This document shows, piece after piece, positions 1 to 64,000 of a DNA stretch of 64,000 nucleotides (its first letter is position 1; each line of letters begins with the position of its first letter). The notes beneath the pieces are model-generated. The model had not been told where the DNA came from. It made no database searches and was given only the letters and a program-made list of their open reading frames with translations. The translations under genes were made by a program, and so were the position numbers. The DNA comes from Flavobacteriales bacterium (GTDB lineage: Bacteria > Bacteroidota > Bacteroidia > Flavobacteriales_C > GCA-002722245): positions 62,001 to 126,000 of the forward strand of contig JAHEZM010000006.1 in the NCBI GenBank assembly GCA_023251075.1. The letters run 5' to 3'.

Positions 1-1
1 A

Positions 2-103
2 ATTAATGCATACAAAAAAGAATGTATGATTAATGGATATGACAATATCGATTATTTGTTAAGCATCGAAGACAAGATCAAAGAGTACGAAAAACAGAGA
101 TAA
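2..103 (+). CDS. leuD: 3-isopropylmalate dehydratase small subunit, C-terminal end (partial)
   Basis: Only the last 33 codons and the stop are in the window; the gene enters from the left edge. The readable tail contains CMINGYDNIDYLL and ends in a charged helix KDKIKEYEKQR. This matches the LeuD C-terminus, where a Cys-containing strand is followed by a G-x-D-x-I segment and a D-x-I-x-x-(F/Y)E helix. LeuD with LeuC isomerises 2-isopropylmalate to 3-isopropylmalate in leucine synthesis. The call is supported by leuB 540 bp downstream on the same strand. A strong hairpin follows the stop at once, so this transcript appears to end here and not to continue into leuB. Confidence 0.75.
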   Translation: MNAYKKECMINGYDNIDYLLSIEDKIKEYEKQR

Positions 104-108
104 AAAAA

Positions 109-137
109 GGATCCGTCAACTGACGGATCCTTTTTTT
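109..137. terminator. Bidirectional intrinsic terminator
   Basis: A 22-nt perfect palindrome (GGATCCGTCA, central AC, TGACGGATCC) is preceded by seven A and followed by seven T, so it can end leuD on the plus strand and the lipoprotein gene on the minus strand. Its core ATCCGTCA/TGACGGAT recurs in the terminator at 5144-5182. Confidence 0.9.
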
Positions 138-151
138 ATTGATTAGAAATC

Positions 152-538
152 TTATTGCTTTTCTAACTCTGTAACTTCGGTATAGTCATTTCCAAAGAAA
201 GAATATTTACGTTCCCAAGTTTGTTTACTATACCCACTTTTAGTAACAGTATAACTTGTTGAATTAGTAAAAGTTAAAGTAACAGTAGATTCTGAAACAG
301 ACCAAGTAAAGGCCGCCGAGTAAGTTCCATCGGTCATGGTACCTTTTCCACCATCTTTATCAAAAGCGTAAAACTCAGCATCGGGGGCGGTAGAATTAGA
401 GGTTGAACCAGTAGTTGTAGTAATTTTTACTACTTTCCATTTTTCTCCATCTAATTCATTTTTAATCATTGTTTCCTTTGAACACGAGGTAAGAAATAAT
501 GAAAAAGAAACAAGGGATAATAAAATCAGTTTTTTCAT
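152..538 (-). CDS. Small lipoprotein, lipocalin-like
   Basis: The 128-residue product starts with a lipoprotein signal (MKKLILLSLVSFSLFLTSC), the lipobox being LTSC with Cys19 as the lipidation site. The mature part begins ELDGEKWKVVKI and continues as alternating Thr/Ser-rich strands ending in WERKYSFFGNDYTEVTELEK. The G-x-W start followed by short beta strands (FYAFDKDG, GTMTDGTY, FTWSVSESTVTLTF) is the usual layout of the lipocalin-like lipoproteins common in Bacteroidota; that assignment is by pattern only. It is probably anchored in the outer membrane or periplasm. It sits opposite the leu genes, between leuD and leuB. Function unknown. Confidence 0.8.
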   Translation of the reverse strand: MKKLILLSLVSFSLFLTSCSKETMIKNELDGEKWKVVKITTTTGSTSNSTAPDAEFYAFDKDGGKGTMTDGTYSAAFTWSVSESTVTLTFTNSTSYTVTKSGYSKQTWERKYSFFGNDYTEVTELEKQ

Positions 539-645
539 GATAAATAATTTAAAGTTTGATCTAAATATATAACTAATATTATTTCTTTGTTCATTCCCCT
601 CTCAATTCCTTTTTCTTATCTTAGTCGCCCATTAAAAAAAGAAAC

Positions 646-1719
646 ATGAATTTTAATATTGCTGTAATTAAAGGAGACGGTATTGGTCCCGAAATCATCG
701 ATCAATCAATCAAAGTATTAAATTCAATTGCAAAAAAATTCAATCATCAATTCAACTTTCAAGAAGTATTGATGGGAGCTTGTGCAATTGACGCAACAGG
801 AGTTCCTCTTCCAGATGAAACTTTAGAAGTTTGTAAAAAATCGGATGCTATTTTATTTGGTGCAATTGGGCATCCTAAATACGATAATGATCCAAATGCG
901 AAAGTTCGCCCCGAGCAAGGTTTATTGAAAATCAGAAAAGAATTGGGCTTGTTCGCCAATATCCGTCCGGTTGAATATTTCCCCGCTTTAGCTCATCTTT
1001 CTCCTTTAAAACAAGGAATTATTGAAGGGGCCAACTTAGTAGTAATTAGAGAATTAACCGGAGGAATTTATTTTGGAGAAAAAGGGAAATCAGCCGACGG
1101 AAATTCAGCTTACGATAATTGCTCATACTCAAGAGAAGAAATTACACGCATTGCAAAAGTAGCTTTTGATTTGGCAATGAAACGCAAAAAACATGTAACC
1201 CTGGTTGACAAAGCAAATGTTTTAGAGACCTCTCGTTTGTGGAGAGAAGTAGTGAAAGAATTTGCTAAGGGCTATCCTGAAGTTACTTTGGAATTAATGT
1301 TTGTTGACAATGCTGCTATGCAGTTAATACAAAACCCAAGAAGATTTGATGTAATGTTAACAGAAAATCTATTCGGTGATATTTTAACCGATGAAGCATC
1401 TGTAATTACTGGCTCTATTGGATTATTACCTTCAGCATCAACAGGTAATAAAGTTGGATTATATGAACCTATTCATGGATCATACCCTCAAGCTGCCGGA
1501 AAAAATATTGCTAACCCTATTGGAACCATACTATCAGCTGCCCTTCTACTTGAATCTGCTTTAAATTTAAATGAAGAAGCCAAAGCTATTCGCCAGGCCG
1601 TAGCTGAAGCAATTGCTGCTAATTTCTTAACAGAAGATTTAATAAAAGAGAATGCTAAATCAACTACGGAAGTGGGTGATTTTATTGCTAAAAAAATTCT
1701 TGAACCAGCACTAGCTTAA
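646..1719 (+). CDS. leuB: 3-isopropylmalate dehydrogenase
   Basis: The 357-residue product has the usual LeuB length. It oxidises and decarboxylates 3-isopropylmalate with NAD+, the third step of leucine synthesis, in the cytoplasm. Visible family signatures are the N-terminal IAVIKGDGIGPEI, ELTGGIYFGEKG, the catalytic KANVLETSRLWREVV, and the metal/NAD-binding NLFGDILTDEASVITGSIGL. GLYEPIHGSYPQAAGKNIANP near residue 270 is the cofactor-binding signature. A possible -7 element TATCTTAG lies at 617-624, about 20 bp before the ATG. Together with the terminator after leuD and an opposite-strand gene in between, this suggests leuB has its own promoter. A hairpin terminator follows at 1745. Confidence 0.97.
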   Translation: MNFNIAVIKGDGIGPEIIDQSIKVLNSIAKKFNHQFNFQEVLMGACAIDATGVPLPDETLEVCKKSDAILFGAIGHPKYDNDPNAKVRPEQGLLKIRKELGLFANIRPVEYFPALAHLSPLKQGIIEGANLVVIRELTGGIYFGEKGKSADGNSAYDNCSYSREEITRIAKVAFDLAMKRKKHVTLVDKANVLETSRLWREVVKEFAKGYPEVTLELMFVDNAAMQLIQNPRRFDVMLTENLFGDILTDEASVITGSIGLLPSASTGNKVGLYEPIHGSYPQAAGKNIANPIGTILSAALLLESALNLNEEAKAIRQAVAEAIAANFLTEDLIKENAKSTTEVGDFIAKKILEPALA

Positions 1720-1744
1720 AATACAAAGTCATATAAAAAACAAA

Positions 1745-1775
1745 AGCGAGACTAAGTCATTAGTCTCGCTTTTTA
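1745..1775 (+). terminator. Intrinsic terminator of leuB
   Basis: AGCGAGACTA (1745-1754), loop AGTCAT, TAGTCTCGCT (1761-1770): a 10-bp perfect stem followed by five T. Confidence 0.9.
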
Positions 1776-1790
1776 TTTAACACACTAGCC

Positions 1791-2840
1791 TTATTTTACA
1801 TTTATCAATTGCTGTTTTGCTTTTTCATCATCTAGCTTTCTTTGCTTCAAAGTATTTAAATAACTTACGGAAGATTTATTTCCTTCAGCAACTGCTTTTT
1901 CTGCAAATTCGATAGCTTTATCAATCGATCCGGTAACTTCATGAATCAAAGCTATATTGTGAAAAGCACGCCCTCTTACTTTTGGTTTCTCAGCACTGGT
2001 GCTAACAGCCTCATACAATTTAGTGGCCTCTTCATATTTTTTATCTCGCATTAGCACTTTAGCCAGTTTCATTCTTTCATCACCACCAGTATAGTAACTT
2101 CTTAAAACAGTCATGGGAGTTGGAGCAATACGCAAAGCGTACTTCTCGCCATTTATACGTGCTAATTTTGCTACTTCATTAGAATACTGAGGCAGATTCT
2201 TTTCCGCATCGTAAGTTGTTAATCCTTTTCCCGAAGATGAGCTAGTCTCGTAAGTTCTGTATTCATCAACAACAGTCATTGTTGCCGGATCATAAATTCT
2301 CCAACCGGCAGTTACCGAAACATTCATTTTAGCCACTTGGTACAATTCATTTTGAGTGATTCCATTTCTTGTTACAGAGTTGGTTTCCGTACTCCACTTC
2401 AAGCTTTTATCAGTATCAAAAATCTCTAAAACCAAAAGAGCATCAACATTATTTTTCAGGCACAATTCCTTTACAAGTTCCCAACTCAATATCGGAGAAA
2501 AGGAAGTACCTCCGTTATTATATAAAGTAACCCCTGGAATTTGAAATATTGAGTATCGTTGTGATTTAGATAACCCTGAGGTTAATCCTGTTACCGCTTC
2601 GGCAAAGGAATATTTATCCTGAAAAAGTCCTTCACCAGAAACAAGTCCCTCTAATACATTAATTGCTTTTCCATTTTTATCAGGATGAGAGCGATCCACA
2701 ATGCCTAATTTCAAAATACTGGGTGCTACCGTAATGTCTGCTGGCTTCATAACTTCAATATTTGTTGAAGAAGTTGCCACACAAGAAAATAAAGACACAG
2801 AAATAATTACTGAGTAAAATAGATGATGAAATAATTTCAT
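1791..2840 (-). CDS. DUF6340-like lipoprotein with C-terminal TPR
   Basis: I start the gene at the internal Met (MKLFHHLFYSVIISVSLFSC) because this gives a proper lipoprotein signal with lipobox LFSC; the frame remains open 13 codons further upstream. The mature protein opens VATSSTNIEVMKPADITVAPSI and continues IVDRSH, a layout I associate with the DUF6340 family of Bacteroidota lipoproteins. The centre (NNVDALLVLEIFDTD) resembles proteins that compute over small-molecule or stress input, but no function is established. The last about 90 residues form one to two TPR units (RGRAFHNIALIHEVTGSIDKA as core). It is convergent with leuB, with the leuB terminator between them. Moderately sure of the family, sure of the lipoprotein nature. 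Confidence 0.75.
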   Translation of the reverse strand: MKLFHHLFYSVIISVSLFSCVATSSTNIEVMKPADITVAPSILKLGIVDRSHPDKNGKAINVLEGLVSGEGLFQDKYSFAEAVTGLTSGLSKSQRYSIFQIPGVTLYNNGGTSFSPILSWELVKELCLKNNVDALLVLEIFDTDKSLKWSTETNSVTRNGITQNELYQVAKMNVSVTAGWRIYDPATMTVVDEYRTYETSSSSGKGLTTYDAEKNLPQYSNEVAKLARINGEKYALRIAPTPMTVLRSYYTGGDERMKLAKVLMRDKKYEEATKLYEAVSTSAEKPKVRGRAFHNIALIHEVTGSIDKAIEFAEKAVAEGNKSSVSYLNTLKQRKLDDEKAKQQLINVK

Positions 2841-3014
2841 AAATAACTGTTTTATTAAATGGATTTTTACTAAAATCATACCAAATGATTTTCTTGATTT
2901 TCTTGAACGAAGATATGCCTTAAAAAGTTATACACGATAATTGTTGAAATTTAGCGCTAACAATAAATAAATATTTGCGGTAAAAGAGCGAAGTTTAACA
3001 CAAAATCATTTAAC

Positions 3015-4352
3015 GTGGGCAAAAGCAGAAAAATCTTCGTACTGGACACATCCGTTATCATCTATGATCACGATGCTATAAAAAACTTTGGCGACAATGA
3101 TGTTGCGATACCTATAACGGTTTTAGAAGAATTAGATAATTTCAAAAAAGGAAACGACAACAAAAATTTTGCTGCTCGTGAATTTTCAAGGTTTATAGAT
3201 AATGCTTCAGGATCTACTTCACTTAAAAAATGGATTCCAATTGGAGGAAGTGAAAAGGGATTATTCTCTATCGTGATGCCACACGTTACAAAATTAGATG
3301 CTGAAGAAATTTTTGGTCGAGATAAAAATGATCACAAAATATTGAATGCAGCCATTTACTTGATGGAAAAATTTCCAAAGAGAAAAGTCATTTTAGTTAC
3401 CAAAGACATTAATTTAAGAATTAAAGCAAAATCATTAGAACTAGTTGCTGAAGATTACGAAACAGGCAAAATGACTGATGATGTGCTGGAAGAAGGATCA
3501 ACACCAACAGGGAGAGCCGTTTTGGAAAATATCGATTCGAACATCATCGATAAATTATACGAATCGAACTCTGTTTACGCAGAAACTATTATCCCTGCAA
3601 AATCAAAACAAAATCATTTCTATATTCTTAAGAATGGAAAAAAATCAGTTTTATCTTTTTATGACTGTGAGGCTAATACATTTGAAAGAATTGAGAAAGT
3701 AACAGCTTACGGCATTGCACCGAGAAATTCAGAACAAACATTTGCTTTACACGCTATATTGAATCCAAAAATAAAATTGGTAACCATACAAGGTGTGGCA
3801 GGTACGGGTAAAACATTATTATCACTAGCCGGTGCTTTACAACAAAGAAGAGATTTTCATCAAATTTATTTAGCTCGTCCGATTGTACCTTTAAGCAACA
3901 AAGACATTGGGTATTTACCAGGTGATATCAAATCAAAATTAAATCCTTACATGGAACCGTTGTGGGATAATTTGAAACTAATTAAAACTCAATTCGGACA
4001 ACAAGACAAAGAATACAAAGCTATTGAAGAGATGGTAAATAATGAAAAATTAGTGGTAACTCCTTTAGCTTATATCAGAGGAAGAAGCTTATCAAATATC
4101 TTCTTCATTATTGATGAAGCGCAAAACTTAACCCCTCATGAGGTAAAAACCATTATTAGCAGAGCGGGTGAAAACACTAAAATTATTTTCACTGGAGACG
4201 TTTATCAAATTGACACCCCTTATTTAGATCATTTAAGTAATGGATTATCTTATTTAATTGATAAAGTTAAAGGTCATCCATTATATGCGCACATTGCTTT
4301 AGAAAAAGGAGAACGATCAGCATTGGCAAACCTGGCCAACGATTACTTGTAA
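3015..4352 (+). CDS. PhoH-family ATPase with N-terminal PIN domain
   Basis: The 445-residue protein joins a PIN nuclease domain to a PhoH-type P-loop ATPase, the PhoH2/YlaK layout. The PIN part begins FVLDTSVIIYDHDAI, with acidic residues at EELDNF, GRDKNDHKIL and TKDINLRIKAK. The ATPase half carries Walker A GVAGTGKT near residue 260 and Walker B IFFIIDEAQN near 370, followed by the GDVYQID segment. Such proteins are proposed to act as RNA helicase-ribonucleases; the substrate here is unknown. It starts with GTG (at 3015); no ATG in frame would keep the first PIN strand. It stands alone, bounded by its own terminator at 4374. Confidence 0.92.
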   Translation: MGKSRKIFVLDTSVIIYDHDAIKNFGDNDVAIPITVLEELDNFKKGNDNKNFAAREFSRFIDNASGSTSLKKWIPIGGSEKGLFSIVMPHVTKLDAEEIFGRDKNDHKILNAAIYLMEKFPKRKVILVTKDINLRIKAKSLELVAEDYETGKMTDDVLEEGSTPTGRAVLENIDSNIIDKLYESNSVYAETIIPAKSKQNHFYILKNGKKSVLSFYDCEANTFERIEKVTAYGIAPRNSEQTFALHAILNPKIKLVTIQGVAGTGKTLLSLAGALQQRRDFHQIYLARPIVPLSNKDIGYLPGDIKSKLNPYMEPLWDNLKLIKTQFGQQDKEYKAIEEMVNNEKLVVTPLAYIRGRSLSNIFFIIDEAQNLTPHEVKTIISRAGENTKIIFTGDVYQIDTPYLDHLSNGLSYLIDKVKGHPLYAHIALEKGERSALANLANDYL

Positions 4353-4373
4353 AATCATAGACTGAATATCCGA

Positions 4374-4412
4374 GTGCGGACTTTTGTTTCAAAAGGTCCG
4401 CACTTTTTTTTT
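4374..4412 (+). terminator. Intrinsic terminator of the PIN-PhoH gene
   Basis: GTGCGGAC-TTTTG / CAAAAG-GTCCGCAC forms a stem of 13 bp with one bulged base and a short TTT loop, then nine T. Confidence 0.88.
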
Positions 4413-4495
4413 GCACCACTGTTGAAAAATCAAGCGAATCATTAATAAGGATATCACCGTAGAAGAAGTTAGTTAATCAATTAATTAGTGAAACT

Positions 4496-4732
4496 ATGGA
4501 AAGGTCAATTTTTAAGAATTTCGAAAAAAGACACTGTCGTTTCAAAATGAAATCAGGAAAGGAAGTGTTTGGAATCATGTGGGAAGAATCTTCAACCGAC
4601 AATAAATTCCGTTATTATTTCAGTAGTTCTGGGGATTATCAGAGACTAAAAAACAGATTACAAACGGCACTGTATGCAATATATCCACTAGACTTAAATG
4701 AAATTGTATATGCAGAAGTTATAGCATCCTAG
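4496..4732 (+). CDS. Small conserved-type protein of unknown function
   Basis: This is a 78-residue protein I do not recognise. It has no signal peptide or membrane segment. The stretch CRFKMKSGKEVFGIMWEE looks like two beta strands around a turn of the kind seen in Sm-like or SH3-like small barrels, and the C-terminus (YAIYPLDLNEIVYAEVI) looks like further strands. This fold guess is inference. It has its own leader (about 80 bp after the preceding terminator) and its own terminator at 4762, which supports it being a real monocistronic gene. Codon use is like its neighbours. Confidence 0.6.
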   Translation: MERSIFKNFEKRHCRFKMKSGKEVFGIMWEESSTDNKFRYYFSSSGDYQRLKNRLQTALYAIYPLDLNEIVYAEVIAS

Positions 4733-4761
4733 TAAATCACAATAAATACCCTAACTAATAA

Positions 4762-4792
4762 AATCCTTCGACTTACCTCCGAAGGATTTTTT
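4762..4792 (+). terminator. Intrinsic terminator
   Basis: AATCCTTCG (4762-4770) and CGAAGGATT (4780-4788) form a 9-bp stem with a 9-nt loop, followed by a T6 run. It ends the 78-codon gene. Confidence 0.85.
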
Positions 4793-4856
4793 GTGACCGT
4801 AAATTGATTACGGTTTGCCTTGATAATATTGCTTTATAACCATAAATAATAAAGCA

Positions 4857-5138
4857 ATGCAAACTTTTATTCAATTCAAACTTAACAACGAAACAGTAAA
4901 AATTAGTGCGAACTCAGTTCAATGCTATAGCAACTGTTTACAAATTGAATTAGTGAAATTATTGGTAGAATGCAGAGGCACTTCTGAACCAGGAAAATCT
5001 CCTTTACCCCTTTTATTTAATAAATACTTAAGATTTCTAGATATCACTCATATTGAGTTTTTTAATTACACTGATGCTCAGAGTTTATCTAGTCATGAAA
5101 ACTTCGCTGAGAAAATACTTACAAGAATTGCTGCCTGA
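4857..5138 (+). CDS. Small protein of unknown function
   Basis: A 93-residue soluble protein I do not recognise. It opens with strand-like MQTFIQFKLNNETVKISANS, has two cysteines near residues 23-27 (VQCYSNCLQIELVKLLVEC, a third at about 39), and closes with a helical segment SHENFAEKILTRIAA. It is framed on both sides by hairpin terminators (4762 and 5144), so it appears to be an independent transcription unit. No domain can be assigned. Confidence 0.55.
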   Translation: MQTFIQFKLNNETVKISANSVQCYSNCLQIELVKLLVECRGTSEPGKSPLPLLFNKYLRFLDITHIEFFNYTDAQSLSSHENFAEKILTRIAA

Positions 5139-5143
5139 TTAAA

Positions 5144-5182
5144 TAAAAAAAGCCATCCGTCAGCTGACGGATGGCTTTTTTA
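5144..5182. terminator. Bidirectional intrinsic terminator
   Basis: A perfect 26-nt palindrome at 5151-5176 (arm AGCCATCCGTCAG) is flanked by an A7 run and a T7 run. It serves the 93-codon gene on the plus strand and the giant adhesin on the minus strand. Its core ATCCGTCA/TGACGGAT is shared with the terminator at 109-137. Confidence 0.9.
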
Positions 5183-5197
5183 AATTTTCACCAATCT

Positions 5198-8100
5198 CTA
5201 TTTTATAATAGATACATGTCCAACAATAGGATCTTGAAGTACTTCTGTAAAATGATCCTTATAAACCACTTTCCAAACATATACATCAATTTGGGCATCT
5301 CTCATATTGTTATCTCTTTTACCATTCCAACCTTCAGCTGAATTATAGGTTCTAAAAATCATTTCACCCCAACGATCAAATACCATAAATTCATAACCAG
5401 GCTCGCCAAAATTTTGCCCCATTGGATAGAATATATCATTTATTCCATCACCATTTGGAGAGAAAGCATTGGGAACAAAAATGGTTGTAGGAGCTCTGAT
5501 AATAACATCTTGACAATAAGTATCTTTACAACCTCTATTAGAAACTGTTAAGCACACAGGTATCGTGTCATCATTAGTAGAATTAAATTTCACATAAAAA
5601 GCATCCGCTACATCGGCTGTTGAGCCAAACAAAGTATCAGGAGTTCCCTTTGCTGTAAAGCCCCAAAACAGAGAATCATAAGGTGCTACTGTAGTGTTTT
5701 CAAAACGAACATTCGGATCTAAAGTACTTGCAGGTGTGGGTGTAAATACAAATTGTGCATTTGGAAAAGAGTTTACTGTTAAATATTTACTTTTTGTAAC
5801 AGAGTTCAAACAACCATTCGCAAAAGTAACTGTCATTTTTAAATCGTAAATACCAGGGCTCAAATTAGAATTAATAATACTATTAGAAACAGCACCTGAA
5901 CTCTGATTTATAGCCACTCCACCATTAGCATCAATAGCATTCCATAAATAATTTGTACCAGCTACCAAAGAGGTATCACGTAAGTATAAAGGCTCACCAA
6001 AACAAACTTCTGGATCTACTGCGTAAGCATCTACAACAGGAACATCTAAAATTCTCACGTGATAAAAACCTGTGTCTTTACAAAGCACATTGTTCATTTG
6101 ATATTGTACTGGATAATCTCCATCTGTCAATCCAGTAGTTGAAAAATAACCTGTGCTGTTTATTCCTGTACCTACCCATGCTCCGCCATTTTTATCGGCC
6201 GACAATTGAACGCCTGGCATATTTTCACACACAGAAGTATCTCCACTCACTATTGGATTGGGAGTTGTTTGAACAGTTACGGTAGTTGTTTTAGAAGTTG
6301 GACACAACCCACTAATAGAATAAGTAAGAGTTACAGATCCGGAAGCAGCAGGATTAAAATTAGTACCAGTCACTCCTGTTCCACTCCATACACCCGTATC
6401 AGGAGCATCATATGGAGTTAAATCCACTAAAGCACCTCCCATACATTGATCAGGAATAGGCAATAAAGTAATTACAGGAACAGCCTTAACATTTATTGTA
6501 ATAGTATCCCAAGCAGAGCATTTCCCATTAGTGACTGTATTTTTAACTTCCCAGCTTCCTGCTCCCGCAGTAGCAGGATTAAAGTTGTTTCCTGTAATTG
6601 TTCCTGCCGGAGCGGTGGTAGTCCACACCCCTATTGTATTTGCTGCTAAAATTTTTACGGCCGCATTGGCACACATATCACTTACAGGGGTTACCAATGG
6701 ATTAGGCATTGCATCTACACGTATAGTAATAGTATCTGGAACATAACAAGGATATAGCGTTACTGAATAAGTAATTTTATAAGTTCCTGCACCGGCTATA
6801 TTCGCATCAAAAGCCCCTGTAACCGGGTTTAAAGCGGCAACATTACCAGCGCCCACATATTTCCATGTACCTGGAACAAGATAACCCAAAGTAGCCGGAT
6901 CAACCGGTAGCCATGTATTAGTAGGAGTATACTGTTGAGTAATACATAAAGCGGTGTCTCTTGTAATCACTGAAGTAAATACAGGCAAAACAAACACTTT
7001 TACGGTTTGAGTATCACCACAATTACTTGCATAACCATAACTAATTGTATTGTTACCTGCAGTGGCTATAGCAGGATTAAATACACCTGTAGTTGCATTA
7101 ATACAAGCACCACATGTTGCCCAGAAAGTTCCTCCATTATTCACTTTAGTAATTGCGAAAGGAGCTGCTGATTGACAAACAGTATCTTGAGCAGCTGTCA
7201 CAGATATTGTTGCGTCAAACTGGTCAATAACATGCATTGTTAATGTGTCTTTATCACCACATGGATTAGCTAAAGAGTACTCTATTTTATAATCACCAGC
7301 CGCATAATTCGCTGGATTAAATGGAGAAGTGGTAACACCTGCAGATCCAACAGGACTAATAATAGTCCATACGCCACCCGCCTGAGCAGGAAACACATTA
7401 ATATTAACACTAGGATCTGTTTTACATACCGTTGAATCATGAATACTTAAGGTTGCATCTTTCACTGGATTAACCACAATGGTCATCGTATCCTGAGAGT
7501 TACACAATCCAGGAAAAGAATAAGTAATTACATGTGATCCTTGTCCGGCATTATTCGGATTAAAAGTACCTGAAGCTGGATTTGTAATACCTGTTCCCGA
7601 CCAAACACCACCAGCTGTTGCAGCAGTCAATGTTACAGCAGCTGCATTAGAGCAGTATGGACCAGCTTGAGTGATGGTAGCATTTTTCAATGCAATTACA
7701 TTTACTGTAATCGAATCAGAATTAATACAACCATTGGCATCGGTGTGGGTATATTTAGCTTCATGATTACCAGCACTTATTGCACCTGATGTAGGATCAA
7801 ATTGATTTGTTGAAGCCACATCATCTATGTACCACTGTCCTGTTCCTCCCACAATTGCTGGAGTTAAAGTCATTGTGGTCAAAACTGAATCTTTACACAA
7901 TGGTCCAAAAGCCGTAATGATTGGAGTTGGTAATGGATTGATAATGATATAAACTGAATCACGACAAGTAGGATCAGAAGGATCCTTAAATAATAATTTA
8001 TAAGTACCAATTTTATTTCCTGTTACAGAAGTAAACAAAGTATCACCTCCTGAAATATTTAAAGTGGGATTAGTTCCTGCAGAAGTAGGTACAGAATCAA

Positions 8101-9826
8101 TTGACCATACACCAGGACCTGCAATAACAATACTATCTAATTTAACTTTATTACCTATACAGATTTTAGGTTGAGAAACTTTTAAATCAACAGGACAACT
8201 ACATGAAATCACAGTAATTAATGCAGTATCTTTAATCGTACAAATGGTGTAATAAACCTCATACACACCAGGTCCTGTTGCATTGAATACACCTGTATTT
8301 GCATTAATTGAACCACCTGCCGGCGTGTTTTTTACTGCCCAACCTGCTATTGTAATATCTTCGGCATCCGTTCCTTTACACTTCCATTTAACACCCATAT
8401 CTAGAGGAAGATCACATTCACTAATTGATGTATCTCTAATTTTCAAATAATCGCGAGGGGGAACGAACATGTTAGGAAGACCATAAGCAACACTTGCATT
8501 AGACGCTGTAACACCAGAGGTATTTAAAGCAGCTGCCCCATCAGGATTACTCACCACGCCTACAGCATTTCTATATGCCCATGGATTTGATCCAAACGAA
8601 CCCACATACATTCTGCCATCTCCTCCTAATTTAATAGAACCTGCATCTACATTAGTTGCTATGTTTGCTACCAGATTATAAGAATTACCTGCTGCCAAAT
8701 TGAAGTAAGCCACTTTTCCATTAATTGGAGGAACATCCCAAGGACTTGATAAAAACGTTACAAACAAACGATTTCCAGAAGGAGAGAATTCACAATCGTA
8801 AGGATTACTTACATCAATTGTTGATCCACCAATAGGTACTGAGTTTGATAACACACCTGTAGCATTATTAAAATTCATAATACTAACCGTCTCCTGTATT
8901 GAGCTAATAGCTCCATTACCTCTGTGGTGAGTGGCTCCAGCCTTAGTACCGTCCCAAGAAAATTGCAAAGAAGATCTTTCGTTACTTCTATCGGAATGAC
9001 CTTGCCAGTCAGAACCTACAGTAACAGCAAAACCCAAATTAGAAACAACAGGAGTAGTAGGGTTAGTTATACCCGCACAGGTTAATTTATAAGCAAAATA
9101 ATTTCGTGTAGATACAGTTTGATCTTTAGGTGCTGTGGTTGGTGTAGCCTCATGAGTTACGATCCATATGTCTCTACCATTTGAATGTAAAGTAGCCGCT
9201 ATCTGTTCTGTACATCTGTAATTTTGACCGGCAGCATCTTTCAGTCTTGTAGGTCCTGTAACAGTATTAGTACTCTTTTTATAAACATAATAATTAAAAC
9301 CATAGGTAGCTGGAGCTTTTGCAGCACCTGCATTTACATCCCAATCCTGTCCCGCAATGGCATCATCTGTAGTGAAAATATAATAGTTATCAATATCTAA
9401 AGGATGCTTTACAATTAATACCCCTTGTACAGCACTTCCTGCATTTCCTGTTGGACTTTCAGCACCAGTTAATAATCTGCCACTTGGCACTGCCACTGAA
9501 GCACCTGTACCATCCCAAACGCTAACTCCATTTGTAAAGAATACCAAATTACCACTTTCATCACTTGCTGTTGCGCACGATTCATAATCAGGAAAAGGAG
9601 ATCCTGATCCGGTAATTGTACTGATTGTAGGTGCAGAGTTTCCCGTAGCCCCAAAATTAATTTTTTGAGCTTGTCCGAAATACCAATTGGCATGTGTGGG
9701 CCATTGCCATTGATTATTAGAAGCTGGGCAAGGTTGAGCCTGAGCATTTATTTCACAAGTAAAAAGTGAAAGAAATAAAAGGCACAATAATAGTTTAGAG
9801 GAAGTTAATTGTAAAATTGTATGCAT
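5198..9826 (-). CDS. Giant T9SS type B cargo, PKD-like repeat adhesin
   Basis: Starting at the internal Met (MHTILQLTSSKLLLCLLFLS...), which gives a signal peptide ending near CEINAQAQ, the product is 1,542 residues; the frame is open 29 codons further up. Residues about 35-470 form a beta-propeller-like region (WYFGQAQKINFG, FFTNGVSVWDGTG, SPSGNRLFVTF, GGDGRMYVGSFG). From about 540 to 1,400 come roughly ten Ig/PKD-like units of 70-85 residues with recurring GGxWxGxGI, FNP and GxYxIxY motifs and paired cysteines. The last 90 residues (FVPNAFSPNGDGINDIF, FDRWGEMIF, GWNGK, YVWKVVY) are the gliding motility-associated CHU_C domain (TIGR04131), the type B secretion signal of T9SS. It is probably secreted or surface-bound; the ligand is unknown. 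Confidence 0.93.
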   Translation of the reverse strand: MHTILQLTSSKLLLCLLFLSLFTCEINAQAQPCPASNNQWQWPTHANWYFGQAQKINFGATGNSAPTISTITGSGSPFPDYESCATASDESGNLVFFTNGVSVWDGTGASVAVPSGRLLTGAESPTGNAGSAVQGVLIVKHPLDIDNYYIFTTDDAIAGQDWDVNAGAAKAPATYGFNYYVYKKSTNTVTGPTRLKDAAGQNYRCTEQIAATLHSNGRDIWIVTHEATPTTAPKDQTVSTRNYFAYKLTCAGITNPTTPVVSNLGFAVTVGSDWQGHSDRSNERSSLQFSWDGTKAGATHHRGNGAISSIQETVSIMNFNNATGVLSNSVPIGGSTIDVSNPYDCEFSPSGNRLFVTFLSSPWDVPPINGKVAYFNLAAGNSYNLVANIATNVDAGSIKLGGDGRMYVGSFGSNPWAYRNAVGVVSNPDGAAALNTSGVTASNASVAYGLPNMFVPPRDYLKIRDTSISECDLPLDMGVKWKCKGTDAEDITIAGWAVKNTPAGGSINANTGVFNATGPGVYEVYYTICTIKDTALITVISCSCPVDLKVSQPKICIGNKVKLDSIVIAGPGVWSIDSVPTSAGTNPTLNISGGDTLFTSVTGNKIGTYKLLFKDPSDPTCRDSVYIIINPLPTPIITAFGPLCKDSVLTTMTLTPAIVGGTGQWYIDDVASTNQFDPTSGAISAGNHEAKYTHTDANGCINSDSITVNVIALKNATITQAGPYCSNAAAVTLTAATAGGVWSGTGITNPASGTFNPNNAGQGSHVITYSFPGLCNSQDTMTIVVNPVKDATLSIHDSTVCKTDPSVNINVFPAQAGGVWTIISPVGSAGVTTSPFNPANYAAGDYKIEYSLANPCGDKDTLTMHVIDQFDATISVTAAQDTVCQSAAPFAITKVNNGGTFWATCGACINATTGVFNPAIATAGNNTISYGYASNCGDTQTVKVFVLPVFTSVITRDTALCITQQYTPTNTWLPVDPATLGYLVPGTWKYVGAGNVAALNPVTGAFDANIAGAGTYKITYSVTLYPCYVPDTITIRVDAMPNPLVTPVSDMCANAAVKILAANTIGVWTTTAPAGTITGNNFNPATAGAGSWEVKNTVTNGKCSAWDTITINVKAVPVITLLPIPDQCMGGALVDLTPYDAPDTGVWSGTGVTGTNFNPAASGSVTLTYSISGLCPTSKTTTVTVQTTPNPIVSGDTSVCENMPGVQLSADKNGGAWVGTGINSTGYFSTTGLTDGDYPVQYQMNNVLCKDTGFYHVRILDVPVVDAYAVDPEVCFGEPLYLRDTSLVAGTNYLWNAIDANGGVAINQSSGAVSNSIINSNLSPGIYDLKMTVTFANGCLNSVTKSKYLTVNSFPNAQFVFTPTPASTLDPNVRFENTTVAPYDSLFWGFTAKGTPDTLFGSTADVADAFYVKFNSTNDDTIPVCLTVSNRGCKDTYCQDVIIRAPTTIFVPNAFSPNGDGINDIFYPMGQNFGEPGYEFMVFDRWGEMIFRTYNSAEGWNGKRDNNMRDAQIDVYVWKVVYKDHFTEVLQDPIVGHVSIIK

Positions 9827-9929
9827 ATTACCGTCAGTTATATTTGTAAAACAATTCTCTTGTCTAATTGTTACAAGCAATCGATAAATAAAAATTAATA
9901 GGTCCCTGTTCAAGACCTAAAATAAAAAA

Positions 9930-11051
9930 TTAGTTGAGATTTACAATATTTTCTTTTAGCACCTCCAAAAGATCTTTGATTTCAGAAAAATCATTATGAT
10001 AATGTATTGACAAGCGGATTCGCTCTTTATTTTTGGGAACCGTAGGACTCAAAATAGCTTTCACTGCGAATTTTTGAGAACGAAGAACACTTTCGATTTT
10101 CATGCAAGCATTATTATTTCCAACAACCAAGCAATGAATTAAACTCGATGATAAAATGAATTTGTTTTCAATCTCTTTTACCCCTTTTAAAAAGTAATTA
10201 TTCAATTCGTGAACTTTTGAAATTCGTTTTCTTAGTTCTTCTTTTTGATTGTAAATCTCATCAATAGTGAGTAAATGAAACTCGGAACCAGCAGTGGTAT
10301 ATATAAATGATCGCGCGAAATTAACAAGATAATTTCTCAATACTGAAGAACCTAAAACAGCAGCTCCGTGCGCCCCAAAAGCTTTTCCATAAGTCACTAA
10401 GCGAGCATAAACCTTATTTTCCAAACCGAATTTTACCACCAGGCCTTCTCCATATTCACTATAAACACCCATCGAATGAGCCTCATCAACAATTAAATTC
10501 ACTCCTAAATCACACAACTCCTTTAGAGGAGCTTCATCACCATCCATGGAATACACCGCTTCTACCGCAACAAAAACATTACCCTGAGCCAATTTTATTT
10601 TCTTTTTTAAATCTTCTAAATCGTTATGTACAAAAGAGTATGATTTTGCTAATCCCAATCTAATACCATCACGAATAGAGGCATGAATCAATTCGTCGTA
10701 AATCACAGTATCTCCCTTTGCTGGCACACAAGAAAAAAAACCAACATTGGCATCATAACCTGAATTAAAAATAAGTGCCGACTCGGCTTTGTGATAAGAA
10801 GCAATTTTTTGTTCTAACTCTTCTATAAATAGAGTATTTCCCGAAATCAGGCGAGAACCACTAGATCCTAATCTGTATTGTGATTCGGAGAACCTAGAAA
10901 GAACTTTTTTCTTTAAGTTTTCATCCCGCGACCAACCTAAGTAATCGTTAGAACAAAAATCAATAAGATTATCATTCAATGAAAGCTTTCTAAGAAGGCC
11001 CTCGGCTTCTCGTTTGAGCAATTTATCTTTTAAAAAATTATCGAAGGCCAT
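9930..11051 (-). CDS. bioF: 8-amino-7-oxononanoate synthase-like PLP enzyme
   Basis: The 373-residue product belongs to the alpha-oxoamine synthase family of fold-type I PLP enzymes. Visible signatures are NDYLGWSRDENLK near the N-terminus, GSSGSRLISGNT (substrate loop), ALIFNSGYDANVGF, VDEAHSMGVYSEYGEG with the Asp that contacts the PLP ring, and VTYGKAFGAHGAAVLGS with the Schiff-base Lys. BioF condenses pimeloyl-thioester with alanine in biotin synthesis. BioB lies 6 bp upstream on the same strand, which decides for BioF over 2-amino-3-ketobutyrate ligase or serine palmitoyltransferase relatives. It is slightly shorter than E. coli BioF (384). Confidence 0.92.
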   Translation of the reverse strand: MAFDNFLKDKLLKREAEGLLRKLSLNDNLIDFCSNDYLGWSRDENLKKKVLSRFSESQYRLGSSGSRLISGNTLFIEELEQKIASYHKAESALIFNSGYDANVGFFSCVPAKGDTVIYDELIHASIRDGIRLGLAKSYSFVHNDLEDLKKKIKLAQGNVFVAVEAVYSMDGDEAPLKELCDLGVNLIVDEAHSMGVYSEYGEGLVVKFGLENKVYARLVTYGKAFGAHGAAVLGSSVLRNYLVNFARSFIYTTAGSEFHLLTIDEIYNQKEELRKRISKVHELNNYFLKGVKEIENKFILSSSLIHCLVVGNNNACMKIESVLRSQKFAVKAILSPTVPKNKERIRLSIHYHNDFSEIKDLLEVLKENIVNLN

Positions 11052-11057
11052 GACTTA

Positions 11058-12125
11058 CTACTTTTTTGTAGTTGCCATTTCTTCTTTCCATTGCTTCACT
11101 TTAGCTTCCATCTCCTGTTTCTTAGAGCTCTCTTTGTATGACATTTTAATTTCAGGTTTTGAACCTTTAGAGAAAGGTTCTGTAGAATTTAATCCTAGTA
11201 TTTGAAACAACTCCATATCTTCATTTTGCGAAGGATTTGGAGTAGTTAATAGTTTATCTCCCGCGAAAATTGAACCTGCACCAGCCATGAAACAAAGTGC
11301 TTGTCCTTCTTTCGACATGTCCAATCTTCCTGCCGACAAACGTACTACGCTTTTAGGCATCACCAATCTTGCTGTAGCAATCATTCTCACCATTTCCCAA
11401 ATAGAAACTTTTTCCTGATTTTCCATAGGAGTTCCGGCAACTGGAACCAATGCATTGATAGGCACTGACTCTGGATGACTTTCTTGATTTGCCAAAGTAT
11501 GCAGCATTCCAATTCTATCTACTTCATTTTCTCCTAAACCAATAATACCACCAGAACATAGGCTAACACCTGCTTTTCTAACATGTTGATGTGTATTCAA
11601 ACGATCCTGATAAGTACGTGTAGAGATAACATCACCGTAGTGTTCCTCGGAAGTGTCCACATTATGATTATAAGCATACAAACCAGCATCGGCCAATCTT
11701 TTCGCTTGCTCTTCGGTTACCATGCCCAAAGTACAACACACCTCCATATCCATTTCATTGATTCCACGAACCATTTCCAAAACATTATCGAAATCTCTAT
11801 TGTCTCTAACTTCTCTCCACGCAGCACCCAAACACATACGAGAAGCCCCCCCCTCTTTAGCATTTTTAGCTTGTTGAAGCACCTCCTCTACCCCCATCAT
11901 TTTTTGCGCTTTCACATCGGTTTGATATTTCGCAGATTGAGGACAGTAGCCACAATCCTCTGAGCAACCTCCTGTTTTTATGGATATTAGTGATGAAACC
12001 TGAACCTCTCGTGGATTATGATATTTTCTATGCATCGTTGCTGCCTCAAACACCAGTTCTAACAATGGTTTGTTGTAGATCGCCAGTATCTCCTCTTTAC
12101 TCCAGTTATTTCTTATATCAGACAT
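11058..12125 (-). CDS. bioB: Biotin synthase
   Basis: The 355-residue radical-SAM enzyme inserts sulfur into dethiobiotin. The [4Fe-4S] CxxxCxxC motif is at Cys54, Cys58 and Cys61 (GGCSEDCGYCPQSAKY). Further family motifs are LGAAWREVRDNRDF, YNHNVDTSEEHYGDVISTRTY, CSGGIIGLGE and VRLSAGRLDM, the last holding the Arg that binds the [2Fe-2S] cluster. It is the first gene of a two-gene unit with bioF. A promoter-like pair of boxes lies just upstream (12142-12169). The extended C-terminal tail (from about 330, rich in Lys and Glu) goes beyond the barrel and is typical of Bacteroidota BioB. Confidence 0.97.
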   Translation of the reverse strand: MSDIRNNWSKEEILAIYNKPLLELVFEAATMHRKYHNPREVQVSSLISIKTGGCSEDCGYCPQSAKYQTDVKAQKMMGVEEVLQQAKNAKEGGASRMCLGAAWREVRDNRDFDNVLEMVRGINEMDMEVCCTLGMVTEEQAKRLADAGLYAYNHNVDTSEEHYGDVISTRTYQDRLNTHQHVRKAGVSLCSGGIIGLGENEVDRIGMLHTLANQESHPESVPINALVPVAGTPMENQEKVSIWEMVRMIATARLVMPKSVVRLSAGRLDMSKEGQALCFMAGAGSIFAGDKLLTTPNPSQNEDMELFQILGLNSTEPFSKGSKPEIKMSYKESSKKQEMEAKVKQWKEEMATTKK

Positions 12126-12141
12126 ATACAGTAATTTTGAC

Positions 12142-12169
12142 CAAATATATGACTTTTACCTACTTCAAA
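12142..12169 (-). promoter_or_regulatory. bioB: Putative bioB promoter
   Basis: On the minus strand, TATATTTG (12142-12149) fits the Bacteroidota -7 consensus TAnnTTTG, and a TTTG (12166-12169) lies 16 bp upstream as -33 box, slightly closer than the usual 17-23. The -7 box ends 16 bp before the bioB ATG, so the leader would be very short. Confidence 0.5.
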
Positions 12170-12176
12170 AAACGAT

Positions 12177-12854
12177 ATGCGAATTGATATATTAACCATA
12201 CTGCCGAAGTTGTTGGAAAGTCCTTTTCAACATTCTATTTTAAAACGAGCTATTGAGAATAAAATAGCAGAGGTTTATTTACATGATATCCGTGAATTTT
12301 CTACCAATAAACATAAGAATGTAGACGACTATCCCTATGGTGGTGGCGCAGGAATGGTAATGACTTGTCAGCCTATTGCATCAGCTATAGAACATCTTAA
12401 AAAAGAAAGAAACTATGATGAAATAATCTATCTAACTCCCGATGGAGAAAGACACAATCAAAAAATAGCCAATCAATTATCGTTAAAAAAAAATATCATG
12501 ATGATATGTGGTCACTACAAAGGTATTGATCAAAGAATTCGAGATTTATTTATTACCAAAGAAATCTCTATTGGTGATTATGTTTTATCGGGTGGAGAAC
12601 TAGCCGCTGCAGTTTTGGCAGATTCCATTATAAGAATAATTCCTGGAGCTATTTCTGATGAAACCTCCGCTTTGACTGATTCCTTTCAAGATGATTTATT
12701 ATCGCCACCGGTTTATACCCGACCAGAGGAATTCAATGGATTAAAAGTACCCGAAATATTATTTTCTGGGGACCCAATTAAAATCGATAACTGGAGAATG
12801 GAAATGGCAGAGAAAATCACAAAAGAAAGAAGACCTGATTTATTAAAAGATTAA
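12177..12854 (+). CDS. trmD: tRNA (guanine-N1-)-methyltransferase
   Basis: The 225-residue product methylates G37 of tRNAs with a G36 using SAM, preventing +1 frameshifting. SPOUT/TrmD motifs visible are MRIDILTILPKLLESPF at the N-terminus, DDYPYGGGAGMVMTCQP, YLTPDGERHNQKIA, MMICGHYKGIDQRI and the trefoil-knot segment IGDYVLSGGELAAAVLADS. It is divergent from bioB (51 bp apart) and overlaps the LuxR-type gene tail-to-tail by 4 bp. It is not in the rpsP-rimM-trmD-rplS operon known from many bacteria. Confidence 0.97.
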   Translation: MRIDILTILPKLLESPFQHSILKRAIENKIAEVYLHDIREFSTNKHKNVDDYPYGGGAGMVMTCQPIASAIEHLKKERNYDEIIYLTPDGERHNQKIANQLSLKKNIMMICGHYKGIDQRIRDLFITKEISIGDYVLSGGELAAAVLADSIIRIIPGAISDETSALTDSFQDDLLSPPVYTRPEEFNGLKVPEILFSGDPIKIDNWRMEMAEKITKERRPDLLKD

Positions 12855-13540
12855 TCTTTTGAAGAGAATAGAAAATCATTAGCACTAACTATTTTCTCTT
12901 TTACCGCAAACAGAACAATTCCGGCTGTATTATTAATTCCGAGCTTCTGCATGATATTTTTACGATGCGTATTAATCGTATGATTACTGAGATAAAGTCG
13001 GTCAGCAATCTCTTTATTAATACAACCTTCAGCAATCAATTTGATAATTTCAATTTCACGATCTGAAATATTTAACCCATCGCAGGTTTTCTTGTATGAG
13101 GGTTCCTTTTTAGCAGCATCTTGATCTATCAACATTGCATCCAGTACCATCGAACAAATATAATTATCACCCTTAGCTGTAGCATTGATACAATCGATAA
13201 TTTCTTCTTCACTGCACGATTTTAGCAAATAACTTTTTATTCCACTCTTAATAATTTTAGAGTACTCATTTTTCGATCTTGGCGAAGTAATAGGAATGAA
13301 TTTAGTTTTGGTAGCAAAAGAAATATAAGCCATAATTTTCTCTACATCGAAAGCTTCTGAAAAAACATCTATCAATAAAATATCAGGAGCGTTTTTACTT
13401 TGCAAGGTGGAAGAAATTTCGGATTGAGAACGTAAAATGGAATGCAATTCAAAATGCCTATTCGATTCTACTACCGAAGACAAACCCTTTTCGGTGATAA
13501 ATTCAGAAAACGCGAGCGATATGAATATTTTGGAACTCAA
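12851..13540 (-). CDS. LuxR/NarL-type regulator with atypical receiver
   Basis: The 229-residue protein has a receiver-like N-terminal half and a C-terminal LuxR HTH (LNISDREIEIIKLIAEG...KEIADRLYLSNHTINTHRKNI, about 158-205). The phosphoacceptor-position Asp58 (DILLIDVF), the switch Thr/Ser at 85-86 (PITSP) and Lys107 (SYLLKSC) are present, but the acidic pair near residues 9-10 that binds Mg2+ is replaced (IFISLAFSEF), so phosphorylation may be impaired or absent. The only usable start is TTG at 13540: an in-frame stop lies two codons upstream and the next ATG would delete the receiver. No histidine kinase is adjacent; it follows rnz at 36 bp. Confidence 0.85.
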   Translation of the reverse strand: MSSKIFISLAFSEFITEKGLSSVVESNRHFELHSILRSQSEISSTLQSKNAPDILLIDVFSEAFDVEKIMAYISFATKTKFIPITSPRSKNEYSKIIKSGIKSYLLKSCSEEEIIDCINATAKGDNYICSMVLDAMLIDQDAAKKEPSYKKTCDGLNISDREIEIIKLIAEGCINKEIADRLYLSNHTINTHRKNIMQKLGINNTAGIVLFAVKEKIVSANDFLFSSKD

Positions 13541-13576
13541 AGCACATCAAATTTAGAAAGATTCTAAACAAGAGCA

Positions 13577-14494
13577 CTATTCTGAAATAAAAAATTGCTT
13601 TCCATCTTTAGCAACCTCAACATTTGCAAATACTTTAGAAGCTTCTAAAACAAAATCTGTCAATTCATTGTAACGGGCTGAAAAATGTCCCAAAACAAGT
13701 TTTTTAACCTCGCACTTTACCGCAAATTCAGCTGCCTGTAAAGCAGTTGAATGATACGTTTTTTCAGCTCTAGATTGCATATCATGCAAAAAGGTAGATT
13801 CATGATACAACAAATCAACACCTTGTATAACATCAGGCGCTTTAGTTAAAACTTTTGTATCAGAAAAATAAGCAAATGACTGCGGTTTTTGTGGATCAAG
13901 CGTAAGTGTACGATTGGCATAAATTTTTCCTGAATCATCAATAAAATCTTCTCCCATTTTAATTTTATTTCTCATATAAACCGGAATTTTCAACTCAGTT
14001 ATTTTGGAAGGAATTAAATTTCTTGGTTTTATTTTTTCCTTGAAAACATAAGCCGAACAAGGAATTTTGTGATTCAATGGATAGGAGAAAACCTGAATAT
14101 CCTTGTTCTCAAAAATCATTAACGATTGTGAACAATCTACTTCATGAATGATAAGTTTAAAACACAAATAGGTATTGGTTATTTTCAATTGTACATCAAT
14201 CATTTCTTTTAAGCCTTTAGGAGCGAATATTTCTAAATCTCTCTCCCTTCCTAATAAACCCTGAGTACTTATTAAACCAAACAAACCTAAATAATGATCA
14301 GCGTGCAAATGCGTAATAAAAACCTGATCAATACGCTGAATCGATTCCTTATATTTTCTGATTTGTAATTGAGTGCCCTCACCGCAATCAATCAAAAAAG
14401 ATGAACTTTCGCTTTTAAGCAATATTCCTGAAGGGTTCCTATTAACTGATGGAGTCGCTGCTCCTGAACCAAGGATTAATATTGACAATGCCAT
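13577..14494 (-). CDS. rnz: Ribonuclease Z
   Basis: The 305-residue metallo-beta-lactamase-fold endonuclease matures the 3' end of tRNA precursors. The zinc motif HxHxDH is at His62, His64, Asp66 and His67 (FITHLHADHYLGLFGL). Other matches are the start LGSGAATPSVNRNPSG, LIDCGEGTQLQIRK, FAYFSDTK, DLLYHESTFL and LGHFSARY, giving the remaining ligands. The length fits the short-form RNase Z. It lies within a minus-strand run (STAS, T9SS cargo, rnz, LuxR-type), with gaps of 18-52 bp, so cotranscription is plausible. Confidence 0.95.
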   Translation of the reverse strand: MALSILILGSGAATPSVNRNPSGILLKSESSSFLIDCGEGTQLQIRKYKESIQRIDQVFITHLHADHYLGLFGLISTQGLLGRERDLEIFAPKGLKEMIDVQLKITNTYLCFKLIIHEVDCSQSLMIFENKDIQVFSYPLNHKIPCSAYVFKEKIKPRNLIPSKITELKIPVYMRNKIKMGEDFIDDSGKIYANRTLTLDPQKPQSFAYFSDTKVLTKAPDVIQGVDLLYHESTFLHDMQSRAEKTYHSTALQAAEFAVKCEVKKLVLGHFSARYNELTDFVLEASKVFANVEVAKDGKQFFISE

Positions 14495-14546
14495 AAATTA
14501 TTTGATCAATATGGCCTTTTGGAAGAATTTCAAAAATTAAACCGGA

Positions 14547-15275
14547 TTAGTAGCCTCCTTTAGAAAACTTAAAAGTTTCTTGTTTACCGTTCATTTGAAA
14601 GGTAACAATATAAATTCCGGTAGCAAGATCTGATGTATTAATAGAGGTAGACTCACCTTTTGCTATCTGATAATTTTGATTTAAAATAGAAGATCCTAAA
14701 ACATCAAATATTCTAACATTTAATTTTCCATTCGCAGGATTTTGAAGAACAATCTCATCGGCTTTTCTTTGGTATGAAAAATAAGGAGCATTTTTATTAA
14801 TCACAATACCATTCCCCTGTACAATACTCATAGTTAATGGTACATCCTGATTAATTGTAACAGGATTTGGCAAACCATCTAATAATCCTGTAAAGGACAA
14901 TTTAACAACAATATTATAGCTGCCCACCATTGAGTTCGTTGGATTTCCAACAATAGTTACACAACCAATTTCACCTCCTGCATAAGTACAATTTTGAATA
15001 TTACAAGCGTAAGAGAATCCTAATGGCATACCATTTATACTATTCACTTTGGCAGATTGCACAGATCCATGGATCTGATTTCCTCCAAAATCAATAACCG
15101 TATCTGTTAAAACCTTAAATTGAAGAACCTGATTATAAGGCAAACCGCCCACTGCATCTGGTAAAGAAGATGGATAAAATCCTGGCTCTGTAATAGAATT
15201 ATCGGGAGTACACTGCGCAGCAATGAAATCGATCAATAGAATAGTAAACAATAAGGTGAGTAATATTCTTTTCAT
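14547..15275 (-). CDS. Secreted protein with T9SS type A sorting domain
   Basis: The 242-residue protein has a signal peptide (MKRILLTLLFTILLIDFIAAQ), an Ig-like middle (PDNSITEPGFYPSSLPDAVGG, YNQVLQFKVLTDTVIDFGG, a Cys pair around SYACNIQNCTYAGGEIGC) and a C-terminal T9SS type A domain (LNVRIFDVLGSSILNQ, DLATGIYIVTFQMNGKQETFK). The signature NPANG-LNVRIFDVLG and LATGIY are those of TIGR04183. It is presumably exported through T9SS and attached or released. The middle domain has no function I recognise. Confidence 0.87.
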   Translation of the reverse strand: MKRILLTLLFTILLIDFIAAQCTPDNSITEPGFYPSSLPDAVGGLPYNQVLQFKVLTDTVIDFGGNQIHGSVQSAKVNSINGMPLGFSYACNIQNCTYAGGEIGCVTIVGNPTNSMVGSYNIVVKLSFTGLLDGLPNPVTINQDVPLTMSIVQGNGIVINKNAPYFSYQRKADEIVLQNPANGKLNVRIFDVLGSSILNQNYQIAKGESTSINTSDLATGIYIVTFQMNGKQETFKFSKGGY

Positions 15276-15293
15276 TGCAAAATATTTAAGTTG

Positions 15294-15656
15294 TTATAAA
15301 CCTTTCTCCACTTCATTCATGAAGAGGAAATCAACTGCTTCAGGAAAAGTGGGAGTAATATTCAATATGGTATCCAATTGAGAAATAGAAACCAATTTTT
15401 TAACTGAATCTTTTAAACCTGTTAGAACGAAAGTTCCTGTTACATTTTTACACAAACGGTTAGCCACCAAAATAGCACTTAAACCGGATGAATCACAATA
15501 CCTTGTTTCAGATAAATCAATGATAATATTCTTTGCACCATTTGCATTAAGCATTACCAGTTCCGACTTCAAAGAAGGAGCAACGGTAGTGTCCAGCTTC
15601 TCAACATGTAGTTTAATGGCTGTGAATTTTTCTTGTTTGTCTACAGTAAAGTTCAT
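15294..15656 (-). CDS. STAS-domain protein, anti-sigma-factor antagonist-like
   Basis: The 120-residue single-domain protein matches the STAS fold: MNFTVDKQEKFTAIKLHVEK strand pair, LKSELVMLNANGAKNIIIDLS and the signature YCDSSGLSAILVANRLC, whose Ser-Ser pair (about residues 61-62) is the usual phosphorylation site of SpoIIAA/RsbV-type antagonists. In such systems a SpoIIE-type PP2C phosphatase dephosphorylates the STAS protein; two SpoIIE-type phosphatases lie elsewhere in this window (30040 and 50517), but no adjacent anti-sigma kinase is seen. It starts a minus-strand run through the rnz gene, and a TATATTTG box lies 24 bp upstream. Confidence 0.9.
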   Translation of the reverse strand: MNFTVDKQEKFTAIKLHVEKLDTTVAPSLKSELVMLNANGAKNIIIDLSETRYCDSSGLSAILVANRLCKNVTGTFVLTGLKDSVKKLVSISQLDTILNITPTFPEAVDFLFMNEVEKGL

Positions 15657-15679
15657 CTTAGTTTTTTTTAGACCTTAAA

Positions 15680-15687
15680 CAAATATA
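15680..15687 (-). promoter_or_regulatory. Putative -7 promoter box of the STAS gene
   Basis: TATATTTG on the minus strand is an exact TAnnTTTG match in the 75-bp gap between pyrB and the STAS gene. The -33 side is only T-rich (no clear TTTG), so the call rests on one box. Confidence 0.45.
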
Positions 15688-15731
15688 CGGAATTTACTTA
15701 AAAAGTAAAAATCCTTTTTTTAGCTACTATT

Positions 15732-16661
15732 TTAACGCTTGATTTTACTTGCCAACAGGTACATTACCGCCATTCTAACGGCAACTCCATTCTCCACCTG
15801 ATCAAGGATTATAGAGTTTTGGGAATCGGCAACATCAGAAGTTAGCTCCACCCCTCTATTAATCGGACCAGGATGCATCACTACTATATTTTTTTTTACT
15901 TTTTCCAATTTCTCACGCGTTAGTCCATATTGCATTACGTACTCTCTCGTAGAGGGAAAAAATTTAGTATCCATTCTTTCGAATTGAATTCTAAGCATAT
16001 TTGCAACATCACACCACTGCAATGCTTTCATAAAGTCATGCTCTACCTTAACTCCCAATTCTCCAATGAATTTAGGTATTAAAGAAGTGGGGCCGCACAG
16101 CATTACTTCAGCACCTAATTTTTTCAAACAAAATATATTAGAAAGAGCAACCCGTGAGTGTAAAATATCACCAACGATTAGCACTTTTTTACCTTTTACA
16201 CTTCCCAACTTCTCTCTAATTGAATACGCATCTAACAATGCTTGTGTAGGATGCTCATGTGCTCCATCACCCGCATTAACGATCACCGATTTCACATTCT
16301 GGGAAAGAAATTTGGCTGCACCTGCACTAGAATGGCGCATCACCACCATATCTACTTTCATTGCTAAAATATTATTAACCGTATCAATTAAAGTCTCTCC
16401 TTTTTTTACCGATGAACCACTGGCTGAAAAATTAATAATGTCAGCCGACAAACGTTTTTGAGCTAATTCGAAAGATAATTTTGTACGTGTGGAGTTTTCG
16501 AAAAACAGATTAGCAACAGTTATATCTCTTAAGGAGGGAACCTTTTTGATAGGACGATTAATTACATCTTTAAAATTATCGGCAGTGCTGAAGATTAATT
16601 CTATATCCTCTTTTTTTAAATCTTTAATACCTAACAGGTGGTTAACACTAAGTTGCTCCAT
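15732..16661 (-). CDS. pyrB: Aspartate carbamoyltransferase catalytic chain
   Basis: The product (309 residues from the ATG) transfers the carbamoyl group to aspartate in pyrimidine synthesis. The carbamoyl-phosphate motif is FENSTRTKLSFE (near residue 55-65); others are NAGDGAHEHPTQALLDAYSI, VLIVGDILHSRVALSN and VMHPGPINRGVEL. The ATG overlaps the pyrR stop by one base (TGATG), indicating translational coupling; a GTG one codon earlier is also possible. No pyrI follows, so the enzyme is presumably the unregulated trimer type controlled at transcription through the pyrR leader. Confidence 0.96.
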   Translation of the reverse strand: MEQLSVNHLLGIKDLKKEDIELIFSTADNFKDVINRPIKKVPSLRDITVANLFFENSTRTKLSFELAQKRLSADIINFSASGSSVKKGETLIDTVNNILAMKVDMVVMRHSSAGAAKFLSQNVKSVIVNAGDGAHEHPTQALLDAYSIREKLGSVKGKKVLIVGDILHSRVALSNIFCLKKLGAEVMLCGPTSLIPKFIGELGVKVEHDFMKALQWCDVANMLRIQFERMDTKFFPSTREYVMQYGLTREKLEKVKKNIVVMHPGPINRGVELTSDVADSQNSIILDQVENGVAVRMAVMYLLASKIKR

Positions 16662-17209
16662 CACTTTTCTTTTTCTGTTGAAAACATTAATACCTTATCT
16701 TCTCCTTCGGTGGTTGCCCACTCTACGGAAACCCTTTGTGAATCTATTGAATCTACTCTTTTACCCACATAATTTGCTTCAATGGGTAAATCTCGTGTAA
16801 ACCTTCTATCAACAAAAACAAGCAATTCAACAGAAGAAGGACGACCATAACCCAACATGCCATCCAAAGCAGCTCTAATGGTTCTTCCTGTGTAGAGTAC
16901 ATCATCCACCAGAATTACTTTTTTATTTTCTACTACAAAATCGATTTCAGTTGTTCTAGCTAAAAGAGGTTTTTCTGTTCTGCGAAAATCATCTCTAAAG
17001 AAAGTAATATCCAGTTTACCCAGAGGAACATCCACCTTGGCAATATTTTTTAATTCCTGTTGAATTCTTTCCCCTAAAATAGATCCGCGTGGCTGTACTC
17101 CAATCAACACTGTATCTGAAAAATCGCCGTGTTGTTCCACCAACTCATAGCATAAGCGTTTTAAGATTAACTTAAATGCTTTGCTATTAATAATAATTTT
17201 TGGCTGCAT
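16661..17209 (-). CDS. pyrR: PyrR bifunctional pyr regulator / uracil phosphoribosyltransferase
   Basis: The 182-residue product is a type I phosphoribosyltransferase with the PRPP loop VILVDDVLYTGRTIRAAL (about 98-115), plus IGVQPRGSILGERI and DITFFRDDF, as in PyrR. In Bacilli PyrR binds the pyr leader RNA and promotes termination when UMP is high. Here it heads pyrR-pyrB. The U-run of a strong intrinsic terminator ends only 13 nt before its ATG, and a short ORF precedes that terminator, so expression very probably depends on readthrough of this hairpin. Whether PyrR itself binds this leader cannot be told from sequence. Confidence 0.95.
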   Translation of the reverse strand: MQPKIIINSKAFKLILKRLCYELVEQHGDFSDTVLIGVQPRGSILGERIQQELKNIAKVDVPLGKLDITFFRDDFRRTEKPLLARTTEIDFVVENKKVILVDDVLYTGRTIRAALDGMLGYGRPSSVELLVFVDRRFTRDLPIEANYVGKRVDSIDSQRVSVEWATTEGEDKVLMFSTEKEK

Positions 17210-17222
17210 GTGACTAAATTAT

Positions 17223-17252
17223 AAAAAAAACCCTTCGCTTTCACGAAGGGTT
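17223..17252 (-). terminator. Intrinsic terminator before pyrR, candidate attenuator
   Basis: Read on the minus strand, AACCCTTCG (17244-17252), loop TGAAAG, CGAAGGGTT (17229-17237), then eight T (17223-17230, the first two also pairing in the stem). The T-run ends 13 nt before the pyrR ATG, and the 56-codon leader ORF stops 25 nt before the stem. It either closes that small gene or regulates pyrRB by attenuation. Confidence 0.88.
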
Positions 17253-17277
17253 AATTTTTTACGCTGTTGAATTTCGA

Positions 17278-17448
17278 TTAACCAACCGAAGGCTCAACCT
17301 GCAAATCCATTCTTCTTGCAAGCACGGCAGAACTAATAAAGATTTTATACTTTATTCGTAAATACCTTTGTAAAACAAGAATAGACTTTTTCTTTTTTTT
17401 GCTCTGCTCAATAGTTGAACGAACAATCATTCTGTTTCCTTGCTGCAT
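17278..17448 (-). CDS. Small ORF in the pyrR leader (56 aa)
   Basis: The ORF begins at ATG 17448 (MQQGNRMIVRSTIEQ) or at ATG 17430, which has AAGGA about 6 nt upstream and would give 50 residues. The product is strongly basic (a KKKKK run at 17-21) with an amphipathic stretch SILVLQRYLRIKYKIFISS and the tail RRMDLQVEPSVG. I recognise no family. It is below usual annotation length. It ends 25 nt before the terminator in front of pyrR, so it is either an independent small gene or a leader peptide. The A8 run in its lysine codons is a possible slippage or pausing site. Reality as a protein is uncertain. Confidence 0.5.
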   Translation of the reverse strand: MQQGNRMIVRSTIEQSKKKKKSILVLQRYLRIKYKIFISSAVLARRMDLQVEPSVG

Positions 17449-17524
17449 ACTTGTGTGTTTTTGAGTACACCCATAAGATACGATTTTGTGTGTTTTGTTA
17501 CAAAAACGATATTAACAATTTTTG

Positions 17525-19864
17525 CTAGCGGAGAGCTACTTTTAAAGTTTGACTTCGGTTTTCGCTGTTAAAAACTTCGATAAAATAAAAGCCCGAATTG
17601 TAATTTTCTAAATCAACATAAGTTTCGAATGCATTGATCTCCGTTGAAGTACTTAGTAATTTGCCCTGAACATCATAAACCTTAATTTTTGAAATGAGAA
17701 TTGCACTTTTAATCTGAACAAAAGAACTGGTAGGATTAGGAAATAAAGTTAGTGATGTAACAGTAGGAACTTTTGTTTTTTCTTCTTCTTTTATTTGAAA
17801 TAAATCCAACGATGCTTCCAAAACATTATTGGGTAACACATCTATCATAGAAATAAATAAACGCCCGCTCGTATTTTGAGTATATTTTTTTAACTCATAA
17901 GCAAAGCGCCGGTATGTGGCTTGATTGGTAAAATCAGCACCTAACAAAGTATCCAGAGGAATAGTATCACTTATAGAAATCAAACTAATAAATACGGTAT
18001 CATTAGCAGGATGCCATTTTGCATAATCAATCAAGCGTAACTCAAAACTCAAAATTGGATTTGCATAAGAACTTACATTGAACAACGGAGAGGTAATAGT
18101 GGTGAAATCCTGATCAACTTTATTAAAAGTGAAATCAGGATTACTGGTATTGCCAGTAACATAGCATAAGTTCCCACAATCTTCCAAAAAATCATAGGCC
18201 GCATTTAATGTATCTGTAGCAAAATAAGTTGCTATGGGAACAACCCTAACCCACTCCCCTTGATTTGGATTACCGGAAGTAAGCCAAGAAAAATCCAAAC
18301 TAAAATCATCATAAATCCCACCTTTCAATTCAATCACTATCGTATCGGAAAAAGAAGCATCAATATAATTAGTGCATACCGTTTTATAATTCCATTTTCC
18401 AGTAATCACTTCGAAGGATTTACCAATAAGCTGAGTCGTTATTAAACCACTATTGTCTGATGTTAAATTCCACAATCCACCTTCAATTGTTTCTATTTGC
18501 ATTTTAGCAGAAGGAATAACTATATAATTGCTATCTACTATTTTAAAAACAACATCCAACTTAGGTTTTTCGCGCATAAACACTTGCACAGTTTGGGTAA
18601 GTCCGGCCAATATATTTACAGAAACTGTGGTATCGTAATACCCAAATTTAGAAAACGCCAAATCATAAGTACCTGGCGTGTGATAACCGATCGAAAAATT
18701 TCCAATAAAATCAGTTACATCAGTAATATTCGTTGTTTTAATATTCACATTTACATTATTTATGGGTGATAATGTATTTGTATTTTTCACCACACCATGT
18801 ACCTTCGCAGCCCTCACATAATTAGGGTCTAAAACATACAATCCCTGAAACATATCTGAGGCTAAAATTAAACCCGAAGGCAAATAAGGATAAACTCCCC
18901 ACACCCCGGAAAAAGCATACCCTGAATCGGAAGGTGTTGTATCAAAGTGCCCCACCTCTACCAAATTATTATTGTTCAAAGCATCAATAATACTAACACC
19001 TTCCAAATAATAAGATGTTATTAAATAGTAATCGAGAAAATGAGTATTATGAGGAATGGTATAAACACTTGTTTTTCTTTGGAATCTATCCAATTCAGAA
19101 ATATTCGTAAAATCACTAACGTCATAAGCAGCCACATAAGATCCCGATTTTTCATCGGTAGTATATAACGATTGTTGATCTTTAGAATACGCAACATTGT
19201 GCGTGAAATTATTAGGGGTAGAAAAAGTAGTAATTAAAACCGGATTTGCTTTATCAACAATATTATACACTCCTACAAAACCTTCATTAATGTGTGCTAA
19301 ATACATAGTGTCACCCACCACTTCACCATCATGAGCATAATACAAACCGGTATAACCAACTTCTACCGGATCGAGTGGATTTGATTTAATATCTAAAATT
19401 ATAGTTTCCTGATTTCTGTCGGTCCCAAACAAGCAACAGTAACCAGCAGAATCAATAAATAAAGTATGGGCGGCAGTAGCTGTTTGTGCGTTACGCGTGT
19501 AGAAATCGTAATTCACATTAAAATTAGTTGAAGCAGGTAATGGCGACAAATCAACAATCATTAAACCATCTCCAGCTTCATTACTCACATATACAAAATC
19601 ACCATAGGTTTTTATTTCATGCCAATTGGTTTCAGTGCCTGTAATTCTTTTTATTTCTACCGGATTAGCTGGATCAGCCAAACTTACAATCGACAAACCA
19701 TCTTTAACACCTACCAAAGCATACTCATTTCCAAACTCATCAACATAACCCCAAACATTACTCAATGATTTATCATAAGATAGTTTCCCCAACAACGAAA
19801 TATTCAATTGGGCCTGCGATGAAAGAGCAAGAATAAAAAGCAGGATAGAGAAGAAATATCGCAT
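17525..19864 (-). CDS. Choice-of-anchor B protein with T9SS type A sorting domain
   Basis: The 779-residue protein has a signal peptide (MRYFFSILLFILALSSQA), then a LVIVD-type beta-propeller at about 25-350 (WGYVDEFGNEYALVGVKDG, TNWHEIKTYGDFVYVSNEA, GLMIVDLSPLP, AAHTLFIDSAGYCCLFG), the choice-of-anchor B signature (TIGR04312). A carboxypeptidase-regulatory-like domain follows (KVHGVVKNTNTLSPINNVNV, about 355-430), a second Ig-like region, and a concanavalin-like stretch. The C-terminus (LTLFPNPTSSFVQIK, IKVYDVQGKLLS, GFYFIEVF) is the T9SS type A signal (TIGR04183). It is expected on the surface or secreted; the role is unknown. Confidence 0.92.
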   Translation of the reverse strand: MRYFFSILLFILALSSQAQLNISLLGKLSYDKSLSNVWGYVDEFGNEYALVGVKDGLSIVSLADPANPVEIKRITGTETNWHEIKTYGDFVYVSNEAGDGLMIVDLSPLPASTNFNVNYDFYTRNAQTATAAHTLFIDSAGYCCLFGTDRNQETIILDIKSNPLDPVEVGYTGLYYAHDGEVVGDTMYLAHINEGFVGVYNIVDKANPVLITTFSTPNNFTHNVAYSKDQQSLYTTDEKSGSYVAAYDVSDFTNISELDRFQRKTSVYTIPHNTHFLDYYLITSYYLEGVSIIDALNNNNLVEVGHFDTTPSDSGYAFSGVWGVYPYLPSGLILASDMFQGLYVLDPNYVRAAKVHGVVKNTNTLSPINNVNVNIKTTNITDVTDFIGNFSIGYHTPGTYDLAFSKFGYYDTTVSVNILAGLTQTVQVFMREKPKLDVVFKIVDSNYIVIPSAKMQIETIEGGLWNLTSDNSGLITTQLIGKSFEVITGKWNYKTVCTNYIDASFSDTIVIELKGGIYDDFSLDFSWLTSGNPNQGEWVRVVPIATYFATDTLNAAYDFLEDCGNLCYVTGNTSNPDFTFNKVDQDFTTITSPLFNVSSYANPILSFELRLIDYAKWHPANDTVFISLISISDTIPLDTLLGADFTNQATYRRFAYELKKYTQNTSGRLFISMIDVLPNNVLEASLDLFQIKEEEKTKVPTVTSLTLFPNPTSSFVQIKSAILISKIKVYDVQGKLLSTSTEINAFETYVDLENYNSGFYFIEVFNSENRSQTLKVALR

Positions 19865-19877
19865 TTTTTGAAATTAC

Positions 19878-19920
19878 AAAAAAAGGGGAAGGAAGCAAAA
19901 GAAATTATCTTTTGCCCTTC
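19878..19920 (-). terminator. Intrinsic terminator overlapping the lon stop codon
   Basis: On the minus strand, GCAAAAGA/TCTTTTGC forms the inner stem, extended outward by GGAGAAGG pairing imperfectly with CCTTCCCC, then a T7 run (19878-19884). The 5' arm covers the last lon codons and the stop. Confidence 0.8.
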
Positions 19921-22334
19921 TCCTTCAACAATGCAATTTTTAGAACATCAGCAGCCGATTTCACATAATGAAATTTTAGTTCTTTGATGTACTTAGAATT
20001 AATTTCCTGAACATCTTTTTTATTTTCTTCTGCTAAAATAATCTCTTTGATATTGGCTCTTTTCGCGGCTAAAATTTTCTCCTTAATTCCACCCACAGGC
20101 AATACTCTTCCACGCAAAGTAATTTCACCTGTCATTGCTAATTTATGCTTCACTTTACGTTGCGTAAAAACAGAAGCCAAAGCAGTAAGCATGGTGATAC
20201 CGGCTGATGGTCCGTCTTTGGGAGTTGCACCTTCAGGAACATGCACATGCACATTCCAGTTTTCAAATTCTTCATCTTTGATACCTAAATCAGAAGCATG
20301 GGCTTTTAAATACTCTAAAGCCAATACAGCAGATTCTTTCATCACATCTCCTAAATTTCCGGTGAGAGTTAACTTCCCTTTTCCTTTGCTTAAACTTACT
20401 TCAATATAAAGAATATCACCACCTACGGCAGTCCAGGCCAAACCTGTTACCACTCCCACATAATCATTCCCTTCATATTTATCTTTCATCCTGGCCGGTC
20501 CCAAAATTTTGTTCAAACTTTCTATGGAAACAGCTTTGGAAACTTTTTTACCAATTACAATATTTTTGGCCTGATTGCGCACCACTTTCGCAATCTTTTT
20601 ATCGAGAGAACGAACACCCGATTCACGAGTATATCCCTCAATTAAAGCATCAATTACTTCATTAGAAAATTCAATTTGACTTTCTTTCAAACCATGTTCG
20701 GCAATTTGTTTTGGAACCAGGTGACGTTTAGCAATTTCAATTTTTTCTTCCTGAGTATAGCCACTCACTTCAATAATTTCCAAACGATCACGAAGTGCTG
20801 GTTGAATAGTACTTAAAGAATTTGCCGTAGCAACAAAAAGGATTTTCGATAAGTCGTAATCCATTTCTACATAATTATCATAAAATTTCTGATTCTGTTC
20901 AGGATCTAAAATCTCCAATAAAGCAGAAGAAGGATCACCATGAGAATCGCGAGTTACTTTATCAATCTCATCCAATACAAAAACAGGATTAGAGGACTTT
21001 GCTTTCTTCAAATTTTGAATTACCCTGCCCGGCATCGCACCAATATAAGTTCTTCTGTGTCCGCGCATCTCTGCTTCATCACGAATACCCCCCAAACTCA
21101 TACGCACATATTTTCTTCCCAAGGCTTCCGCAATAGATTTTCCTAAAGAAGTTTTTCCCACACCTGGAGGTCCGTATAAACAAAGAATCGGAGCCTTCAT
21201 ATCTTTTTTCAACTTAAGCACGGCCAAATGTTCCAGGATTCTATCTTTCACTTCTTCCATCCCAAAATGATCACGATTCAAAATTTTCTGAGCGCGTTTT
21301 AAATTGAAATTATCATCGGTATATTCATTCCAGGGTAACTCAGTAAGCAAATCCAAATAGTTCATTGCTACAGAATATTCCGACGCCTGAGGATTCATGC
21401 GTTGAAGCTTTTGCATTTCTTTGTCGAAATGATCCTGAACTTCTTTACCCCACTTTTTAGATTTTGCTTTTTCTTTAATCGATTCAACTTCTCTATCCGA
21501 TGAATTAACACCCAATTCTTCTTGAATCGTTTTTAATTGTTGATGCAAGAAATATTCGCGTTGTTGCTCATCGATACCCGTTTTAACCTTCGACTGAATT
21601 TGATTTTTCAACTCCAGCATTTGAAGTTCTTTCGTAAGATAGCCTAACACTGCTGTAGCTCTTTCAGCAAGATTACTTATCTCCAGCATTTTTTGTTTAT
21701 CGCCAACAGCTAAATTCATGTTCGACGCCACGAAATTGATCAGGAAAGAAGTACTTTCAATATTTTTAATCGCAAATGAAGCATCAGAAGGAATTTGCGG
21801 AGATTGTTTAATAATCTGCAAAGCCAAATCTTTCAAAGAAGAAACAGTGGCTTTAAAATTCTTGTCGCTGTCTTTAGGTTTTACTTCCGTTATATTTTGA
21901 ATTTTACCCACAATATAAGGCTCTTCTTTCACCAAGCCAGTAATTTCAAATCGCTTTTTACCTTGAATAATAACGGTAGTATTTCCATCAGGCATTCTCA
22001 GCACCTTCATAATCACTCCCACAGAACCCACTTTATTCAAATCATTGAAATTGGGTTCTTCCACAGTATTATCAATCTGGGAAACCACACCAATAATTTT
22101 ATCTTTTCGATAAGCTTCCTGAATTAATTTTATTGATTTATCTCTTCCCACCGTGATAGGAATGACCACACCAGGAAAAAGAACAGTATTCTTTAAAGGC
22201 AATAATGGCAACTCTTCCGGCACTTGAAAAGAACTTAAGTTATCATCTTCTTCAGTAGTTAAAAGAGGAATGAATTCTGTTTCATCGTCAATCAAACTCT
22301 GAGCTATCATTGGTTGTATATTAAATTCATCCAT
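19905..22334 (-). CDS. lon: ATP-dependent protease La
   Basis: The 809-residue protein is a full-length Lon. Order: N-terminal substrate domain from about 40 ([19 protein letters not shown]), coiled middle ([18 protein letters not shown]), AAA+ module with Walker [14 protein letters not shown] near 370, Walker [12 protein letters not shown] and sensor FVATANSL, then the protease domain with the catalytic Ser in [12 protein letters not shown] and the Lys in [12 protein letters not shown]. It degrades misfolded and regulatory proteins in the cytoplasm. The acidic first 35 residues ahead of LPLLPL are typical of Bacteroidota Lon. Its stop codon lies within a terminator hairpin. No CIRCE-like element was seen upstream. 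Confidence 0.97.
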
Positions 22335-22471
22335 AGTAAGTCAATTTGTCATTATAAAATTTGCTTTCCCTATCAATAATCCTTTTCAAGGGATATTTTT
22401 AACAGATACAGATATGTTTCAAGCGATGTGCCATCAAGGAAAGCACGACAAGATGGCATTTTAAAAGCGAA

Positions 22472-23587
22472 TTATGGGATTAAAGATTCTACTATTTTTT
22501 TATGCTGATCTGTATATTTTTCTTCTTTCAACCCAAACATTCTTTCATTCATTCTATGCACAGTTTCAATTTCAAACTTTTCATTTTCCCAACTAAAATT
22601 GGGAATATATTTATTCGGAAATCTCTCTTGAAAAATATTGGAAGCAATACCTACTGAAGTTCCTGAATTCAATCGCGTAGAAATAGCCGTTTTACAATAA
22701 TCGGCCACGAATACACCGCAAAAACGTTGACCACTATCAATAAAATCATTGTGAGAATACGACCACACTTTAATATTTCCTAAAGTATTTTTCATATTCG
22801 AACAGTTCGTATCGGCACCTAAATTACACCACTCTCCTATCACTGAATTACCTAAGTATCCATCATGCGATTTATTGGAATACCCCTGGAAAATTGAATT
22901 CTTGATTTCTCCGCCCACCGTACATTTCGGACCAATAGTAGTTCCTCCATAAATTTTAGCACCCATCTTCACCACTACACCATCGCAAAAAGCAATTGGT
23001 CCGCGAAGCATAGCTCCATCCATTATAGTAACATTATTGCCTATATAAATGGGACCGTCCTCTTCATTTAAAATTGCTGATGGGGCAATTTTAACATTAA
23101 TCGATTTTTCTTTAATTAACGAAAGATCTTTGATTATTTCAGATGGATTCAGAAGGGATAAATCCCAGAGGTTTGAAATCGAAACTGCCTTACAATTTAT
23201 AGTTTTAAATGAGGCTTTTGAAGCAAGGACATCGTTGATAGCATGAGATGATTTGAACGCGATTATTTTATTGTTATCTATCAAAATCTCCTCGTCGCTA
23301 AGTGCGAAAATCTGTTGAATTAAATCAGTATTGGGAAGTACAGAAGAATTAATACATATATGAGTTTGCTTCGGAGTACCTCGCAATGACGTACTAAGTG
23401 AAAAAGATGAATTAGAAAACTTCTCTTTCAGATAATCCCTACACTCTACTTCACATTCTTCGCCTAAATACTTTTCCCATTTTTCTTTAATGGTGAAAAT
23501 ACCCACACGCAAAGCAGAAACCGGTTTAGTGAAAGTTAAAGGAAGAAGATGATCCCAAGTTTGATCGTCGAAGAGGATAATTTTCAT
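22472..23587 (-). CDS. GlmU-like sugar nucleotidyltransferase (NTP_transf_4) with left-handed beta helix
   Basis: The 371-residue protein opens MKIILFDDQTWDHLLPLTFTKP and LRVGIFTIKEKWE, the N-terminus of the Bacteroidota-type NTP_transf_4 family (PF13562), in which this region replaces the GXGTRM loop of standard nucleotidyltransferases. Residues about 165-300 are hexapeptide-repeat-like (IYIGNNVTIMDGAMLRGPI, VVKMGAKIYGGTTIG), as in GlmU acyltransferase domains. It is likely a sugar-1-phosphate nucleotidyltransferase; the substrate is unknown. Residues about 62-76 (including STSLRGTPKQT) are encoded by a palindromic repeat inserted in frame at 23366-23391. It lies downstream of rpsA across a terminator. 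Confidence 0.88.
   Translation of the reverse strand: MKIILFDDQTWDHLLPLTFTKPVSALRVGIFTIKEKWEKYLGEECEVECRDYLKEKFSNSSFSLSTSLRGTPKQTHICINSSVLPNTDLIQQIFALSDEEILIDNNKIIAFKSSHAINDVLASKASFKTINCKAVSISNLWDLSLLNPSEIIKDLSLIKEKSINVKIAPSAILNEEDGPIYIGNNVTIMDGAMLRGPIAFCDGVVVKMGAKIYGGTTIGPKCTVGGEIKNSIFQGYSNKSHDGYLGNSVIGEWCNLGADTNCSNMKNTLGNIKVWSYSHNDFIDSGQRFCGVFVADYCKTAISTRLNSGTSVGIASNIFQERFPNKYIPNFSWENEKFEIETVHRMNERMFGLKEEKYTDQHKKIVESLIP
23366..23391. repeat. In-frame copy of the TTGCTTC...CGCAATGACG repeat
   Basis: TTGCTTC, GGAGTACC, TCGCAATGACG: the outer parts match the 37-bp arm at 31491-31527, with the middle shortened to an imperfect palindrome around GTAC. It lies inside the GlmU-like gene and translates on the minus strand as part of STSLRGTPKQT. 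The reading frame stays open across it. Confidence 0.82.
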
Positions 23588-23603
23588 AAAGGGAAATTAA
23601 GAA

Positions 23604-23637
23604 AAAATCCCTCTCCGTTTTCACGAAGAGGGATTTT
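23604..23637 (-). terminator. Intrinsic terminator of rpsA
   Basis: On the minus strand, AAAATCCCTCT and AGAGGGATTTT pair (11 bp) around a 12-nt loop with a T-rich tail, 18 bp after the rpsA stop. It separates rpsA from the GlmU-like gene. Confidence 0.85.
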
Positions 23638-23655
23638 CTATTATAGTACTTTGGA

Positions 23656-25545
23656 TTATTTGCCTTTTTCAGCTTTATCCATTGCATCTTTCAAGTTAGA
23701 AAGTACATCCAAGTCACCAAGAGTAGTTTTCTCTTGAGCTTGATTTACTTCTTTAGCAGCTTTCTTCGCTTTTGGCGCTGCAGCTACTTTATCTTTTTTC
23801 GCTTTAGAAGCTTCTTCAGCAGTAGCCTCTTTGTAAACTCTTGTGTGAGATACAACGATTTTTTTAGCTTCTTTACTGAATTCAATTACTTTGAAATCTA
23901 AAGCTTCGTCGGCTTTCGCCAATGAACCATCTTCTTTCACTAATTGAGCTTTTGGAGCGAATGCTTCAACACCATAAGTCATTGAAACGATAGCACCTTT
24001 ATCTTGTAAGTCGATGATAGTTCCTTGGTGAACTGAATCAACAGCGAACATTGTTTCAAACACATCCCATGGATTTTCTTCCAATTGTTTATGTCCTAAG
24101 CTTAATTTTCTGTTGTCAACATCGATTTCTAAAACAACTACATCAATCTTGTCACCTAACTTAGCGAACTCAGAAGGATGTTTGATTTTTTTAGACCATG
24201 AAAGATCCGAGATATGAATTAAACCATCGATACCTTCTTCCATTTCCACGAAAATTCCGAAGTTAGTGAAGTTACGAACTGTAGCAGAATGCTTAGAACC
24301 CACAGGGAATTTCTGAGCCACTTGTTGCCAAGGATCTTGGTTCAATTGTTTGATACCTAAAGACATTTTTCTTTCATCTCTGTTCAATGTTAAGATTTCA
24401 GCCTCAACAGTGTCACCTACTTTCAAGAAGTCTTGAGCAGAACGTAAGTGTTGTGACCATGACATTTCAGAAACGTGGATTAAGCCTTCAACACCTGGAG
24501 CGATTTCAACAAACGCACCGTAATCAGCTAAAACAACCACTTTTCCTTTGATTTTATCTCCCACTTTTAATTCAGTGTTCAAAGCATCCCAAGGATGAGA
24601 TTGCAATTGTTTCAAGCCCAATGCAATTCTTTTCTTATCGTTATCGAAGTCAAGAATAACCACATTGATTTTTTGATCCAATTTAACGATTTCTTCAGGG
24701 TGATTGATACGTCCCCAAGAAAGATCAGTAATGTGAATTAAACCGTCAACACCACCCAAGTCGATGAATACACCATAAGAAGTGATATTTTTAACAGTAC
24801 CTTCCAATACTTGACCTTTCTCCAATTTAGAGATGATTTCTTTTTTCTGTTGTTCCAACTCAGCTTCGATTAATGCTTTGTGAGAAACTACTACGTTTTT
24901 GAATTCGTTGTTGATTTTCACCACTTTGAACTCCATAGTTTTGTTCACATACACATCGTAATCACGAATAGGCTTAACATCAATTTGAGAACCTGGCAAG
25001 AAAGCCTCAATTCCAAATACGTCAACGATTAAACCACCTTTAGTTCTGCATTTCACAAAACCTTTGATGATCTCATCAGTTTCAAGAGCCAGATTAACTC
25101 TGTTCCATGCAGTTAAAGCACGAGCTTTAGCATGAGAAAGAACCAACTGACCATATTTATTTTCTTGTGATTCAACATAAACTTCCACTTTATCACCAGC
25201 TTTTAGGTCTGGATTGTAGCGGAATTCAGAAACACCGATAACACCTTCAGATTTGTATCCGATGTTAATCACCACTTCTCTTTTAGTTTTAGTAATGATT
25301 TCGCCTTCTACCACTTGGTTTTCAGCAATTGCATTAACAGTTTCAGCATAAGCAGATTCTTGTTTTGCTCTGTCTTCTTTAGAATAAACGTCTTCACCTT
25401 TTCCTAAACCCGACCAGTCAAAACCTTCCAACACACTCACTTGCAACGGACGAGGAGTACGTGGTGCTTTTACTTCTTCTGATTTTTCTGATTTTTTTGC
25501 TTCAGCCTTAGCAGCTGTAGCTCCGATTGTAGCTTTTTTAGCCAT
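23656..25545 (-). CDS. rpsA: 30S ribosomal protein S1
   Basis: The 629-residue protein carries six S1 (OB-fold) repeats after a Lys/Ala/Glu-rich leader; repeat signatures include GVIGVSEFRYNPDL, GLIVDVFGIEAFLPGSQ, SYGVFIDLGGVDGLIHITDL, DYGAFVEIAPGVEGLIHVSEM, NFGIFVEMEEGIDGLIHISDL and GAIVSMTYGVEAFAPKAQL. It unwinds and recruits mRNA at the ribosome; in Bacteroidota it matters because translation starts rely little on Shine-Dalgarno pairing. The C-terminus ends in a basic Ala/Lys tail. A good promoter is visible at 25658-25687, giving an approximately 105-nt leader that could hold S1 autoregulation. Translation starts at ATG 25545. Confidence 0.97.
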   Translation of the reverse strand: MAKKATIGATAAKAEAKKSEKSEEVKAPRTPRPLQVSVLEGFDWSGLGKGEDVYSKEDRAKQESAYAETVNAIAENQVVEGEIITKTKREVVINIGYKSEGVIGVSEFRYNPDLKAGDKVEVYVESQENKYGQLVLSHAKARALTAWNRVNLALETDEIIKGFVKCRTKGGLIVDVFGIEAFLPGSQIDVKPIRDYDVYVNKTMEFKVVKINNEFKNVVVSHKALIEAELEQQKKEIISKLEKGQVLEGTVKNITSYGVFIDLGGVDGLIHITDLSWGRINHPEEIVKLDQKINVVILDFDNDKKRIALGLKQLQSHPWDALNTELKVGDKIKGKVVVLADYGAFVEIAPGVEGLIHVSEMSWSQHLRSAQDFLKVGDTVEAEILTLNRDERKMSLGIKQLNQDPWQQVAQKFPVGSKHSATVRNFTNFGIFVEMEEGIDGLIHISDLSWSKKIKHPSEFAKLGDKIDVVVLEIDVDNRKLSLGHKQLEENPWDVFETMFAVDSVHQGTIIDLQDKGAIVSMTYGVEAFAPKAQLVKEDGSLAKADEALDFKVIEFSKEAKKIVVSHTRVYKEATAEEASKAKKDKVAAAPKAKKAAKEVNQAQEKTTLGDLDVLSNLKDAMDKAEKGK

Positions 25546-25657
25546 TTTGATGTACTTGTATATCCGGCTTGTAATAGTTGCGGGATAGCTTTTATTTTAA
25601 AGGATTGTGAAGGATTTCCTATTACGACCCTCAAAGTCCCCCCGATTTTCGGGACGG

Positions 25658-25687
25658 CAAAGATATAAGGAAAAGTTAAAAGTCAAA
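25658..25687 (-). promoter_or_regulatory. rpsA: Putative rpsA promoter
   Basis: On the minus strand, TATCTTTG (25658-25665) is an exact TAnnTTTG -7 box and TTTG (25684-25687, within TTTTGAC) is the -33 box, spaced by 18 bp, as expected for the Bacteroidota primary sigma factor. It is the clearest promoter in the window. Confidence 0.7.
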
Positions 25688-25776
25688 AGGAAAAACACAA
25701 TAATTACTGAAAAAGAACGATTTAAGGAACTACGAGATTCATTTTTTTCTTAATCTTTGTACAAAACCAAACTAGC

Positions 25777-26718
25777 ATGAAAAAAAATATCCTATTTTTT
25801 CTTCTATCCCTCACTTCCACACTCACTCTGTTTTCACAGGATCCTATTTTCTACATGGGAAATTCTTCGGGAATGTATTTAAATCCGGCCTTAGCAGGAG
25901 AACTAAAAGGATTTGGTGTGAATACCAATTACAGAAACCAATGGCCTAATATTTCGGGCAACTATGTTACTAGTTTGATCGGTATTCAAAAAAGATTTAA
26001 CAAAATAGGTTTAGGAACCGGTATTAATTTCATTCACGACAATGCAGCAAATGGCATGCTGTTGACTAGTGGTATTGGGATCGTTGTTTCGAAATGGTTT
26101 AAAATAAATGAGAAAACCGGAATTTCATGGGGACTAAACAGTAGTTTTTATAACAAATATATTGACATAAATTCTTTGACATCTGGAGATCAAATTGATG
26201 CTAAACTAGGATTTACCGGATCTAATAGCGACCCCAATTTAAACTCAACGACCAACTATTTCAATTTCTCAACTGGTTTTTTACTTAAATACCCAGTAGG
26301 AAACACAGGTATAGTGGTGAGTAATTTCAATCAACCTAACCAAAGTTTTTACACAGGAGGATTATCGCGATTACCTGCGAGGTTTACACTTCACAACACT
26401 ACAGACTACACTTTGAATAAAACCTTAGGAATAAAATTATCCCATACAGTGATAGCGAATTATCAAGCCGACTTTTTTTCACTTATTACTTATGCAACCA
26501 CCCAATATAAATGGGTAAAAGTATGCGCGGGGTACTCTTTACAAAATTCAATAATTACAGGTGCCGGAGTTTCTTTTCCTCAGTTTTCGATAAATTACAT
26601 CTACGAAACAACCATATCATCTTTAACCAATGCCACAGGCGGAGCACATGAAGTTGCATTGAATTTTAGATTTGGGAATAAGAAAGATTATAGCGACAGA
26701 GGAGTTACTGGATTTTAG
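25777..26718 (+). CDS. PorP/SprF-family T9SS membrane protein
   Basis: The 313-residue protein has a signal peptide (MKKNILFFLLSLTSTLTLFSQ) followed by DPIFYMGNSSGMYLNPALAGE, the standard opening of the PorP/SprF family (TIGR03519): secreted Q-D-P, then a strand with N-P-A. The rest is a run of amphipathic strands (GFGVNTNYRNQWP, FNKIGLGTGINFIHD, GISWGLNSSFYN, INYIYETTISS) as in a 14-stranded outer membrane barrel. Family members assist T9SS export, often next to a CHU_C adhesin. Here none is adjacent; the neighbours are cmk and porQ. Its 3' end overlaps cmk by 14 bp. Confidence 0.9.
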   Translation: MKKNILFFLLSLTSTLTLFSQDPIFYMGNSSGMYLNPALAGELKGFGVNTNYRNQWPNISGNYVTSLIGIQKRFNKIGLGTGINFIHDNAANGMLLTSGIGIVVSKWFKINEKTGISWGLNSSFYNKYIDINSLTSGDQIDAKLGFTGSNSDPNLNSTTNYFNFSTGFLLKYPVGNTGIVVSNFNQPNQSFYTGGLSRLPARFTLHNTTDYTLNKTLGIKLSHTVIANYQADFFSLITYATTQYKWVKVCAGYSLQNSIITGAGVSFPQFSINYIYETTISSLTNATGGAHEVALNFRFGNKKDYSDRGVTGF

Positions 26719-27412
26719 ATTTTAGATATTCTACTTTTTCCATCACCAATTCATACACCATATCTAATTGTGATTCTCTTGTGAGATGAGAAGTATCTAT
26801 AATCACGGCATCTTCTGCCTGAACCAAAGGACTTTCTTTGCGATGGGTATCGATATGATCTCTTTTTTCGAGATTCTCTTTTACTTCTTCCAAACTTACC
26901 TTCTCCCCTTTTCCGCGCAACTCGTTATACCTGCGTTTGGAGCGTATATCTGTATCAGCAGTAACAAACAATTTTAACTCGGCATTGGGGAAAACCACGG
27001 TACCAATATCTCTTCCATCCATTACCACTCCTTTATTTTTTCCTAATTCACGTTGAATAGAAACCAATTTCTCACGCACCTCTTTGAAACTTGCAACAAA
27101 AGAAACATTGTTGGCCACAATTAATCCACGAATATCCTGCTCTACATTTTCGTCGTTTAAATAAACTTCGCACTTTTTTGTGTTCGGATCACATTGAAAA
27201 CCAATAGTCATATCATCCAAAAATTCTTCAATTTTATAAACCTCTACCCCATCTTTAGTAATGATATGATTTTGTAAACAATAAAGCGTTACTGCACGAT
27301 ACATTGCACCGGTATCTATGTAGATATAATCAAGCTTATGCGCTAAATCTTTCGCAATGGTGCTTTTACCACAAGAAGAATAACCATCAATGGCAATGGT
27401 GATTTTGTTCAT
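26705..27412 (-). CDS. cmk: Cytidylate kinase
   Basis: The protein (235 residues from ATG 27412, MNKITIAIDGYSSCGKSTIA) phosphorylates CMP and dCMP. Motifs: P-loop GYSSCGKS, IDTGAMYRAVTLYCL, MDGRDIGTVVFPNAELK and the Arg-rich LID RSKRRYNELRGKGE. The start at ATG rather than an upstream TTG is chosen because the P-loop strand begins directly after. It lies 18 bp downstream of porQ on the same strand; porQ-cmk is a pairing I know from other Bacteroidota, so cotranscription is likely. Confidence 0.96.
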   Translation of the reverse strand: MNKITIAIDGYSSCGKSTIAKDLAHKLDYIYIDTGAMYRAVTLYCLQNHIITKDGVEVYKIEEFLDDMTIGFQCDPNTKKCEVYLNDENVEQDIRGLIVANNVSFVASFKEVREKLVSIQRELGKNKGVVMDGRDIGTVVFPNAELKLFVTADTDIRSKRRYNELRGKGEKVSLEEVKENLEKRDHIDTHRKESPLVQAEDAVIIDTSHLTRESQLDMVYELVMEKVEYLKSKIQ

Positions 27413-27430
27413 GCGGCCAAGATACAATTT

Positions 27431-28516
27431 CTATTGTTTATTTTCTTCCTTTGATTCCTTCTTTTTCTTGAAATCGGAAGTGCGCGCTGAAATGGAAATT
27501 AAGTGCGCCGATCCACCCACATGGTAACTTGCCCAGGTGTATTGAAAGGTTAATTTTTTAATTTTTATTTGAGTTCCAAAAGAGAAACCAACGGTTCCCA
27601 ATTTATTCGTTCCACCCAATTTCAATTCTTGCTGACGCTGGAAATTATACCCCACTCTAACAGCAAAATTTTGAGTTGGAATAAATTCCATTCCTATAGC
27701 CATTCTGCGCATGATTTCATCACCAAAATTTCCGCTCTTAATTATTAATGAATCTTCACCGTTTGAACTTTGTACAATTTTTTGATCACCTAAATTCTGG
27801 TAATACATTTTTTGATTGGTGAGATTATGTGCCACCAAAGAAAAACGGAAAGGTGCGTGACTTAATTTTTTAGCAAAACCCAATTGAATATCAAAGGGAA
27901 GTGGTTCTCTGTTGCCCTCTGTATAAGTGGTGAATTGCGTTCCAAAATTTCTCACTACTAATGATATTCCCAGATCTTTAACCGGATCATAATAAGTAAT
28001 CGCCCCATCTAAAGCCCCTCCTACAGATTTATAAGTATACAATTGGGAATAAATGAATTTAGCATTAAAACCAATACTTATTTTTTCACGAAGGGCCTTA
28101 CCCCATCCAATATTCATAGCGGATTCAGAAGCAGAAAAATTCCCCAACACAGCAGCAGATTCGTCGGCCCATGTGAATTTCCCATAATTCAAATAGTTAA
28201 TACCTAAACTAAAAGTTCCCACCTTACCAAAATCTTTAACATAGCCGGTATAACCATAATTGATATCTGAAATATAATTCACATAATTCACCACCAAACG
28301 ATTGTCCATTTGTTTGGAAAGCAAAGAAGGATTAGCATAAATTTGACTTTCATCCTGATCGGCCACCGGAACAAAATATCCACCCGTTGCAGCTGCACGA
28401 GGAGAGGTAGCTAAATTTAAAAACTGGTAAGTCGCTTGTCCACCCACCTGAGAATAGGAAGTAACGAGCGCGAAAGTGAACACGAGGGAGAAAATATATT
28501 TTAATTTCAAGGGCAT
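27431..28516 (-). CDS. porQ: Type IX secretion system protein PorQ
   Basis: From ATG 28516 the product is 361 residues with a signal peptide (MPLKLKYIFSLVFTFALVTSYS). The mature start VGGQATYQFLNLATSPRAAATGG matches PorQ (family of FadL/PorV-like 14-stranded barrels), followed by NPSLLSKQMDNRLVVNYVNY, SIGFNAKFIYSQLY and GMEFIPTQNFAVRVGYNFQRQ. PorQ works with PorZ and PorU/PorV at the cell surface attachment step for T9SS cargo; PorU, PorV and PorZ are not in this window. Neighbour cmk supports the call. Confidence 0.93.
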   Translation of the reverse strand: MPLKLKYIFSLVFTFALVTSYSQVGGQATYQFLNLATSPRAAATGGYFVPVADQDESQIYANPSLLSKQMDNRLVVNYVNYISDINYGYTGYVKDFGKVGTFSLGINYLNYGKFTWADESAAVLGNFSASESAMNIGWGKALREKISIGFNAKFIYSQLYTYKSVGGALDGAITYYDPVKDLGISLVVRNFGTQFTTYTEGNREPLPFDIQLGFAKKLSHAPFRFSLVAHNLTNQKMYYQNLGDQKIVQSSNGEDSLIIKSGNFGDEIMRRMAIGMEFIPTQNFAVRVGYNFQRQQELKLGGTNKLGTVGFSFGTQIKIKKLTFQYTWASYHVGGSAHLISISARTSDFKKKKESKEENKQ

Positions 28517-28652
28517 TAGATTTCCGTGGTGATTCAACGAAGATAATTAATAAATAGTGTGTTTAAAAAACCATAATTTTTCCACATTCACAAGAAGCAC
28601 CTATTGCGAACTGATTTAATTACTTAAATTCGCGGTCTAAAATTTTCATTTC

Positions 28653-29126
28653 ATGATTATTAAAACTAGAAAATATCAGCTTGAGCATTCTAAATATATA
28701 GGAACTGCGCTTAAAATGTTATTAAGAAAAGAATGGTACTACGCTTTAATTCCAGTGGCTTTAATCATTATTGGGATTTTTGTGGATTGGCCTTGGACTT
28801 TCTTCTTTATCGCATTAGGAGCGGTAATTGTTTATTTGTTGTTTTGGTTGATTCAGTTCGCTGGATTAACACAACATGAAATGGGGAAAATTATGTTCTA
28901 CAATGTATTTTATGAAATCGATGGCAAACAAATCTTAATGAAGTTCGATGCTCAAAGAGGAATGCCTTTGCAATGGAATATGATTAAAAAAGTAGTGAAA
29001 ACTAAAAAAGCATACATCCTAACTTTATCAAAAGCACAATTCTTTTATCTTCCACTGGAAATCTTCAGAACGGAGAATGATTTAAAGTTTATGGATGCAA
29101 TTTTGAACCGCAAAAATTTACTTTAA
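28653..29126 (+). CDS. YcxB-like membrane protein
   Basis: The 157-residue protein has two membrane segments near the N-terminus (YALIPVALIIIGIFVDW and FFFIALGAVIVYLLFWLIQFA) followed by a cytoplasmic domain (ILMKFDAQRGMPLQWNMIKKV, AYILTLSKAQFFYLPLEIF) that matches the YcxB-like C-terminal fold, a short PH-like strand set ending in a phi-P-x-x-F motif. Function unknown. It is 9 bp upstream of an EamA transporter gene on the same strand, so the two probably form a unit. Confidence 0.75.
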   Translation: MIIKTRKYQLEHSKYIGTALKMLLRKEWYYALIPVALIIIGIFVDWPWTFFFIALGAVIVYLLFWLIQFAGLTQHEMGKIMFYNVFYEIDGKQILMKFDAQRGMPLQWNMIKKVVKTKKAYILTLSKAQFFYLPLEIFRTENDLKFMDAILNRKNLL

Positions 29127-29135
29127 CTTTTACAC

Positions 29136-30023
29136 TTGTCGCTTAAAGACAATAAAACGATTGGCTACATTTTAGCCATTTCCGCAGCGATTATCTTTTC
29201 ATCGAAAGCCATATTTGTAAAATTGGCTTATGGTTTCAATGCCGATACGCTTTCTGTTTTAGTTTTAAGAATGGGCTTTGCTCTGCCCGTTTATTTAGCG
29301 ATTCATTTTTACAGAAGTAAAAAAGACGACAAACTGAAAATCTCCAAAAGAGATTGGATCATCATGGTATTGATGGGAATTATTGGCTATTATCTATCGA
29401 GTTACTTCGACTTTTTAGGTTTGCAATATATTACTGCGAACTTAGAACGACTGCTATTATTCATTTACCCTACCTTCACTACCATTCTTGCAGCCCTTAT
29501 TTTAAAACAAAAAATCACCTCCAGAAAATGGTTGGCTATTGTAGTATGCTACATAGGAATTGTGGTTTCATTCTACCAAAACAACAGCGCCAACGAAAAT
29601 ACACATTTGTGGTTGGGAGTGAGCTTAGTGATACTGAGCGCCATCACCTATTCATTTTACTTAATAGGAAGCGATCAATTAATTCCAAAATATGGAGCAA
29701 CAAGATTTACCACTTACATTATGATTGTATCTTGCATAGTGGTTATACTACACTTCTTTGCGCAAATTCCTGAAAACTTTTTTAACATGAAATGGCAGGT
29801 GTATATTATAGGTTTAACGCTGGCTATTCTATGTACCGTTCTTCCTACCTATATGGTGGGTGAAGCTATTAAACGATTGGGCGCTTCTACCACTTCCATA
29901 TTATCTTCAGCTGGACCGGTTTCCGTTATTTTCTTATCGTATTTCGTATTGGCAGAAAGTGTTACTGTTTACCACATCATTGGAACAGTGATAGTAATAA
30001 TTGGTATTTCCCTAATCAAATAA
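29136..30023 (+). CDS. DMT-superfamily (EamA) transporter
   Basis: The 295-residue protein has ten predicted membrane segments in two EamA halves (GYILAISAAIIFSSKAIFVK, then IIMVLMGIIGYYLSSYFDF; second half from SLVILSAITYSFYLIG to SVIFLSYFVLAES). Typical drug/metabolite transporter residues are seen (RMGFALPVYLA, FIYPTFTTILAALILK). The substrate is unknown. It starts with TTG (29136, TTG TCG CTT), since there is no ATG in frame before the first membrane segment. It lies between the YcxB-like gene (9 bp) and the SpoIIE gene (16 bp). Confidence 0.85.
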   Translation: MSLKDNKTIGYILAISAAIIFSSKAIFVKLAYGFNADTLSVLVLRMGFALPVYLAIHFYRSKKDDKLKISKRDWIIMVLMGIIGYYLSSYFDFLGLQYITANLERLLLFIYPTFTTILAALILKQKITSRKWLAIVVCYIGIVVSFYQNNSANENTHLWLGVSLVILSAITYSFYLIGSDQLIPKYGATRFTTYIMIVSCIVVILHFFAQIPENFFNMKWQVYIIGLTLAILCTVLPTYMVGEAIKRLGASTTSILSSAGPVSVIFLSYFVLAESVTVYHIIGTVIVIIGISLIK

Positions 30024-30039
30024 TATTTAAATTAGGGAA

Positions 30040-31359
30040 ATGGTATTGAAGAATTTCATTCCCTCTGAATATAAAAAAAATGCTGCTCTTTATGATAGGG
30101 CTGCATTGATGGTAAACGTAGTATTACTTACTGCTTTAATTGCCAGCTCTCTTACTTTACTGGGATTGTACATTGAATATAAATTTTCCTTGATTGTAAT
30201 GCCCATCAGCGGAATATGTTTTGCTTCTTTACCCCTGCTGATAAAAAGAAAAGTAAATCTCGACTTTATTGGAAACCTATTCGTTCTTATCAGTTCCATT
30301 GTAATTGTTTTAATGATTTGTTATTCAGGTGGAATATATTCCCCGGTTACCCCGTGGATTGCAGCCGGTCCAACTTTTGCTCTTTTGGTCAACAACAGGA
30401 AAAGCGCATGGATATGGAGTATCATAATGTTTATGGCCATTTGTTTTTTCGCTGTACTTGAATTTCTTGAACAAACCCCCGCTATAGAATACAATCAAGA
30501 AACCAAACCACTGTATTATTTTGTAGTTTACTCATCACTCATATTCATTATGCTGATGATCAATTTAATTTTCGAAAAAAACAAAAAAGATGCTTTGCTT
30601 AAAGTGGAGGAAGCCAACAAAAATATTACTGCCAGTATTAATTATGCAAGAAGAATTCAAAATGCCATTTTACCCAGCAGTACTGAACTAAACAAAATGT
30701 TTCCCGAGCATTTTGTAATGTATCAACCAAAAGATATTATTAGCGGAGATTTCTATTGGACTGCCCATGTAGAAGGGAAAAGATTTATAGCAGCAGCAGA
30801 TTGTACCGGACACGGAGTACCAGGAGCTTTAATGAGCATGATAGGCAATGAATTACTCAATAAAATTATTTTTGAGAAAAAGATTTATAGCGCTGAAAAA
30901 ATATTGAATGAACTACATAACGATTTATGTTTCGCCTTCAAGCAATCGGCCTCCGAAGTAAAAGATGGAATGGATATTTTACTTTGTGTTTTCTCTACCA
31001 ACTCTGTTGAATTTTCGGGTGCTAAAAACAGCTTGTATTATTTTCAAAACAGAGAACTTCATACTATTACAGGAAACAGAGAAGCAATAGGTGGAGATAA
31101 CCTTTCAAGAGATTTTAAAAAACATGAAATTCCTAATATTTCCGGAACAACCATTTACTTATGTAGTGATGGATTACAAGATCAGTTTGGTGGAGATAAA
31201 GGGAAGAAATTCACGATTGGCAAACTCAAAAAATCTTTAACTGAACTAAATAATATTGAATTCAATACTCAAAAAAACAAATTAGAAGATATACTTCGCG
31301 ATTGGAAAAAAGAGGAAGAGCAAACCGATGATATTTTGGTTCTTGGAATAAAAATTTAA
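30040..31359 (+). CDS. Membrane-bound SpoIIE-type PP2C phosphatase
   Basis: The 439-residue protein has six membrane segments in residues 20-185 (VNVVLLTALIASSLTLLGLY to LIFIMLMINLIFE), a short coiled linker (EANKNITASINYARRIQNAIL) and a SpoIIE PP2C catalytic domain. Metal-binding motifs are SGDFYWT, AADCTGHGVPGALMSMIG, SDGLQDQFGGD and QTDDILVLGIKI. Such enzymes dephosphorylate STAS-type antagonists to control sigma factors or other targets. A second phosphatase with a very similar catalytic domain and linker is at 50517-52490, and a STAS protein is at 15294-15656. It is 16 bp downstream of the EamA gene. Confidence 0.88.
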   Translation: MVLKNFIPSEYKKNAALYDRAALMVNVVLLTALIASSLTLLGLYIEYKFSLIVMPISGICFASLPLLIKRKVNLDFIGNLFVLISSIVIVLMICYSGGIYSPVTPWIAAGPTFALLVNNRKSAWIWSIIMFMAICFFAVLEFLEQTPAIEYNQETKPLYYFVVYSSLIFIMLMINLIFEKNKKDALLKVEEANKNITASINYARRIQNAILPSSTELNKMFPEHFVMYQPKDIISGDFYWTAHVEGKRFIAAADCTGHGVPGALMSMIGNELLNKIIFEKKIYSAEKILNELHNDLCFAFKQSASEVKDGMDILLCVFSTNSVEFSGAKNSLYYFQNRELHTITGNREAIGGDNLSRDFKKHEIPNISGTTIYLCSDGLQDQFGGDKGKKFTIGKLKKSLTELNNIEFNTQKNKLEDILRDWKKEEEQTDDILVLGIKI

Positions 31360-31393
31360 CCTCTGTTTTAAAGAACACATACCACACCCAATC

Positions 31394-31527
31394 CGTCATT
31401 GCGAGATTTTTGTACTCAAAAATGAAGCAACCTTATCATAGATTACAAATTAAAACACTTAGATAAATAATTAGCATTTGCGTCATAAGATTGCTTCATT
31501 TTTGAGTACAAAAATCTCGCAATGACG
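31394..31527. repeat. Perfect 37-bp inverted repeat pair
   Basis: Left arm 31394-31430 and right arm 31491-31527 are perfectly complementary over 37 bp, with a 60-nt AT-rich spacer (31431-31490). Arm ends are CGTCATTGCGAG and GAAGCAA. Related sequences are at 23366-23391, 43968-44003 and 50077-50113. It lacks a T-run after the right arm, so it is not a standard terminator. Confidence 0.93.
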
Positions 31528-31577
31528 AATTGTGTATAATTGATTATAAGATGATAAAACAAGAAATAGTAAAAACC

Positions 31578-32303
31578 TTATTTCTCTCCAAACCATTTCC
31601 AAGGTTTCAATTTCTTCTCTTTCTTTAATCCAAATCTCTCAACACTTTTACCAGTCACATACGCTACTGCATCTTCCACTGAATCGGTAAAAAAAATCAA
31701 ATCAACATCTTTCGAAGCGATAGTTCCCTTTAACAACATATGTTGAATTTGATCTTGCATTCCTTTATAGAAATCTTTACCTACTATAGCAATAGGGAAA
31801 TTCGCCACTTTTCCGGTTTGAATTAAAGTCACCGCTTCAAACAATTCATCGAGAGTTCCAAAACCGCCCGGAAAAACCACAAAACCATAAGAATATTTAC
31901 TCAACAAAACTTTTCGAACAAAGAAGTAACGAATATTTACCCACTTATCTAAATAAGGATTAGGATGCTGTTCATGCGGCAAAACAATGTTGCACCCTAC
32001 CGATCTCCCTCCCACATCTTTTGCACCTCTATTGGCTGCTTCCATAACCCCAGGCCCACCACCCGTCATTACGGTAAATCCGTTTTTGGCTAATAAACTT
32101 CCTGCTAATCTTGCGTTTTTATAATTCTCATGATCCTCCTTATATCTCGCTGAACCGAACACAGTGATACATGGTCCTACAAAATGTAAAGCTCTAAATC
32201 CCTTAATAAATTGAAAAAGCACCTTATTCAAAAAAACAAATTCTTTCCATCTGGAACGCGGTCCTCTAAAAAATGAAATCTCTTCGCGATTATTTTTTTC
32301 CAT
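31578..32303 (-). CDS. LOG-family (TIGR00730) nucleotide 5'-monophosphate phosphoribohydrolase-like protein
   Basis: The 241-residue Rossmann-fold protein has the LOG signatures: TVFGSARYKEDHENY, MTGGGPGVMEAANRGAKD and VVFPGGFGTLDELFE, the PGGxGTxxE motif with the catalytic Glu. LOG proteins release a base from nucleoside 5'-monophosphates; plants use them to activate cytokinin, and bacterial roles are mostly unknown. The N-terminal 35 residues (FRGPRSRWKEFVFLNKVLFQF) resemble the extended form of the family. It stands alone, divergent from the two-component system at 32360. Confidence 0.9.
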   Translation of the reverse strand: MEKNNREEISFFRGPRSRWKEFVFLNKVLFQFIKGFRALHFVGPCITVFGSARYKEDHENYKNARLAGSLLAKNGFTVMTGGGPGVMEAANRGAKDVGGRSVGCNIVLPHEQHPNPYLDKWVNIRYFFVRKVLLSKYSYGFVVFPGGFGTLDELFEAVTLIQTGKVANFPIAIVGKDFYKGMQDQIQHMLLKGTIASKDVDLIFFTDSVEDAVAYVTGKSVERFGLKKEKKLKPWKWFGEK

Positions 32304-32359
32304 TCATCGAAAATACAAATGAATTTAGATTTTAATAAATTGATTTATACATTAGAGCA

Positions 32360-33034
32360 GTGAAAATATTAATTATAGAAGATGAAAAAGGATTGGCGCA
32401 AAGTATTTCGCTTTACCTCACCGATGAAAATTATAAATGCGAATTGGCTGCCACCTTTGAAGAAGCCATACATAAAATTAAAAACTACGATTACGATTGC
32501 ATTCTTTTGGATTTAATGCTACCTGGCGGGAGCGGATTAATAATATTAGAAGAATTAAAAAAACTCAACAAACAAGAAGGTGTAATTATTATCTCGGCAA
32601 AAAATTCTTTAGAGGACAAAATAAAAGGACTACAAATTGGTGCCGATGACTATTTAGCCAAACCTTTTCATCTATCGGAATTAAGTGCACGAATTTACTC
32701 GGTGATTAGAAGAAAACAGTTTGGCAACACCAATAAAATAAACATCAACGAAATAGAAATTGACTTACTTTCTAAAACTGTAAGTGTTGGCAATAAAGAC
32801 TTGGTACTCACCAAAAAAGAATACGATTTACTACTGTTTCTCATTGGCAACAAAAACAAAGTAATATCTAAAAATGCTTTAGCAGAGCACCTTTCGGGCG
32901 ACATGGCCGATATGATGGACAACCACGGATTTGTATATGCACACGTGAAAAATTTAAAAAAGAAATTGGCCGACAACAACTGCGACAAATACATTAAAAC
33001 CATGTATGGCGTAGGTTACAAATGGGAATCATGA
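32360..33034 (+). CDS. OmpR/PhoB-family response regulator
   Basis: The 224-residue protein has a receiver domain with the acidic pair in IIEDEKGLAQ, phosphoacceptor Asp51 in CILLDLMLPGGSG, SAKNSLED and the conserved Lys in GADDYLAKPF, followed by a winged helix (LTKKEYDLLLFLIGNKNKVI, YIKTMYGVGYKW). It starts with GTG (32360). It overlaps the histidine kinase gene by 4 bp (ATGA), so the two are translationally coupled. The RND efflux genes follow directly, which suggests this pair controls the pump. Confidence 0.95.
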   Translation: MKILIIEDEKGLAQSISLYLTDENYKCELAATFEEAIHKIKNYDYDCILLDLMLPGGSGLIILEELKKLNKQEGVIIISAKNSLEDKIKGLQIGADDYLAKPFHLSELSARIYSVIRRKQFGNTNKININEIEIDLLSKTVSVGNKDLVLTKKEYDLLLFLIGNKNKVISKNALAEHLSGDMADMMDNHGFVYAHVKNLKKKLADNNCDKYIKTMYGVGYKWES

Positions 33035-34296
33035 ATAAATTAATTAGTAAAACACTTTTCTATTACACCATTTTAGCGGCACTTTTATTGTTGCTTACTT
33101 CCCCCGTATTTTATCTTCTTTCTGAAAAACTCTATTTAGATGATGTAGATGAGGCCATTCATTTAAGAAAAACAGAGTTCGCCAACAACTCCATTCACTC
33201 ACTCACTATCGATCAAATTCCGGTATGGAATAAATTCAATCGTGATATTCTTATTTTACCCGATACTGTTACCAAAGAAAAGGACGTGATTATTGATGAG
33301 GTTTTTTACGACACTCTTGGCGTAGAGTGGGAACCTTACCACGTTTTATATTCCAGTATCAAAATTGAACACCAACCTTTTGTGATGATGATTCGACTTA
33401 ACTTAGTTGAATCAGAAGACCTGATGGAAACTACAGCATTTTTATATGTTATAGCTTTACTGGTATTGCTGATTGTAATCATAATTATATCCAAATTGAT
33501 ATCGAATAAACTATGGGCTCCGTTTTACGAGACACTTGATATAATTAACGATTTCAATATTGAACAACACTTACTACCTAATTTTAAAACAAGCAATACC
33601 AAAGAGTTTGAGCAGCTCAATCACGCCTTAAAAAAATTAATTGAGCAAAATATTAATGCTTACCAAACACAAAGAGAATTTACCGAAAATGCTTCACACG
33701 AACTACAAACACCTTTAGCTGTTTTTCAATCGAAACTAGATTTATTATTGCAAAGTCCAACACTATCAGAAGAGCAAGCTGAAATACTTCAACAACTTTA
33801 CGAAGCATCATCGCGCTTAGCGAAAACAAACAAAAACTTACTGTTGCTAGCAAAAATTGAAAACAATGTCTTTTCTCAAAAAGAAAATATTCAATTAACT
33901 AAAATAATTGAGGAAGTATTGCCTTATTTCTCTGAACAAGCCGAAGAAAAAGAAATAATTATTGAGAGTAATTTCGACAAAGAAAGCAGCTTATCAACCA
34001 ACAAAGGATTAACTGAGATTTTAATTAATAATCTATTGCTCAATGCTATTCGCCACAATGTCTCAAAAGGAAAAATATTTATTCAATTAAAAAACAATAC
34101 GCTTCATATTTCTAACACAGGTAGCGTATATGCTTTGCAAGAAGAAAAATTATTTAAACGCTTCTCTACCAACACTAAAAATGCACACAGCAGTGGTTTA
34201 GGATTAGCCATTATAGATCAAATTTGTAAGATGAATAATTGGAAAGTGAGCTACCGTTTTGAAAACCATTTGCACCAATTTTCTATTTTTTTTTAA
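33031..34296 (+). CDS. Sensor histidine kinase
   Basis: From ATG 33031 the product is 421 residues. Two membrane segments (FYYTILAALLLLLTSPVFYLL and AFLYVIALLVLLIVIIIISKL) frame a small periplasmic sensor of about 100 residues. Then come a HAMP-like linker, the HisKA box with the phospho-His in FTENASHELQTPLAV, the N-box ILINNLLLNAIRHNV and a G-box SSGLGLAIIDQI. A clear DxGxG G1 box is not seen; the stretch ISNTGSVYA may stand in its place. It pairs with the upstream OmpR-type regulator (4-bp overlap) and lies 50 bp before a TolC-family gene. Confidence 0.93.
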   Translation: MNKLISKTLFYYTILAALLLLLTSPVFYLLSEKLYLDDVDEAIHLRKTEFANNSIHSLTIDQIPVWNKFNRDILILPDTVTKEKDVIIDEVFYDTLGVEWEPYHVLYSSIKIEHQPFVMMIRLNLVESEDLMETTAFLYVIALLVLLIVIIIISKLISNKLWAPFYETLDIINDFNIEQHLLPNFKTSNTKEFEQLNHALKKLIEQNINAYQTQREFTENASHELQTPLAVFQSKLDLLLQSPTLSEEQAEILQQLYEASSRLAKTNKNLLLLAKIENNVFSQKENIQLTKIIEEVLPYFSEQAEEKEIIIESNFDKESSLSTNKGLTEILINNLLLNAIRHNVSKGKIFIQLKNNTLHISNTGSVYALQEEKLFKRFSTNTKNAHSSGLGLAIIDQICKMNNWKVSYRFENHLHQFSIFF

Positions 34297-34346
34297 AATT
34301 CTAAATTTCTTCTAAATCTATCTTCATATTTGATGCAAAGAATCAA

Positions 34347-35633
34347 ATGATGGCAAGAAGATTTCATATATTAATTTTCGCTTTGTGCGCTGCCACTTCC
34401 CTTGCTGCGCAAAACAATTTAGATTATTACATTAGTGCTGCAAAGGTTAATAGTCCGCTCATTCAAGACAACAAAAACTTAAGCGAAGCAGCAAAAATAG
34501 AAGTAGAAAGATTAAAGGCCTATTACTCTCAACCTCAAATCTCTTTATCAGGAACCTACACCTTCGCCCCTATTATTTCTTTAGAAAATACCAAACCTCA
34601 ATTTGTAGCCAACCCTAGCGATGCCAACAGATATGCTGGTTACGATATTGCGGCAAGCAACGGTGGTGTGTATCAAGGTTTGATAAACGTGAATCAGCCT
34701 TTGTTTAACGCAGAAAAATTAAAAACAGCATCTGATCAAGCAGTAATAGCCGGACAAATTAACCAAAACAACATTCAAATTAGCAGTCACGATATTGAGA
34801 AAATGGTGACCGACCAGTACATTCTTTGCTTACAAGATTTAAAGCAAATGGATTATAGCAACACCATGATTAAACTCATCGACGACCAAAAATTCATGGT
34901 CAATAAATTCGCAGAAAGTGGATTAATGAAACAATCGGATGTTCTTTTGGTAAGCATTGAATCGCAAACACAACAAAATGCTGCCAGTGCTTTTAAAGCC
35001 ACCTACAAAAGAGATTTAATGGACTTAAATATTTTATGCGGCATTAACGACACCAATTATATTGTACTTTCCGAAATCACTTTAACAACCAACGTACCCA
35101 TTCAAGATTCTAAATTCACCCAAAAATATACGCTCGATAGTTTGAACTTCTCGATTGCCGAGCAAGTGTATGAACTAAAATACAAACCACAATTATTTGC
35201 CTTTGCCAATGCGGGCTTGAACGCTGTTTACATGCCTACACTACCCAATCGTTTTGGTATGAGCGCTGGCATAAATTTTTCGTGGAATCTTTACGATGGA
35301 AAACAAAAGGAGTACTTTCAGAAAAAAACCAACCTGCAAATTCTTTCTAATCTAGCTTACAAAAACAATTTTATAACACAGAACGATGTAAGAAAAAATA
35401 AAATCTTAAATGATATTACATCTCTTGATAACAGAATGACTATTGCTGCTGCGCAACTTACAGATTACCAAACTTTATTGGATTATTACAAAAAGGAATT
35501 GATTACCGGACAACAATCGGTGGTGACTTATGTGAATACCGTAAAAAATTTATCGGCTTTGCAACGCGATTTTGTGTTGATGCAAACCAACAAACAATTG
35601 CTTATTAATATGTACAATTACTGGAACTGGTAA
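34347..35633 (+). CDS. TolC-family outer membrane efflux protein
   Basis: The 428-residue protein has a signal peptide (MMARRFHILIFALCAATSLAAQ) and the long amphipathic helices of TolC-like proteins: LSEAAKIEVERLKAYYSQ, ISLSGTYTF strand, FAESGLMKQSDVLLVSIESQ, NLSALQRDFVLMQTNKQL. The two-fold repeat of strand-helix elements is visible, the second repeat at GMSAGINFSWNLYDGKQK. It would form the outer membrane channel of the tripartite pump. It is followed by the adaptor gene with 1 bp between, clearly one operon. Confidence 0.93.
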   Translation: MMARRFHILIFALCAATSLAAQNNLDYYISAAKVNSPLIQDNKNLSEAAKIEVERLKAYYSQPQISLSGTYTFAPIISLENTKPQFVANPSDANRYAGYDIAASNGGVYQGLINVNQPLFNAEKLKTASDQAVIAGQINQNNIQISSHDIEKMVTDQYILCLQDLKQMDYSNTMIKLIDDQKFMVNKFAESGLMKQSDVLLVSIESQTQQNAASAFKATYKRDLMDLNILCGINDTNYIVLSEITLTTNVPIQDSKFTQKYTLDSLNFSIAEQVYELKYKPQLFAFANAGLNAVYMPTLPNRFGMSAGINFSWNLYDGKQKEYFQKKTNLQILSNLAYKNNFITQNDVRKNKILNDITSLDNRMTIAAAQLTDYQTLLDYYKKELITGQQSVVTYVNTVKNLSALQRDFVLMQTNKQLLINMYNYWNW

Positions 35634-35634
35634 T

Positions 35635-36561
35635 ATGAAAAGAATAAAAACAAACATCGTCCTATTTATATTTTCCTTTATGGCTGTTGCCTGCAATCAA
35701 GATGTAGAAAATACAGAAGCTGAACTTTCTCCCAAAACTCCGGTAGAGATTGTTCACATCGAAAATGGTTCCATCGCCAGCAGTCTGCCCTTATTAGCAA
35801 GCACTGTTTATTTAAAACGGAACGTTGTTACCGCACAAATACCAGCTTTTATCACCAAAGTAAATATTCGTTTGGGCGATAAAATAAATAAAGGTGATGT
35901 GTTGTATGAATTGGAAACCAAAGAAAGAAGAGCTTATGGCAATCAAACTTCTTCGCTAGATTCTTCACTCAAAAACTTTGGAATTATAAAAGTGTGCGCT
36001 TCTGCTTCGGGCATCATTAGCACTTTAGATAAACAACAAACAGGCGATTACGTTTTAGAAGGAACACAAATGTGTACCATCGCAGAATCGGGTGATTTGG
36101 CTTTTCAAATTAACGTTCCTTTTGAATTTAGCGCCTATGTTAAAGTGGGTGGAACTTGTACGATAACACTTCCCGACAACAGCACACGCACGGCCACCAT
36201 CACCACTCCGCTTAGTTCTATGAATGCGCTTTCTCAAACACAAACTATTTTAGCTAAAGTCAATGACAATCTTTTCTTACCAGAAAATTTAATTCTCAAA
36301 GTTCAAATAAACAAAGCTCCCGATGGTGCCAAACAAGTGCTACCTAAAGCTTGTGTGTTGAGCGATGAAATGATGAAAGAGTTTTGGATTATGAAATTAT
36401 TAAACGACAGCACCGCTATCAAAATTCTGGTGAAAACAGGAAATAAAAATCTTAATGAAGTAGAAATTATTGAACCTCAATTTAGCAACGGCGATAGAAT
36501 TATCATCAGCGGAAATTATGGTTTAGACGATACTGCTTCTGTTAAAATCATCAATAAATAA
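35635..36561 (+). CDS. RND efflux periplasmic adaptor, lipoprotein
   Basis: The 308-residue protein has a lipoprotein signal with lipobox AVAC and Cys20 (FIFSFMAVACNQ). Residues 55-100 form a lipoyl-like hairpin half (AQIPAFITKVNIRLGDKINKG), with the second half after a very short helix (KVCASASGIISTLDKQQTGD). Beta-barrel (CTITLPDNSTRTATITT) and membrane-proximal segments follow. The alpha-hairpin is much shortened compared with AcrA-type adaptors. It sits between tolC-like and permease genes at 1-bp and 6-bp spacing, which fixes its role as adaptor of this pump. Confidence 0.9.
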   Translation: MKRIKTNIVLFIFSFMAVACNQDVENTEAELSPKTPVEIVHIENGSIASSLPLLASTVYLKRNVVTAQIPAFITKVNIRLGDKINKGDVLYELETKERRAYGNQTSSLDSSLKNFGIIKVCASASGIISTLDKQQTGDYVLEGTQMCTIAESGDLAFQINVPFEFSAYVKVGGTCTITLPDNSTRTATITTPLSSMNALSQTQTILAKVNDNLFLPENLILKVQINKAPDGAKQVLPKACVLSDEMMKEFWIMKLLNDSTAIKILVKTGNKNLNEVEIIEPQFSNGDRIIISGNYGLDDTASVKIINK

Positions 36562-36567
36562 AGGGTT

Positions 36568-39500
36568 ATGTTGAACAACAAAAACTACTATCAGGTTTTT
36601 ACTAAACCTATTTTATTTATTGCGCTTTTGCTTTTAATGGCGGGAATTTTCTCGTACTCAAAAATGCAAACCAATCTTTTTCCTGAGGTTCAATTTCCAC
36701 GAATCACCATTATTGCAGATGCCGGACAAGTTCCTGTTGACCGCATGATGATTACTGTGACCAAGCCTTTAGAGAGTGCAGTGAAAAGAGTGCAAGGCGT
36801 AACCACCGTAAAAAGCAGCACCAGCAGAGGAACTTGCACCATTGATATTTATTTTGACTGGGGATTGGATACCTACGGCAAAAAAACACAAATAGAAAGT
36901 CGCATCAATGAGATTAAAAACTTTCTTCCGCCTGGTGTAAATCTTTCTATTGAGGTGATGAATCAATCATTGTTTCCTGTGTATGGATATACGCTCGAGA
37001 GTCCCACACACAGCGAAGTAGCCCTTCGCGACCAAGCCAACTTATTGCTTCGTCCGATCTTCTCTCAAGTAAACGGAATCTCCAATGTGGTGGTACGCGG
37101 TGGTAAAGCGAAAGATTTTGTAATTGTTCCCGATGCCATTAAAATGTCGTCGCTTGGTATCTCGCCTAATTCTATCATTACAGCTTTCAATAATAACAAT
37201 TTCGTTTTGTCGAATGGTTATGTTTCTGATTACCGTCGACTCTATCTTTCCCTTACCGACACAAGAGTTAACAACATTGATGAGCTGGAAAACATCATTA
37301 TAAAAAACGATGGAAATAGAATAGTTCGACTCAATGAAATTGCGAAAATTGAAATTCAAGAACAACAAGAATTTTTAATTATCAATGCAAACGGAAGCAA
37401 TGCTGTACTTATCGATTTAGTAAAACAACCAGGTATCAATCTAATTGAATTCGCTAAAGATGCTGAAACTCACGCTGCCGAAGCACAAAAATTATTGCCT
37501 AAAGGATACCTATTAAAACCATATTACAACCAAAGCGCTTTTGTTGGCGATAGCATTAGCAGCGTGGTAGAAACCATTTACGAAGGTTTATTTTTGGCCA
37601 TCATCGTAATGATTTTCTTCCTTCGCTCGGCTCGTGCAAGCTTAGTAGTAATGCTTACTATACCTGTTACTCTGGCGTTCACTATGCTGGTTCTTTTTTT
37701 GGCCGACATCAGCATCAACATCATGTCATTAGGTGCAATCGCAGCTTCTATAGGTTTAATTATCGACGACGCCATCGTTATCATTGAACAGATTTACCGT
37801 GGCCACGAAGATCATCCCGAAAAGGATAAATACACCATTGTTAAAGAAGCCATCAAAGATTTATTTCCTGCCATGATTGGCTCTTCCTTGGCCACGATCG
37901 TTATTCACTTTCCTTTCCGCTTGATGAGTGGATTGGCTGGAAGTTTCTTTAAAGAGCTTTCTGATACGATGCAATTAACCATGATTACTTCTTTCTTAGT
38001 GACGTGGCTGCTGCTTCCCGTTTTACATTTATTGATTGGCTACAAAGCTTCTTTAAAACCAAAAGAACACAACATGGATAAGTCCATGAAAAAATTGAGC
38101 TGGCTAACCTGGTTTTTCAAGAAACCTGCTTTTGCTATTGTGTTGGTTTTAGCATTGGCTGGCTCGGCCTATTGGGCTTCAGGAAAATTAGAAACTGGCT
38201 TTCTGCCAGAACTAGATGAAGGCACGATTGTCCTCGACTATATTTCTCCCGCAGGAACTACCATTGAAGAGACCGATGCGATGTGCAAGCAAATTGAGAA
38301 AATAATTATGAAACACCCCGACGTGGAATCGTATTCGCGCAGAACAGGTACGCACATGGCTTTTCGCAGCGACCCGCCTAACATAGGCGACTATTCTATT
38401 CAACTAAAAAAGGAAAGAACAAAAACTACTGATGAAGTTATTAATGAATTGAGAAGAGAAGTGGTTGCTACCGTTCCTGTAATGGAAGAAATTTCTTTCG
38501 GACAAAGAATTTCTGATTTGCTGGGTGACTTGATGAGTTCACCTTCTCCTATTCAAATTAAAATATTTGGTAACGATTACGAAGTACTTCAAAAATTAGC
38601 AAAGCATGCCGATTCTTTATTGCAAAAGGTAGAAGGTGTTACTGATATCAACAATGGATTGGTAACAGCTGGGCCATCATTAATATTCACTCCCGACCAA
38701 GAAAAATTGAGTTTGTATAAAATTTCTTTAACTGAATTCCAAAGTCAGTTAACGGCTTACACCTCGGGAATTTCATTGGGCATGAATGCAAATATCCCTA
38801 CCCCGTCTCCAGCACAGGCAGCGATGACGGGAGGTTTACAAATAGGTCAAATGCAAGATGGAGAACAAATGAGAAGAATAGTGATGAAGTTTGCCGATTT
38901 TAAAACGAACGATTTAGACAAATTGAAACAACAACTTATTTTCTTGGCTGACGGAACAACGCGTCCGCTATCATTTTTCACCGATATCAAAATTATTCCT
39001 GGTGAAATTGAATACCGCAGAGAAGATTTAAAATCGGCGGTAATTCTTACTGCCCGTTTAGAAAACAGAGATTTGGGAAGCGCCATGAAAGCCATTCAAA
39101 AAACTTTGAATAGCAATCTTCCTTTACCAAATGCCTATACTATTTCATATGGTGGAGCCTATGCCGAACAACAACAATCGTTTGATGAATTACTCACCAT
39201 TTTAGGTATGGCTATCTTGTTTGTATTTGGGGTATTGATGTTTTTATTTAAAGAATGGATTTTGTCGATTTTGGTATTATTCATTTCAGTAATGGGCATT
39301 TCAGGCTGCATACTGGGCTTGTATTTAATGAACATTCCACTAAACGTTAGCAGCTATACAGGCATCATTATGATTGTGGGCATCATTGCCGAAAATGCAA
39401 TATTTACAGTTTGTCAGTTTAAACTCAATTTAAAAGAAACAGGCGACATTGATACATCCATTAACTATGCAATAGCGCTAAGAATTCGTCCGAAATTAAT

Positions 39501-39669
39501 GACCGCCATCGGCGCCATTCTTGCATTATTTCCATTGGCAATGGGTATTGGCTTAGGCGCTCAAATGCAACAACCATTAGCAGTTGCGGTAATTGGTGGA
39601 TTTATGGTTGGACTACCATTACTTTTGTTAGTCTTTCCCAGTTTATTAAGGTTGATGTATAGAAAGTAA
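36568..39669 (+). CDS. RND-family efflux permease
   Basis: The 1,033-residue protein is a full-length AcrB/HAE-type permease with 12 membrane segments and two large periplasmic loops. Signatures: N-terminal KPILFIALLLLMAGIFSY, FPRITIIADAGQVPVDRM, TM4 proton-relay segment AASIGLIIDDAIVIIEQIYRG with the paired Asp, and the C-terminal half TGIIMIVGIIAENAIF. The TM10 Lys of AcrB is not evident. It exports substrates from the periplasm or inner leaflet; the substrate is unknown, and it could also be heavy-metal or lipid related. It is the last gene of the two-component-pump cluster. Confidence 0.95.
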   Translation: MLNNKNYYQVFTKPILFIALLLLMAGIFSYSKMQTNLFPEVQFPRITIIADAGQVPVDRMMITVTKPLESAVKRVQGVTTVKSSTSRGTCTIDIYFDWGLDTYGKKTQIESRINEIKNFLPPGVNLSIEVMNQSLFPVYGYTLESPTHSEVALRDQANLLLRPIFSQVNGISNVVVRGGKAKDFVIVPDAIKMSSLGISPNSIITAFNNNNFVLSNGYVSDYRRLYLSLTDTRVNNIDELENIIIKNDGNRIVRLNEIAKIEIQEQQEFLIINANGSNAVLIDLVKQPGINLIEFAKDAETHAAEAQKLLPKGYLLKPYYNQSAFVGDSISSVVETIYEGLFLAIIVMIFFLRSARASLVVMLTIPVTLAFTMLVLFLADISINIMSLGAIAASIGLIIDDAIVIIEQIYRGHEDHPEKDKYTIVKEAIKDLFPAMIGSSLATIVIHFPFRLMSGLAGSFFKELSDTMQLTMITSFLVTWLLLPVLHLLIGYKASLKPKEHNMDKSMKKLSWLTWFFKKPAFAIVLVLALAGSAYWASGKLETGFLPELDEGTIVLDYISPAGTTIEETDAMCKQIEKIIMKHPDVESYSRRTGTHMAFRSDPPNIGDYSIQLKKERTKTTDEVINELRREVVATVPVMEEISFGQRISDLLGDLMSSPSPIQIKIFGNDYEVLQKLAKHADSLLQKVEGVTDINNGLVTAGPSLIFTPDQEKLSLYKISLTEFQSQLTAYTSGISLGMNANIPTPSPAQAAMTGGLQIGQMQDGEQMRRIVMKFADFKTNDLDKLKQQLIFLADGTTRPLSFFTDIKIIPGEIEYRREDLKSAVILTARLENRDLGSAMKAIQKTLNSNLPLPNAYTISYGGAYAEQQQSFDELLTILGMAILFVFGVLMFLFKEWILSILVLFISVMGISGCILGLYLMNIPLNVSSYTGIIMIVGIIAENAIFTVCQFKLNLKETGDIDTSINYAIALRIRPKLMTAIGAILALFPLAMGIGLGAQMQQPLAVAVIGGFMVGLPLLLLVFPSLLRLMYRK

Positions 39670-39671
39670 AG

Positions 39672-39679
39672 TATATTTG
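39672..39679 (+). promoter_or_regulatory. Putative -7 promoter box of the P-loop ATPase gene
   Basis: TATATTTG is an exact TAnnTTTG match in the gap after the permease gene, with a TTG at 39652-39654 as a possible -33 box (17-bp spacing). The ATG is 37 bp downstream. Confidence 0.45.
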
Positions 39680-39716
39680 AATATATAATATTGAATAATA
39701 CTTTTAACTTTCCTGC

Positions 39717-40238
39717 ATGCAACGCATCATTATTACAGGCGCACCATGCACGGGAAAAACTAGCATTTTGCAAACTCTGGCTGCGAAGGGTTATTCTACT
39801 TTTAAAGAAGTGGCACGCGAAATAATTAAGCAAGAGTTACAAAAAGGAAGCGATATTTTACCTTGGCAAAATTTAAATGCTTTTAGCAAAACTGTTCTTC
39901 CCCTGCAAATAGAAAATCACCAAAAAGCAATTCAGGGTTTAAACTTTTACGACAGAGGAATTCCCGATATAGCCGCTTATCAGCAAAAAAGCAATCAGCC
40001 TATTTTCGATGAATTACAAAAGGCAATAGAACAACATCGTTACCACGAAAAAGTATTCATTACTCCACCCTGGAAAGAAATTTACCACAACGACACAGAG
40101 CGAAAAGAGAGCTTTGAACAAGCCATGAAAATACATTATCATCTGGAAAAAATTTATTTGAAACATGGCTACCTTCTATTGGAAATACCCTTATTGGAAA
40201 AAGAAGAAAGAGTTGAGTTTATTTTGAAAAGCATTTAA
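39717..40238 (+). CDS. Small P-loop (AAA_28-type) ATPase or kinase
   Basis: The 173-residue protein has a P-loop ITGAPCTGKTSILQTLAAKGY at the N-terminus, KEVAREIIKQE, FYDRGIPDIAAYQQ as the DRG/Walker B-like segment, and VFITPPWKEIYHNDTERKESFEQA, the usual layout of the AAA_28 / NadR-like kinase family. The substrate is unknown; related proteins act on small metabolites or nucleotides. The last 58 bp of the gene (EIPLLEKEERVEFILKSI and stop) plus 15 bp downstream are repeated at 41839-41911 before recQ, with 9 mismatches in 73 positions. Confidence 0.85.
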   Translation: MQRIIITGAPCTGKTSILQTLAAKGYSTFKEVAREIIKQELQKGSDILPWQNLNAFSKTVLPLQIENHQKAIQGLNFYDRGIPDIAAYQQKSNQPIFDELQKAIEQHRYHEKVFITPPWKEIYHNDTERKESFEQAMKIHYHLEKIYLKHGYLLLEIPLLEKEERVEFILKSI

Positions 40239-40253
40239 GCACATTGCCTTTCA
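40181..40253 (+). repeat. 73-bp direct repeat, copy 1 (end of ATPase gene)
   Basis: It covers the last 58 bp of the ATPase gene and 15 bp of downstream DNA. It aligns without gaps to 41839-41911: 64 of 73 positions are identical, all nine differences fall in the first 40, and the last 33 are identical. Confidence 0.92.
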
Positions 40254-40254
40254 A

Positions 40255-40653
40255 CTACTCTTTTTTGAAAGTAAAAAACAAAGTAACATCCTCTACTCCT
40301 TGGTCATTAGTTCCAATAACACTAAGAACTAAATCATTATCTTTTAAGGTTTCAACCATGTAATTGGTTTCATCTTTTGATACATTATTAATCGATTTAA
40401 CAATTCCTTTTTTTATGTTATATGTGTAAGACATTGTCATATCAACTTTAATCTGATGTATAAAGAGAGGGAGATGAAAATATCCACGTTTGAGCTGTTG
40501 AATCAGAAATATTATCAGAGAAAATTGTACTCCCATTTTCTTTCCCGCTTAAATTAATCAGTTTCCATGTTCCTTCTATGTTAGTAGAATATTCTTTGTC
40601 CTTGTTACAAGATAAAACCACTAGAGATAAAATACTAACGTAAAATATTTCAT
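40255..40653 (-). pseudogene. Frameshifted lipoprotein gene, lipocalin-like
   Basis: The ATG at 40653 lies 5 bp after the stop of the upstream barrel gene and opens MKYFTLVF, but then hits TAG. Restoring one T in the following T-run gives MKYFTLVFLSLVVLSCNKDK, a textbook lipoprotein signal. That shifted frame continues ...NIEGTWKLINLSGKENGS...TWIFSSPSLYTSD and stops; a one-base change at the TTAAA there rejoins the original frame with KVDMTMSYTYNIKKGIVK to KKE. The two shifts compensate, so both ends are in the same frame and only the middle is displaced. The intact product would be a lipocalin-like lipoprotein of about 132 residues (GTWKLI start). Sequencing error or real decay cannot be separated here. 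Confidence 0.7.
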
Positions 40654-40658
40654 ATATA

Positions 40659-41669
40659 TTAATATTGCCAACCTAATTTAAATTGAAAATCCAAAGGAAA
40701 ACCAGTTGTTGAATACCACCAATCATTTTTTTTATTTTTTTCAGCTTCCGAAACAACAGAAACAATAGGGGGGATATAGTAATGTATGCCTACTATTGTT
40801 TCGATATTTAAATGAGTGCCTATAAGTAGTTTATAACCACCAGCTATTCCTCCTCCAAAACTAAATCCAAATCTCCTTTCTTCTATTTGATTTAAACCCG
40901 AATATAAATAACCACATCCCATTTTCCCTTGAATAAAAGCCCCTTCTGTATTTCCATGTTTTTTTGAATACCTTCTAACAAACAATTCACCTCTGTATCC
41001 ATATAAACCGAAATAGTACGCACTAACCGCTATTCCATATGAGGATCTCACTCCTGCGGTTCTTTCATACTGAAATCTTATTTTGGGATTCAAAGGACCG
41101 AAGGCAGCAGAAAAATTTTGTTTGAATTTACTTTCGGTTTTAGAAGGACAATTCTTATGCTTTAATTTATTAAAATTATATCCAAATCTAATCCCAGCCC
41201 ATGGTTCAAAAACCAAACCTGAAACATCATAAAAAGCAGGATTAATTGACATTCCTAAATAAAATTTATCATTGCTAAACAAGTATTTATAACCCGCTTG
41301 TATAAATAACACTAAATACTCAATAGAACCATTTCCAAAATTCCCAGGAGTACCCGCAATACCAAAGTCAAATAAATGTTTGTTACTTAATCTGTAAAAA
41401 CATTTTAATTGAATAGGAAGGCCAGGCATATATGTGTGAGTAATAAACCCGTAGGTGAGTTGAGGAGAAAAACCAATTCCTAAATTCATCCCCCAATGTT
41501 TATTAAAATTTATTATTCTTTGATAATTTATAGAATAATAGCCTCCAACACCGCCCACTTCAAGAAAAACACTATTTAATCGATCACCAACTTCGTTCTG
41601 TTGTGCATGAAGATTATAAAAACAAATCCATACTACCACAACATTCAAGAGTTTCTTCATTGTCTTCAA
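40659..41669 (-). CDS. Outer-membrane barrel-type protein of unknown function
   Basis: The 336-residue protein has a signal peptide (MKKLLNVVVVWICFYNLHAQ after a short MKT) and alternating amphipathic strands with aromatic girdles (VGGYYSINYQRIINFNKHWGM, PIQLKCFYRLSNKHLFDFG, FRYGYNF-like segments, YGYRGELFVRRYSKK, GFSFGGGIAGGYKLLIG), ending in PLDFQFKLGWQY, an aromatic last residue as typical for outer membrane barrels. I do not recognise a specific family. It lies with the frameshifted lipoprotein gene inside the 1.66-kb module between direct repeats. Confidence 0.7.
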   Translation of the reverse strand: MKTMKKLLNVVVVWICFYNLHAQQNEVGDRLNSVFLEVGGVGGYYSINYQRIINFNKHWGMNLGIGFSPQLTYGFITHTYMPGLPIQLKCFYRLSNKHLFDFGIAGTPGNFGNGSIEYLVLFIQAGYKYLFSNDKFYLGMSINPAFYDVSGLVFEPWAGIRFGYNFNKLKHKNCPSKTESKFKQNFSAAFGPLNPKIRFQYERTAGVRSSYGIAVSAYYFGLYGYRGELFVRRYSKKHGNTEGAFIQGKMGCGYLYSGLNQIEERRFGFSFGGGIAGGYKLLIGTHLNIETIVGIHYYIPPIVSVVSEAEKNKKNDWWYSTTGFPLDFQFKLGWQY

Positions 41670-41838
41670 ATTAAATAATAGCTTTTAAAACTGTATTTTC
41701 TACAACCATAAAATAAACCCCTAAGTTATTTTTTATTATAAGGCTAATATAGTGTTCCTTTTCAAGGAAAGAAGTTAAAACCTCTATATTCATTCGCTCT
41801 ATCGCTAAGTTACCTTCGTAAACTTAGCGAAGCTCTGT

Positions 41839-41911
41839 GGAAGTGCCCGTATTGAAAAGAGAGGAGAGAATTGAGTTCATTTTGAAAAGCATTTAAGCAC
41901 ATTGCCTTTCA
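41839..41911 (+). repeat. 73-bp direct repeat, copy 2, ATPase C-terminal remnant
   Basis: This copy still reads EVPVLKREERIEFILKSI and stop in frame, equal to the end of the ATPase at 40238 with conservative changes (I to V, L to V, E to K, V to I) and several silent ones. No start or upstream part of such a gene is present. It therefore is a remnant, 25 bp before recQ. Confidence 0.9.
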
Positions 41912-41936
41912 CACTTATATCTATTACTTTTACCCA

Positions 41937-43808
41937 ATGCCATTTACACCTAAGGAAATATTAAATGATGTTTTTGGATTAGATGAATTCCGTCCCTTCC
42001 AGGAAGAAATTATTTATTCCGTACTGAGTAAAAAACACACTTTAGGAATTCTACCTACAGGTTCAGGGAAATCGCTTTGCTACCAGATTCCGGGAATTAT
42101 GCTTTCGGGAATTACCATTGTGGTGAGTCCCTTGATTGCCTTAATGAATGATCAGGTTAGAAGATTACAAAAATTGGATATTAAAGTTGCCGGAATTTTC
42201 GGTAACATGAGGCAAGAACAAATTGATATCGCTTTAGAAAATTGCAAATTCGGCGAAGTGAAATTTTTGTTTCTATCTCCTGAAAGATTACAATCTTTAC
42301 TAATAAAAACACGCATAAAACAAATGCAGGTTTCGTTAATCGTGATGGATGAAGCACATTGCATTTCACAGTGGGGGCACGATTTCCGTCCGAGCTATTT
42401 CAACGTAAAACTATTGAGAGAGTGGCACCCCGATGTTCCTGTTTTAGCACTCACCGCCACTGCCACTAAAAAAGTAGAGGATGATATTTTAAAAATTCTC
42501 GACATTCCTAAAACCAAAATTTTTCAAGGGAGTTATCACCGAAAACAATTATCATATTACATTCAAAAAAGTGAAAATAAATTCACCGACTTGATCAATA
42601 TCATAGAAAGAAAAAAAGCGTCGGGAATCATTTATGTGAATAAAAGAAAACTGGTAGAAGTGTTGCATGAAGAATTGAAGAGACACCAAATTCCCAGTGA
42701 AAAATATCACGCAGGAATTGAAGCCAAAGAAAAAGAAAAAGCAGCTAAAAGCTGGATGAATAGTGATGATAAATGGATGATTGCTACCTCTGCTTTTGGA
42801 ATGGGGATCGATAAAGCCAATGTTAGAACCATTATTCATTTTCATGTTCCTTCTTCTATGGAAGAATATTATCAGGAAAGCGGAAGAGCAGGAAGAGATG
42901 GTAAAGATGCGGAGTCGATAATCTTATACAACCAAGACGATATTGAATTTTTAAAATTAAATATTGAATGGGCTTTTCCAGAAAGAGAACTAATTAAAAA
43001 AGTATATAATTCTCTTTTCAATTACAAGCAAATTGCGTTGGGTGCTGGCGCTGAAACAGGCTTTTCTTTTGACTTAGCCGACTTCTCTAAAAAGTTTGAT
43101 GTACCAGCAAAAAAAACTTACTACGCCATTGAAATTTTAGAAAAATGCAGCTACTTATTTCAAACTGAAAGTGTACAAAACAGTTCTAAAATAAAAGTAA
43201 TTGGAACGAAAGAAGTACTGAACAAACTTAGCGCAAATGAAAGTACGGAAGGAAAAGTAATAGGTGTATTACTAAGATCATATACAGGTTTGCTGAGTGA
43301 AGCAATGCCTATTAGTGAAAGCTTAATTGCTGAACGTTGCTCTCTTTCTCGCGACGAGGTAATCAATACGCTACAACGCTTAGAACAAAAAGAAATAGTA
43401 GAGTATGAATTGATGTCGTTTCTACCTAAAATCATTTTTTCCCAAGATAGAATTGAAACTCAGTATCTACACATTCCCAAAGAAATATTAGAAGACAGAA
43501 AAAAAATCAAAGAAGCACAAGTAACTTCTATGATTGATTTCACCACCAATAAACTACAGTGCAGAGACCAGTTAATTTGTTCTTATTTCAATGAAGACAT
43601 TGCGCGTTGCATGCACTGTGATAATTGCAAAAATCCACACGACACAAAATCAATTGAGGAATTTCTTTTACACACCTTAAAAGAGAAAAAAAATATTGAT
43701 CAAATTATTAATTTGTCACCTTTCCTTAAACCAGAAACGTTAGCTGTTTTAAGAGCTCTTATTGATTTAGGAGAAGTAAAATACAAGGAAGATTTTTTTT
43801 GGGTTTGA
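41937..43808 (+). CDS. recQ: RecQ-family DNA helicase
   Basis: The 623-residue SF2 helicase has Walker A in LGILPTGSGKSLCYQIPG (39-51), VVSPLIALMNDQV, the DEAH box VMDEAHCISQWGHDFRPSY, motif III LALTATAT, motif V ATSAFGMGIDKANVR and motif VI YYQESGRAGRDGK. The zinc-binding cysteines of the RecQ-Ct lie late in the protein (CRDQLICSYF...CMHCDNCKN, about residues 541-567), after an insertion that looks like a winged helix, and no clear HRDC follows. RecQ unwinds 3'-5' in recombination and fork repair. The separation of the zinc motif from the core is the layout of the shorter Bacteroidota RecQ. Confidence 0.94.
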   Translation: MPFTPKEILNDVFGLDEFRPFQEEIIYSVLSKKHTLGILPTGSGKSLCYQIPGIMLSGITIVVSPLIALMNDQVRRLQKLDIKVAGIFGNMRQEQIDIALENCKFGEVKFLFLSPERLQSLLIKTRIKQMQVSLIVMDEAHCISQWGHDFRPSYFNVKLLREWHPDVPVLALTATATKKVEDDILKILDIPKTKIFQGSYHRKQLSYYIQKSENKFTDLINIIERKKASGIIYVNKRKLVEVLHEELKRHQIPSEKYHAGIEAKEKEKAAKSWMNSDDKWMIATSAFGMGIDKANVRTIIHFHVPSSMEEYYQESGRAGRDGKDAESIILYNQDDIEFLKLNIEWAFPERELIKKVYNSLFNYKQIALGAGAETGFSFDLADFSKKFDVPAKKTYYAIEILEKCSYLFQTESVQNSSKIKVIGTKEVLNKLSANESTEGKVIGVLLRSYTGLLSEAMPISESLIAERCSLSRDEVINTLQRLEQKEIVEYELMSFLPKIIFSQDRIETQYLHIPKEILEDRKKIKEAQVTSMIDFTTNKLQCRDQLICSYFNEDIARCMHCDNCKNPHDTKSIEEFLLHTLKEKKNIDQIINLSPFLKPETLAVLRALIDLGEVKYKEDFFWV

Positions 43809-43821
43809 CAAATAAAGTCCA

Positions 43822-44003
43822 GTAAATTACCGTCGGTTTTAACCGACGGAAAAAAGAATATGTGCAGGGGGCTTTAGCCAAAATATTATTTCGGCTAAAG
43901 CCAGTTATGAATACAATCAAATCCGTCGGTTAAAACCGACGGCAATTGAAAACAAAACACTACAAGATTGTTTCATTTTTGGGTACAAAATCTTGCAATG
44001 ACG
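43822..44003. repeat. Composite palindromic repeat, unit 1
   Basis: In order: palindrome CCGTCGGTTTTAACCGACGG (43830-43849), central hairpin GGCTTTAGCC/GGCTAAAGCC (43870-43879 / 43893-43902), second palindrome (43923-43942) with the flanks AATTaCCGTCGG and CCGACGGCAATT mirrored, then at 43968-44003 a degenerate TTGTTTCAT...TTGCAATGACG arm of the family at 31394. Unit 2 (49930-50113) has the same order. There is no ORF in it. Confidence 0.9.
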
Positions 44004-44015
44004 CTTTGAAAAAAC

Positions 44016-45242
44016 CTACTTATTTTTTTCCTCTATCCATTTCGATAAGTACTTTGTACTTTGAATAGAGTGATGCATGAGCATCGAACCAATGAAATTT
44101 GTTTGTCGGTGTTTGCTTAAATTATTTTGAAGTTCAGCAATTTTTTTAACTAAATCTTTTTCTGCCGACATATCCGAAAATCGACTTTTCAAAATATTGA
44201 ATCCGTTTTGTTGGGCTTGCTCCCACTCTGTTTTATTTTGATAAAACGCTATCGCCTGATCGGCAAATTCCTGTGCATCTTCGGTAACAAATCCATTCCA
44301 AAGCATTCCTCCTTTCAAGCCCTCTACACCTACTTCACTAGTAATACTGGGTGTACCGCACAACATTGCTTCGGCCAACTTTCCTTTTATACCCGCACCA
44401 AAACGCAAAGGAGCCAAACAAACTCTGGCATTTTTCATTACCTCCAAAGCATCTTCGGCCCTGCCCATAATATAAAATCCTTCTTTGGGATTATGCAGTT
44501 GTTCTACTTTCTGACTGGCATAAGAACCATACACTTTCAATTGGACATTGGGCATTTTCTTCAGAATCAAAGGCCAAATTTTTTCTTTCAAATAACGAAC
44601 AGAATCCCAATTGGGTTCGTGTTTAAAATTACCTATCGTTACAAAATCCTGCCGGCTTTCATAACCCGGTAGTTCACTCCAAACAATGCTTTCGTTTTGA
44701 ATTTTGTAAGGAAGATAAAAGAGTAAATCTTTATTGAATTTGAAAACGTCTTTCAACCAATCCATTTCAGCATCAGAAATAATTAAATTCAAATCGCTGC
44801 GGTACATACTGGCCATTTCTCTTTTAGAAATATCAGCACTTAATAAAGTATCTATTAAATTTTCTTTGGTTTTTAAAACCTGTTGTCGACACAAACGCAA
44901 ACAGTGTAAATCAATAGTTTCAATGATTCGAAGGGCGTTCGGGCAAGCTTCTGCTACACGCCATCCAAATTGTTCTTCCATTGTAAAGCGATCGAAAATC
45001 ACCACTTCGGGATTGAGTTCTTTTACAAAAGCATTGAAACTTTCATTGTTTAACTCAATAGATTTTTGATCAATTCCCAGCGACTGAATATCTTCTGCAA
45101 ATTCACTTTCTGCTGTAGCACTGGCATAAGTTACCTGCCAATTATTTTTTAGAAACAAATTCAGTAATTGCATGAGTCGGGTGCCCCCTGCTGATGACTT
45201 AGGCTCGGGCCACACTGCACCAATAAACAGAATTTTTTGCAT
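44016..45242 (-). CDS. Glycosyltransferase, GT-B fold (group 1-like)
   Basis: The protein (408 residues from ATG 45242, MQKILFIGAVWPEPKSSAGG) has the N-terminal Rossmann glycine-rich loop of GT-B enzymes and the C-terminal signature: FVTIGNFKHEPNWDSVRYLKE, VQLKVYGSYAS, FYIMGRAEDALEVMKNARVC, LAPLRFGAGIKGKLAEAMLCG with the acceptor/donor Glu. This fits glycosyltransferase family 1/4-like enzymes; the sugar and acceptor are unknown. It lies downstream of miaE on the same strand but 163 bp away, so a separate promoter is likely. The composite repeat unit is directly behind its stop codon. Confidence 0.88.
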   Translation of the reverse strand: MQKILFIGAVWPEPKSSAGGTRLMQLLNLFLKNNWQVTYASATAESEFAEDIQSLGIDQKSIELNNESFNAFVKELNPEVVIFDRFTMEEQFGWRVAEACPNALRIIETIDLHCLRLCRQQVLKTKENLIDTLLSADISKREMASMYRSDLNLIISDAEMDWLKDVFKFNKDLLFYLPYKIQNESIVWSELPGYESRQDFVTIGNFKHEPNWDSVRYLKEKIWPLILKKMPNVQLKVYGSYASQKVEQLHNPKEGFYIMGRAEDALEVMKNARVCLAPLRFGAGIKGKLAEAMLCGTPSITSEVGVEGLKGGMLWNGFVTEDAQEFADQAIAFYQNKTEWEQAQQNGFNILKSRFSDMSAEKDLVKKIAELQNNLSKHRQTNFIGSMLMHHSIQSTKYLSKWIEEKNK

Positions 45243-45266
45243 GCCCAAAAGTAAGTATAATCTCTA

Positions 45267-45359
45267 TCAACAAAGAGAAATAATTACTATGAGTATTGCA
45301 ATACCCAATAAAAAAACGATTTCAAATTGATTGTTCACGCCGCTCTTTTCCATACACAT
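45267..45359 (-). CDS. Possible 30-aa small membrane peptide
   Basis: The ORF reads MCMEKSGVNNQF and then one hydrophobic segment EIVFLLGIAILIVIISLC. AAGGA lies 5-7 nt before the second ATG (45353). It occupies the 163-bp gap between miaE and the glycosyltransferase. It resembles the first membrane segment of Bacteroidota sensor kinases, so it could be a remnant rather than a gene. Weakly supported. Confidence 0.25.
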   Translation of the reverse strand: MCMEKSGVNNQFEIVFLLGIAILIVIISLC

Positions 45360-45405
45360 CCTTTTGATGCTAACGGAATCAAGTAAAAATAAATTGTATT
45401 GATTT

Positions 45406-45987
45406 TTAGCCGTGAACTCTTTCCTGACTACCATAGTTAGCAATAATCTTTGCTTCCCCTTCCAGCCATTCTTTCCAGCGCTGGTTAACATCTATACGCT
45501 CACTATATTTTCTGGCGTAACTTAAAAACATAGTATAATGATTGGCTTCACTAATCATTAAATCGCGATAAAACTTAGCCAACTCTTCATCTTTTATATT
45601 TTCCGATAAAACTTTGAAACGCTCACAACTTCTGGCTTCTATCATGGCGGCAAACAATAAGCGTTCAATCAACTGATCATTTCTGGTGCCCCCTTTTCTC
45701 ATGAACTTGTACAATTCTTTCACGTAATCGTCGGCACGTTCTCTACCAAAAGTATATCCTCGTTTTTTAATCAAAGCATGCACTTGTTCGAAATGGGTAA
45801 TTTCTTCTTTTGCCAAAGCCAGCATATCTACCACCAAATCATCTAACTCCGAATTCAAAGTAACAATAGTAATGGCATTCGTTGCAGCCTTTTGCTCACA
45901 CCAGGCATGATCGGTAAGAATTTCTTCTAAATTTCCTTCTGCAATATTGGCCCAACGAGGATCGGTAGGCAATTTTAAACCTAACAT
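45406..45987 (-). CDS. miaE: tRNA-(ms2io6A)-hydroxylase
   Basis: The 193-residue ferritin-like di-iron protein hydroxylates ms2i6A37 of tRNAs reading U-starting codons. MiaE features are the opening LGLKLPTDPRWANIAEGNLEEIL, DHAWCEQKAATNAITIV (first Glu ligand), AKEEITHFEQVHALI (Glu and ExxH), MIEARSCERFKVLSE and SEANHYTMFLSYARKY. Its presence implies that a MiaA/MiaB pathway makes ms2i6A in this organism, although neither gene is in this window. It is monocistronic by spacing. Confidence 0.93.
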   Translation of the reverse strand: MLGLKLPTDPRWANIAEGNLEEILTDHAWCEQKAATNAITIVTLNSELDDLVVDMLALAKEEITHFEQVHALIKKRGYTFGRERADDYVKELYKFMRKGGTRNDQLIERLLFAAMIEARSCERFKVLSENIKDEELAKFYRDLMISEANHYTMFLSYARKYSERIDVNQRWKEWLEGEAKIIANYGSQERVHG

Positions 45988-46092
45988 AATTTTAACTTTG
46001 TGAGGGAATAAAGATAAGTGAATGTTTATTAAAAAAATAAAAAATGAATTTTAGCTGAAAGATTTGACTTAACCTTGTGTAGTAATAAAAAT

Positions 46093-46803
46093 ATGAAATA
46101 TTTACTTCTTTTTCTAGCAGTTATTTGTGGTATGTGGCTGTTGTTAGGAACACCTATAGCACAAGATAATTCCTATCACAATTTTCAAGACAACAACACC
46201 TTACTGGCAATACCCAATTTCTGGAATGTAGTTTCGAATTTACCTTTCCTGATGATAGGAATTATGGCTTTAATTAAAATACAATGGAAATCAAACGACA
46301 GGCTTAAAACACTTAAAATTACTTTAGCTACAGGGATCTTGCTTACAGGTTTGGGCTCTGGATTTTATCATTGGCACCCAAAAAACTTTACCTTAATATG
46401 GGATAGAATTCCAATGACTATCGTTTTTACTTCTTTCTTTTTTATGCTTCTATACAATAGGTATAAAAAGAAATTGATTTTAAAATGGTTTTGGCCCAGT
46501 ATAATCATTGCCGCCGGAACAGTTTTCTATTGGTATTTGGGGGAATTGCATGGTAAAGGTGATTTAAGACCTTATGCTATTGTTCAGTTTGCACCGATAG
46601 TGATTACCTTATTCATGTTGTTCGATTTACAATTTTTGAAACAACATAAATCTATACTATTCGCCTTCCTCTTCTATATAATAGCGAAACTTTTAGAACA
46701 TTACGATGAACAGGTTGCAGAATTCATTTTTATTGGCGGCCATCCCTTAAAGCATTTATTTGCCGCTCTATCTTGCTGGTTTTTAGTAAAAGAGAAAGAA
46801 TAA
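46093..46803 (+). CDS. Ceramidase-like (CREST superfamily) membrane hydrolase
   Basis: From ATG 46093 the protein has 236 residues and seven hydrophobic segments. It carries the CREST/alkaline ceramidase pattern: IPNFWNVVSNLPFLMIG in TM1, GSGFYHWHP (His ligand), WDRIPMTIVF (Asp-x-x-Pro) and C-terminal GGHPLKHLFAALSCWF (two His). In this superfamily the three His and the Asp bind the catalytic zinc; that is known, while the substrate here is inference. Bacteroidota make sphingolipids, so ceramide is plausible, but other lipids are possible. The gene stands alone between miaE (divergent) and a lipoprotein gene. An earlier TTG start would remove nothing but adds six residues. Confidence 0.82.
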   Translation: MKYLLLFLAVICGMWLLLGTPIAQDNSYHNFQDNNTLLAIPNFWNVVSNLPFLMIGIMALIKIQWKSNDRLKTLKITLATGILLTGLGSGFYHWHPKNFTLIWDRIPMTIVFTSFFFMLLYNRYKKKLILKWFWPSIIIAAGTVFYWYLGELHGKGDLRPYAIVQFAPIVITLFMLFDLQFLKQHKSILFAFLFYIIAKLLEHYDEQVAEFIFIGGHPLKHLFAALSCWFLVKEKE

Positions 46804-46838
46804 TTAGCGCTAAATTTCTATCTTAGAAAAAAATCCTG

Positions 46839-47630
46839 TTGAAGCTTTTTTACACCTATATTATATGTATGTTAATTTGCACACTCTATTCGTGTGTGGG
46901 CGAAGAAGCTAATGCCGTAAAATCTACTCCTGTTACAAACCAGGAATATAGCGCTAAGGAAGCAATAGTTGAAAATAACTCAAAAGAAAATACCAGCAAA
47001 AAGGAACCTGATTCGCTAAACAAAAGCCCCAATACTAGAACCGAAAATATCAAAAGGAAAAATGCCGATGTTCATATTTTCGATGATAAAGGAATTAACA
47101 CCAGAAGTATTATTTATCAAGATGTAAATGGAGTAAGCTTAAAAAACATTTACCTATATGATGCACATGGCAATAAAACCCAATGGGAAAAATACAATGA
47201 GAAAGGTCTTTTACTGGAAAAATACGTGTATCAAAACGACGATAAAGGAAATGTTGTAGAGAAAAAACGCTTTAAAGAAAAGGATTCACTGCAATTTAAG
47301 TTCAAGTTCAAATACAATGAACAAGGAAAAAAAACAGAATGGGTAAGTTTCAATTCCGATGGAAAAGCCGGACATACTTTTCAATACAAATACGATCGGG
47401 AAGGAAAAGAGATTGAGTGGAAAAGTTTAGATGCCGGCGGAATTCAAGAAGGAAGAAACACTTATGAATACGATGAATTCGGCAGAAAAAAACTGTGGAA
47501 TCACTTTAATGAAAAAGATCAGTTAGAATATCAATACATCTACACTTACGAGGCAGACGGCAAGCAGCACGGTGAAATGAAAAAGCTGATGAACGACTCG
47601 GAAATCTTCGATAATAAAAAGGTAAAGTAA
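46839..47630 (+). CDS. Lipoprotein with YD/RHS-like repeats
   Basis: The 263-residue product starts with TTG (46839) and has a lipoprotein signal MKLFYTYIICMLICTLYSC with lipobox LYSC (Cys19). After a low-complexity linker rich in Asn, Lys and Glu (to about residue 75) come about six short repeats of 18-25 residues, such as YDAHGNKTQWEKYNEKGLL, YQNDDKGNVVEKKRFKEKD, YNEQGKKTEWVSFNSDGK and YDREGKEIEWKSLDAGGI. These resemble YD repeats of RHS-type proteins. It is probably a surface or periplasmic lipoprotein; no toxin domain is attached. Function unknown. Confidence 0.82.
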   Translation: MKLFYTYIICMLICTLYSCVGEEANAVKSTPVTNQEYSAKEAIVENNSKENTSKKEPDSLNKSPNTRTENIKRKNADVHIFDDKGINTRSIIYQDVNGVSLKNIYLYDAHGNKTQWEKYNEKGLLLEKYVYQNDDKGNVVEKKRFKEKDSLQFKFKFKYNEQGKKTEWVSFNSDGKAGHTFQYKYDREGKEIEWKSLDAGGIQEGRNTYEYDEFGRKKLWNHFNEKDQLEYQYIYTYEADGKQHGEMKKLMNDSEIFDNKKVK

Positions 47631-47640
47631 ATCTACACCT

Positions 47641-48045
47641 TTATAAATACGACTTAATTTTATCTAATAAATCATCTGGTCCTTTAATGGGTCGCTTTGT
47701 TATTCCATCAATACAAACAAGCGTTACAGAAGCCTCTACAATTAAATCACCTTGCTCATTATAGATAGAAGATTCAAAAACAATTTTTACAGATGGAACC
47801 TGTTGAATAGTAGTTTTAATAGTGAGCAAATCATCATAAACAGCAGGTTTTTTATAGTTTATCGTGAGATTTACTACAGGCAACAACACCCCTCTGGCTT
47901 CTAAATCTTTATAAGGAAAGCCAGCGAATCTAAGGGCTTCCACCCTTCCTACCTCTAAATACGCAGCATAATTTCCGTAATAAACAAAACCCATTTGATC
48001 GGTTTCTGAATATCGAACTCTGATTTTCGTTTCGTGTAAAAACAT
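47641..48045 (-). CDS. Acyl-CoA thioesterase (YbgC/FadM-like, hotdog fold)
   Basis: The 134-residue hotdog-fold protein has the 4-hydroxybenzoyl-CoA thioesterase signature: IRVRYSETDQMGFVYYGNYAAYLEVGRVEALR, with the catalytic Asp in SETDQMG, followed by PVVNLTINYKKPAVYDDLLTI and VKIVFESSIYNEQGDL. The substrate is unknown; it may be linked to fatty acid synthesis or the Tol-Pal region, though no tol genes are here. It is divergent from dnaA, separated by a 349-bp gap. Confidence 0.88.
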   Translation of the reverse strand: MFLHETKIRVRYSETDQMGFVYYGNYAAYLEVGRVEALRFAGFPYKDLEARGVLLPVVNLTINYKKPAVYDDLLTIKTTIQQVPSVKIVFESSIYNEQGDLIVEASVTLVCIDGITKRPIKGPDDLLDKIKSYL

Positions 48046-48394
48046 TTTCTTTTTGTATTAAATATCTGAAAAATAAGACCTTAAAAATTACTTATTTTTT
48101 GTGTTTTTTTTTTCTCAAAACATAACCAACTGGATTTGAGTAAAAAACAAAGATTAAGTAAAGTGAATTTCCTAAATTCAAAGGTAAATTACTCAAAAAT
48201 AAAAACAAATTGAAGTGGTCTAAAACACCAGTAAAAACGACTAAAACAAATATTTTGATTTTGCAATAGGGTAATGAATTTTTTTTTCACTTTTTTTCTG
48301 CAATATTTGTTCACGATTCGGAATTGTTTTCGTAATATAGCGTTCCCAATCACAGGTAGATTAAAGTTAATAACCCGACACGATATATTTTTAA
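48046..48394. other. 349-bp gap upstream of dnaA
   Basis: The gap between the thioesterase gene and dnaA is AT-rich, with T-runs at 48104-48116 and 48269-48296. It must hold the promoters of both divergent genes. I see no TTATnCACA-type DnaA box, no iteron and no hairpin, so there is no positive evidence for an origin. Confidence 0.5.
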
Positions 48395-49825
48395 ATGGAG
48401 AAGACGCACGATAAAGCATGGAAAAATTGCCTCGCAGTAATTAAAGATAATGTTAGCTTACAAAGTTTCAAGACATGGTTTGAACCGATAGTACCCCTAA
48501 AGTTGAAAAACAAAATTTTAACGATTCAAGTACCTAGTCAGTTTTTCTACGAATGGCTTGAAGAGCACTACATCACCTTACTGAAGAAAATTATTCAAAA
48601 AGAATTAGGAACAGGTGGACGTTTAGAATACAGCATTATCATGGATAACGCTCAACAAAACAACAAACCTTATTCTATTAAAATTCCAACCACCGATAAG
48701 AAAGCGATTAAAAATCCTTCTTTAAACATGCCGTTGGATTTGAACCAAAACACTATTCGCAATCCGTTCATTATACCAGGTTTGAAAAAAGTAGTGGTAG
48801 ATTCTCAATTGAATCCTAACTACTCTTTCGATAACTTTATTGAAGGAGATTGCAACCGATTGGCTCGCTCTGCGGGGTTTGCCGTAGCTAACAAACCAGG
48901 AGGAACTGCCTTCAATCCATTACTAGTATATGGTGATGTTGGTTTAGGTAAAACTCACTTGGCGAATGCTATTGGAATCGAAATCAAAAAGAACTATCCG
49001 AACAAAACCGTTTTGTATGTTTCTTCTGAAAAATTTACGCACCAATTCATTGATGCAGTTAGAAACAACACACAAAATGATTTCGTTCATTTCTATCAAA
49101 TGATAGATGTTTTGATTATCGACGATGTACAATTCTTCGCGGGTAAAGAAAAAACACAAGACGTATTCTTCCATATTTTTAATCACTTGCACCAAAACGG
49201 AAAACAGTTGGTTCTTACCTCTGATAAACCTCCCGTAGAATTGCAAGGAATGGAACAACGCTTACTTTCCAGATTCAAATGGGGACTTTCAGCTGATTTA
49301 CAAGCGCCAGATCTTGAAACCAGAATTGCAGTATTGAACAAAAAAATGTACGCCGATGGTATTGAACTTCCTAAAGAAGTAGTAGAATATTTAGCTTACA
49401 GCATCACTACTAATATTCGCGAATTAGAAGGTGCGTTAATCTCTTTGATCGCTCAGTCTTCATTGAATAAAAAAGCTATCACTCTTGATTTAGCAAAACA
49501 GATGATCGACAAGTTTGTGAAAAACACAGCTCGTGAAGTATCTATCGATTATATTCAAAAAGTGGTTTGCGATTATTTCAGCCTGCCATTAGAGTTAATG
49601 AAATCAAAAACTCGTAAACGTGAGGTGGTACAAGCCCGTCAGATTGCGATGTACTTCTCTAAAAATCTTACAAAATCTTCATTGGCAACCATTGGTATGC
49701 ACTGCGGAGGTAAAGATCACGCTACGGTTTTACATGCTTGTCGAACTGTAAACAACCTAATGGAAACCGACAAACGCTTCAGAGTTTACGTAAACGATAT
49801 TGAAAAGAAAATCAATTTGAGTTAA
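48395..49825 (+). CDS. dnaA: Chromosomal replication initiator protein DnaA
   Basis: The 476-residue product has the four DnaA domains: domain I (SLQSFKTWFEPIVPLKLKNK), a variable linker at about 75-140, AAA+ domain III with Walker A at 180-187 (VYGDVGLGKTHLANA), Walker B IDVLIIDDVQFFAG and the box VLTSDKPPVEL, and domain IV with the HTH signature GGKDHATVLHACRTV near the C-terminus. It binds DnaA boxes and melts the origin. dnaN is not next to it, and no DnaA boxes are seen upstream. A perfect-palindrome terminator ends the gene. LMW-PTP and methyltransferase genes follow 2.8 kb later. Confidence 0.97.
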   Translation: MEKTHDKAWKNCLAVIKDNVSLQSFKTWFEPIVPLKLKNKILTIQVPSQFFYEWLEEHYITLLKKIIQKELGTGGRLEYSIIMDNAQQNNKPYSIKIPTTDKKAIKNPSLNMPLDLNQNTIRNPFIIPGLKKVVVDSQLNPNYSFDNFIEGDCNRLARSAGFAVANKPGGTAFNPLLVYGDVGLGKTHLANAIGIEIKKNYPNKTVLYVSSEKFTHQFIDAVRNNTQNDFVHFYQMIDVLIIDDVQFFAGKEKTQDVFFHIFNHLHQNGKQLVLTSDKPPVELQGMEQRLLSRFKWGLSADLQAPDLETRIAVLNKKMYADGIELPKEVVEYLAYSITTNIRELEGALISLIAQSSLNKKAITLDLAKQMIDKFVKNTAREVSIDYIQKVVCDYFSLPLELMKSKTRKREVVQARQIAMYFSKNLTKSSLATIGMHCGGKDHATVLHACRTVNNLMETDKRFRVYVNDIEKKINLS

Positions 49826-49842
49826 TCAAATTTCACAACACG

Positions 49843-49872
49843 AAAAGAGGGAACAATTGTTCCCTCTTTTTT
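49843..49872 (+). terminator. Intrinsic terminator of dnaA
   Basis: AAAAGAGGGAACAA and TTGTTCCCTCTTTT form a near-continuous palindrome with a T7 tail. It is also usable in reverse because of the A-run. Confidence 0.9.
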
Positions 49873-49929
49873 TAATACAAAAATTTCTTTCCCTCCTTTT
49901 AAGATACTTATTTATCCAATAAACTTCCT

Positions 49930-50113
49930 GTAAATTGCCGACGGTTTTAACCGACGGGAAAAAGAACACATACAGGGCTTTAGCCAAAAAATATAATTTC
50001 GGCTAAAGCCACTATGAAAATAATTAAATCCGTCGGTTGAAACCGACGGCAATTTGAAACTAAAAAGATTATATGATTGCTTCATCCGTCGGTTAACGGA
50101 TATCGCAACGACG
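49930..50113. repeat. Composite palindromic repeat, unit 2
   Basis: Same order as unit 1: GCCGACGGTTTTAACCGACGG, central hairpin GGCTTTAGCC/GGCTAAAGCC (49977-49986 / 50001-50010), CCGTCGGTTGAAACCGACGG (50030-50049), then at 50077-50113 a TTGCTTCAT...CGCAACGACG arm pair whose centre is replaced by CCGTCGGTTAACGG (50086-50099). It lies between dnaA and a small membrane protein gene. Confidence 0.9.
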
Positions 50114-50121
50114 AACGGACC

Positions 50122-50454
50122 CTATGATTTACTAATTAAACTCTCATCAAGTGTATCGATAGAATCAACTAATTTTTTCGACCACATATTTTTTAAAATG
50201 GCATACAATCCCCAGCAGGCTAACAAACCAAAAGGCAGAGCAATTAATCCTAAAACCAAACTATTTTGATCCTCAATAAAAGACTCATTACCCATCAACA
50301 TAGATATAAGTGCTATTATAATACCACCTATAAAACTTCCAACATAATATATTGCAATGCCTAAAATGGCAAAACCCCATTTGTGTTTACCATATTCAAC
50401 AGCCAGTTCCGCAAATTTTTTCCAAATAAAATAAATGAGTAATAAGCCTAACAT
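50122..50454 (-). CDS. Small membrane protein of unknown function
   Basis: The 110-residue protein has three hydrophobic segments (MLGLLLIYFIWKKFAELA; GFAILGIAIYYVGSFIGGIIIALI; LVLGLIALPFGLLACWGLYAIL) separated by short charged turns such as EYGKHKWGF. The Y-x-K-x-K-W-x-F-x-I-L-G-I-x-x-Y-Y arrangement is common among uncharacterised Bacteroidota membrane proteins. The C-terminal tail (SKKLVDSIDTLDESLISKS) is soluble. It is directly next to composite repeat unit 2. Confidence 0.65.
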   Translation of the reverse strand: MLGLLLIYFIWKKFAELAVEYGKHKWGFAILGIAIYYVGSFIGGIIIALISMLMGNESFIEDQNSLVLGLIALPFGLLACWGLYAILKNMWSKKLVDSIDTLDESLISKS

Positions 50455-50516
50455 AAAAAATGAATTTTGTTTATTGAACTAATATAGGAAAGAAAAAAAC
50501 ATCTACTCTTAGTAGC

Positions 50517-52490
50517 TTATATTTTAACCGCAATAATTAAAATATCATCGGTTTGATCTTTATTCCCTTTCCATTCATTTACCTTTTTCTGAATAACTTC
50601 TCTTTGTTCAGCCATTGGAAGATGATGAATGCTTAAAAGTAAATCGGATAATTGTCGGTACTTGAATTTTTTACCTTCCGGTCCACCGAACTGATCGGCA
50701 ATACCATCGGTAAAAGTATAAATCACATCACCATGTTCTAATAATAATGAATGATCGGTAAAATCTTTATTGTGCTCCATATGTTTTCCTACGGGCATTT
50801 TATCACCTTTATATTCCGTCAATTTATTTTCTCGAACCAGCCAAAGCGAACTATTGGCGGCGGCAAAATTCAATGTCACGTTATCAATATCAAATTCACA
50901 CAAAACACAATCCATACCATCTTGTGAATTTTCATTTCCTTTTGGATTGAGTGCTTTTATAATTTGTTTTCGTTGTTCATTTAAAATAGCTGAAGGGGAG
51001 GTAATATTTTTTTCTACAATAATTTCATTTAAAAAAGAAATATTTAATAAACTCATGAAAGCACCTGGAACACCGTGTCCGGTACAATCAGCAGTAACCA
51101 GATAAAATTTTCTATTGTGCTGAACAGCCCAATAAAAATCTCCCGAAACAATATCCTTGGGTTGATAATAAATAAAGAACTCTAAATTCAAATGCGCTTT
51201 AATATACTCATCGCTGGTAAGTAATGCTCTTTGAATTCTTCGTGCATAAACAATAGAATCACGAATATTTTTATGCTGTTCATCACTTCTTTCTTTTTGC
51301 TTGGAAATAATATTTCTTTGTCGCTGCACCTGATCTACCCTCTTATACAAAAACACAGAAAACACCCCTACAGTTATCAAGCCCATCACTACCGAAATTA
51401 ATATTATAATCAATGTCTTGTTCTCTCCTTCATTCAACATTTTTTCAGCATCTTTCTCTTTCTGCAACAACTTAATCTCTTTATCTTTTTTCTCATGTTC
51501 GTACATGGATTGTAGTTGAAAAGATCTTTTGCCATTTTCCTCACGCAAAACACTATCCTTATATAAAGAATATAATTTTTGATTTAAAAACGCATTTTTA
51601 AAATCACCTTCGGCTGAATCGGTTAAAGCCATTCCTAAATAAGCACTTACCAAAACATCTTTAGCATCTACTTTTTTAGCTTGTGTTAAAGCAATATTGA
51701 AGTCGTTTCGGGCTTTTTTAGAATCGCCCAGTAATAAATGAACATATCCTACATCGGCATAACACAAAGCGATACCAATTTTATCTCCGTATCCTTTTTT
51801 AATTTCAATACACTCATAATAATACTTTAATGATTTTTCATATTGACCAAGGCGTTTGTAGATATTGCCATAACTTGTATAAGTATAACCCAAGCCCTGA
51901 AAATCGCCAATTTCCCTACAAATTTTCTCGCTCTTTTTAGCAAACTCAAGAGCTATTTCGTATTGACAAGTAGAATAATAAACAATGCTTAAATTTAACG
52001 CACAGTAAGCTACTCCCTGCTTGAACCCTATGTTTTCAAAGTATGAAAGAGCTGCTAAATTATGGCCTTTAGCATCACTATATTTCATTTGAGCACACTC
52101 GGTAATTCCTATGTTCAATAAAACCCAACCAACATTTAGTGAATCACGCAAAGATTCTAAAATAGAAAGAGCTTTATATTGAAATTCAAGCGCACGAACA
52201 TGATCTCCTCTATATTGATTCAATCGTCCGAAACTATAATAAGCTAATCCTTCACCCTTTTTAAATTTGATTCGCTCCGATAAAGTAAGCGCTTCATCAG
52301 AACGAATGGTAGCCATATGGATTTCGCCTGTTTCGGAATACGCTAAAGCCAATTGAACTAACGTGAGGGCTTTGGAGGTGTCGGATTTTAGAGTGGGTAG
52401 TGCTTTTAGTAAGGAATCAATTCGTTTATTTTGAGCATGAGATACACCGCATACTATTAATAATATAAAAAGTATAAATCTATCTCTCAT
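50517..52490 (-). CDS. TPR-SpoIIE PP2C phosphatase, membrane-anchored
   Basis: The 657-residue protein has a signal peptide (MRDRFILFILLIVCGVSHA), about seven TPR units at 35-330 (such as GLAYYSFGRLNQYRGDHVRAL, GLGYTYTSYGNIYKRLGQYEK, ALCYADVGYVHLLLGDSKKA), a coiled segment, one membrane helix (about 352-375, IIILISVVMGLITVGVFSVFL), a coiled linker and a SpoIIE PP2C domain with SGDFYWA, ADCTGHGVPGAFMSLLNI, FTDGIADQFGGPEG and QTDDILIIAVKI. The periplasmic TPR part suggests a sensory input that controls the cytoplasmic phosphatase. Its domain and linker closely resemble the protein at 30040. Confidence 0.92.
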   Translation of the reverse strand: MRDRFILFILLIVCGVSHAQNKRIDSLLKALPTLKSDTSKALTLVQLALAYSETGEIHMATIRSDEALTLSERIKFKKGEGLAYYSFGRLNQYRGDHVRALEFQYKALSILESLRDSLNVGWVLLNIGITECAQMKYSDAKGHNLAALSYFENIGFKQGVAYCALNLSIVYYSTCQYEIALEFAKKSEKICREIGDFQGLGYTYTSYGNIYKRLGQYEKSLKYYYECIEIKKGYGDKIGIALCYADVGYVHLLLGDSKKARNDFNIALTQAKKVDAKDVLVSAYLGMALTDSAEGDFKNAFLNQKLYSLYKDSVLREENGKRSFQLQSMYEHEKKDKEIKLLQKEKDAEKMLNEGENKTLIIILISVVMGLITVGVFSVFLYKRVDQVQRQRNIISKQKERSDEQHKNIRDSIVYARRIQRALLTSDEYIKAHLNLEFFIYYQPKDIVSGDFYWAVQHNRKFYLVTADCTGHGVPGAFMSLLNISFLNEIIVEKNITSPSAILNEQRKQIIKALNPKGNENSQDGMDCVLCEFDIDNVTLNFAAANSSLWLVRENKLTEYKGDKMPVGKHMEHNKDFTDHSLLLEHGDVIYTFTDGIADQFGGPEGKKFKYRQLSDLLLSIHHLPMAEQREVIQKKVNEWKGNKDQTDDILIIAVKI

Positions 52491-52615
52491 CTTAATATCC
52501 CCTATTACTCTTACCTTAATGTAGTTTTTTTTATTGAGAATAAAAAATGTACATCAAAAAGCAAAAAGTCCTCCTTAAAGAAATTAATTAATTTAGTACC
52601 TCAAACGATGAATTG

Positions 52616-53080
52616 ATGAAAAAGATTCTAATGGTATGCCTGGGCAACATTTGCAGATCTCCTGTTGCGGAAGGGCTAATGAAAACTAAAGCTAAAAAGT
52701 ATGATTTAGATATTCTTGTAGCATCTGCCGGAACTTCAGACTGGCATGAGGGAGAGCACCCTGATCAGCGCTCATCAGCCAACGCATTACAACACGGGGT
52801 GGATATTAGAAATCAACGATCACGACCAATTAAAAAAGATGATTTCGATAAATTTGATCTTATCTTCACCATGGATCATTCTAATTATAGCAATGTAATG
52901 GATTTGTGTCCGGAAAAACACATTGAAAAAGTGAAAATGATATTGAACGAATCGTATCCGGAAGAAAACAAAGCAGTACCTGATCCTTACTACACTACTG
53001 ATGGCTTTGAAGAAGTATTTCAATTATTAGATAAAGCCTGTGAAAAAATTGCACTAAAAATTAAAAACAATGAGTACTAA
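52616..53080 (+). CDS. Low-molecular-weight protein-tyrosine phosphatase
   Basis: From ATG 52616 the protein has 154 residues. The active-site loop is CLGNICRSP with the catalytic Cys8 and Arg14, and the acidic partner is in VPDPYYTTDGFEEVF. DFDKFDLIFTMDHSNYSNV and the C-terminal helix also match. It dephosphorylates protein tyrosines, often those of tyrosine kinases of capsule export. It overlaps the next gene by 11 bp, so they are one unit. In Bacteroidota I know dnaA-LMW-PTP-methyltransferase as a common neighbourhood. Confidence 0.95.
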   Translation: MKKILMVCLGNICRSPVAEGLMKTKAKKYDLDILVASAGTSDWHEGEHPDQRSSANALQHGVDIRNQRSRPIKKDDFDKFDLIFTMDHSNYSNVMDLCPEKHIEKVKMILNESYPEENKAVPDPYYTTDGFEEVFQLLDKACEKIALKIKNNEY

Positions 53081-53789
53081 AGGAAAACTATTGCTATTCC
53101 CAACATTATTGGGAGAGAATCATTATGCAGAAGTTTTACCTGCAAAAACTATTGAAAACATTAGAAGTACGAAATATTTCGTGGTAGAAAATGAGAGAAC
53201 AGCGCGCCGCTTTATTTCTTCTTTAAAAAGCAATTTTCCTATTCCCGAATTGAAATTGTGGTTGTTGGATAAACACGATGAAAAAAACAAGAATGATTTT
53301 CATGAAGCTTTTAATTTATTAGACAATGGCGAAAACGTAGGTTTGCTTTCAGAAGCCGGTTGTCCGGCCATTGCCGACCCTGGCAACAACATCGTTGCAA
53401 AAGCACATCAAAAAGGAATTTCGGTAGTTCCCTTCGTTGGGCCGAGCTCACTGTTATTGGCCTTAATGGCATCGGGTTTTAACGGCCAAAATTTTACTTT
53501 TCATGGTTATTTACCCAAAGAAAAACCTCAGCTTCATCAAAAATTAAAACAGATTGAAAATATTTCCCGCAGCGATAAATCGGCACATTTATTTATTGAA
53601 ACTCCTTACCGAAACAATCAAATGGTGGAGGAAATTATTATTGCCTGTTCTCCCGACACCAAGCTGTGTATAGCAGCAGACATAACTACTGAAACAGAAG
53701 AAATTTTCAGTGCTTCATTAGCACATTGGAAAAATCACAAAAGAGATTTTCATAAACGCCCGGCGATTTTTATTTTGCAAAAAGGATAA
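53070..53789 (+). CDS. RsmI-like SAM-dependent methyltransferase
   Basis: The 239-residue protein has the tetrapyrrole methylase fold of the RsmI family: LLLFPTLLGENHYAEVLP, KYFVVENERTARRFISSL, NVGLLSEAGCPAIADPG (the G-x-E-A-G-x-P-x-x-x-D-P-G SAM site) and VVPFVGPSSLLLALMASGF. RsmI methylates C1402 of 16S rRNA. This form is somewhat shorter than E. coli RsmI (286), so it is more likely a related paralogue. It overlaps the phosphatase gene by 11 bp. Confidence 0.9.
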   Translation: MSTKGKLLLFPTLLGENHYAEVLPAKTIENIRSTKYFVVENERTARRFISSLKSNFPIPELKLWLLDKHDEKNKNDFHEAFNLLDNGENVGLLSEAGCPAIADPGNNIVAKAHQKGISVVPFVGPSSLLLALMASGFNGQNFTFHGYLPKEKPQLHQKLKQIENISRSDKSAHLFIETPYRNNQMVEEIIIACSPDTKLCIAADITTETEEIFSASLAHWKNHKRDFHKRPAIFILQKG

Positions 53790-53851
53790 AAGTTAAGAAT
53801 CGATTTCGCTATAATTTCAGATAAATTTGTACTTTAATACAAAGAAAAAAC

Positions 53852-54361
53852 ATGAAGCAATTACTTACGATCATCTTAGTTGTTGGATTTAGTGCATTGA
53901 ATGCTCAAAACAATAATTTTTTGAGCGCTAGCAGTCCCGATGGAAAATACACCATCAATCATCTTAAAGGCTGGACTCCTTCGTTCAATTCAGGTAGTGA
54001 ATTAAGTTTGAAAGCCAACGGAACCAGCGTTGAAAACATTCCTATTCAACTGGCCTTAACCAAAGAAGAAAATCTTTTACCCACTACAACAATCGATAAT
54101 ATTTCCTCTAGAAATACTTTAATTATTCGTCAGCTCTTAAATGCATTTATTCTGGAAAACGGCACTTCTACTATCGATGGTAATCCTGCGAATTGGATTT
54201 CTTACACCTACGAAGTAAACGGAAGAGAATTACAAGGAATAGCTTATTTCTTTATTAAAGGTGGAATAGCTTATCAATTGGTAGTTCATTCTTCGGAAGG
54301 TGATTTTAGAACGATGGAACCTTTGTACCGTGAAATTGCTGAATCTCTGGAAATCAAATAA
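53852..54361 (+). CDS. Secreted PsbP/DcrB-like protein of unknown function
   Basis: The 169-residue protein has a signal peptide (MKQLLTIILVVGFSALNAQ). The mature part opens SSPDGKYTINHLKGW, and shows the order of strands and helix of PsbP/DcrB-like proteins (TIDNISSRNTLIIRQLLNAF, GNPANWISYTYEVNGRELQG, IAYQLVVHSSEGDFRTMEPLY). That fold assignment is by eye. A TAAATTTG box (53822-53829) lies 22 bp upstream. Its 3' end overlaps the GT9 gene by 8 bp. Confidence 0.65.
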   Translation: MKQLLTIILVVGFSALNAQNNNFLSASSPDGKYTINHLKGWTPSFNSGSELSLKANGTSVENIPIQLALTKEENLLPTTTIDNISSRNTLIIRQLLNAFILENGTSTIDGNPANWISYTYEVNGRELQGIAYFFIKGGIAYQLVVHSSEGDFRTMEPLYREIAESLEIK

Positions 54362-55349
54362 GAACTTTCATTACTTCTTCAGGGGTAATTGATTTAATTA
54401 GCAAGTCCAATTCTGCATCAGAACTGGATTTTTCATTTTTACACAAAACAATAGCTTGCTTACCTAAGGGGCTCCATCTTCCGGGATGAATTGGCTTACG
54501 AGCGGAATATAAGCCCACTGCCTTTTTACCCAGCGCTGCTGCAATATGCAGCGGGCCAGTACTTGCGGCCACCAAAGCATCACAATAATCAATCAAAGAA
54601 ATCAACTCCTCTAATTGTAATTGACCTGTTAAATCAACAATACCCTCCACTTGCAATAAATTTGATTCAGCAACAATCATTTCCTTTTCTTTTGCAGTAC
54701 CTGTTACCACCACCTGAATACCTTTTGAAATCAATAGTTTCGACAATTCCGTAAAATTATCCAAGCCCCACTCTACTGCACTTCCCTGAGATTTAGGATG
54801 GAGAATTACATTGTGGTTTTTACGAATTATTTTCTTTTGAATTTCTGGTGGTAATATATCTTTTGCTTTAAATCCGTACCAGTTTTTCAATTCATCAATG
54901 GATGGTTCAACAGAAATATTAAACCCTTCCAATAATTTAAAATTCAATTGCGCTTCGTGCAAATCACTGTTTTTTCTTGAAAAAGGAACAGTTTTGTTGC
55001 ATGTTAACCAATGAAAAAAACGATGGCTTGTACCTATTCTCAGTGGAATTTGAGCAGCTCGCGCACTAAATGCCACTTCTTTTCTAGGAAACACATGAAC
55101 TATAGCATCGGCATTGAATTTTTTGAGAAAAACTGCTTGTTGCTCCCGATCTAATTTCTCCATATCATCGAAACTCGCAAAACAATCAACATACTCGCAA
55201 TTACTCACCACCGATTGAGTATAATTTTTTCCTAAAAATATAATATACACCTCAGGATACTTCATTTTCAAATACCCCAATAGTGGTAAAGTCAGCATCA
55301 CATCTCCAATGCTATCTGTCCTACTTATAATAATTCTCTTGCCGTCCAT
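54354..55349 (-). CDS. Glycosyltransferase family 9 (heptosyltransferase-like)
   Basis: The 331-residue protein has the GT9 layout: ISRTDSIGDVMLTLPLLGYLK (acceptor-side loop with the conserved Asp), VYIIFLGKNYTQSVV, ADAIVHVFPRKEVAFSARAA, VILHPKSQGSAVEWGLDNF and DYCDALVAASTGPLHIAAALGKKAVGLY, whose S-T-G-P-x-H-x-A-x-x-x is the signature of heptosyltransferases. It probably adds a sugar to lipopolysaccharide core or another envelope glycan; the acceptor is unknown. It is divergent from the second giant adhesin gene. Confidence 0.93.
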   Translation of the reverse strand: MDGKRIIISRTDSIGDVMLTLPLLGYLKMKYPEVYIIFLGKNYTQSVVSNCEYVDCFASFDDMEKLDREQQAVFLKKFNADAIVHVFPRKEVAFSARAAQIPLRIGTSHRFFHWLTCNKTVPFSRKNSDLHEAQLNFKLLEGFNISVEPSIDELKNWYGFKAKDILPPEIQKKIIRKNHNVILHPKSQGSAVEWGLDNFTELSKLLISKGIQVVVTGTAKEKEMIVAESNLLQVEGIVDLTGQLQLEELISLIDYCDALVAASTGPLHIAAALGKKAVGLYSARKPIHPGRWSPLGKQAIVLCKNEKSSSDAELDLLIKSITPEEVMKVLI

Positions 55350-55398
55350 TCACTAAAACAAAACCAAATACGTCAGATTACGTACTAATGATCACCCA

Positions 55399-58300
55399 AT
55401 GAGGAAATCAGTACTTACATATTTAATGGTTAATATACTATATATATGTGCTTCGGCACAAATAGTAACCAATAAATCTTTAACCCCTGATCAATTAGTA
55501 AGAACGGTTCTTTTAGGTAGTGATGTTACCATTTCCAATGTTCAATACACCGGATCAAACGTAGGTATTGGTTCTTTCTCAGGAACTTCTAATATTGGTT
55601 TTAGTTCGGGAATTGTTTTGGCATCAGGAGATATCGACAATTGTAAAGGCCCTAATAATTCAGGTAGCCAGTCCTCTAATTTATCTTCCGGTGGTGATAA
55701 CGATCTTGCAATCATCACATCCAACACTATTTTTGATGCGTCTATCTTAGAATTTGATTTCTCTGCAAATACACCCACCGTTACTTTTGAATATACTTTT
55801 GGTTCAGAAGAATATCTGGAATTTGTGAATTCTTCTTTCAACGACGTATTTGCTTTTTTTATAAGCGGTCCGGGAATCAATGGAACCTATACTAATAACG
55901 CAATGAATATCGCATTGGTTCCGGGCACTAATACCGCTGTATCCATTAACAATGTAAATACCGGATCATTTCCGCAATACTATGTAGATAATGGTGATGG
56001 ACATGGGGGTGCACCTTCTTATACCGATTCAAAAACCACTCAATACGATGGAATTACTACTGTGCTTACAGCCACTGCCAATATTACTCCCTGCCAAACC
56101 TATCACATTAAAATTGCAATTGCCGATGTGGGAGATGGCGCTTACGATTCGGGAGTATTTTTAAAAGCAAAAAGTTTTTCCGGACAAAAATCATCTACTG
56201 AACTTACTTATGCAATGGGCACCAGCCTGATTGAAGGGTGTATGAGCGGCTCATTAAAAATCAACTTACCTCAGGCTGCAACCAGCAATTACACCGTAGA
56301 TTTAACTTATGGCGGAACAGCTGTAAACGGAACAGATATACAATTACTTCCAGCCAATGTGGTGATACCGACAGGACAAACTTCAGCTACATTAAATCTT
56401 AATGCACTAAGCGACAATTCAACGGAAGGAGCAGAAAAATTAATTATTTACGCAAAAACATCTCTTTGTCAGATCGATACTATTGAAGTAAATATTAGCG
56501 ATAACTCTCCCCTAACCATCAATAATTCGACCACCATAAAAGCTTGCGATCAAAATGGAACTGTTACTGCCAATACGAGTGGTGGATATGGAACAATGAC
56601 CTATGCATGGACTCCTAATTTAAGTAGCTCGAGCACTTTAAATTTCAATGTTAATACGAATCCAAATGTATCACTAACAGTAACTGATCAGTGTAACAAT
56701 ACCGCTTCAAAAAATTTCAATGCAATAATAGGTCCGCCTGATATCAATGCTGGAAATGACACCTCTATTTGTAGTGGAAATGTTTTACAAATTGGAGAAA
56801 GTGCTGAAGCAGGATATACCTACGTATGGACAACCTCATCACACTTAAGTGCTACTAATATTTCGAATCCAAAATTTCAACATAGCATTACAGGAGTAGC
56901 CAACCAAAGCTTTACTCAAATACTTAAAAAAACGAAAGGAACCTGTTTAAATATTGATACCGTAGTAATTACTGTTATTGCACCTCCTGTTATTTCCATA
57001 ACACCTGTAGCTACACTTTGCTTTAACGAATGCAACGGATCGGCAATAGAAAACACAAATGCAGCAGGAGTTACTTACCTGTGGAAAGATGCAAGTGGAA
57101 CCAATAAAGGAAATGGAATTCAGATTAATAATTTATGTATTGGGAAATATTATTTAACCATTACCGATCAAAATGGATGCTCCTCAACAGATAGTACTAC
57201 TATTACTCAACCCTCTGTTTTATCAGTTCAAACTACCTCTACACCTACCGCTTGTTCTTTTAATGATGGTGTGGTAAATGCCAATCCTACAGGAGGAACA
57301 AATCCTTACAGTTATAGCTGGACTAAAAGTGGAAGTAATGAAGGACTTACTAAAGCAGTTTCAGGAAAAGGGATAGGAACATACGACGTAACAGTAACTG
57401 ATATGAATGGTTGCGTTACTCAAGCGAATGCTACTATTCAATATAAAACCAAACCTGTAATCACCAATCTTATTGCCACTCAACCTAAGTGTTATCAAGG
57501 CAATGATGGTACTATTAGCGTGGCGGTACAAGGAGCTAATCCTTTTCAATACAACTGGAATCAAGGAGGAAATTTAAGTACTGCCTCTGCACTCGCTGCA
57601 GGAAATTATTCTGTAATTGTTAGTGATAGTAACGGCTGCGTGAATGATACCTCCTACACTCTTTCTCAACCTACCGAATTAAAAATTTTCTTAACCAGCG
57701 ATACTACCATTTGTAAAAACTCTTGTGCTAATATTACTGCCACAGCATCTGGAGGAACAGGTAATATTACTTTTAACTGGCAAGGCATTGGAACGGGAGC
57801 AACACAACAATTGTGTATGGATACCTCTTCTGTTTCTTATTTTGTTTTTGCGAGTGATGCCAATCAATGTGCCAGCACTACCAAATCAATTGTGTTAAAT
57901 GCTCCGGCATCACCAAAGGTTAAGTTAAGCTATTTCCCTAAAAAAGATATTTACTGCGTAAACGATCCTGTTACTCTTTCTGCAAGTGCATCAAAAGGAA
58001 TGGCTCCTTACACTTATCAGTGGGGACACATTAACGATAATATAAACAACACTTCTGCGAATTTAGTAAGTTCTACCACTTTCAAAATTCAGGTAAAAGA
58101 TGCTTGTAATTTGTTATCTAATATTGATTCTGTTTTCTTGGTAGTAAGAAATGAACCCAACTTTACTTACACTATAGATGCTTTACCAGGCTGTTCTCCT
58201 CAACCGGTTTTTCTTACCAATACAAGTAGTGAAAGTTTTACGGCAATCGACTGGCATTTAAAAAATACTTTAGGTGAATTTGATTTTAAAAGCTCTGGGG

Positions 58301-58950
58301 AAGCAGCAACGGTAACTATTTTAGAAGGTGGTATTTATGCCGGCGAAGCAAATGTTACTACGGTAGAAGGTTGTGTTTACAATATTCCTTTAAAAGATAG
58401 TGTGGAGGTTTGGTACAAAGCTCGTCCGAATTTCGTTACCTCTCAAACTACTATTCTTGCTTCTAATCCGATTGTAAATACATTAAACACAAGTACTAAC
58501 TCTGTATCTTATGTTTGGAATTTTTATGATCATGATGATGTAGCAACCTATACCGATTTCAAAGCGACCTACACTTATAGCGATACCGGTTGGTACAAAA
58601 TTCAATTGATTGCAACTTCTTCTCAGGGATGTTCAGATAGCATCACTAAAAAAGTATATGTAATTCCTGATTTCACTTTATATTTCCCTAATGCATTTAC
58701 GCCTGATGGAAATGGAAACAATGAAGTATTTAAAGGTTATGGTCAGTTTGTTGGGCAATATCAATTACTGATATTCGATCGATGGGGAGAACTAATTTTT
58801 GAAAGCAATGATCTCAATGTAGGATGGAATGGTAAAATGCATAATACCGGTGCCGACTGTATGAATGAAGTTTACGTTTACATTTCTAAAGCCCGCGAAT
58901 TAGATGGTAGAATGCATGAGCAACATGGCTCAGTAACCCTGATGCGCTGA
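55399..58950 (+). CDS. T9SS type B cargo with choice-of-anchor L domain and SprB-like repeats
   Basis: The 1,183-residue protein has a signal peptide (MRKSVLTYLMVNILYICASA). Residues 25-260 match the choice-of-anchor L domain (PDQLVRTVLLGSDVTISNV, IGFSSGIVLASGDIDNCKG, TFEYTFGSEEYLEFVNSSFND, DVFAFFISGPG, TYHIKIAIADVGDGAYDSGVF). A Calx-beta-like part follows (about 270-370), then about four SprB-type units (VTYLWKDASGTNKG, CIGKYYLTITDQNGCSSTDS; PTGGTNPYSYSWTK, DVTVTDMNGCVTQA), a PKD-like domain (VSYVWNFYDHDDVATYTD) and the CHU_C domain (LYFPNAFTPDGNGNNEVF, FDRWGELIF, VGWNGK). It is secreted by T9SS and probably surface-bound. Confidence 0.93.
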   Translation: MRKSVLTYLMVNILYICASAQIVTNKSLTPDQLVRTVLLGSDVTISNVQYTGSNVGIGSFSGTSNIGFSSGIVLASGDIDNCKGPNNSGSQSSNLSSGGDNDLAIITSNTIFDASILEFDFSANTPTVTFEYTFGSEEYLEFVNSSFNDVFAFFISGPGINGTYTNNAMNIALVPGTNTAVSINNVNTGSFPQYYVDNGDGHGGAPSYTDSKTTQYDGITTVLTATANITPCQTYHIKIAIADVGDGAYDSGVFLKAKSFSGQKSSTELTYAMGTSLIEGCMSGSLKINLPQAATSNYTVDLTYGGTAVNGTDIQLLPANVVIPTGQTSATLNLNALSDNSTEGAEKLIIYAKTSLCQIDTIEVNISDNSPLTINNSTTIKACDQNGTVTANTSGGYGTMTYAWTPNLSSSSTLNFNVNTNPNVSLTVTDQCNNTASKNFNAIIGPPDINAGNDTSICSGNVLQIGESAEAGYTYVWTTSSHLSATNISNPKFQHSITGVANQSFTQILKKTKGTCLNIDTVVITVIAPPVISITPVATLCFNECNGSAIENTNAAGVTYLWKDASGTNKGNGIQINNLCIGKYYLTITDQNGCSSTDSTTITQPSVLSVQTTSTPTACSFNDGVVNANPTGGTNPYSYSWTKSGSNEGLTKAVSGKGIGTYDVTVTDMNGCVTQANATIQYKTKPVITNLIATQPKCYQGNDGTISVAVQGANPFQYNWNQGGNLSTASALAAGNYSVIVSDSNGCVNDTSYTLSQPTELKIFLTSDTTICKNSCANITATASGGTGNITFNWQGIGTGATQQLCMDTSSVSYFVFASDANQCASTTKSIVLNAPASPKVKLSYFPKKDIYCVNDPVTLSASASKGMAPYTYQWGHINDNINNTSANLVSSTTFKIQVKDACNLLSNIDSVFLVVRNEPNFTYTIDALPGCSPQPVFLTNTSSESFTAIDWHLKNTLGEFDFKSSGEAATVTILEGGIYAGEANVTTVEGCVYNIPLKDSVEVWYKARPNFVTSQTTILASNPIVNTLNTSTNSVSYVWNFYDHDDVATYTDFKATYTYSDTGWYKIQLIATSSQGCSDSITKKVYVIPDFTLYFPNAFTPDGNGNNEVFKGYGQFVGQYQLLIFDRWGELIFESNDLNVGWNGKMHNTGADCMNEVYVYISKARELDGRMHEQHGSVTLMR

Positions 58951-58999
58951 TTCCTTTTTATTCAAGAAAAAAACAATTAGGTTTACTCAAAATAAACTT

Positions 59000-59569
59000 A
59001 TGACCATTGTATTCGCCAGCAACAACCTCCACAAAGTAGAAGAAGTTAAGAACAAACTGAGAATGCCTATTTTAAGTTTGAAGGACATTAAGTGTTTCGA
59101 AGAAATTCCAGAAACCGGTAACACCTTTGAAGAAAATGCTTTTATAAAAGCGAATCACGTTTACACAAAATATAAAAAAGATTGTTTTGCCGATGATTCA
59201 GGGTTGGTAATTGAAGCATTGGATGGTGAACCCGGAGTATATTCAGCACGATATGCTGGCGAGTATGGTAATGGCGAAGCAAACATGGATAAAGTTTTAC
59301 TTAAAATGAAAAACAAAAGCAACCGCAAAGCAAAATTTGTAACGGTAATTTGTTTAATTCTAAAAGGTGAAACTCATTATTTTCGAGGCGAAATAAATGG
59401 AATAATTACCGGACAAAAAATGGGCTCTAAAGGATTTGGATATGATCCTATTTTTTTACCAGACGGATCAAAAAAGACTTTCGCTGAGATGAGTTTGGAC
59501 GATAAGAGTCATATTAGTCACCGTGCTCTAGCATTAAGACAAATGCAACTTTTTCTGAAAGGAAAATAA
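59000..59569 (+). CDS. rdgB: Non-canonical purine NTP pyrophosphatase (RdgB/HAM1 family)
   Basis: The 189-residue protein removes dITP, ITP and XTP to the monophosphates. Motifs: IVFASNNLHKVEEVKNKL, EIPETGNTFEENAFIKA, DCFADDSGLVIEALDGEPGVYSARYAG (the catalytic core), GEINGIITGQKMGSKGFGYDPIF and SHRALALRQM. It is monocistronic on the plus strand, convergent with a small gene at 59639. No good plus-strand terminator is seen, only the hairpin at 59586-59620. Confidence 0.95.
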   Translation: MTIVFASNNLHKVEEVKNKLRMPILSLKDIKCFEEIPETGNTFEENAFIKANHVYTKYKKDCFADDSGLVIEALDGEPGVYSARYAGEYGNGEANMDKVLLKMKNKSNRKAKFVTVICLILKGETHYFRGEINGIITGQKMGSKGFGYDPIFLPDGSKKTFAEMSLDDKSHISHRALALRQMQLFLKGK

Positions 59570-59585
59570 TACGAGTGATGTATAA

Positions 59586-59620
59586 AAAAATCGCTTCACT
59601 GTAATACAGCAAAGCGATTC
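59586..59620 (-). terminator. Intrinsic terminator of the small charged-protein gene
   Basis: On the minus strand, AATCGCTTTGCTGT and ACAGTGAAGCGATT pair with one mismatch around a 3-nt loop, then a T7 run (59585-59592). Confidence 0.88.
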
Positions 59621-59638
59621 AATCTATCTTTTTAAATA

Positions 59639-59809
59639 CTAATCTTCTTCGTAAAAATCGCCCATCGGACCAAGATCTTCTCCGAAGAAACCATCCTCAT
59701 CGTCCTCTTCAAAGGCCTTCTTTTTCAATTTAGTTTTCTCTTTTTTAGAAATCTCTTTACCAAGAGTTTTCTTTTTTACCGGTTTTTTTTCGAATTCTTT
59801 CTTTTTCAT
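59639..59809 (-). CDS. Small highly charged protein (56 aa)
   Basis: The ORF runs from ATG 59809 to TAG at 59641 and encodes MKKKEFEKKPVKKKTLGKEI, then KKEKTKLKKK and an acidic tail FEEDDEDGFFGEDLGPMGD with FYEED at the end. The first half is strongly basic (Lys-rich), the second strongly acidic. It is too short for most gene callers, but it has a terminator 19 bp downstream and no overlap with other genes. I know no function; such Lys-then-Glu/Asp proteins occur in Bacteroidota and could bind nucleic acid or ribosomes by charge. Confidence 0.65.
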   Translation of the reverse strand: MKKKEFEKKPVKKKTLGKEISKKEKTKLKKKAFEEDDEDGFFGEDLGPMGDFYEED

Positions 59810-59910
59810 GGCTCAAGCGATAACTGTGTATTACCTATCAATCCAATGGATTTAATTGTTATTTCCCAAATATAATGGAGAGAAATATTATTCTCCAAAT
59901 TTTATTGAAG

Positions 59911-59940
59911 AAAAAAACGCTCCGAAGAATTTCGGAGCGT
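59911..59940 (-). terminator. Intrinsic terminator of the alpha-2-macroglobulin gene
   Basis: On the minus strand, ACGCTCCGAA (59931-59940) and TTCGGAGCGT (59917-59926) form a 10-bp perfect stem with a 4-nt loop, then a T7 run. It lies 48 bp after the stop codon. Confidence 0.9.
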
Positions 59941-59987
59941 CCTATTCAGCAAAAGTGTTGGTCTTCACCCTTGCTATCCAACAACCA

Positions 59988-62900
59988 CTATTCTTTTACA
60001 ACCTCTACCCAACTACCAGGAATACGAGCATTGATAAGGTTATCATACATCGCTTCGGTATACACCGTTGGGAGATAAAATCTACCCAGGTAGGTAGCAT
60101 TCAACTGAATAGTGAAAGTCTTACTTTCTTTAACTCTTAATTCATAATAGCTATACACTCTATCGTCTCTGATATCTTGGTAACGCGCAGCATTGGAAGA
60201 ATTATCGCCAAACAACCGGGCATTATGTATTTCCCATCCACTAGGAAAAATTTGATTCAAAGCCATTTCTTCATACATGCCTTTATTTCCCGGATTAGTG
60301 ATAGTAACTTCGGCTACAAAATCGGTTCCCTGTGCAATTTTAGTGGGTTGAATTTCTACACCATTCATGTCTTTATACACAATTTTCATAGCCAAATCTT
60401 TAGCACTTGCTGTTTTATCACCCACCAAAGGAACCCCTTCCACAATTACTTTTAAGTAAAGCGTTTTAGCACTAGTGTTTTTAACTTTAACTACACCTTT
60501 CTTAACGATGTCTATATCGTTAAATTTCACTTGTGATAAACATTTTCCAGTACTCATATTTTTCACCTCACCATTGTTTAACTGATAAGTATAACTTATT
60601 GCGGAAGTTTCACTGCTAATTCCTGAAAACACAGCTATTGACAATAAACCGTAAGCGGTTTCTTGTGTACTCAACCAATTATCTCCACTTAACATTTTTG
60701 CAACATCTTTCGCTAAAATGGCAGCAGTAACATGATTCCCCATCAAACTCATAGTTTCTAAAATCATCGATTGATCTCTATAAGAAGAACCGTAGCTGTA
60801 CGACAATTCTTTGTAATTGGTGACTATAGTTGGTAAGCCTGTAATCAATTTAGTGGCCACTTCTTTTTGTCCCACCAACTGATAAGCCGCAGCCAATCTC
60901 CATTTTGCACTGGCACATAAAGAAGCCTCTTCACGTAAACGGTTCATGGCACCCAACTCAGCATTTCCACTCACCGCCAGAACAAACAAACGATAGGCTT
61001 GAATCAACTGATTGCTTTCGTTGCCATGAGGGTGACTGTAATTTCCATTGTTAGGAAACCAATATTTAGCAGTTTGTTGCTGATATTTCACCCAATTGCT
61101 TTTCATATTTTGAGGCAAACTGTATCCCAGTTTTTCTGCTTCAATCATGAAATGCCCTGCGTAATTACTACCCCATTCGCTATCTACATTTTCACCAGGC
61201 CAGTAAGAAAACCCGCCGTTAGAAGTTTGAAACAATTGCAAACGTTTTAATCCGGCTTTGATGTTATCGGCAATTTGTTTTTTCTGACTTTCTTTCACAT
61301 CCATCAAGTTGGTTAAAAACAATTGAGGAAATACAGAAGAAGTAGTTTGTTCAATACATCCGTGAGGATATTGAATTAAATACTGCATTCTTTTTTCCAT
61401 AGCAATGGGAGGCACAGAACTCAATTCAATGGTTGCATGATTGGTACCTTCTATTCCAATAAAATTAACATTGGCATTATACTCTTTTCCTGGTTCTAAA
61501 ATCACTTCTGTTCCGTCTACTACTTTAGGATTAGGAGTTCTCACATCAATTTCCATTTCCTGGGTACTCACTTCTTTTCCGCTGGTAGCTATAATTTTCA
61601 CTTTGGCTACGCCCACTTTAGCAGCAACATTTAATTTAAAATTCAATACTTCATCACCTATTTCGTTGAAGTGAATACTTTGTGATTTCGCACCATCGAT
61701 CACCAACAAGCCATTTACTTCTACCTCTACTTTTACATCTTTAATGAAATTATCCATCGCAAAAATATTTACGGGCAATTGAACTTGTTCTGTTGGTCCG
61801 AGAACACGAGGTAAAGTAGCCAATACCATTAAAGGTTTTTTAACCGGCACCGATTTTTCTGCACTACCATAAGCCCCTTCATTTTCGGCTACCACCATTA
61901 CACGAACAGAACCCACATAATTTGGCATTTTAATAGTGTGTGATTTCTCTTTTCCAACTTCCACTGTAAATGGTCCGATGAATTTTACCATGGGTTTAAA
62001 ACGATTCGCTTTGGCATCTTTTCCATTGAGTAAATCACCATCACCTCCCACACTCAACAACTTATCTAGTTTACCGGCATAAGCACCAATTACATAATCA
62101 TACATATCCCAGGTTTTAACACCCAAAGCTTCTTTAGCATAGAAAGTATTCCAGGGTTGTGGTGTTTTAAATCGGGTAAGATCCAACAATCCTTCATCTA
62201 CAATAGCCAAAGAATAAGTCATTTTTCTTCCTGTTTTTTCTTTCACTTTAATGTTCACTGTAGATTCTGGTTTAATCACATCAGCCATCACAATTTCAGG
62301 GTACAGATGAGTTAAAGGATCATCCACCGTGATAGGCACCACACCATATAAACGTATAGGCAAATCATTGATAGTGTTGGCATGAGGCTGCACCAAAGTA
62401 ACGTGCACATAGGCGTTGGGCGACATATCAGCAGTTGTTGCAAACTCATAAACCGTTTCTCCTTTTTGAGTATCTATCCAAAATTTCTTCACCACTTTAG
62501 TTCTTGTTTCTACACTAACCAAAGCTCTCCCTTCAGCAGAAGAAGGAAATGATAATTTTACTTTTTCACCTTTCACATATTTATCTTTATCACAAGAGAA
62601 ATTCAACATGGTAGCATTTTCACTTCCGCTTCTATTTCCTCTTCTCCAATAAGGCCAATCGATATACACCACTTTACCCGTTTGGTGATTTCCTTTGGCA
62701 TCGGTAAGGGTAATTAAATAGCGACCATAATCAGGATAATTAATTCGGAAATTGAAATTTGCGTGTCCGTTTTTAGTAGCCAAAACAGTATCCTTCATAG
62801 AGATTGAACCATAACGGGAAATGTAATTGGTTAACTCTTCTTCGTTATGTTCATACCACCATCTCCATTGAATTTTATACACTTTCACCACTAGTTTTTC

Positions 62901-64000
62901 GGCATTCACCAAATCACCTTTATCGTTCACCGTTACCACATCGAAATTGTAGTTACTGCCTGTTTCCAACGATTCATCGTAGTTATCTGTTTTAGGAGAA
63001 TGCAATCCAACATAAGTAGAGAAAGGAGAATAAATAGTTGAGTTTTTATCGATACTAAAATCACCTCCTTCTTCATACACTTTGGTTAAATAAGTGGCGC
63101 GCAATTTTCCGGGAGCCGTTTGTCCTACATTCAATTTTGTTTTTACGGTAGCCTCTCCTTTTGCATTTAAGTTGGCATCAAAAACCGATTCAGATTCAGA
63201 ATAATAAGTACGAATAGGAGAATCAAAAACATAGTTATCGAATTTATCGAAGGTGGTTTTCATTTGATTTACCGATACATTTACTGTTGCTCTTAAATTC
63301 TTTGCCACTGCGCCATGCAACCACTTAGCACTTAATTGAGCGCTATCTTCATTTGCTTTTTGATTGGGTTCGAAATAAATTTTCAAACGATTGGGTTTTA
63401 CTGTCTCCACTTTCAATCTTTCGGTAAAAGTGATGTTACCTACTTTAACAATAGCATTGTAATTTCCTGTAGGTGCATCAGAAGATGTTGCTGTTCTGAA
63501 ATCGAACATTCCATTTACATTTTTTGATTTCGTTACCTGATAAATTATTTGTCCGTTAGGGTCATGCAACTCAAATTTCACAGGATGATTGGCAGGCAAT
63601 TTTTTCATCTTATCTTCCAAAATAAAATTGATATACAAAGAATCTCCCGGCCGCCATACACCTCTTTCGCCATATATAAATCCTTTGATTCCTTTTTGCA
63701 CCACTTCACCTTCCACATCAAATTTGCTTAATGACAAAGCGTGCCCATCGCCCAATTTTAAATAGCCACGTTGCTTGCCCCATTTGGCCAACATTAAAAA
63801 TGGTTTTTCTTTCAATTTAATATCTAACATACCGGCGGTATCGGTAACACCCATCGCAATTAAATCGTGAGCATAACCAAAATATTCCACCACAGCACCC
63901 GACATTGGTTTGGCTGTAATCATATTGGTTAAGAAGGCATGTGAAGTGTGATCTTCATCCAATTTGTAAATCATTCCAATATCAGAAGCCAGAATATTTC
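59988..64000 (-). CDS. Alpha-2-macroglobulin family protein, N-terminus outside the window (partial)
   Basis: At least 1,336 codons are visible; the reading frame remains open to the right edge (NILASDIGMIYKL), so the first Met inside the window is not the start. Order: MG domains (ITAKPMSGAVVEYFGYAHDL, GYLKLGDGHALSLSKFD, IYGERGVWRPGDSLYINFIL, typical MG2/bacterial A2M), the A2M core (TYSLAIVDEGLLDLTRFKTP, FKPMVKFIGPFTVEVGK), thioester region with the CxEQ motif in YPHGCIEQTTSSVFPQ, then the alpha-alpha barrel TED (FSYWPGENVDSEWGSNYAGH) and a C-terminal receptor-like domain. Bacterial A2Ms trap proteases in the periplasm or on the surface. A PBP1C partner, usual elsewhere, is not in view. Confidence 0.93.
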   Translation of the reverse strand, partial: NILASDIGMIYKLDEDHTSHAFLTNMITAKPMSGAVVEYFGYAHDLIAMGVTDTAGMLDIKLKEKPFLMLAKWGKQRGYLKLGDGHALSLSKFDVEGEVVQKGIKGFIYGERGVWRPGDSLYINFILEDKMKKLPANHPVKFELHDPNGQIIYQVTKSKNVNGMFDFRTATSSDAPTGNYNAIVKVGNITFTERLKVETVKPNRLKIYFEPNQKANEDSAQLSAKWLHGAVAKNLRATVNVSVNQMKTTFDKFDNYVFDSPIRTYYSESESVFDANLNAKGEATVKTKLNVGQTAPGKLRATYLTKVYEEGGDFSIDKNSTIYSPFSTYVGLHSPKTDNYDESLETGSNYNFDVVTVNDKGDLVNAEKLVVKVYKIQWRWWYEHNEEELTNYISRYGSISMKDTVLATKNGHANFNFRINYPDYGRYLITLTDAKGNHQTGKVVYIDWPYWRRGNRSGSENATMLNFSCDKDKYVKGEKVKLSFPSSAEGRALVSVETRTKVVKKFWIDTQKGETVYEFATTADMSPNAYVHVTLVQPHANTINDLPIRLYGVVPITVDDPLTHLYPEIVMADVIKPESTVNIKVKEKTGRKMTYSLAIVDEGLLDLTRFKTPQPWNTFYAKEALGVKTWDMYDYVIGAYAGKLDKLLSVGGDGDLLNGKDAKANRFKPMVKFIGPFTVEVGKEKSHTIKMPNYVGSVRVMVVAENEGAYGSAEKSVPVKKPLMVLATLPRVLGPTEQVQLPVNIFAMDNFIKDVKVEVEVNGLLVIDGAKSQSIHFNEIGDEVLNFKLNVAAKVGVAKVKIIATSGKEVSTQEMEIDVRTPNPKVVDGTEVILEPGKEYNANVNFIGIEGTNHATIELSSVPPIAMEKRMQYLIQYPHGCIEQTTSSVFPQLFLTNLMDVKESQKKQIADNIKAGLKRLQLFQTSNGGFSYWPGENVDSEWGSNYAGHFMIEAEKLGYSLPQNMKSNWVKYQQQTAKYWFPNNGNYSHPHGNESNQLIQAYRLFVLAVSGNAELGAMNRLREEASLCASAKWRLAAAYQLVGQKEVATKLITGLPTIVTNYKELSYSYGSSYRDQSMILETMSLMGNHVTAAILAKDVAKMLSGDNWLSTQETAYGLLSIAVFSGISSETSAISYTYQLNNGEVKNMSTGKCLSQVKFNDIDIVKKGVVKVKNTSAKTLYLKVIVEGVPLVGDKTASAKDLAMKIVYKDMNGVEIQPTKIAQGTDFVAEVTITNPGNKGMYEEMALNQIFPSGWEIHNARLFGDNSSNAARYQDIRDDRVYSYYELRVKESKTFTIQLNATYLGRFYLPTVYTEAMYDNLINARIPGSWVEVVKE

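Follow-up and report, generated by a model that had tools for sequence, protein, structure and literature searches.

CGTC-tagged REPs were described by Di Nocera et al. in 2013 as the families CGTC-1 to CGTC-4 (PMC3733652); units of this class occur in Bacteroidetes, some of them are intragenic, and a dedicated transposase was reported to be absent (PMC3733652). By the published definition, such a unit has an unpaired CGTC, TGTC or CCTC at one end, a stem that starts with the pairs A-T and T-A, and a loop of 4-5 nt. The same paper equates the palindromes RPE-4 and RPE-6 of Rickettsia conorii with CGTC-tagged REPs (PMC3733652). Nearly half of the R. conorii RPEs are located in genes, as the work of Ogata et al. 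(2000, 2002) is relayed in two later papers (PMC10969869, PMC3733652).

The locus considered here is found in the window, i.e., the whole 64-kb stretch of Flavobacteriales DNA that was analyzed, where a palindrome-derived segment interrupts an alt-GlmU gene in frame. The feature is a single arm of a GTCAT/CGTC REP inserted in a variable loop of the enzyme, and REPs of this class are probably mobilized in trans by stand-alone GIY-YIG nucleases.

The repeat family and its doublets

The pattern TTGCTTC-N0..30-TCGCAATGA has 35 exact matches in the 3.28-Mb genome and none for the reversed control, and the 11-mer core TCGCAATGACG occurs 41 times in the whole genome against three times in the control. 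With a covariance model based on 45 arms (threshold E<=5e-6), 72 arms are detected in the window genome; 136 arms were examined in the related genome G002. The arm is laid out as CGTC-ATTGC-3x3 loop-inner stem-4-nt loop-inner stem-GCAAT-CTYAT, giving a stem of 5 bp, a 3x3 internal loop and an inner stem of at most 7 bp; the 4-nt loops of the main types are TACT, TACC or AGCC, and the tail reads CTTAT or CTCAT in most arms. Within the 45-arm alignment the tag positions C7 and G8 are conserved in at least 90% of rows while T9 and C10 are invariant; the second stem pair obeys the A-T/T-A rule in 44 of the 45 arms and the first in 26. Differences in the inner stem are compensatory (TTTTT/AAAAA versus CCGT/ACGG), with 49 cells changed on both sides compared to 17.9 in shuffles, none of the 500 shuffles being as high.

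Members of the family multiply in inverted pairs, or doublets, whose CGTC tags face outward; this orientation is seen in all 46 pairs of G002 and all 29 pairs of the window genome, as read from the model matches. The window itself contains one intergenic doublet of the long-loop subtype with CGTC outward (31388-31533), consisting of a left arm at 31388..31436 on the plus strand (model E=2e-15) and a right arm at 31485..31533 on the minus strand (model E=2.6e-16). Two degenerate arms on the minus strand were also recovered by the model and by repeat search, at 43962..44009 (E=1.3e-7) and 50071..50119 (E=4.9e-10). Each belongs to a composite repeat in which CCGTCGGTTAAAACCGACGG hairpins lie beside the degenerate CGTC arm (43825-44009 and 49917-50119); composites of this kind are also present at other places in the genome, and two repeat families are therefore nested. 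Rfam returned no gathering-level match in the window, and for three loci that were tested all matches were below threshold.

Exact arms are not restricted to these two genomes; G018 carries 54, and the complete genome G048, the most repeat-rich relative, carries 456. Separately, two apparent orthologues sharing SYSQAYNFRNYSVKDGVAQSQVY, L018 in the window genome (C27:910-999) and L298 in G002 (C28:109170-109247), each have a REP doublet just upstream; the ATG within the CAATGAC of the arm shares the reading frame of the ORF and possibly represents a start codon donated by the repeat. A few other ORFs are alike.

The arm within the alt-GlmU gene

The host gene (22472..23587, minus strand) encodes a 371 aa protein of the family TIGR03991, 'alt_bact_glmU', which it matches at full length (residues 1-369) with 335.6 bits against a cut-off of 225.3. 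It is a single-copy gene, being the one TIGR03991 match in a search of the whole window genome; no canonical GlmU (TIGR01173) exceeds the cut-off in that genome, and the idea of a backup GlmU is rejected. The family name suggests that the enzyme functions in UDP-GlcNAc synthesis. The AlphaFold fold of the protein resembles nucleotidyltransferases of the Sulfolobus ST0452 type.

The REP arm AGTACGTCATTGCGAGGTACTCCGAAGCAAACTCAT occupies 23360-23395 on the minus strand (~36 nt), with an extent also given as 23360-23397, and corresponds to the covariance-model match C10:85360-85397 (E=1.9e-10). A sequence-only reading of this DNA had placed a 26-nt piece, TTGCTTCGGAGTACCTCGCAATGACG, at 23366..23391, where it is indeed present, and had matched its ends to the 37-nt arm at 31491-31527; that match holds, and the middle differs because the glmU arm is of a short-loop subtype. 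The same reading called the unit a palindromic repeat adding about 13 residues in frame. The membership in a palindrome family and the preserved frame stand, but the unit is one arm rather than a complete palindrome, and the net insert comprises 33 nt (23363..23395, minus strand; codons S65-T75), as delimited by homologue alignments and by identity to another copy, so that the protein gains 11 residues, or 12 at most.

That copy lies at contig C34:129168 and is identical to the glmU arm over 34 nt (AGTACGTCATTGCGAGGTACTCCGAAGCAAACTC); a further arm at C11:82791 is identical over 26 nt, and nine copies of the short-loop subtype are found at no more than 3 mismatches. Genome searches recovered the exact glmU-arm subtype seven times in the window genome, 39 times in the sister genome G001 and twice in G002, and in none of the other 97 genomes searched; in this search the exact subtype was limited to the genus. 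In alignments with family members the insertion is clean: the residues are unique to the window protein in one set of 38 aligned sequences and another of 30, and are present in none of the 65 homologues examined. Between the helix ending in EKF and the strand beginning with INSS there are about eight residues in nearly all other homologues and about 19 in the window protein. Because the loop length at this site varies among homologues, it could be argued that this stretch is an inherited ancestral loop, or one that arose by convergence, and that the match to the repeat is coincidental; this is scarcely credible, as the residues occur in no homologue and the exact 34-nt identity to another copy, for which the chance of a random match is on the order of 1e-13, refutes it.

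The insertion of a REP arm is also compatible with the protein structure. A loop had been anticipated at this site, and in the AlphaFold model residues 60-72 have pLDDT<50 and form a coil between the helix 51-57 and the strand 76-80, which suggests that the segment is surface-exposed. The alt-GlmU of the sister genome G001 (L087, contig C79; 66% identity) is missing ~22 residues in frame in the same loop, and the loop is therefore dispensable; the element landed in a loop that is also altered in the sister species. The ~22-residue gap could itself be an independent deletion, or an older insertion that was imprecisely lost.

The 33 nt were inserted into the N-terminal nucleotidyltransferase domain of the sole alt-GlmU gene, probably after the split from the sequenced relatives, and the insert probably persists through keeping the frame and through its position in a variable loop. 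No function is assigned to the added peptide. The segment matches the repeat consensus perfectly, which could reflect either constraint or a recent origin, and the host gene is the only TIGR03991 copy, hence an insert co-opted for a use to the enzyme or its mRNA may be considered; this is very improbable given that the segment is a low-confidence coil which no relative possesses, that the region has been lost in the sister species, and that a single arm is a weak hairpin. The lone glmU arm folds weakly (z about -1), compared to a z of -16.6 for a complete doublet; the arm may have inserted alone or may be what is left of a doublet.

Other ORFs containing the repeat were sought genome-wide. Among the 72 arms of the window genome and the 136 arms of G002 (208 in total, judged by open-frame context), the glmU arm alone lies clearly inside an ORF, and intragenic insertion is rare in this family, unlike in Rickettsia. 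Other candidates for intragenic copies, namely arms of the window genome near the 5' ends of ORFs and one G002 doublet, were rejected because they appear to lie upstream of the ORF or at its start and not in conserved protein.

GIY-YIG genes between repeat arms

One doublet of G002, with a spacing of 0.39 kb, encloses a 97-aa ORF and nothing else. The product (P0002) is a GIY-YIG nuclease (PF01541, 56.5 bits against a cut-off of 22.6); the catalytic Tyr, Arg, Glu and Asn residues (Y8, Y19, R29, E67 and N86) do not vary among 65 nucleases. Other long-spaced doublets of G002 differ in content; one of 1 kb spans an ordinary 305-aa gene, and one of 0.7 kb (L286, C20:212119-212901) holds between its two arms a 223-aa ORF which has no Pfam or NCBIfam match and is possibly a passenger gene.

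A search of 100 relatives with the P0002 protein, followed by examination of the flanks, showed that 13 of 30 retrieved nuclease loci have arms of the present family on one or both sides, mostly among the best matches; many of the remaining loci have different GTCAT-tagged palindromes. The association was evaluated by requiring that both flanks, taken as 300 bp each, contain an identical GTCAT+4 tag. The GTCAT tag was chosen from the 2013 paper (PMC3733652) and from the first loci read, and a plasmid collection serves as replication. The same tag is found in both flanks at 32 of 66 loci in relatives, against 0 of 67 glmU and 0 of 20 Y1_Tnp control loci (Fisher 1.2e-12 for relatives versus glmU); anagram tags score a mean of ~3 in 66. 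Seven of 14 plasmid loci also share the tag on both sides, including records from Azospirillum lipoferum and Neisseria gonorrhoeae, which themselves or by their groups are listed hosts of CGTC-REPs (PMC3733652). Tagged hairpins are present in both flanks of 27 of the 66 relative loci and eight of the 14 plasmid loci, versus none of 67. Roughly half of the nuclease loci, mostly from distant subfamilies, do not pass this two-flank test. On the A. lipoferum plasmid the nuclease gene (L403) lies between sufB and sufC; on a Shinella plasmid, flanks homologous to those of L403 enclose a nuclease gene (L414), and the tags differ (CCCC, CCTC).

GTAG-REPs have RAYTs as their accepted partner (PMC2817692, PMC3733652), and the window genome contains both a RAYT (C36, NF047646) and an IS200-like TnpA (C38); the glmU arm could thus be an ordinary REP mobilized by a RAYT or IS200-type Y1 transposase, with the link to GIY-YIG being incidental. 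This is improbable, however, as the tag of glmU-type arms is CGTC and not GTAG, the C36 RAYT (L071) is bracketed by its own long inverted repeat, which is unrelated to the CGTC family, and the C38 TnpA gene is near CCGTTGG repeats. Moreover, none of 32 Y1 loci in the window genome and other REP-rich genomes is bracketed by CGTC arms, and no PF01797 gene is found in G018 or in G048, despite their 54 and 456 arms.

The repeat type also agrees with the nuclease clade. When the ATTGCGA repeat type is mapped on a tree of 79 nucleases, four changes suffice, compared to 14.9 in shuffles, with none of 500 as low; the tree is built on few columns and has many open forks, and an 11-row group across its midpoint root has a shared tag in one case only. 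Where copies of the nuclease occupy different sites, DNA homology extends over 330-450 nt, approximately the arms plus the gene, and then ends (L331/L361, L333/L362, L332/L363, L345/L366, L411/L413). Some gene-less doublets of G002 start with CCTCATCATCATTTTT, as does the interior of the nuclease element, which is as expected of deletion derivatives. All 13 genomes in which this nuclease type was found carry at least seven REP arms, an association that is partly circular since the element's own arms are counted among them.

GIY-YIG nucleases are classical homing enzymes, and the gene may instead be of the homing type or a passenger, inserting time and again into REP doublets that already existed, without moving them; the unrelated 223-aa ORF between two G002 arms, and the many arms in G048 and the window genome that lack a matching nuclease, would fit such a role. 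This explanation is considered unlikely, although it carries more weight than the other alternatives: the repeat type follows the nuclease clade across families, blocks of homology between copies at non-homologous sites stop near the arms, as a single mobile unit would predict, and the interiors of short G002 doublets are similar to the first part of the nuclease element's interior.

Under the preferred mechanism of mobilization in trans, doublets and arms would be the non-autonomous units moved by the stand-alone nuclease whose gene, in relatives, is enclosed by a pair of arms of matching repeat type, and this enzyme would cut DNA at the tagged hairpin. A protein search of the window genome, with its 72 arms, found no nuclease of the matching type; such a nuclease may once have been present in the window lineage. 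G048, with 456 exact arms, likewise has no match to this GIY-YIG type and no Y1 transposase. The nearest nuclease in the window genome, L354 (C14:78978-79250), carries GTCATCCTGAGG repeats and is bracketed by a tagged palindrome other than that of the present family, GTCATCCTGAGGAACGAAGGA, which was not found in the 64-kb window.

A broader hypothesis, for and against which the balance is about even, is that a clade of stand-alone GIY-YIG nucleases has GTCAT/CGTC REPs as its non-autonomous partners throughout bacteria, the repeats of Neisseria among them and perhaps also the Rickettsia RPEs. Nucleases and repeats would form a REP-nuclease-REP class without a DDE or HUH transposase, in which nuclease and hairpin co-diversify and of which the glmU insert is one product. 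The bracketed GIY-YIG gene provides a named candidate enzyme, with matched repeat types in several phyla; in the open-access literature, no paper joining GIY-YIG proteins with REPs was found.

Comparison with described systems

Similar to members of the GIY-YIG superfamily, the nucleases are single-domain bacterial proteins with an invariant Tyr/Arg/Glu/Asn set (PMC1564403); a term search of that survey found no mention of palindromes. GTAG-REPs and REPINs with their RAYTs (PMC2817692, PMC3116915) are likewise short dispersed hairpins in inverted doublets, and in both systems the hairpins are candidates for non-autonomous mobile DNA, the bracketed enzyme gene being located elsewhere; however, a Y1 (HUH) transposase and a GTAG tag are found there, and a GIY-YIG nuclease and a CGTC tag here.

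The parallel with Rickettsia RPEs proposed by the sequence-only reading is valid at the level of the class through RPE-4 and RPE-6 (PMC3733652); in both cases tagged palindromes lie in frame in protein-coding genes, at positions compatible with the fold, judged here from the AlphaFold coil. The parallel does not extend to frequency: intragenic insertion is rare here, with one clear gene insertion per 208 arms in a different phylum, against the nearly half relayed for R. conorii. The Bacteroidota host, which that reading had stressed, is less surprising, as Bacteroidetes are already among the hosts of CGTC-REPs (PMC3733652). With this insert, protein-coding palindromes are nevertheless known from a Bacteroidota enzyme as well as from Rickettsia-like cases.

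The closest likeness is to CGTC-1 to CGTC-4, with which the family shares the CGTC tag followed by AT, a hairpin whose main types have a 4-nt loop, inverted dimers with one predominating orientation, a mostly intergenic distribution with rare intragenic units, and a Bacteroidetes host. It differs in having a 5 bp stem, a 3x3 internal loop and a variable inner stem where theirs is a stem of 8-9 bp, in its CTYAT rather than CCA tail, and in the GIY-YIG gene between its arms, no dedicated enzyme having been reported for theirs (PMC3733652). The family behaves like a CGTC-REP but is not filed under CGTC-1 to CGTC-4 because it lacks the 8-9 bp stem and the CCA tail; in-frame CGTC palindromes being already known, the glmU case is a new example of them in a structurally distinct REP variant.
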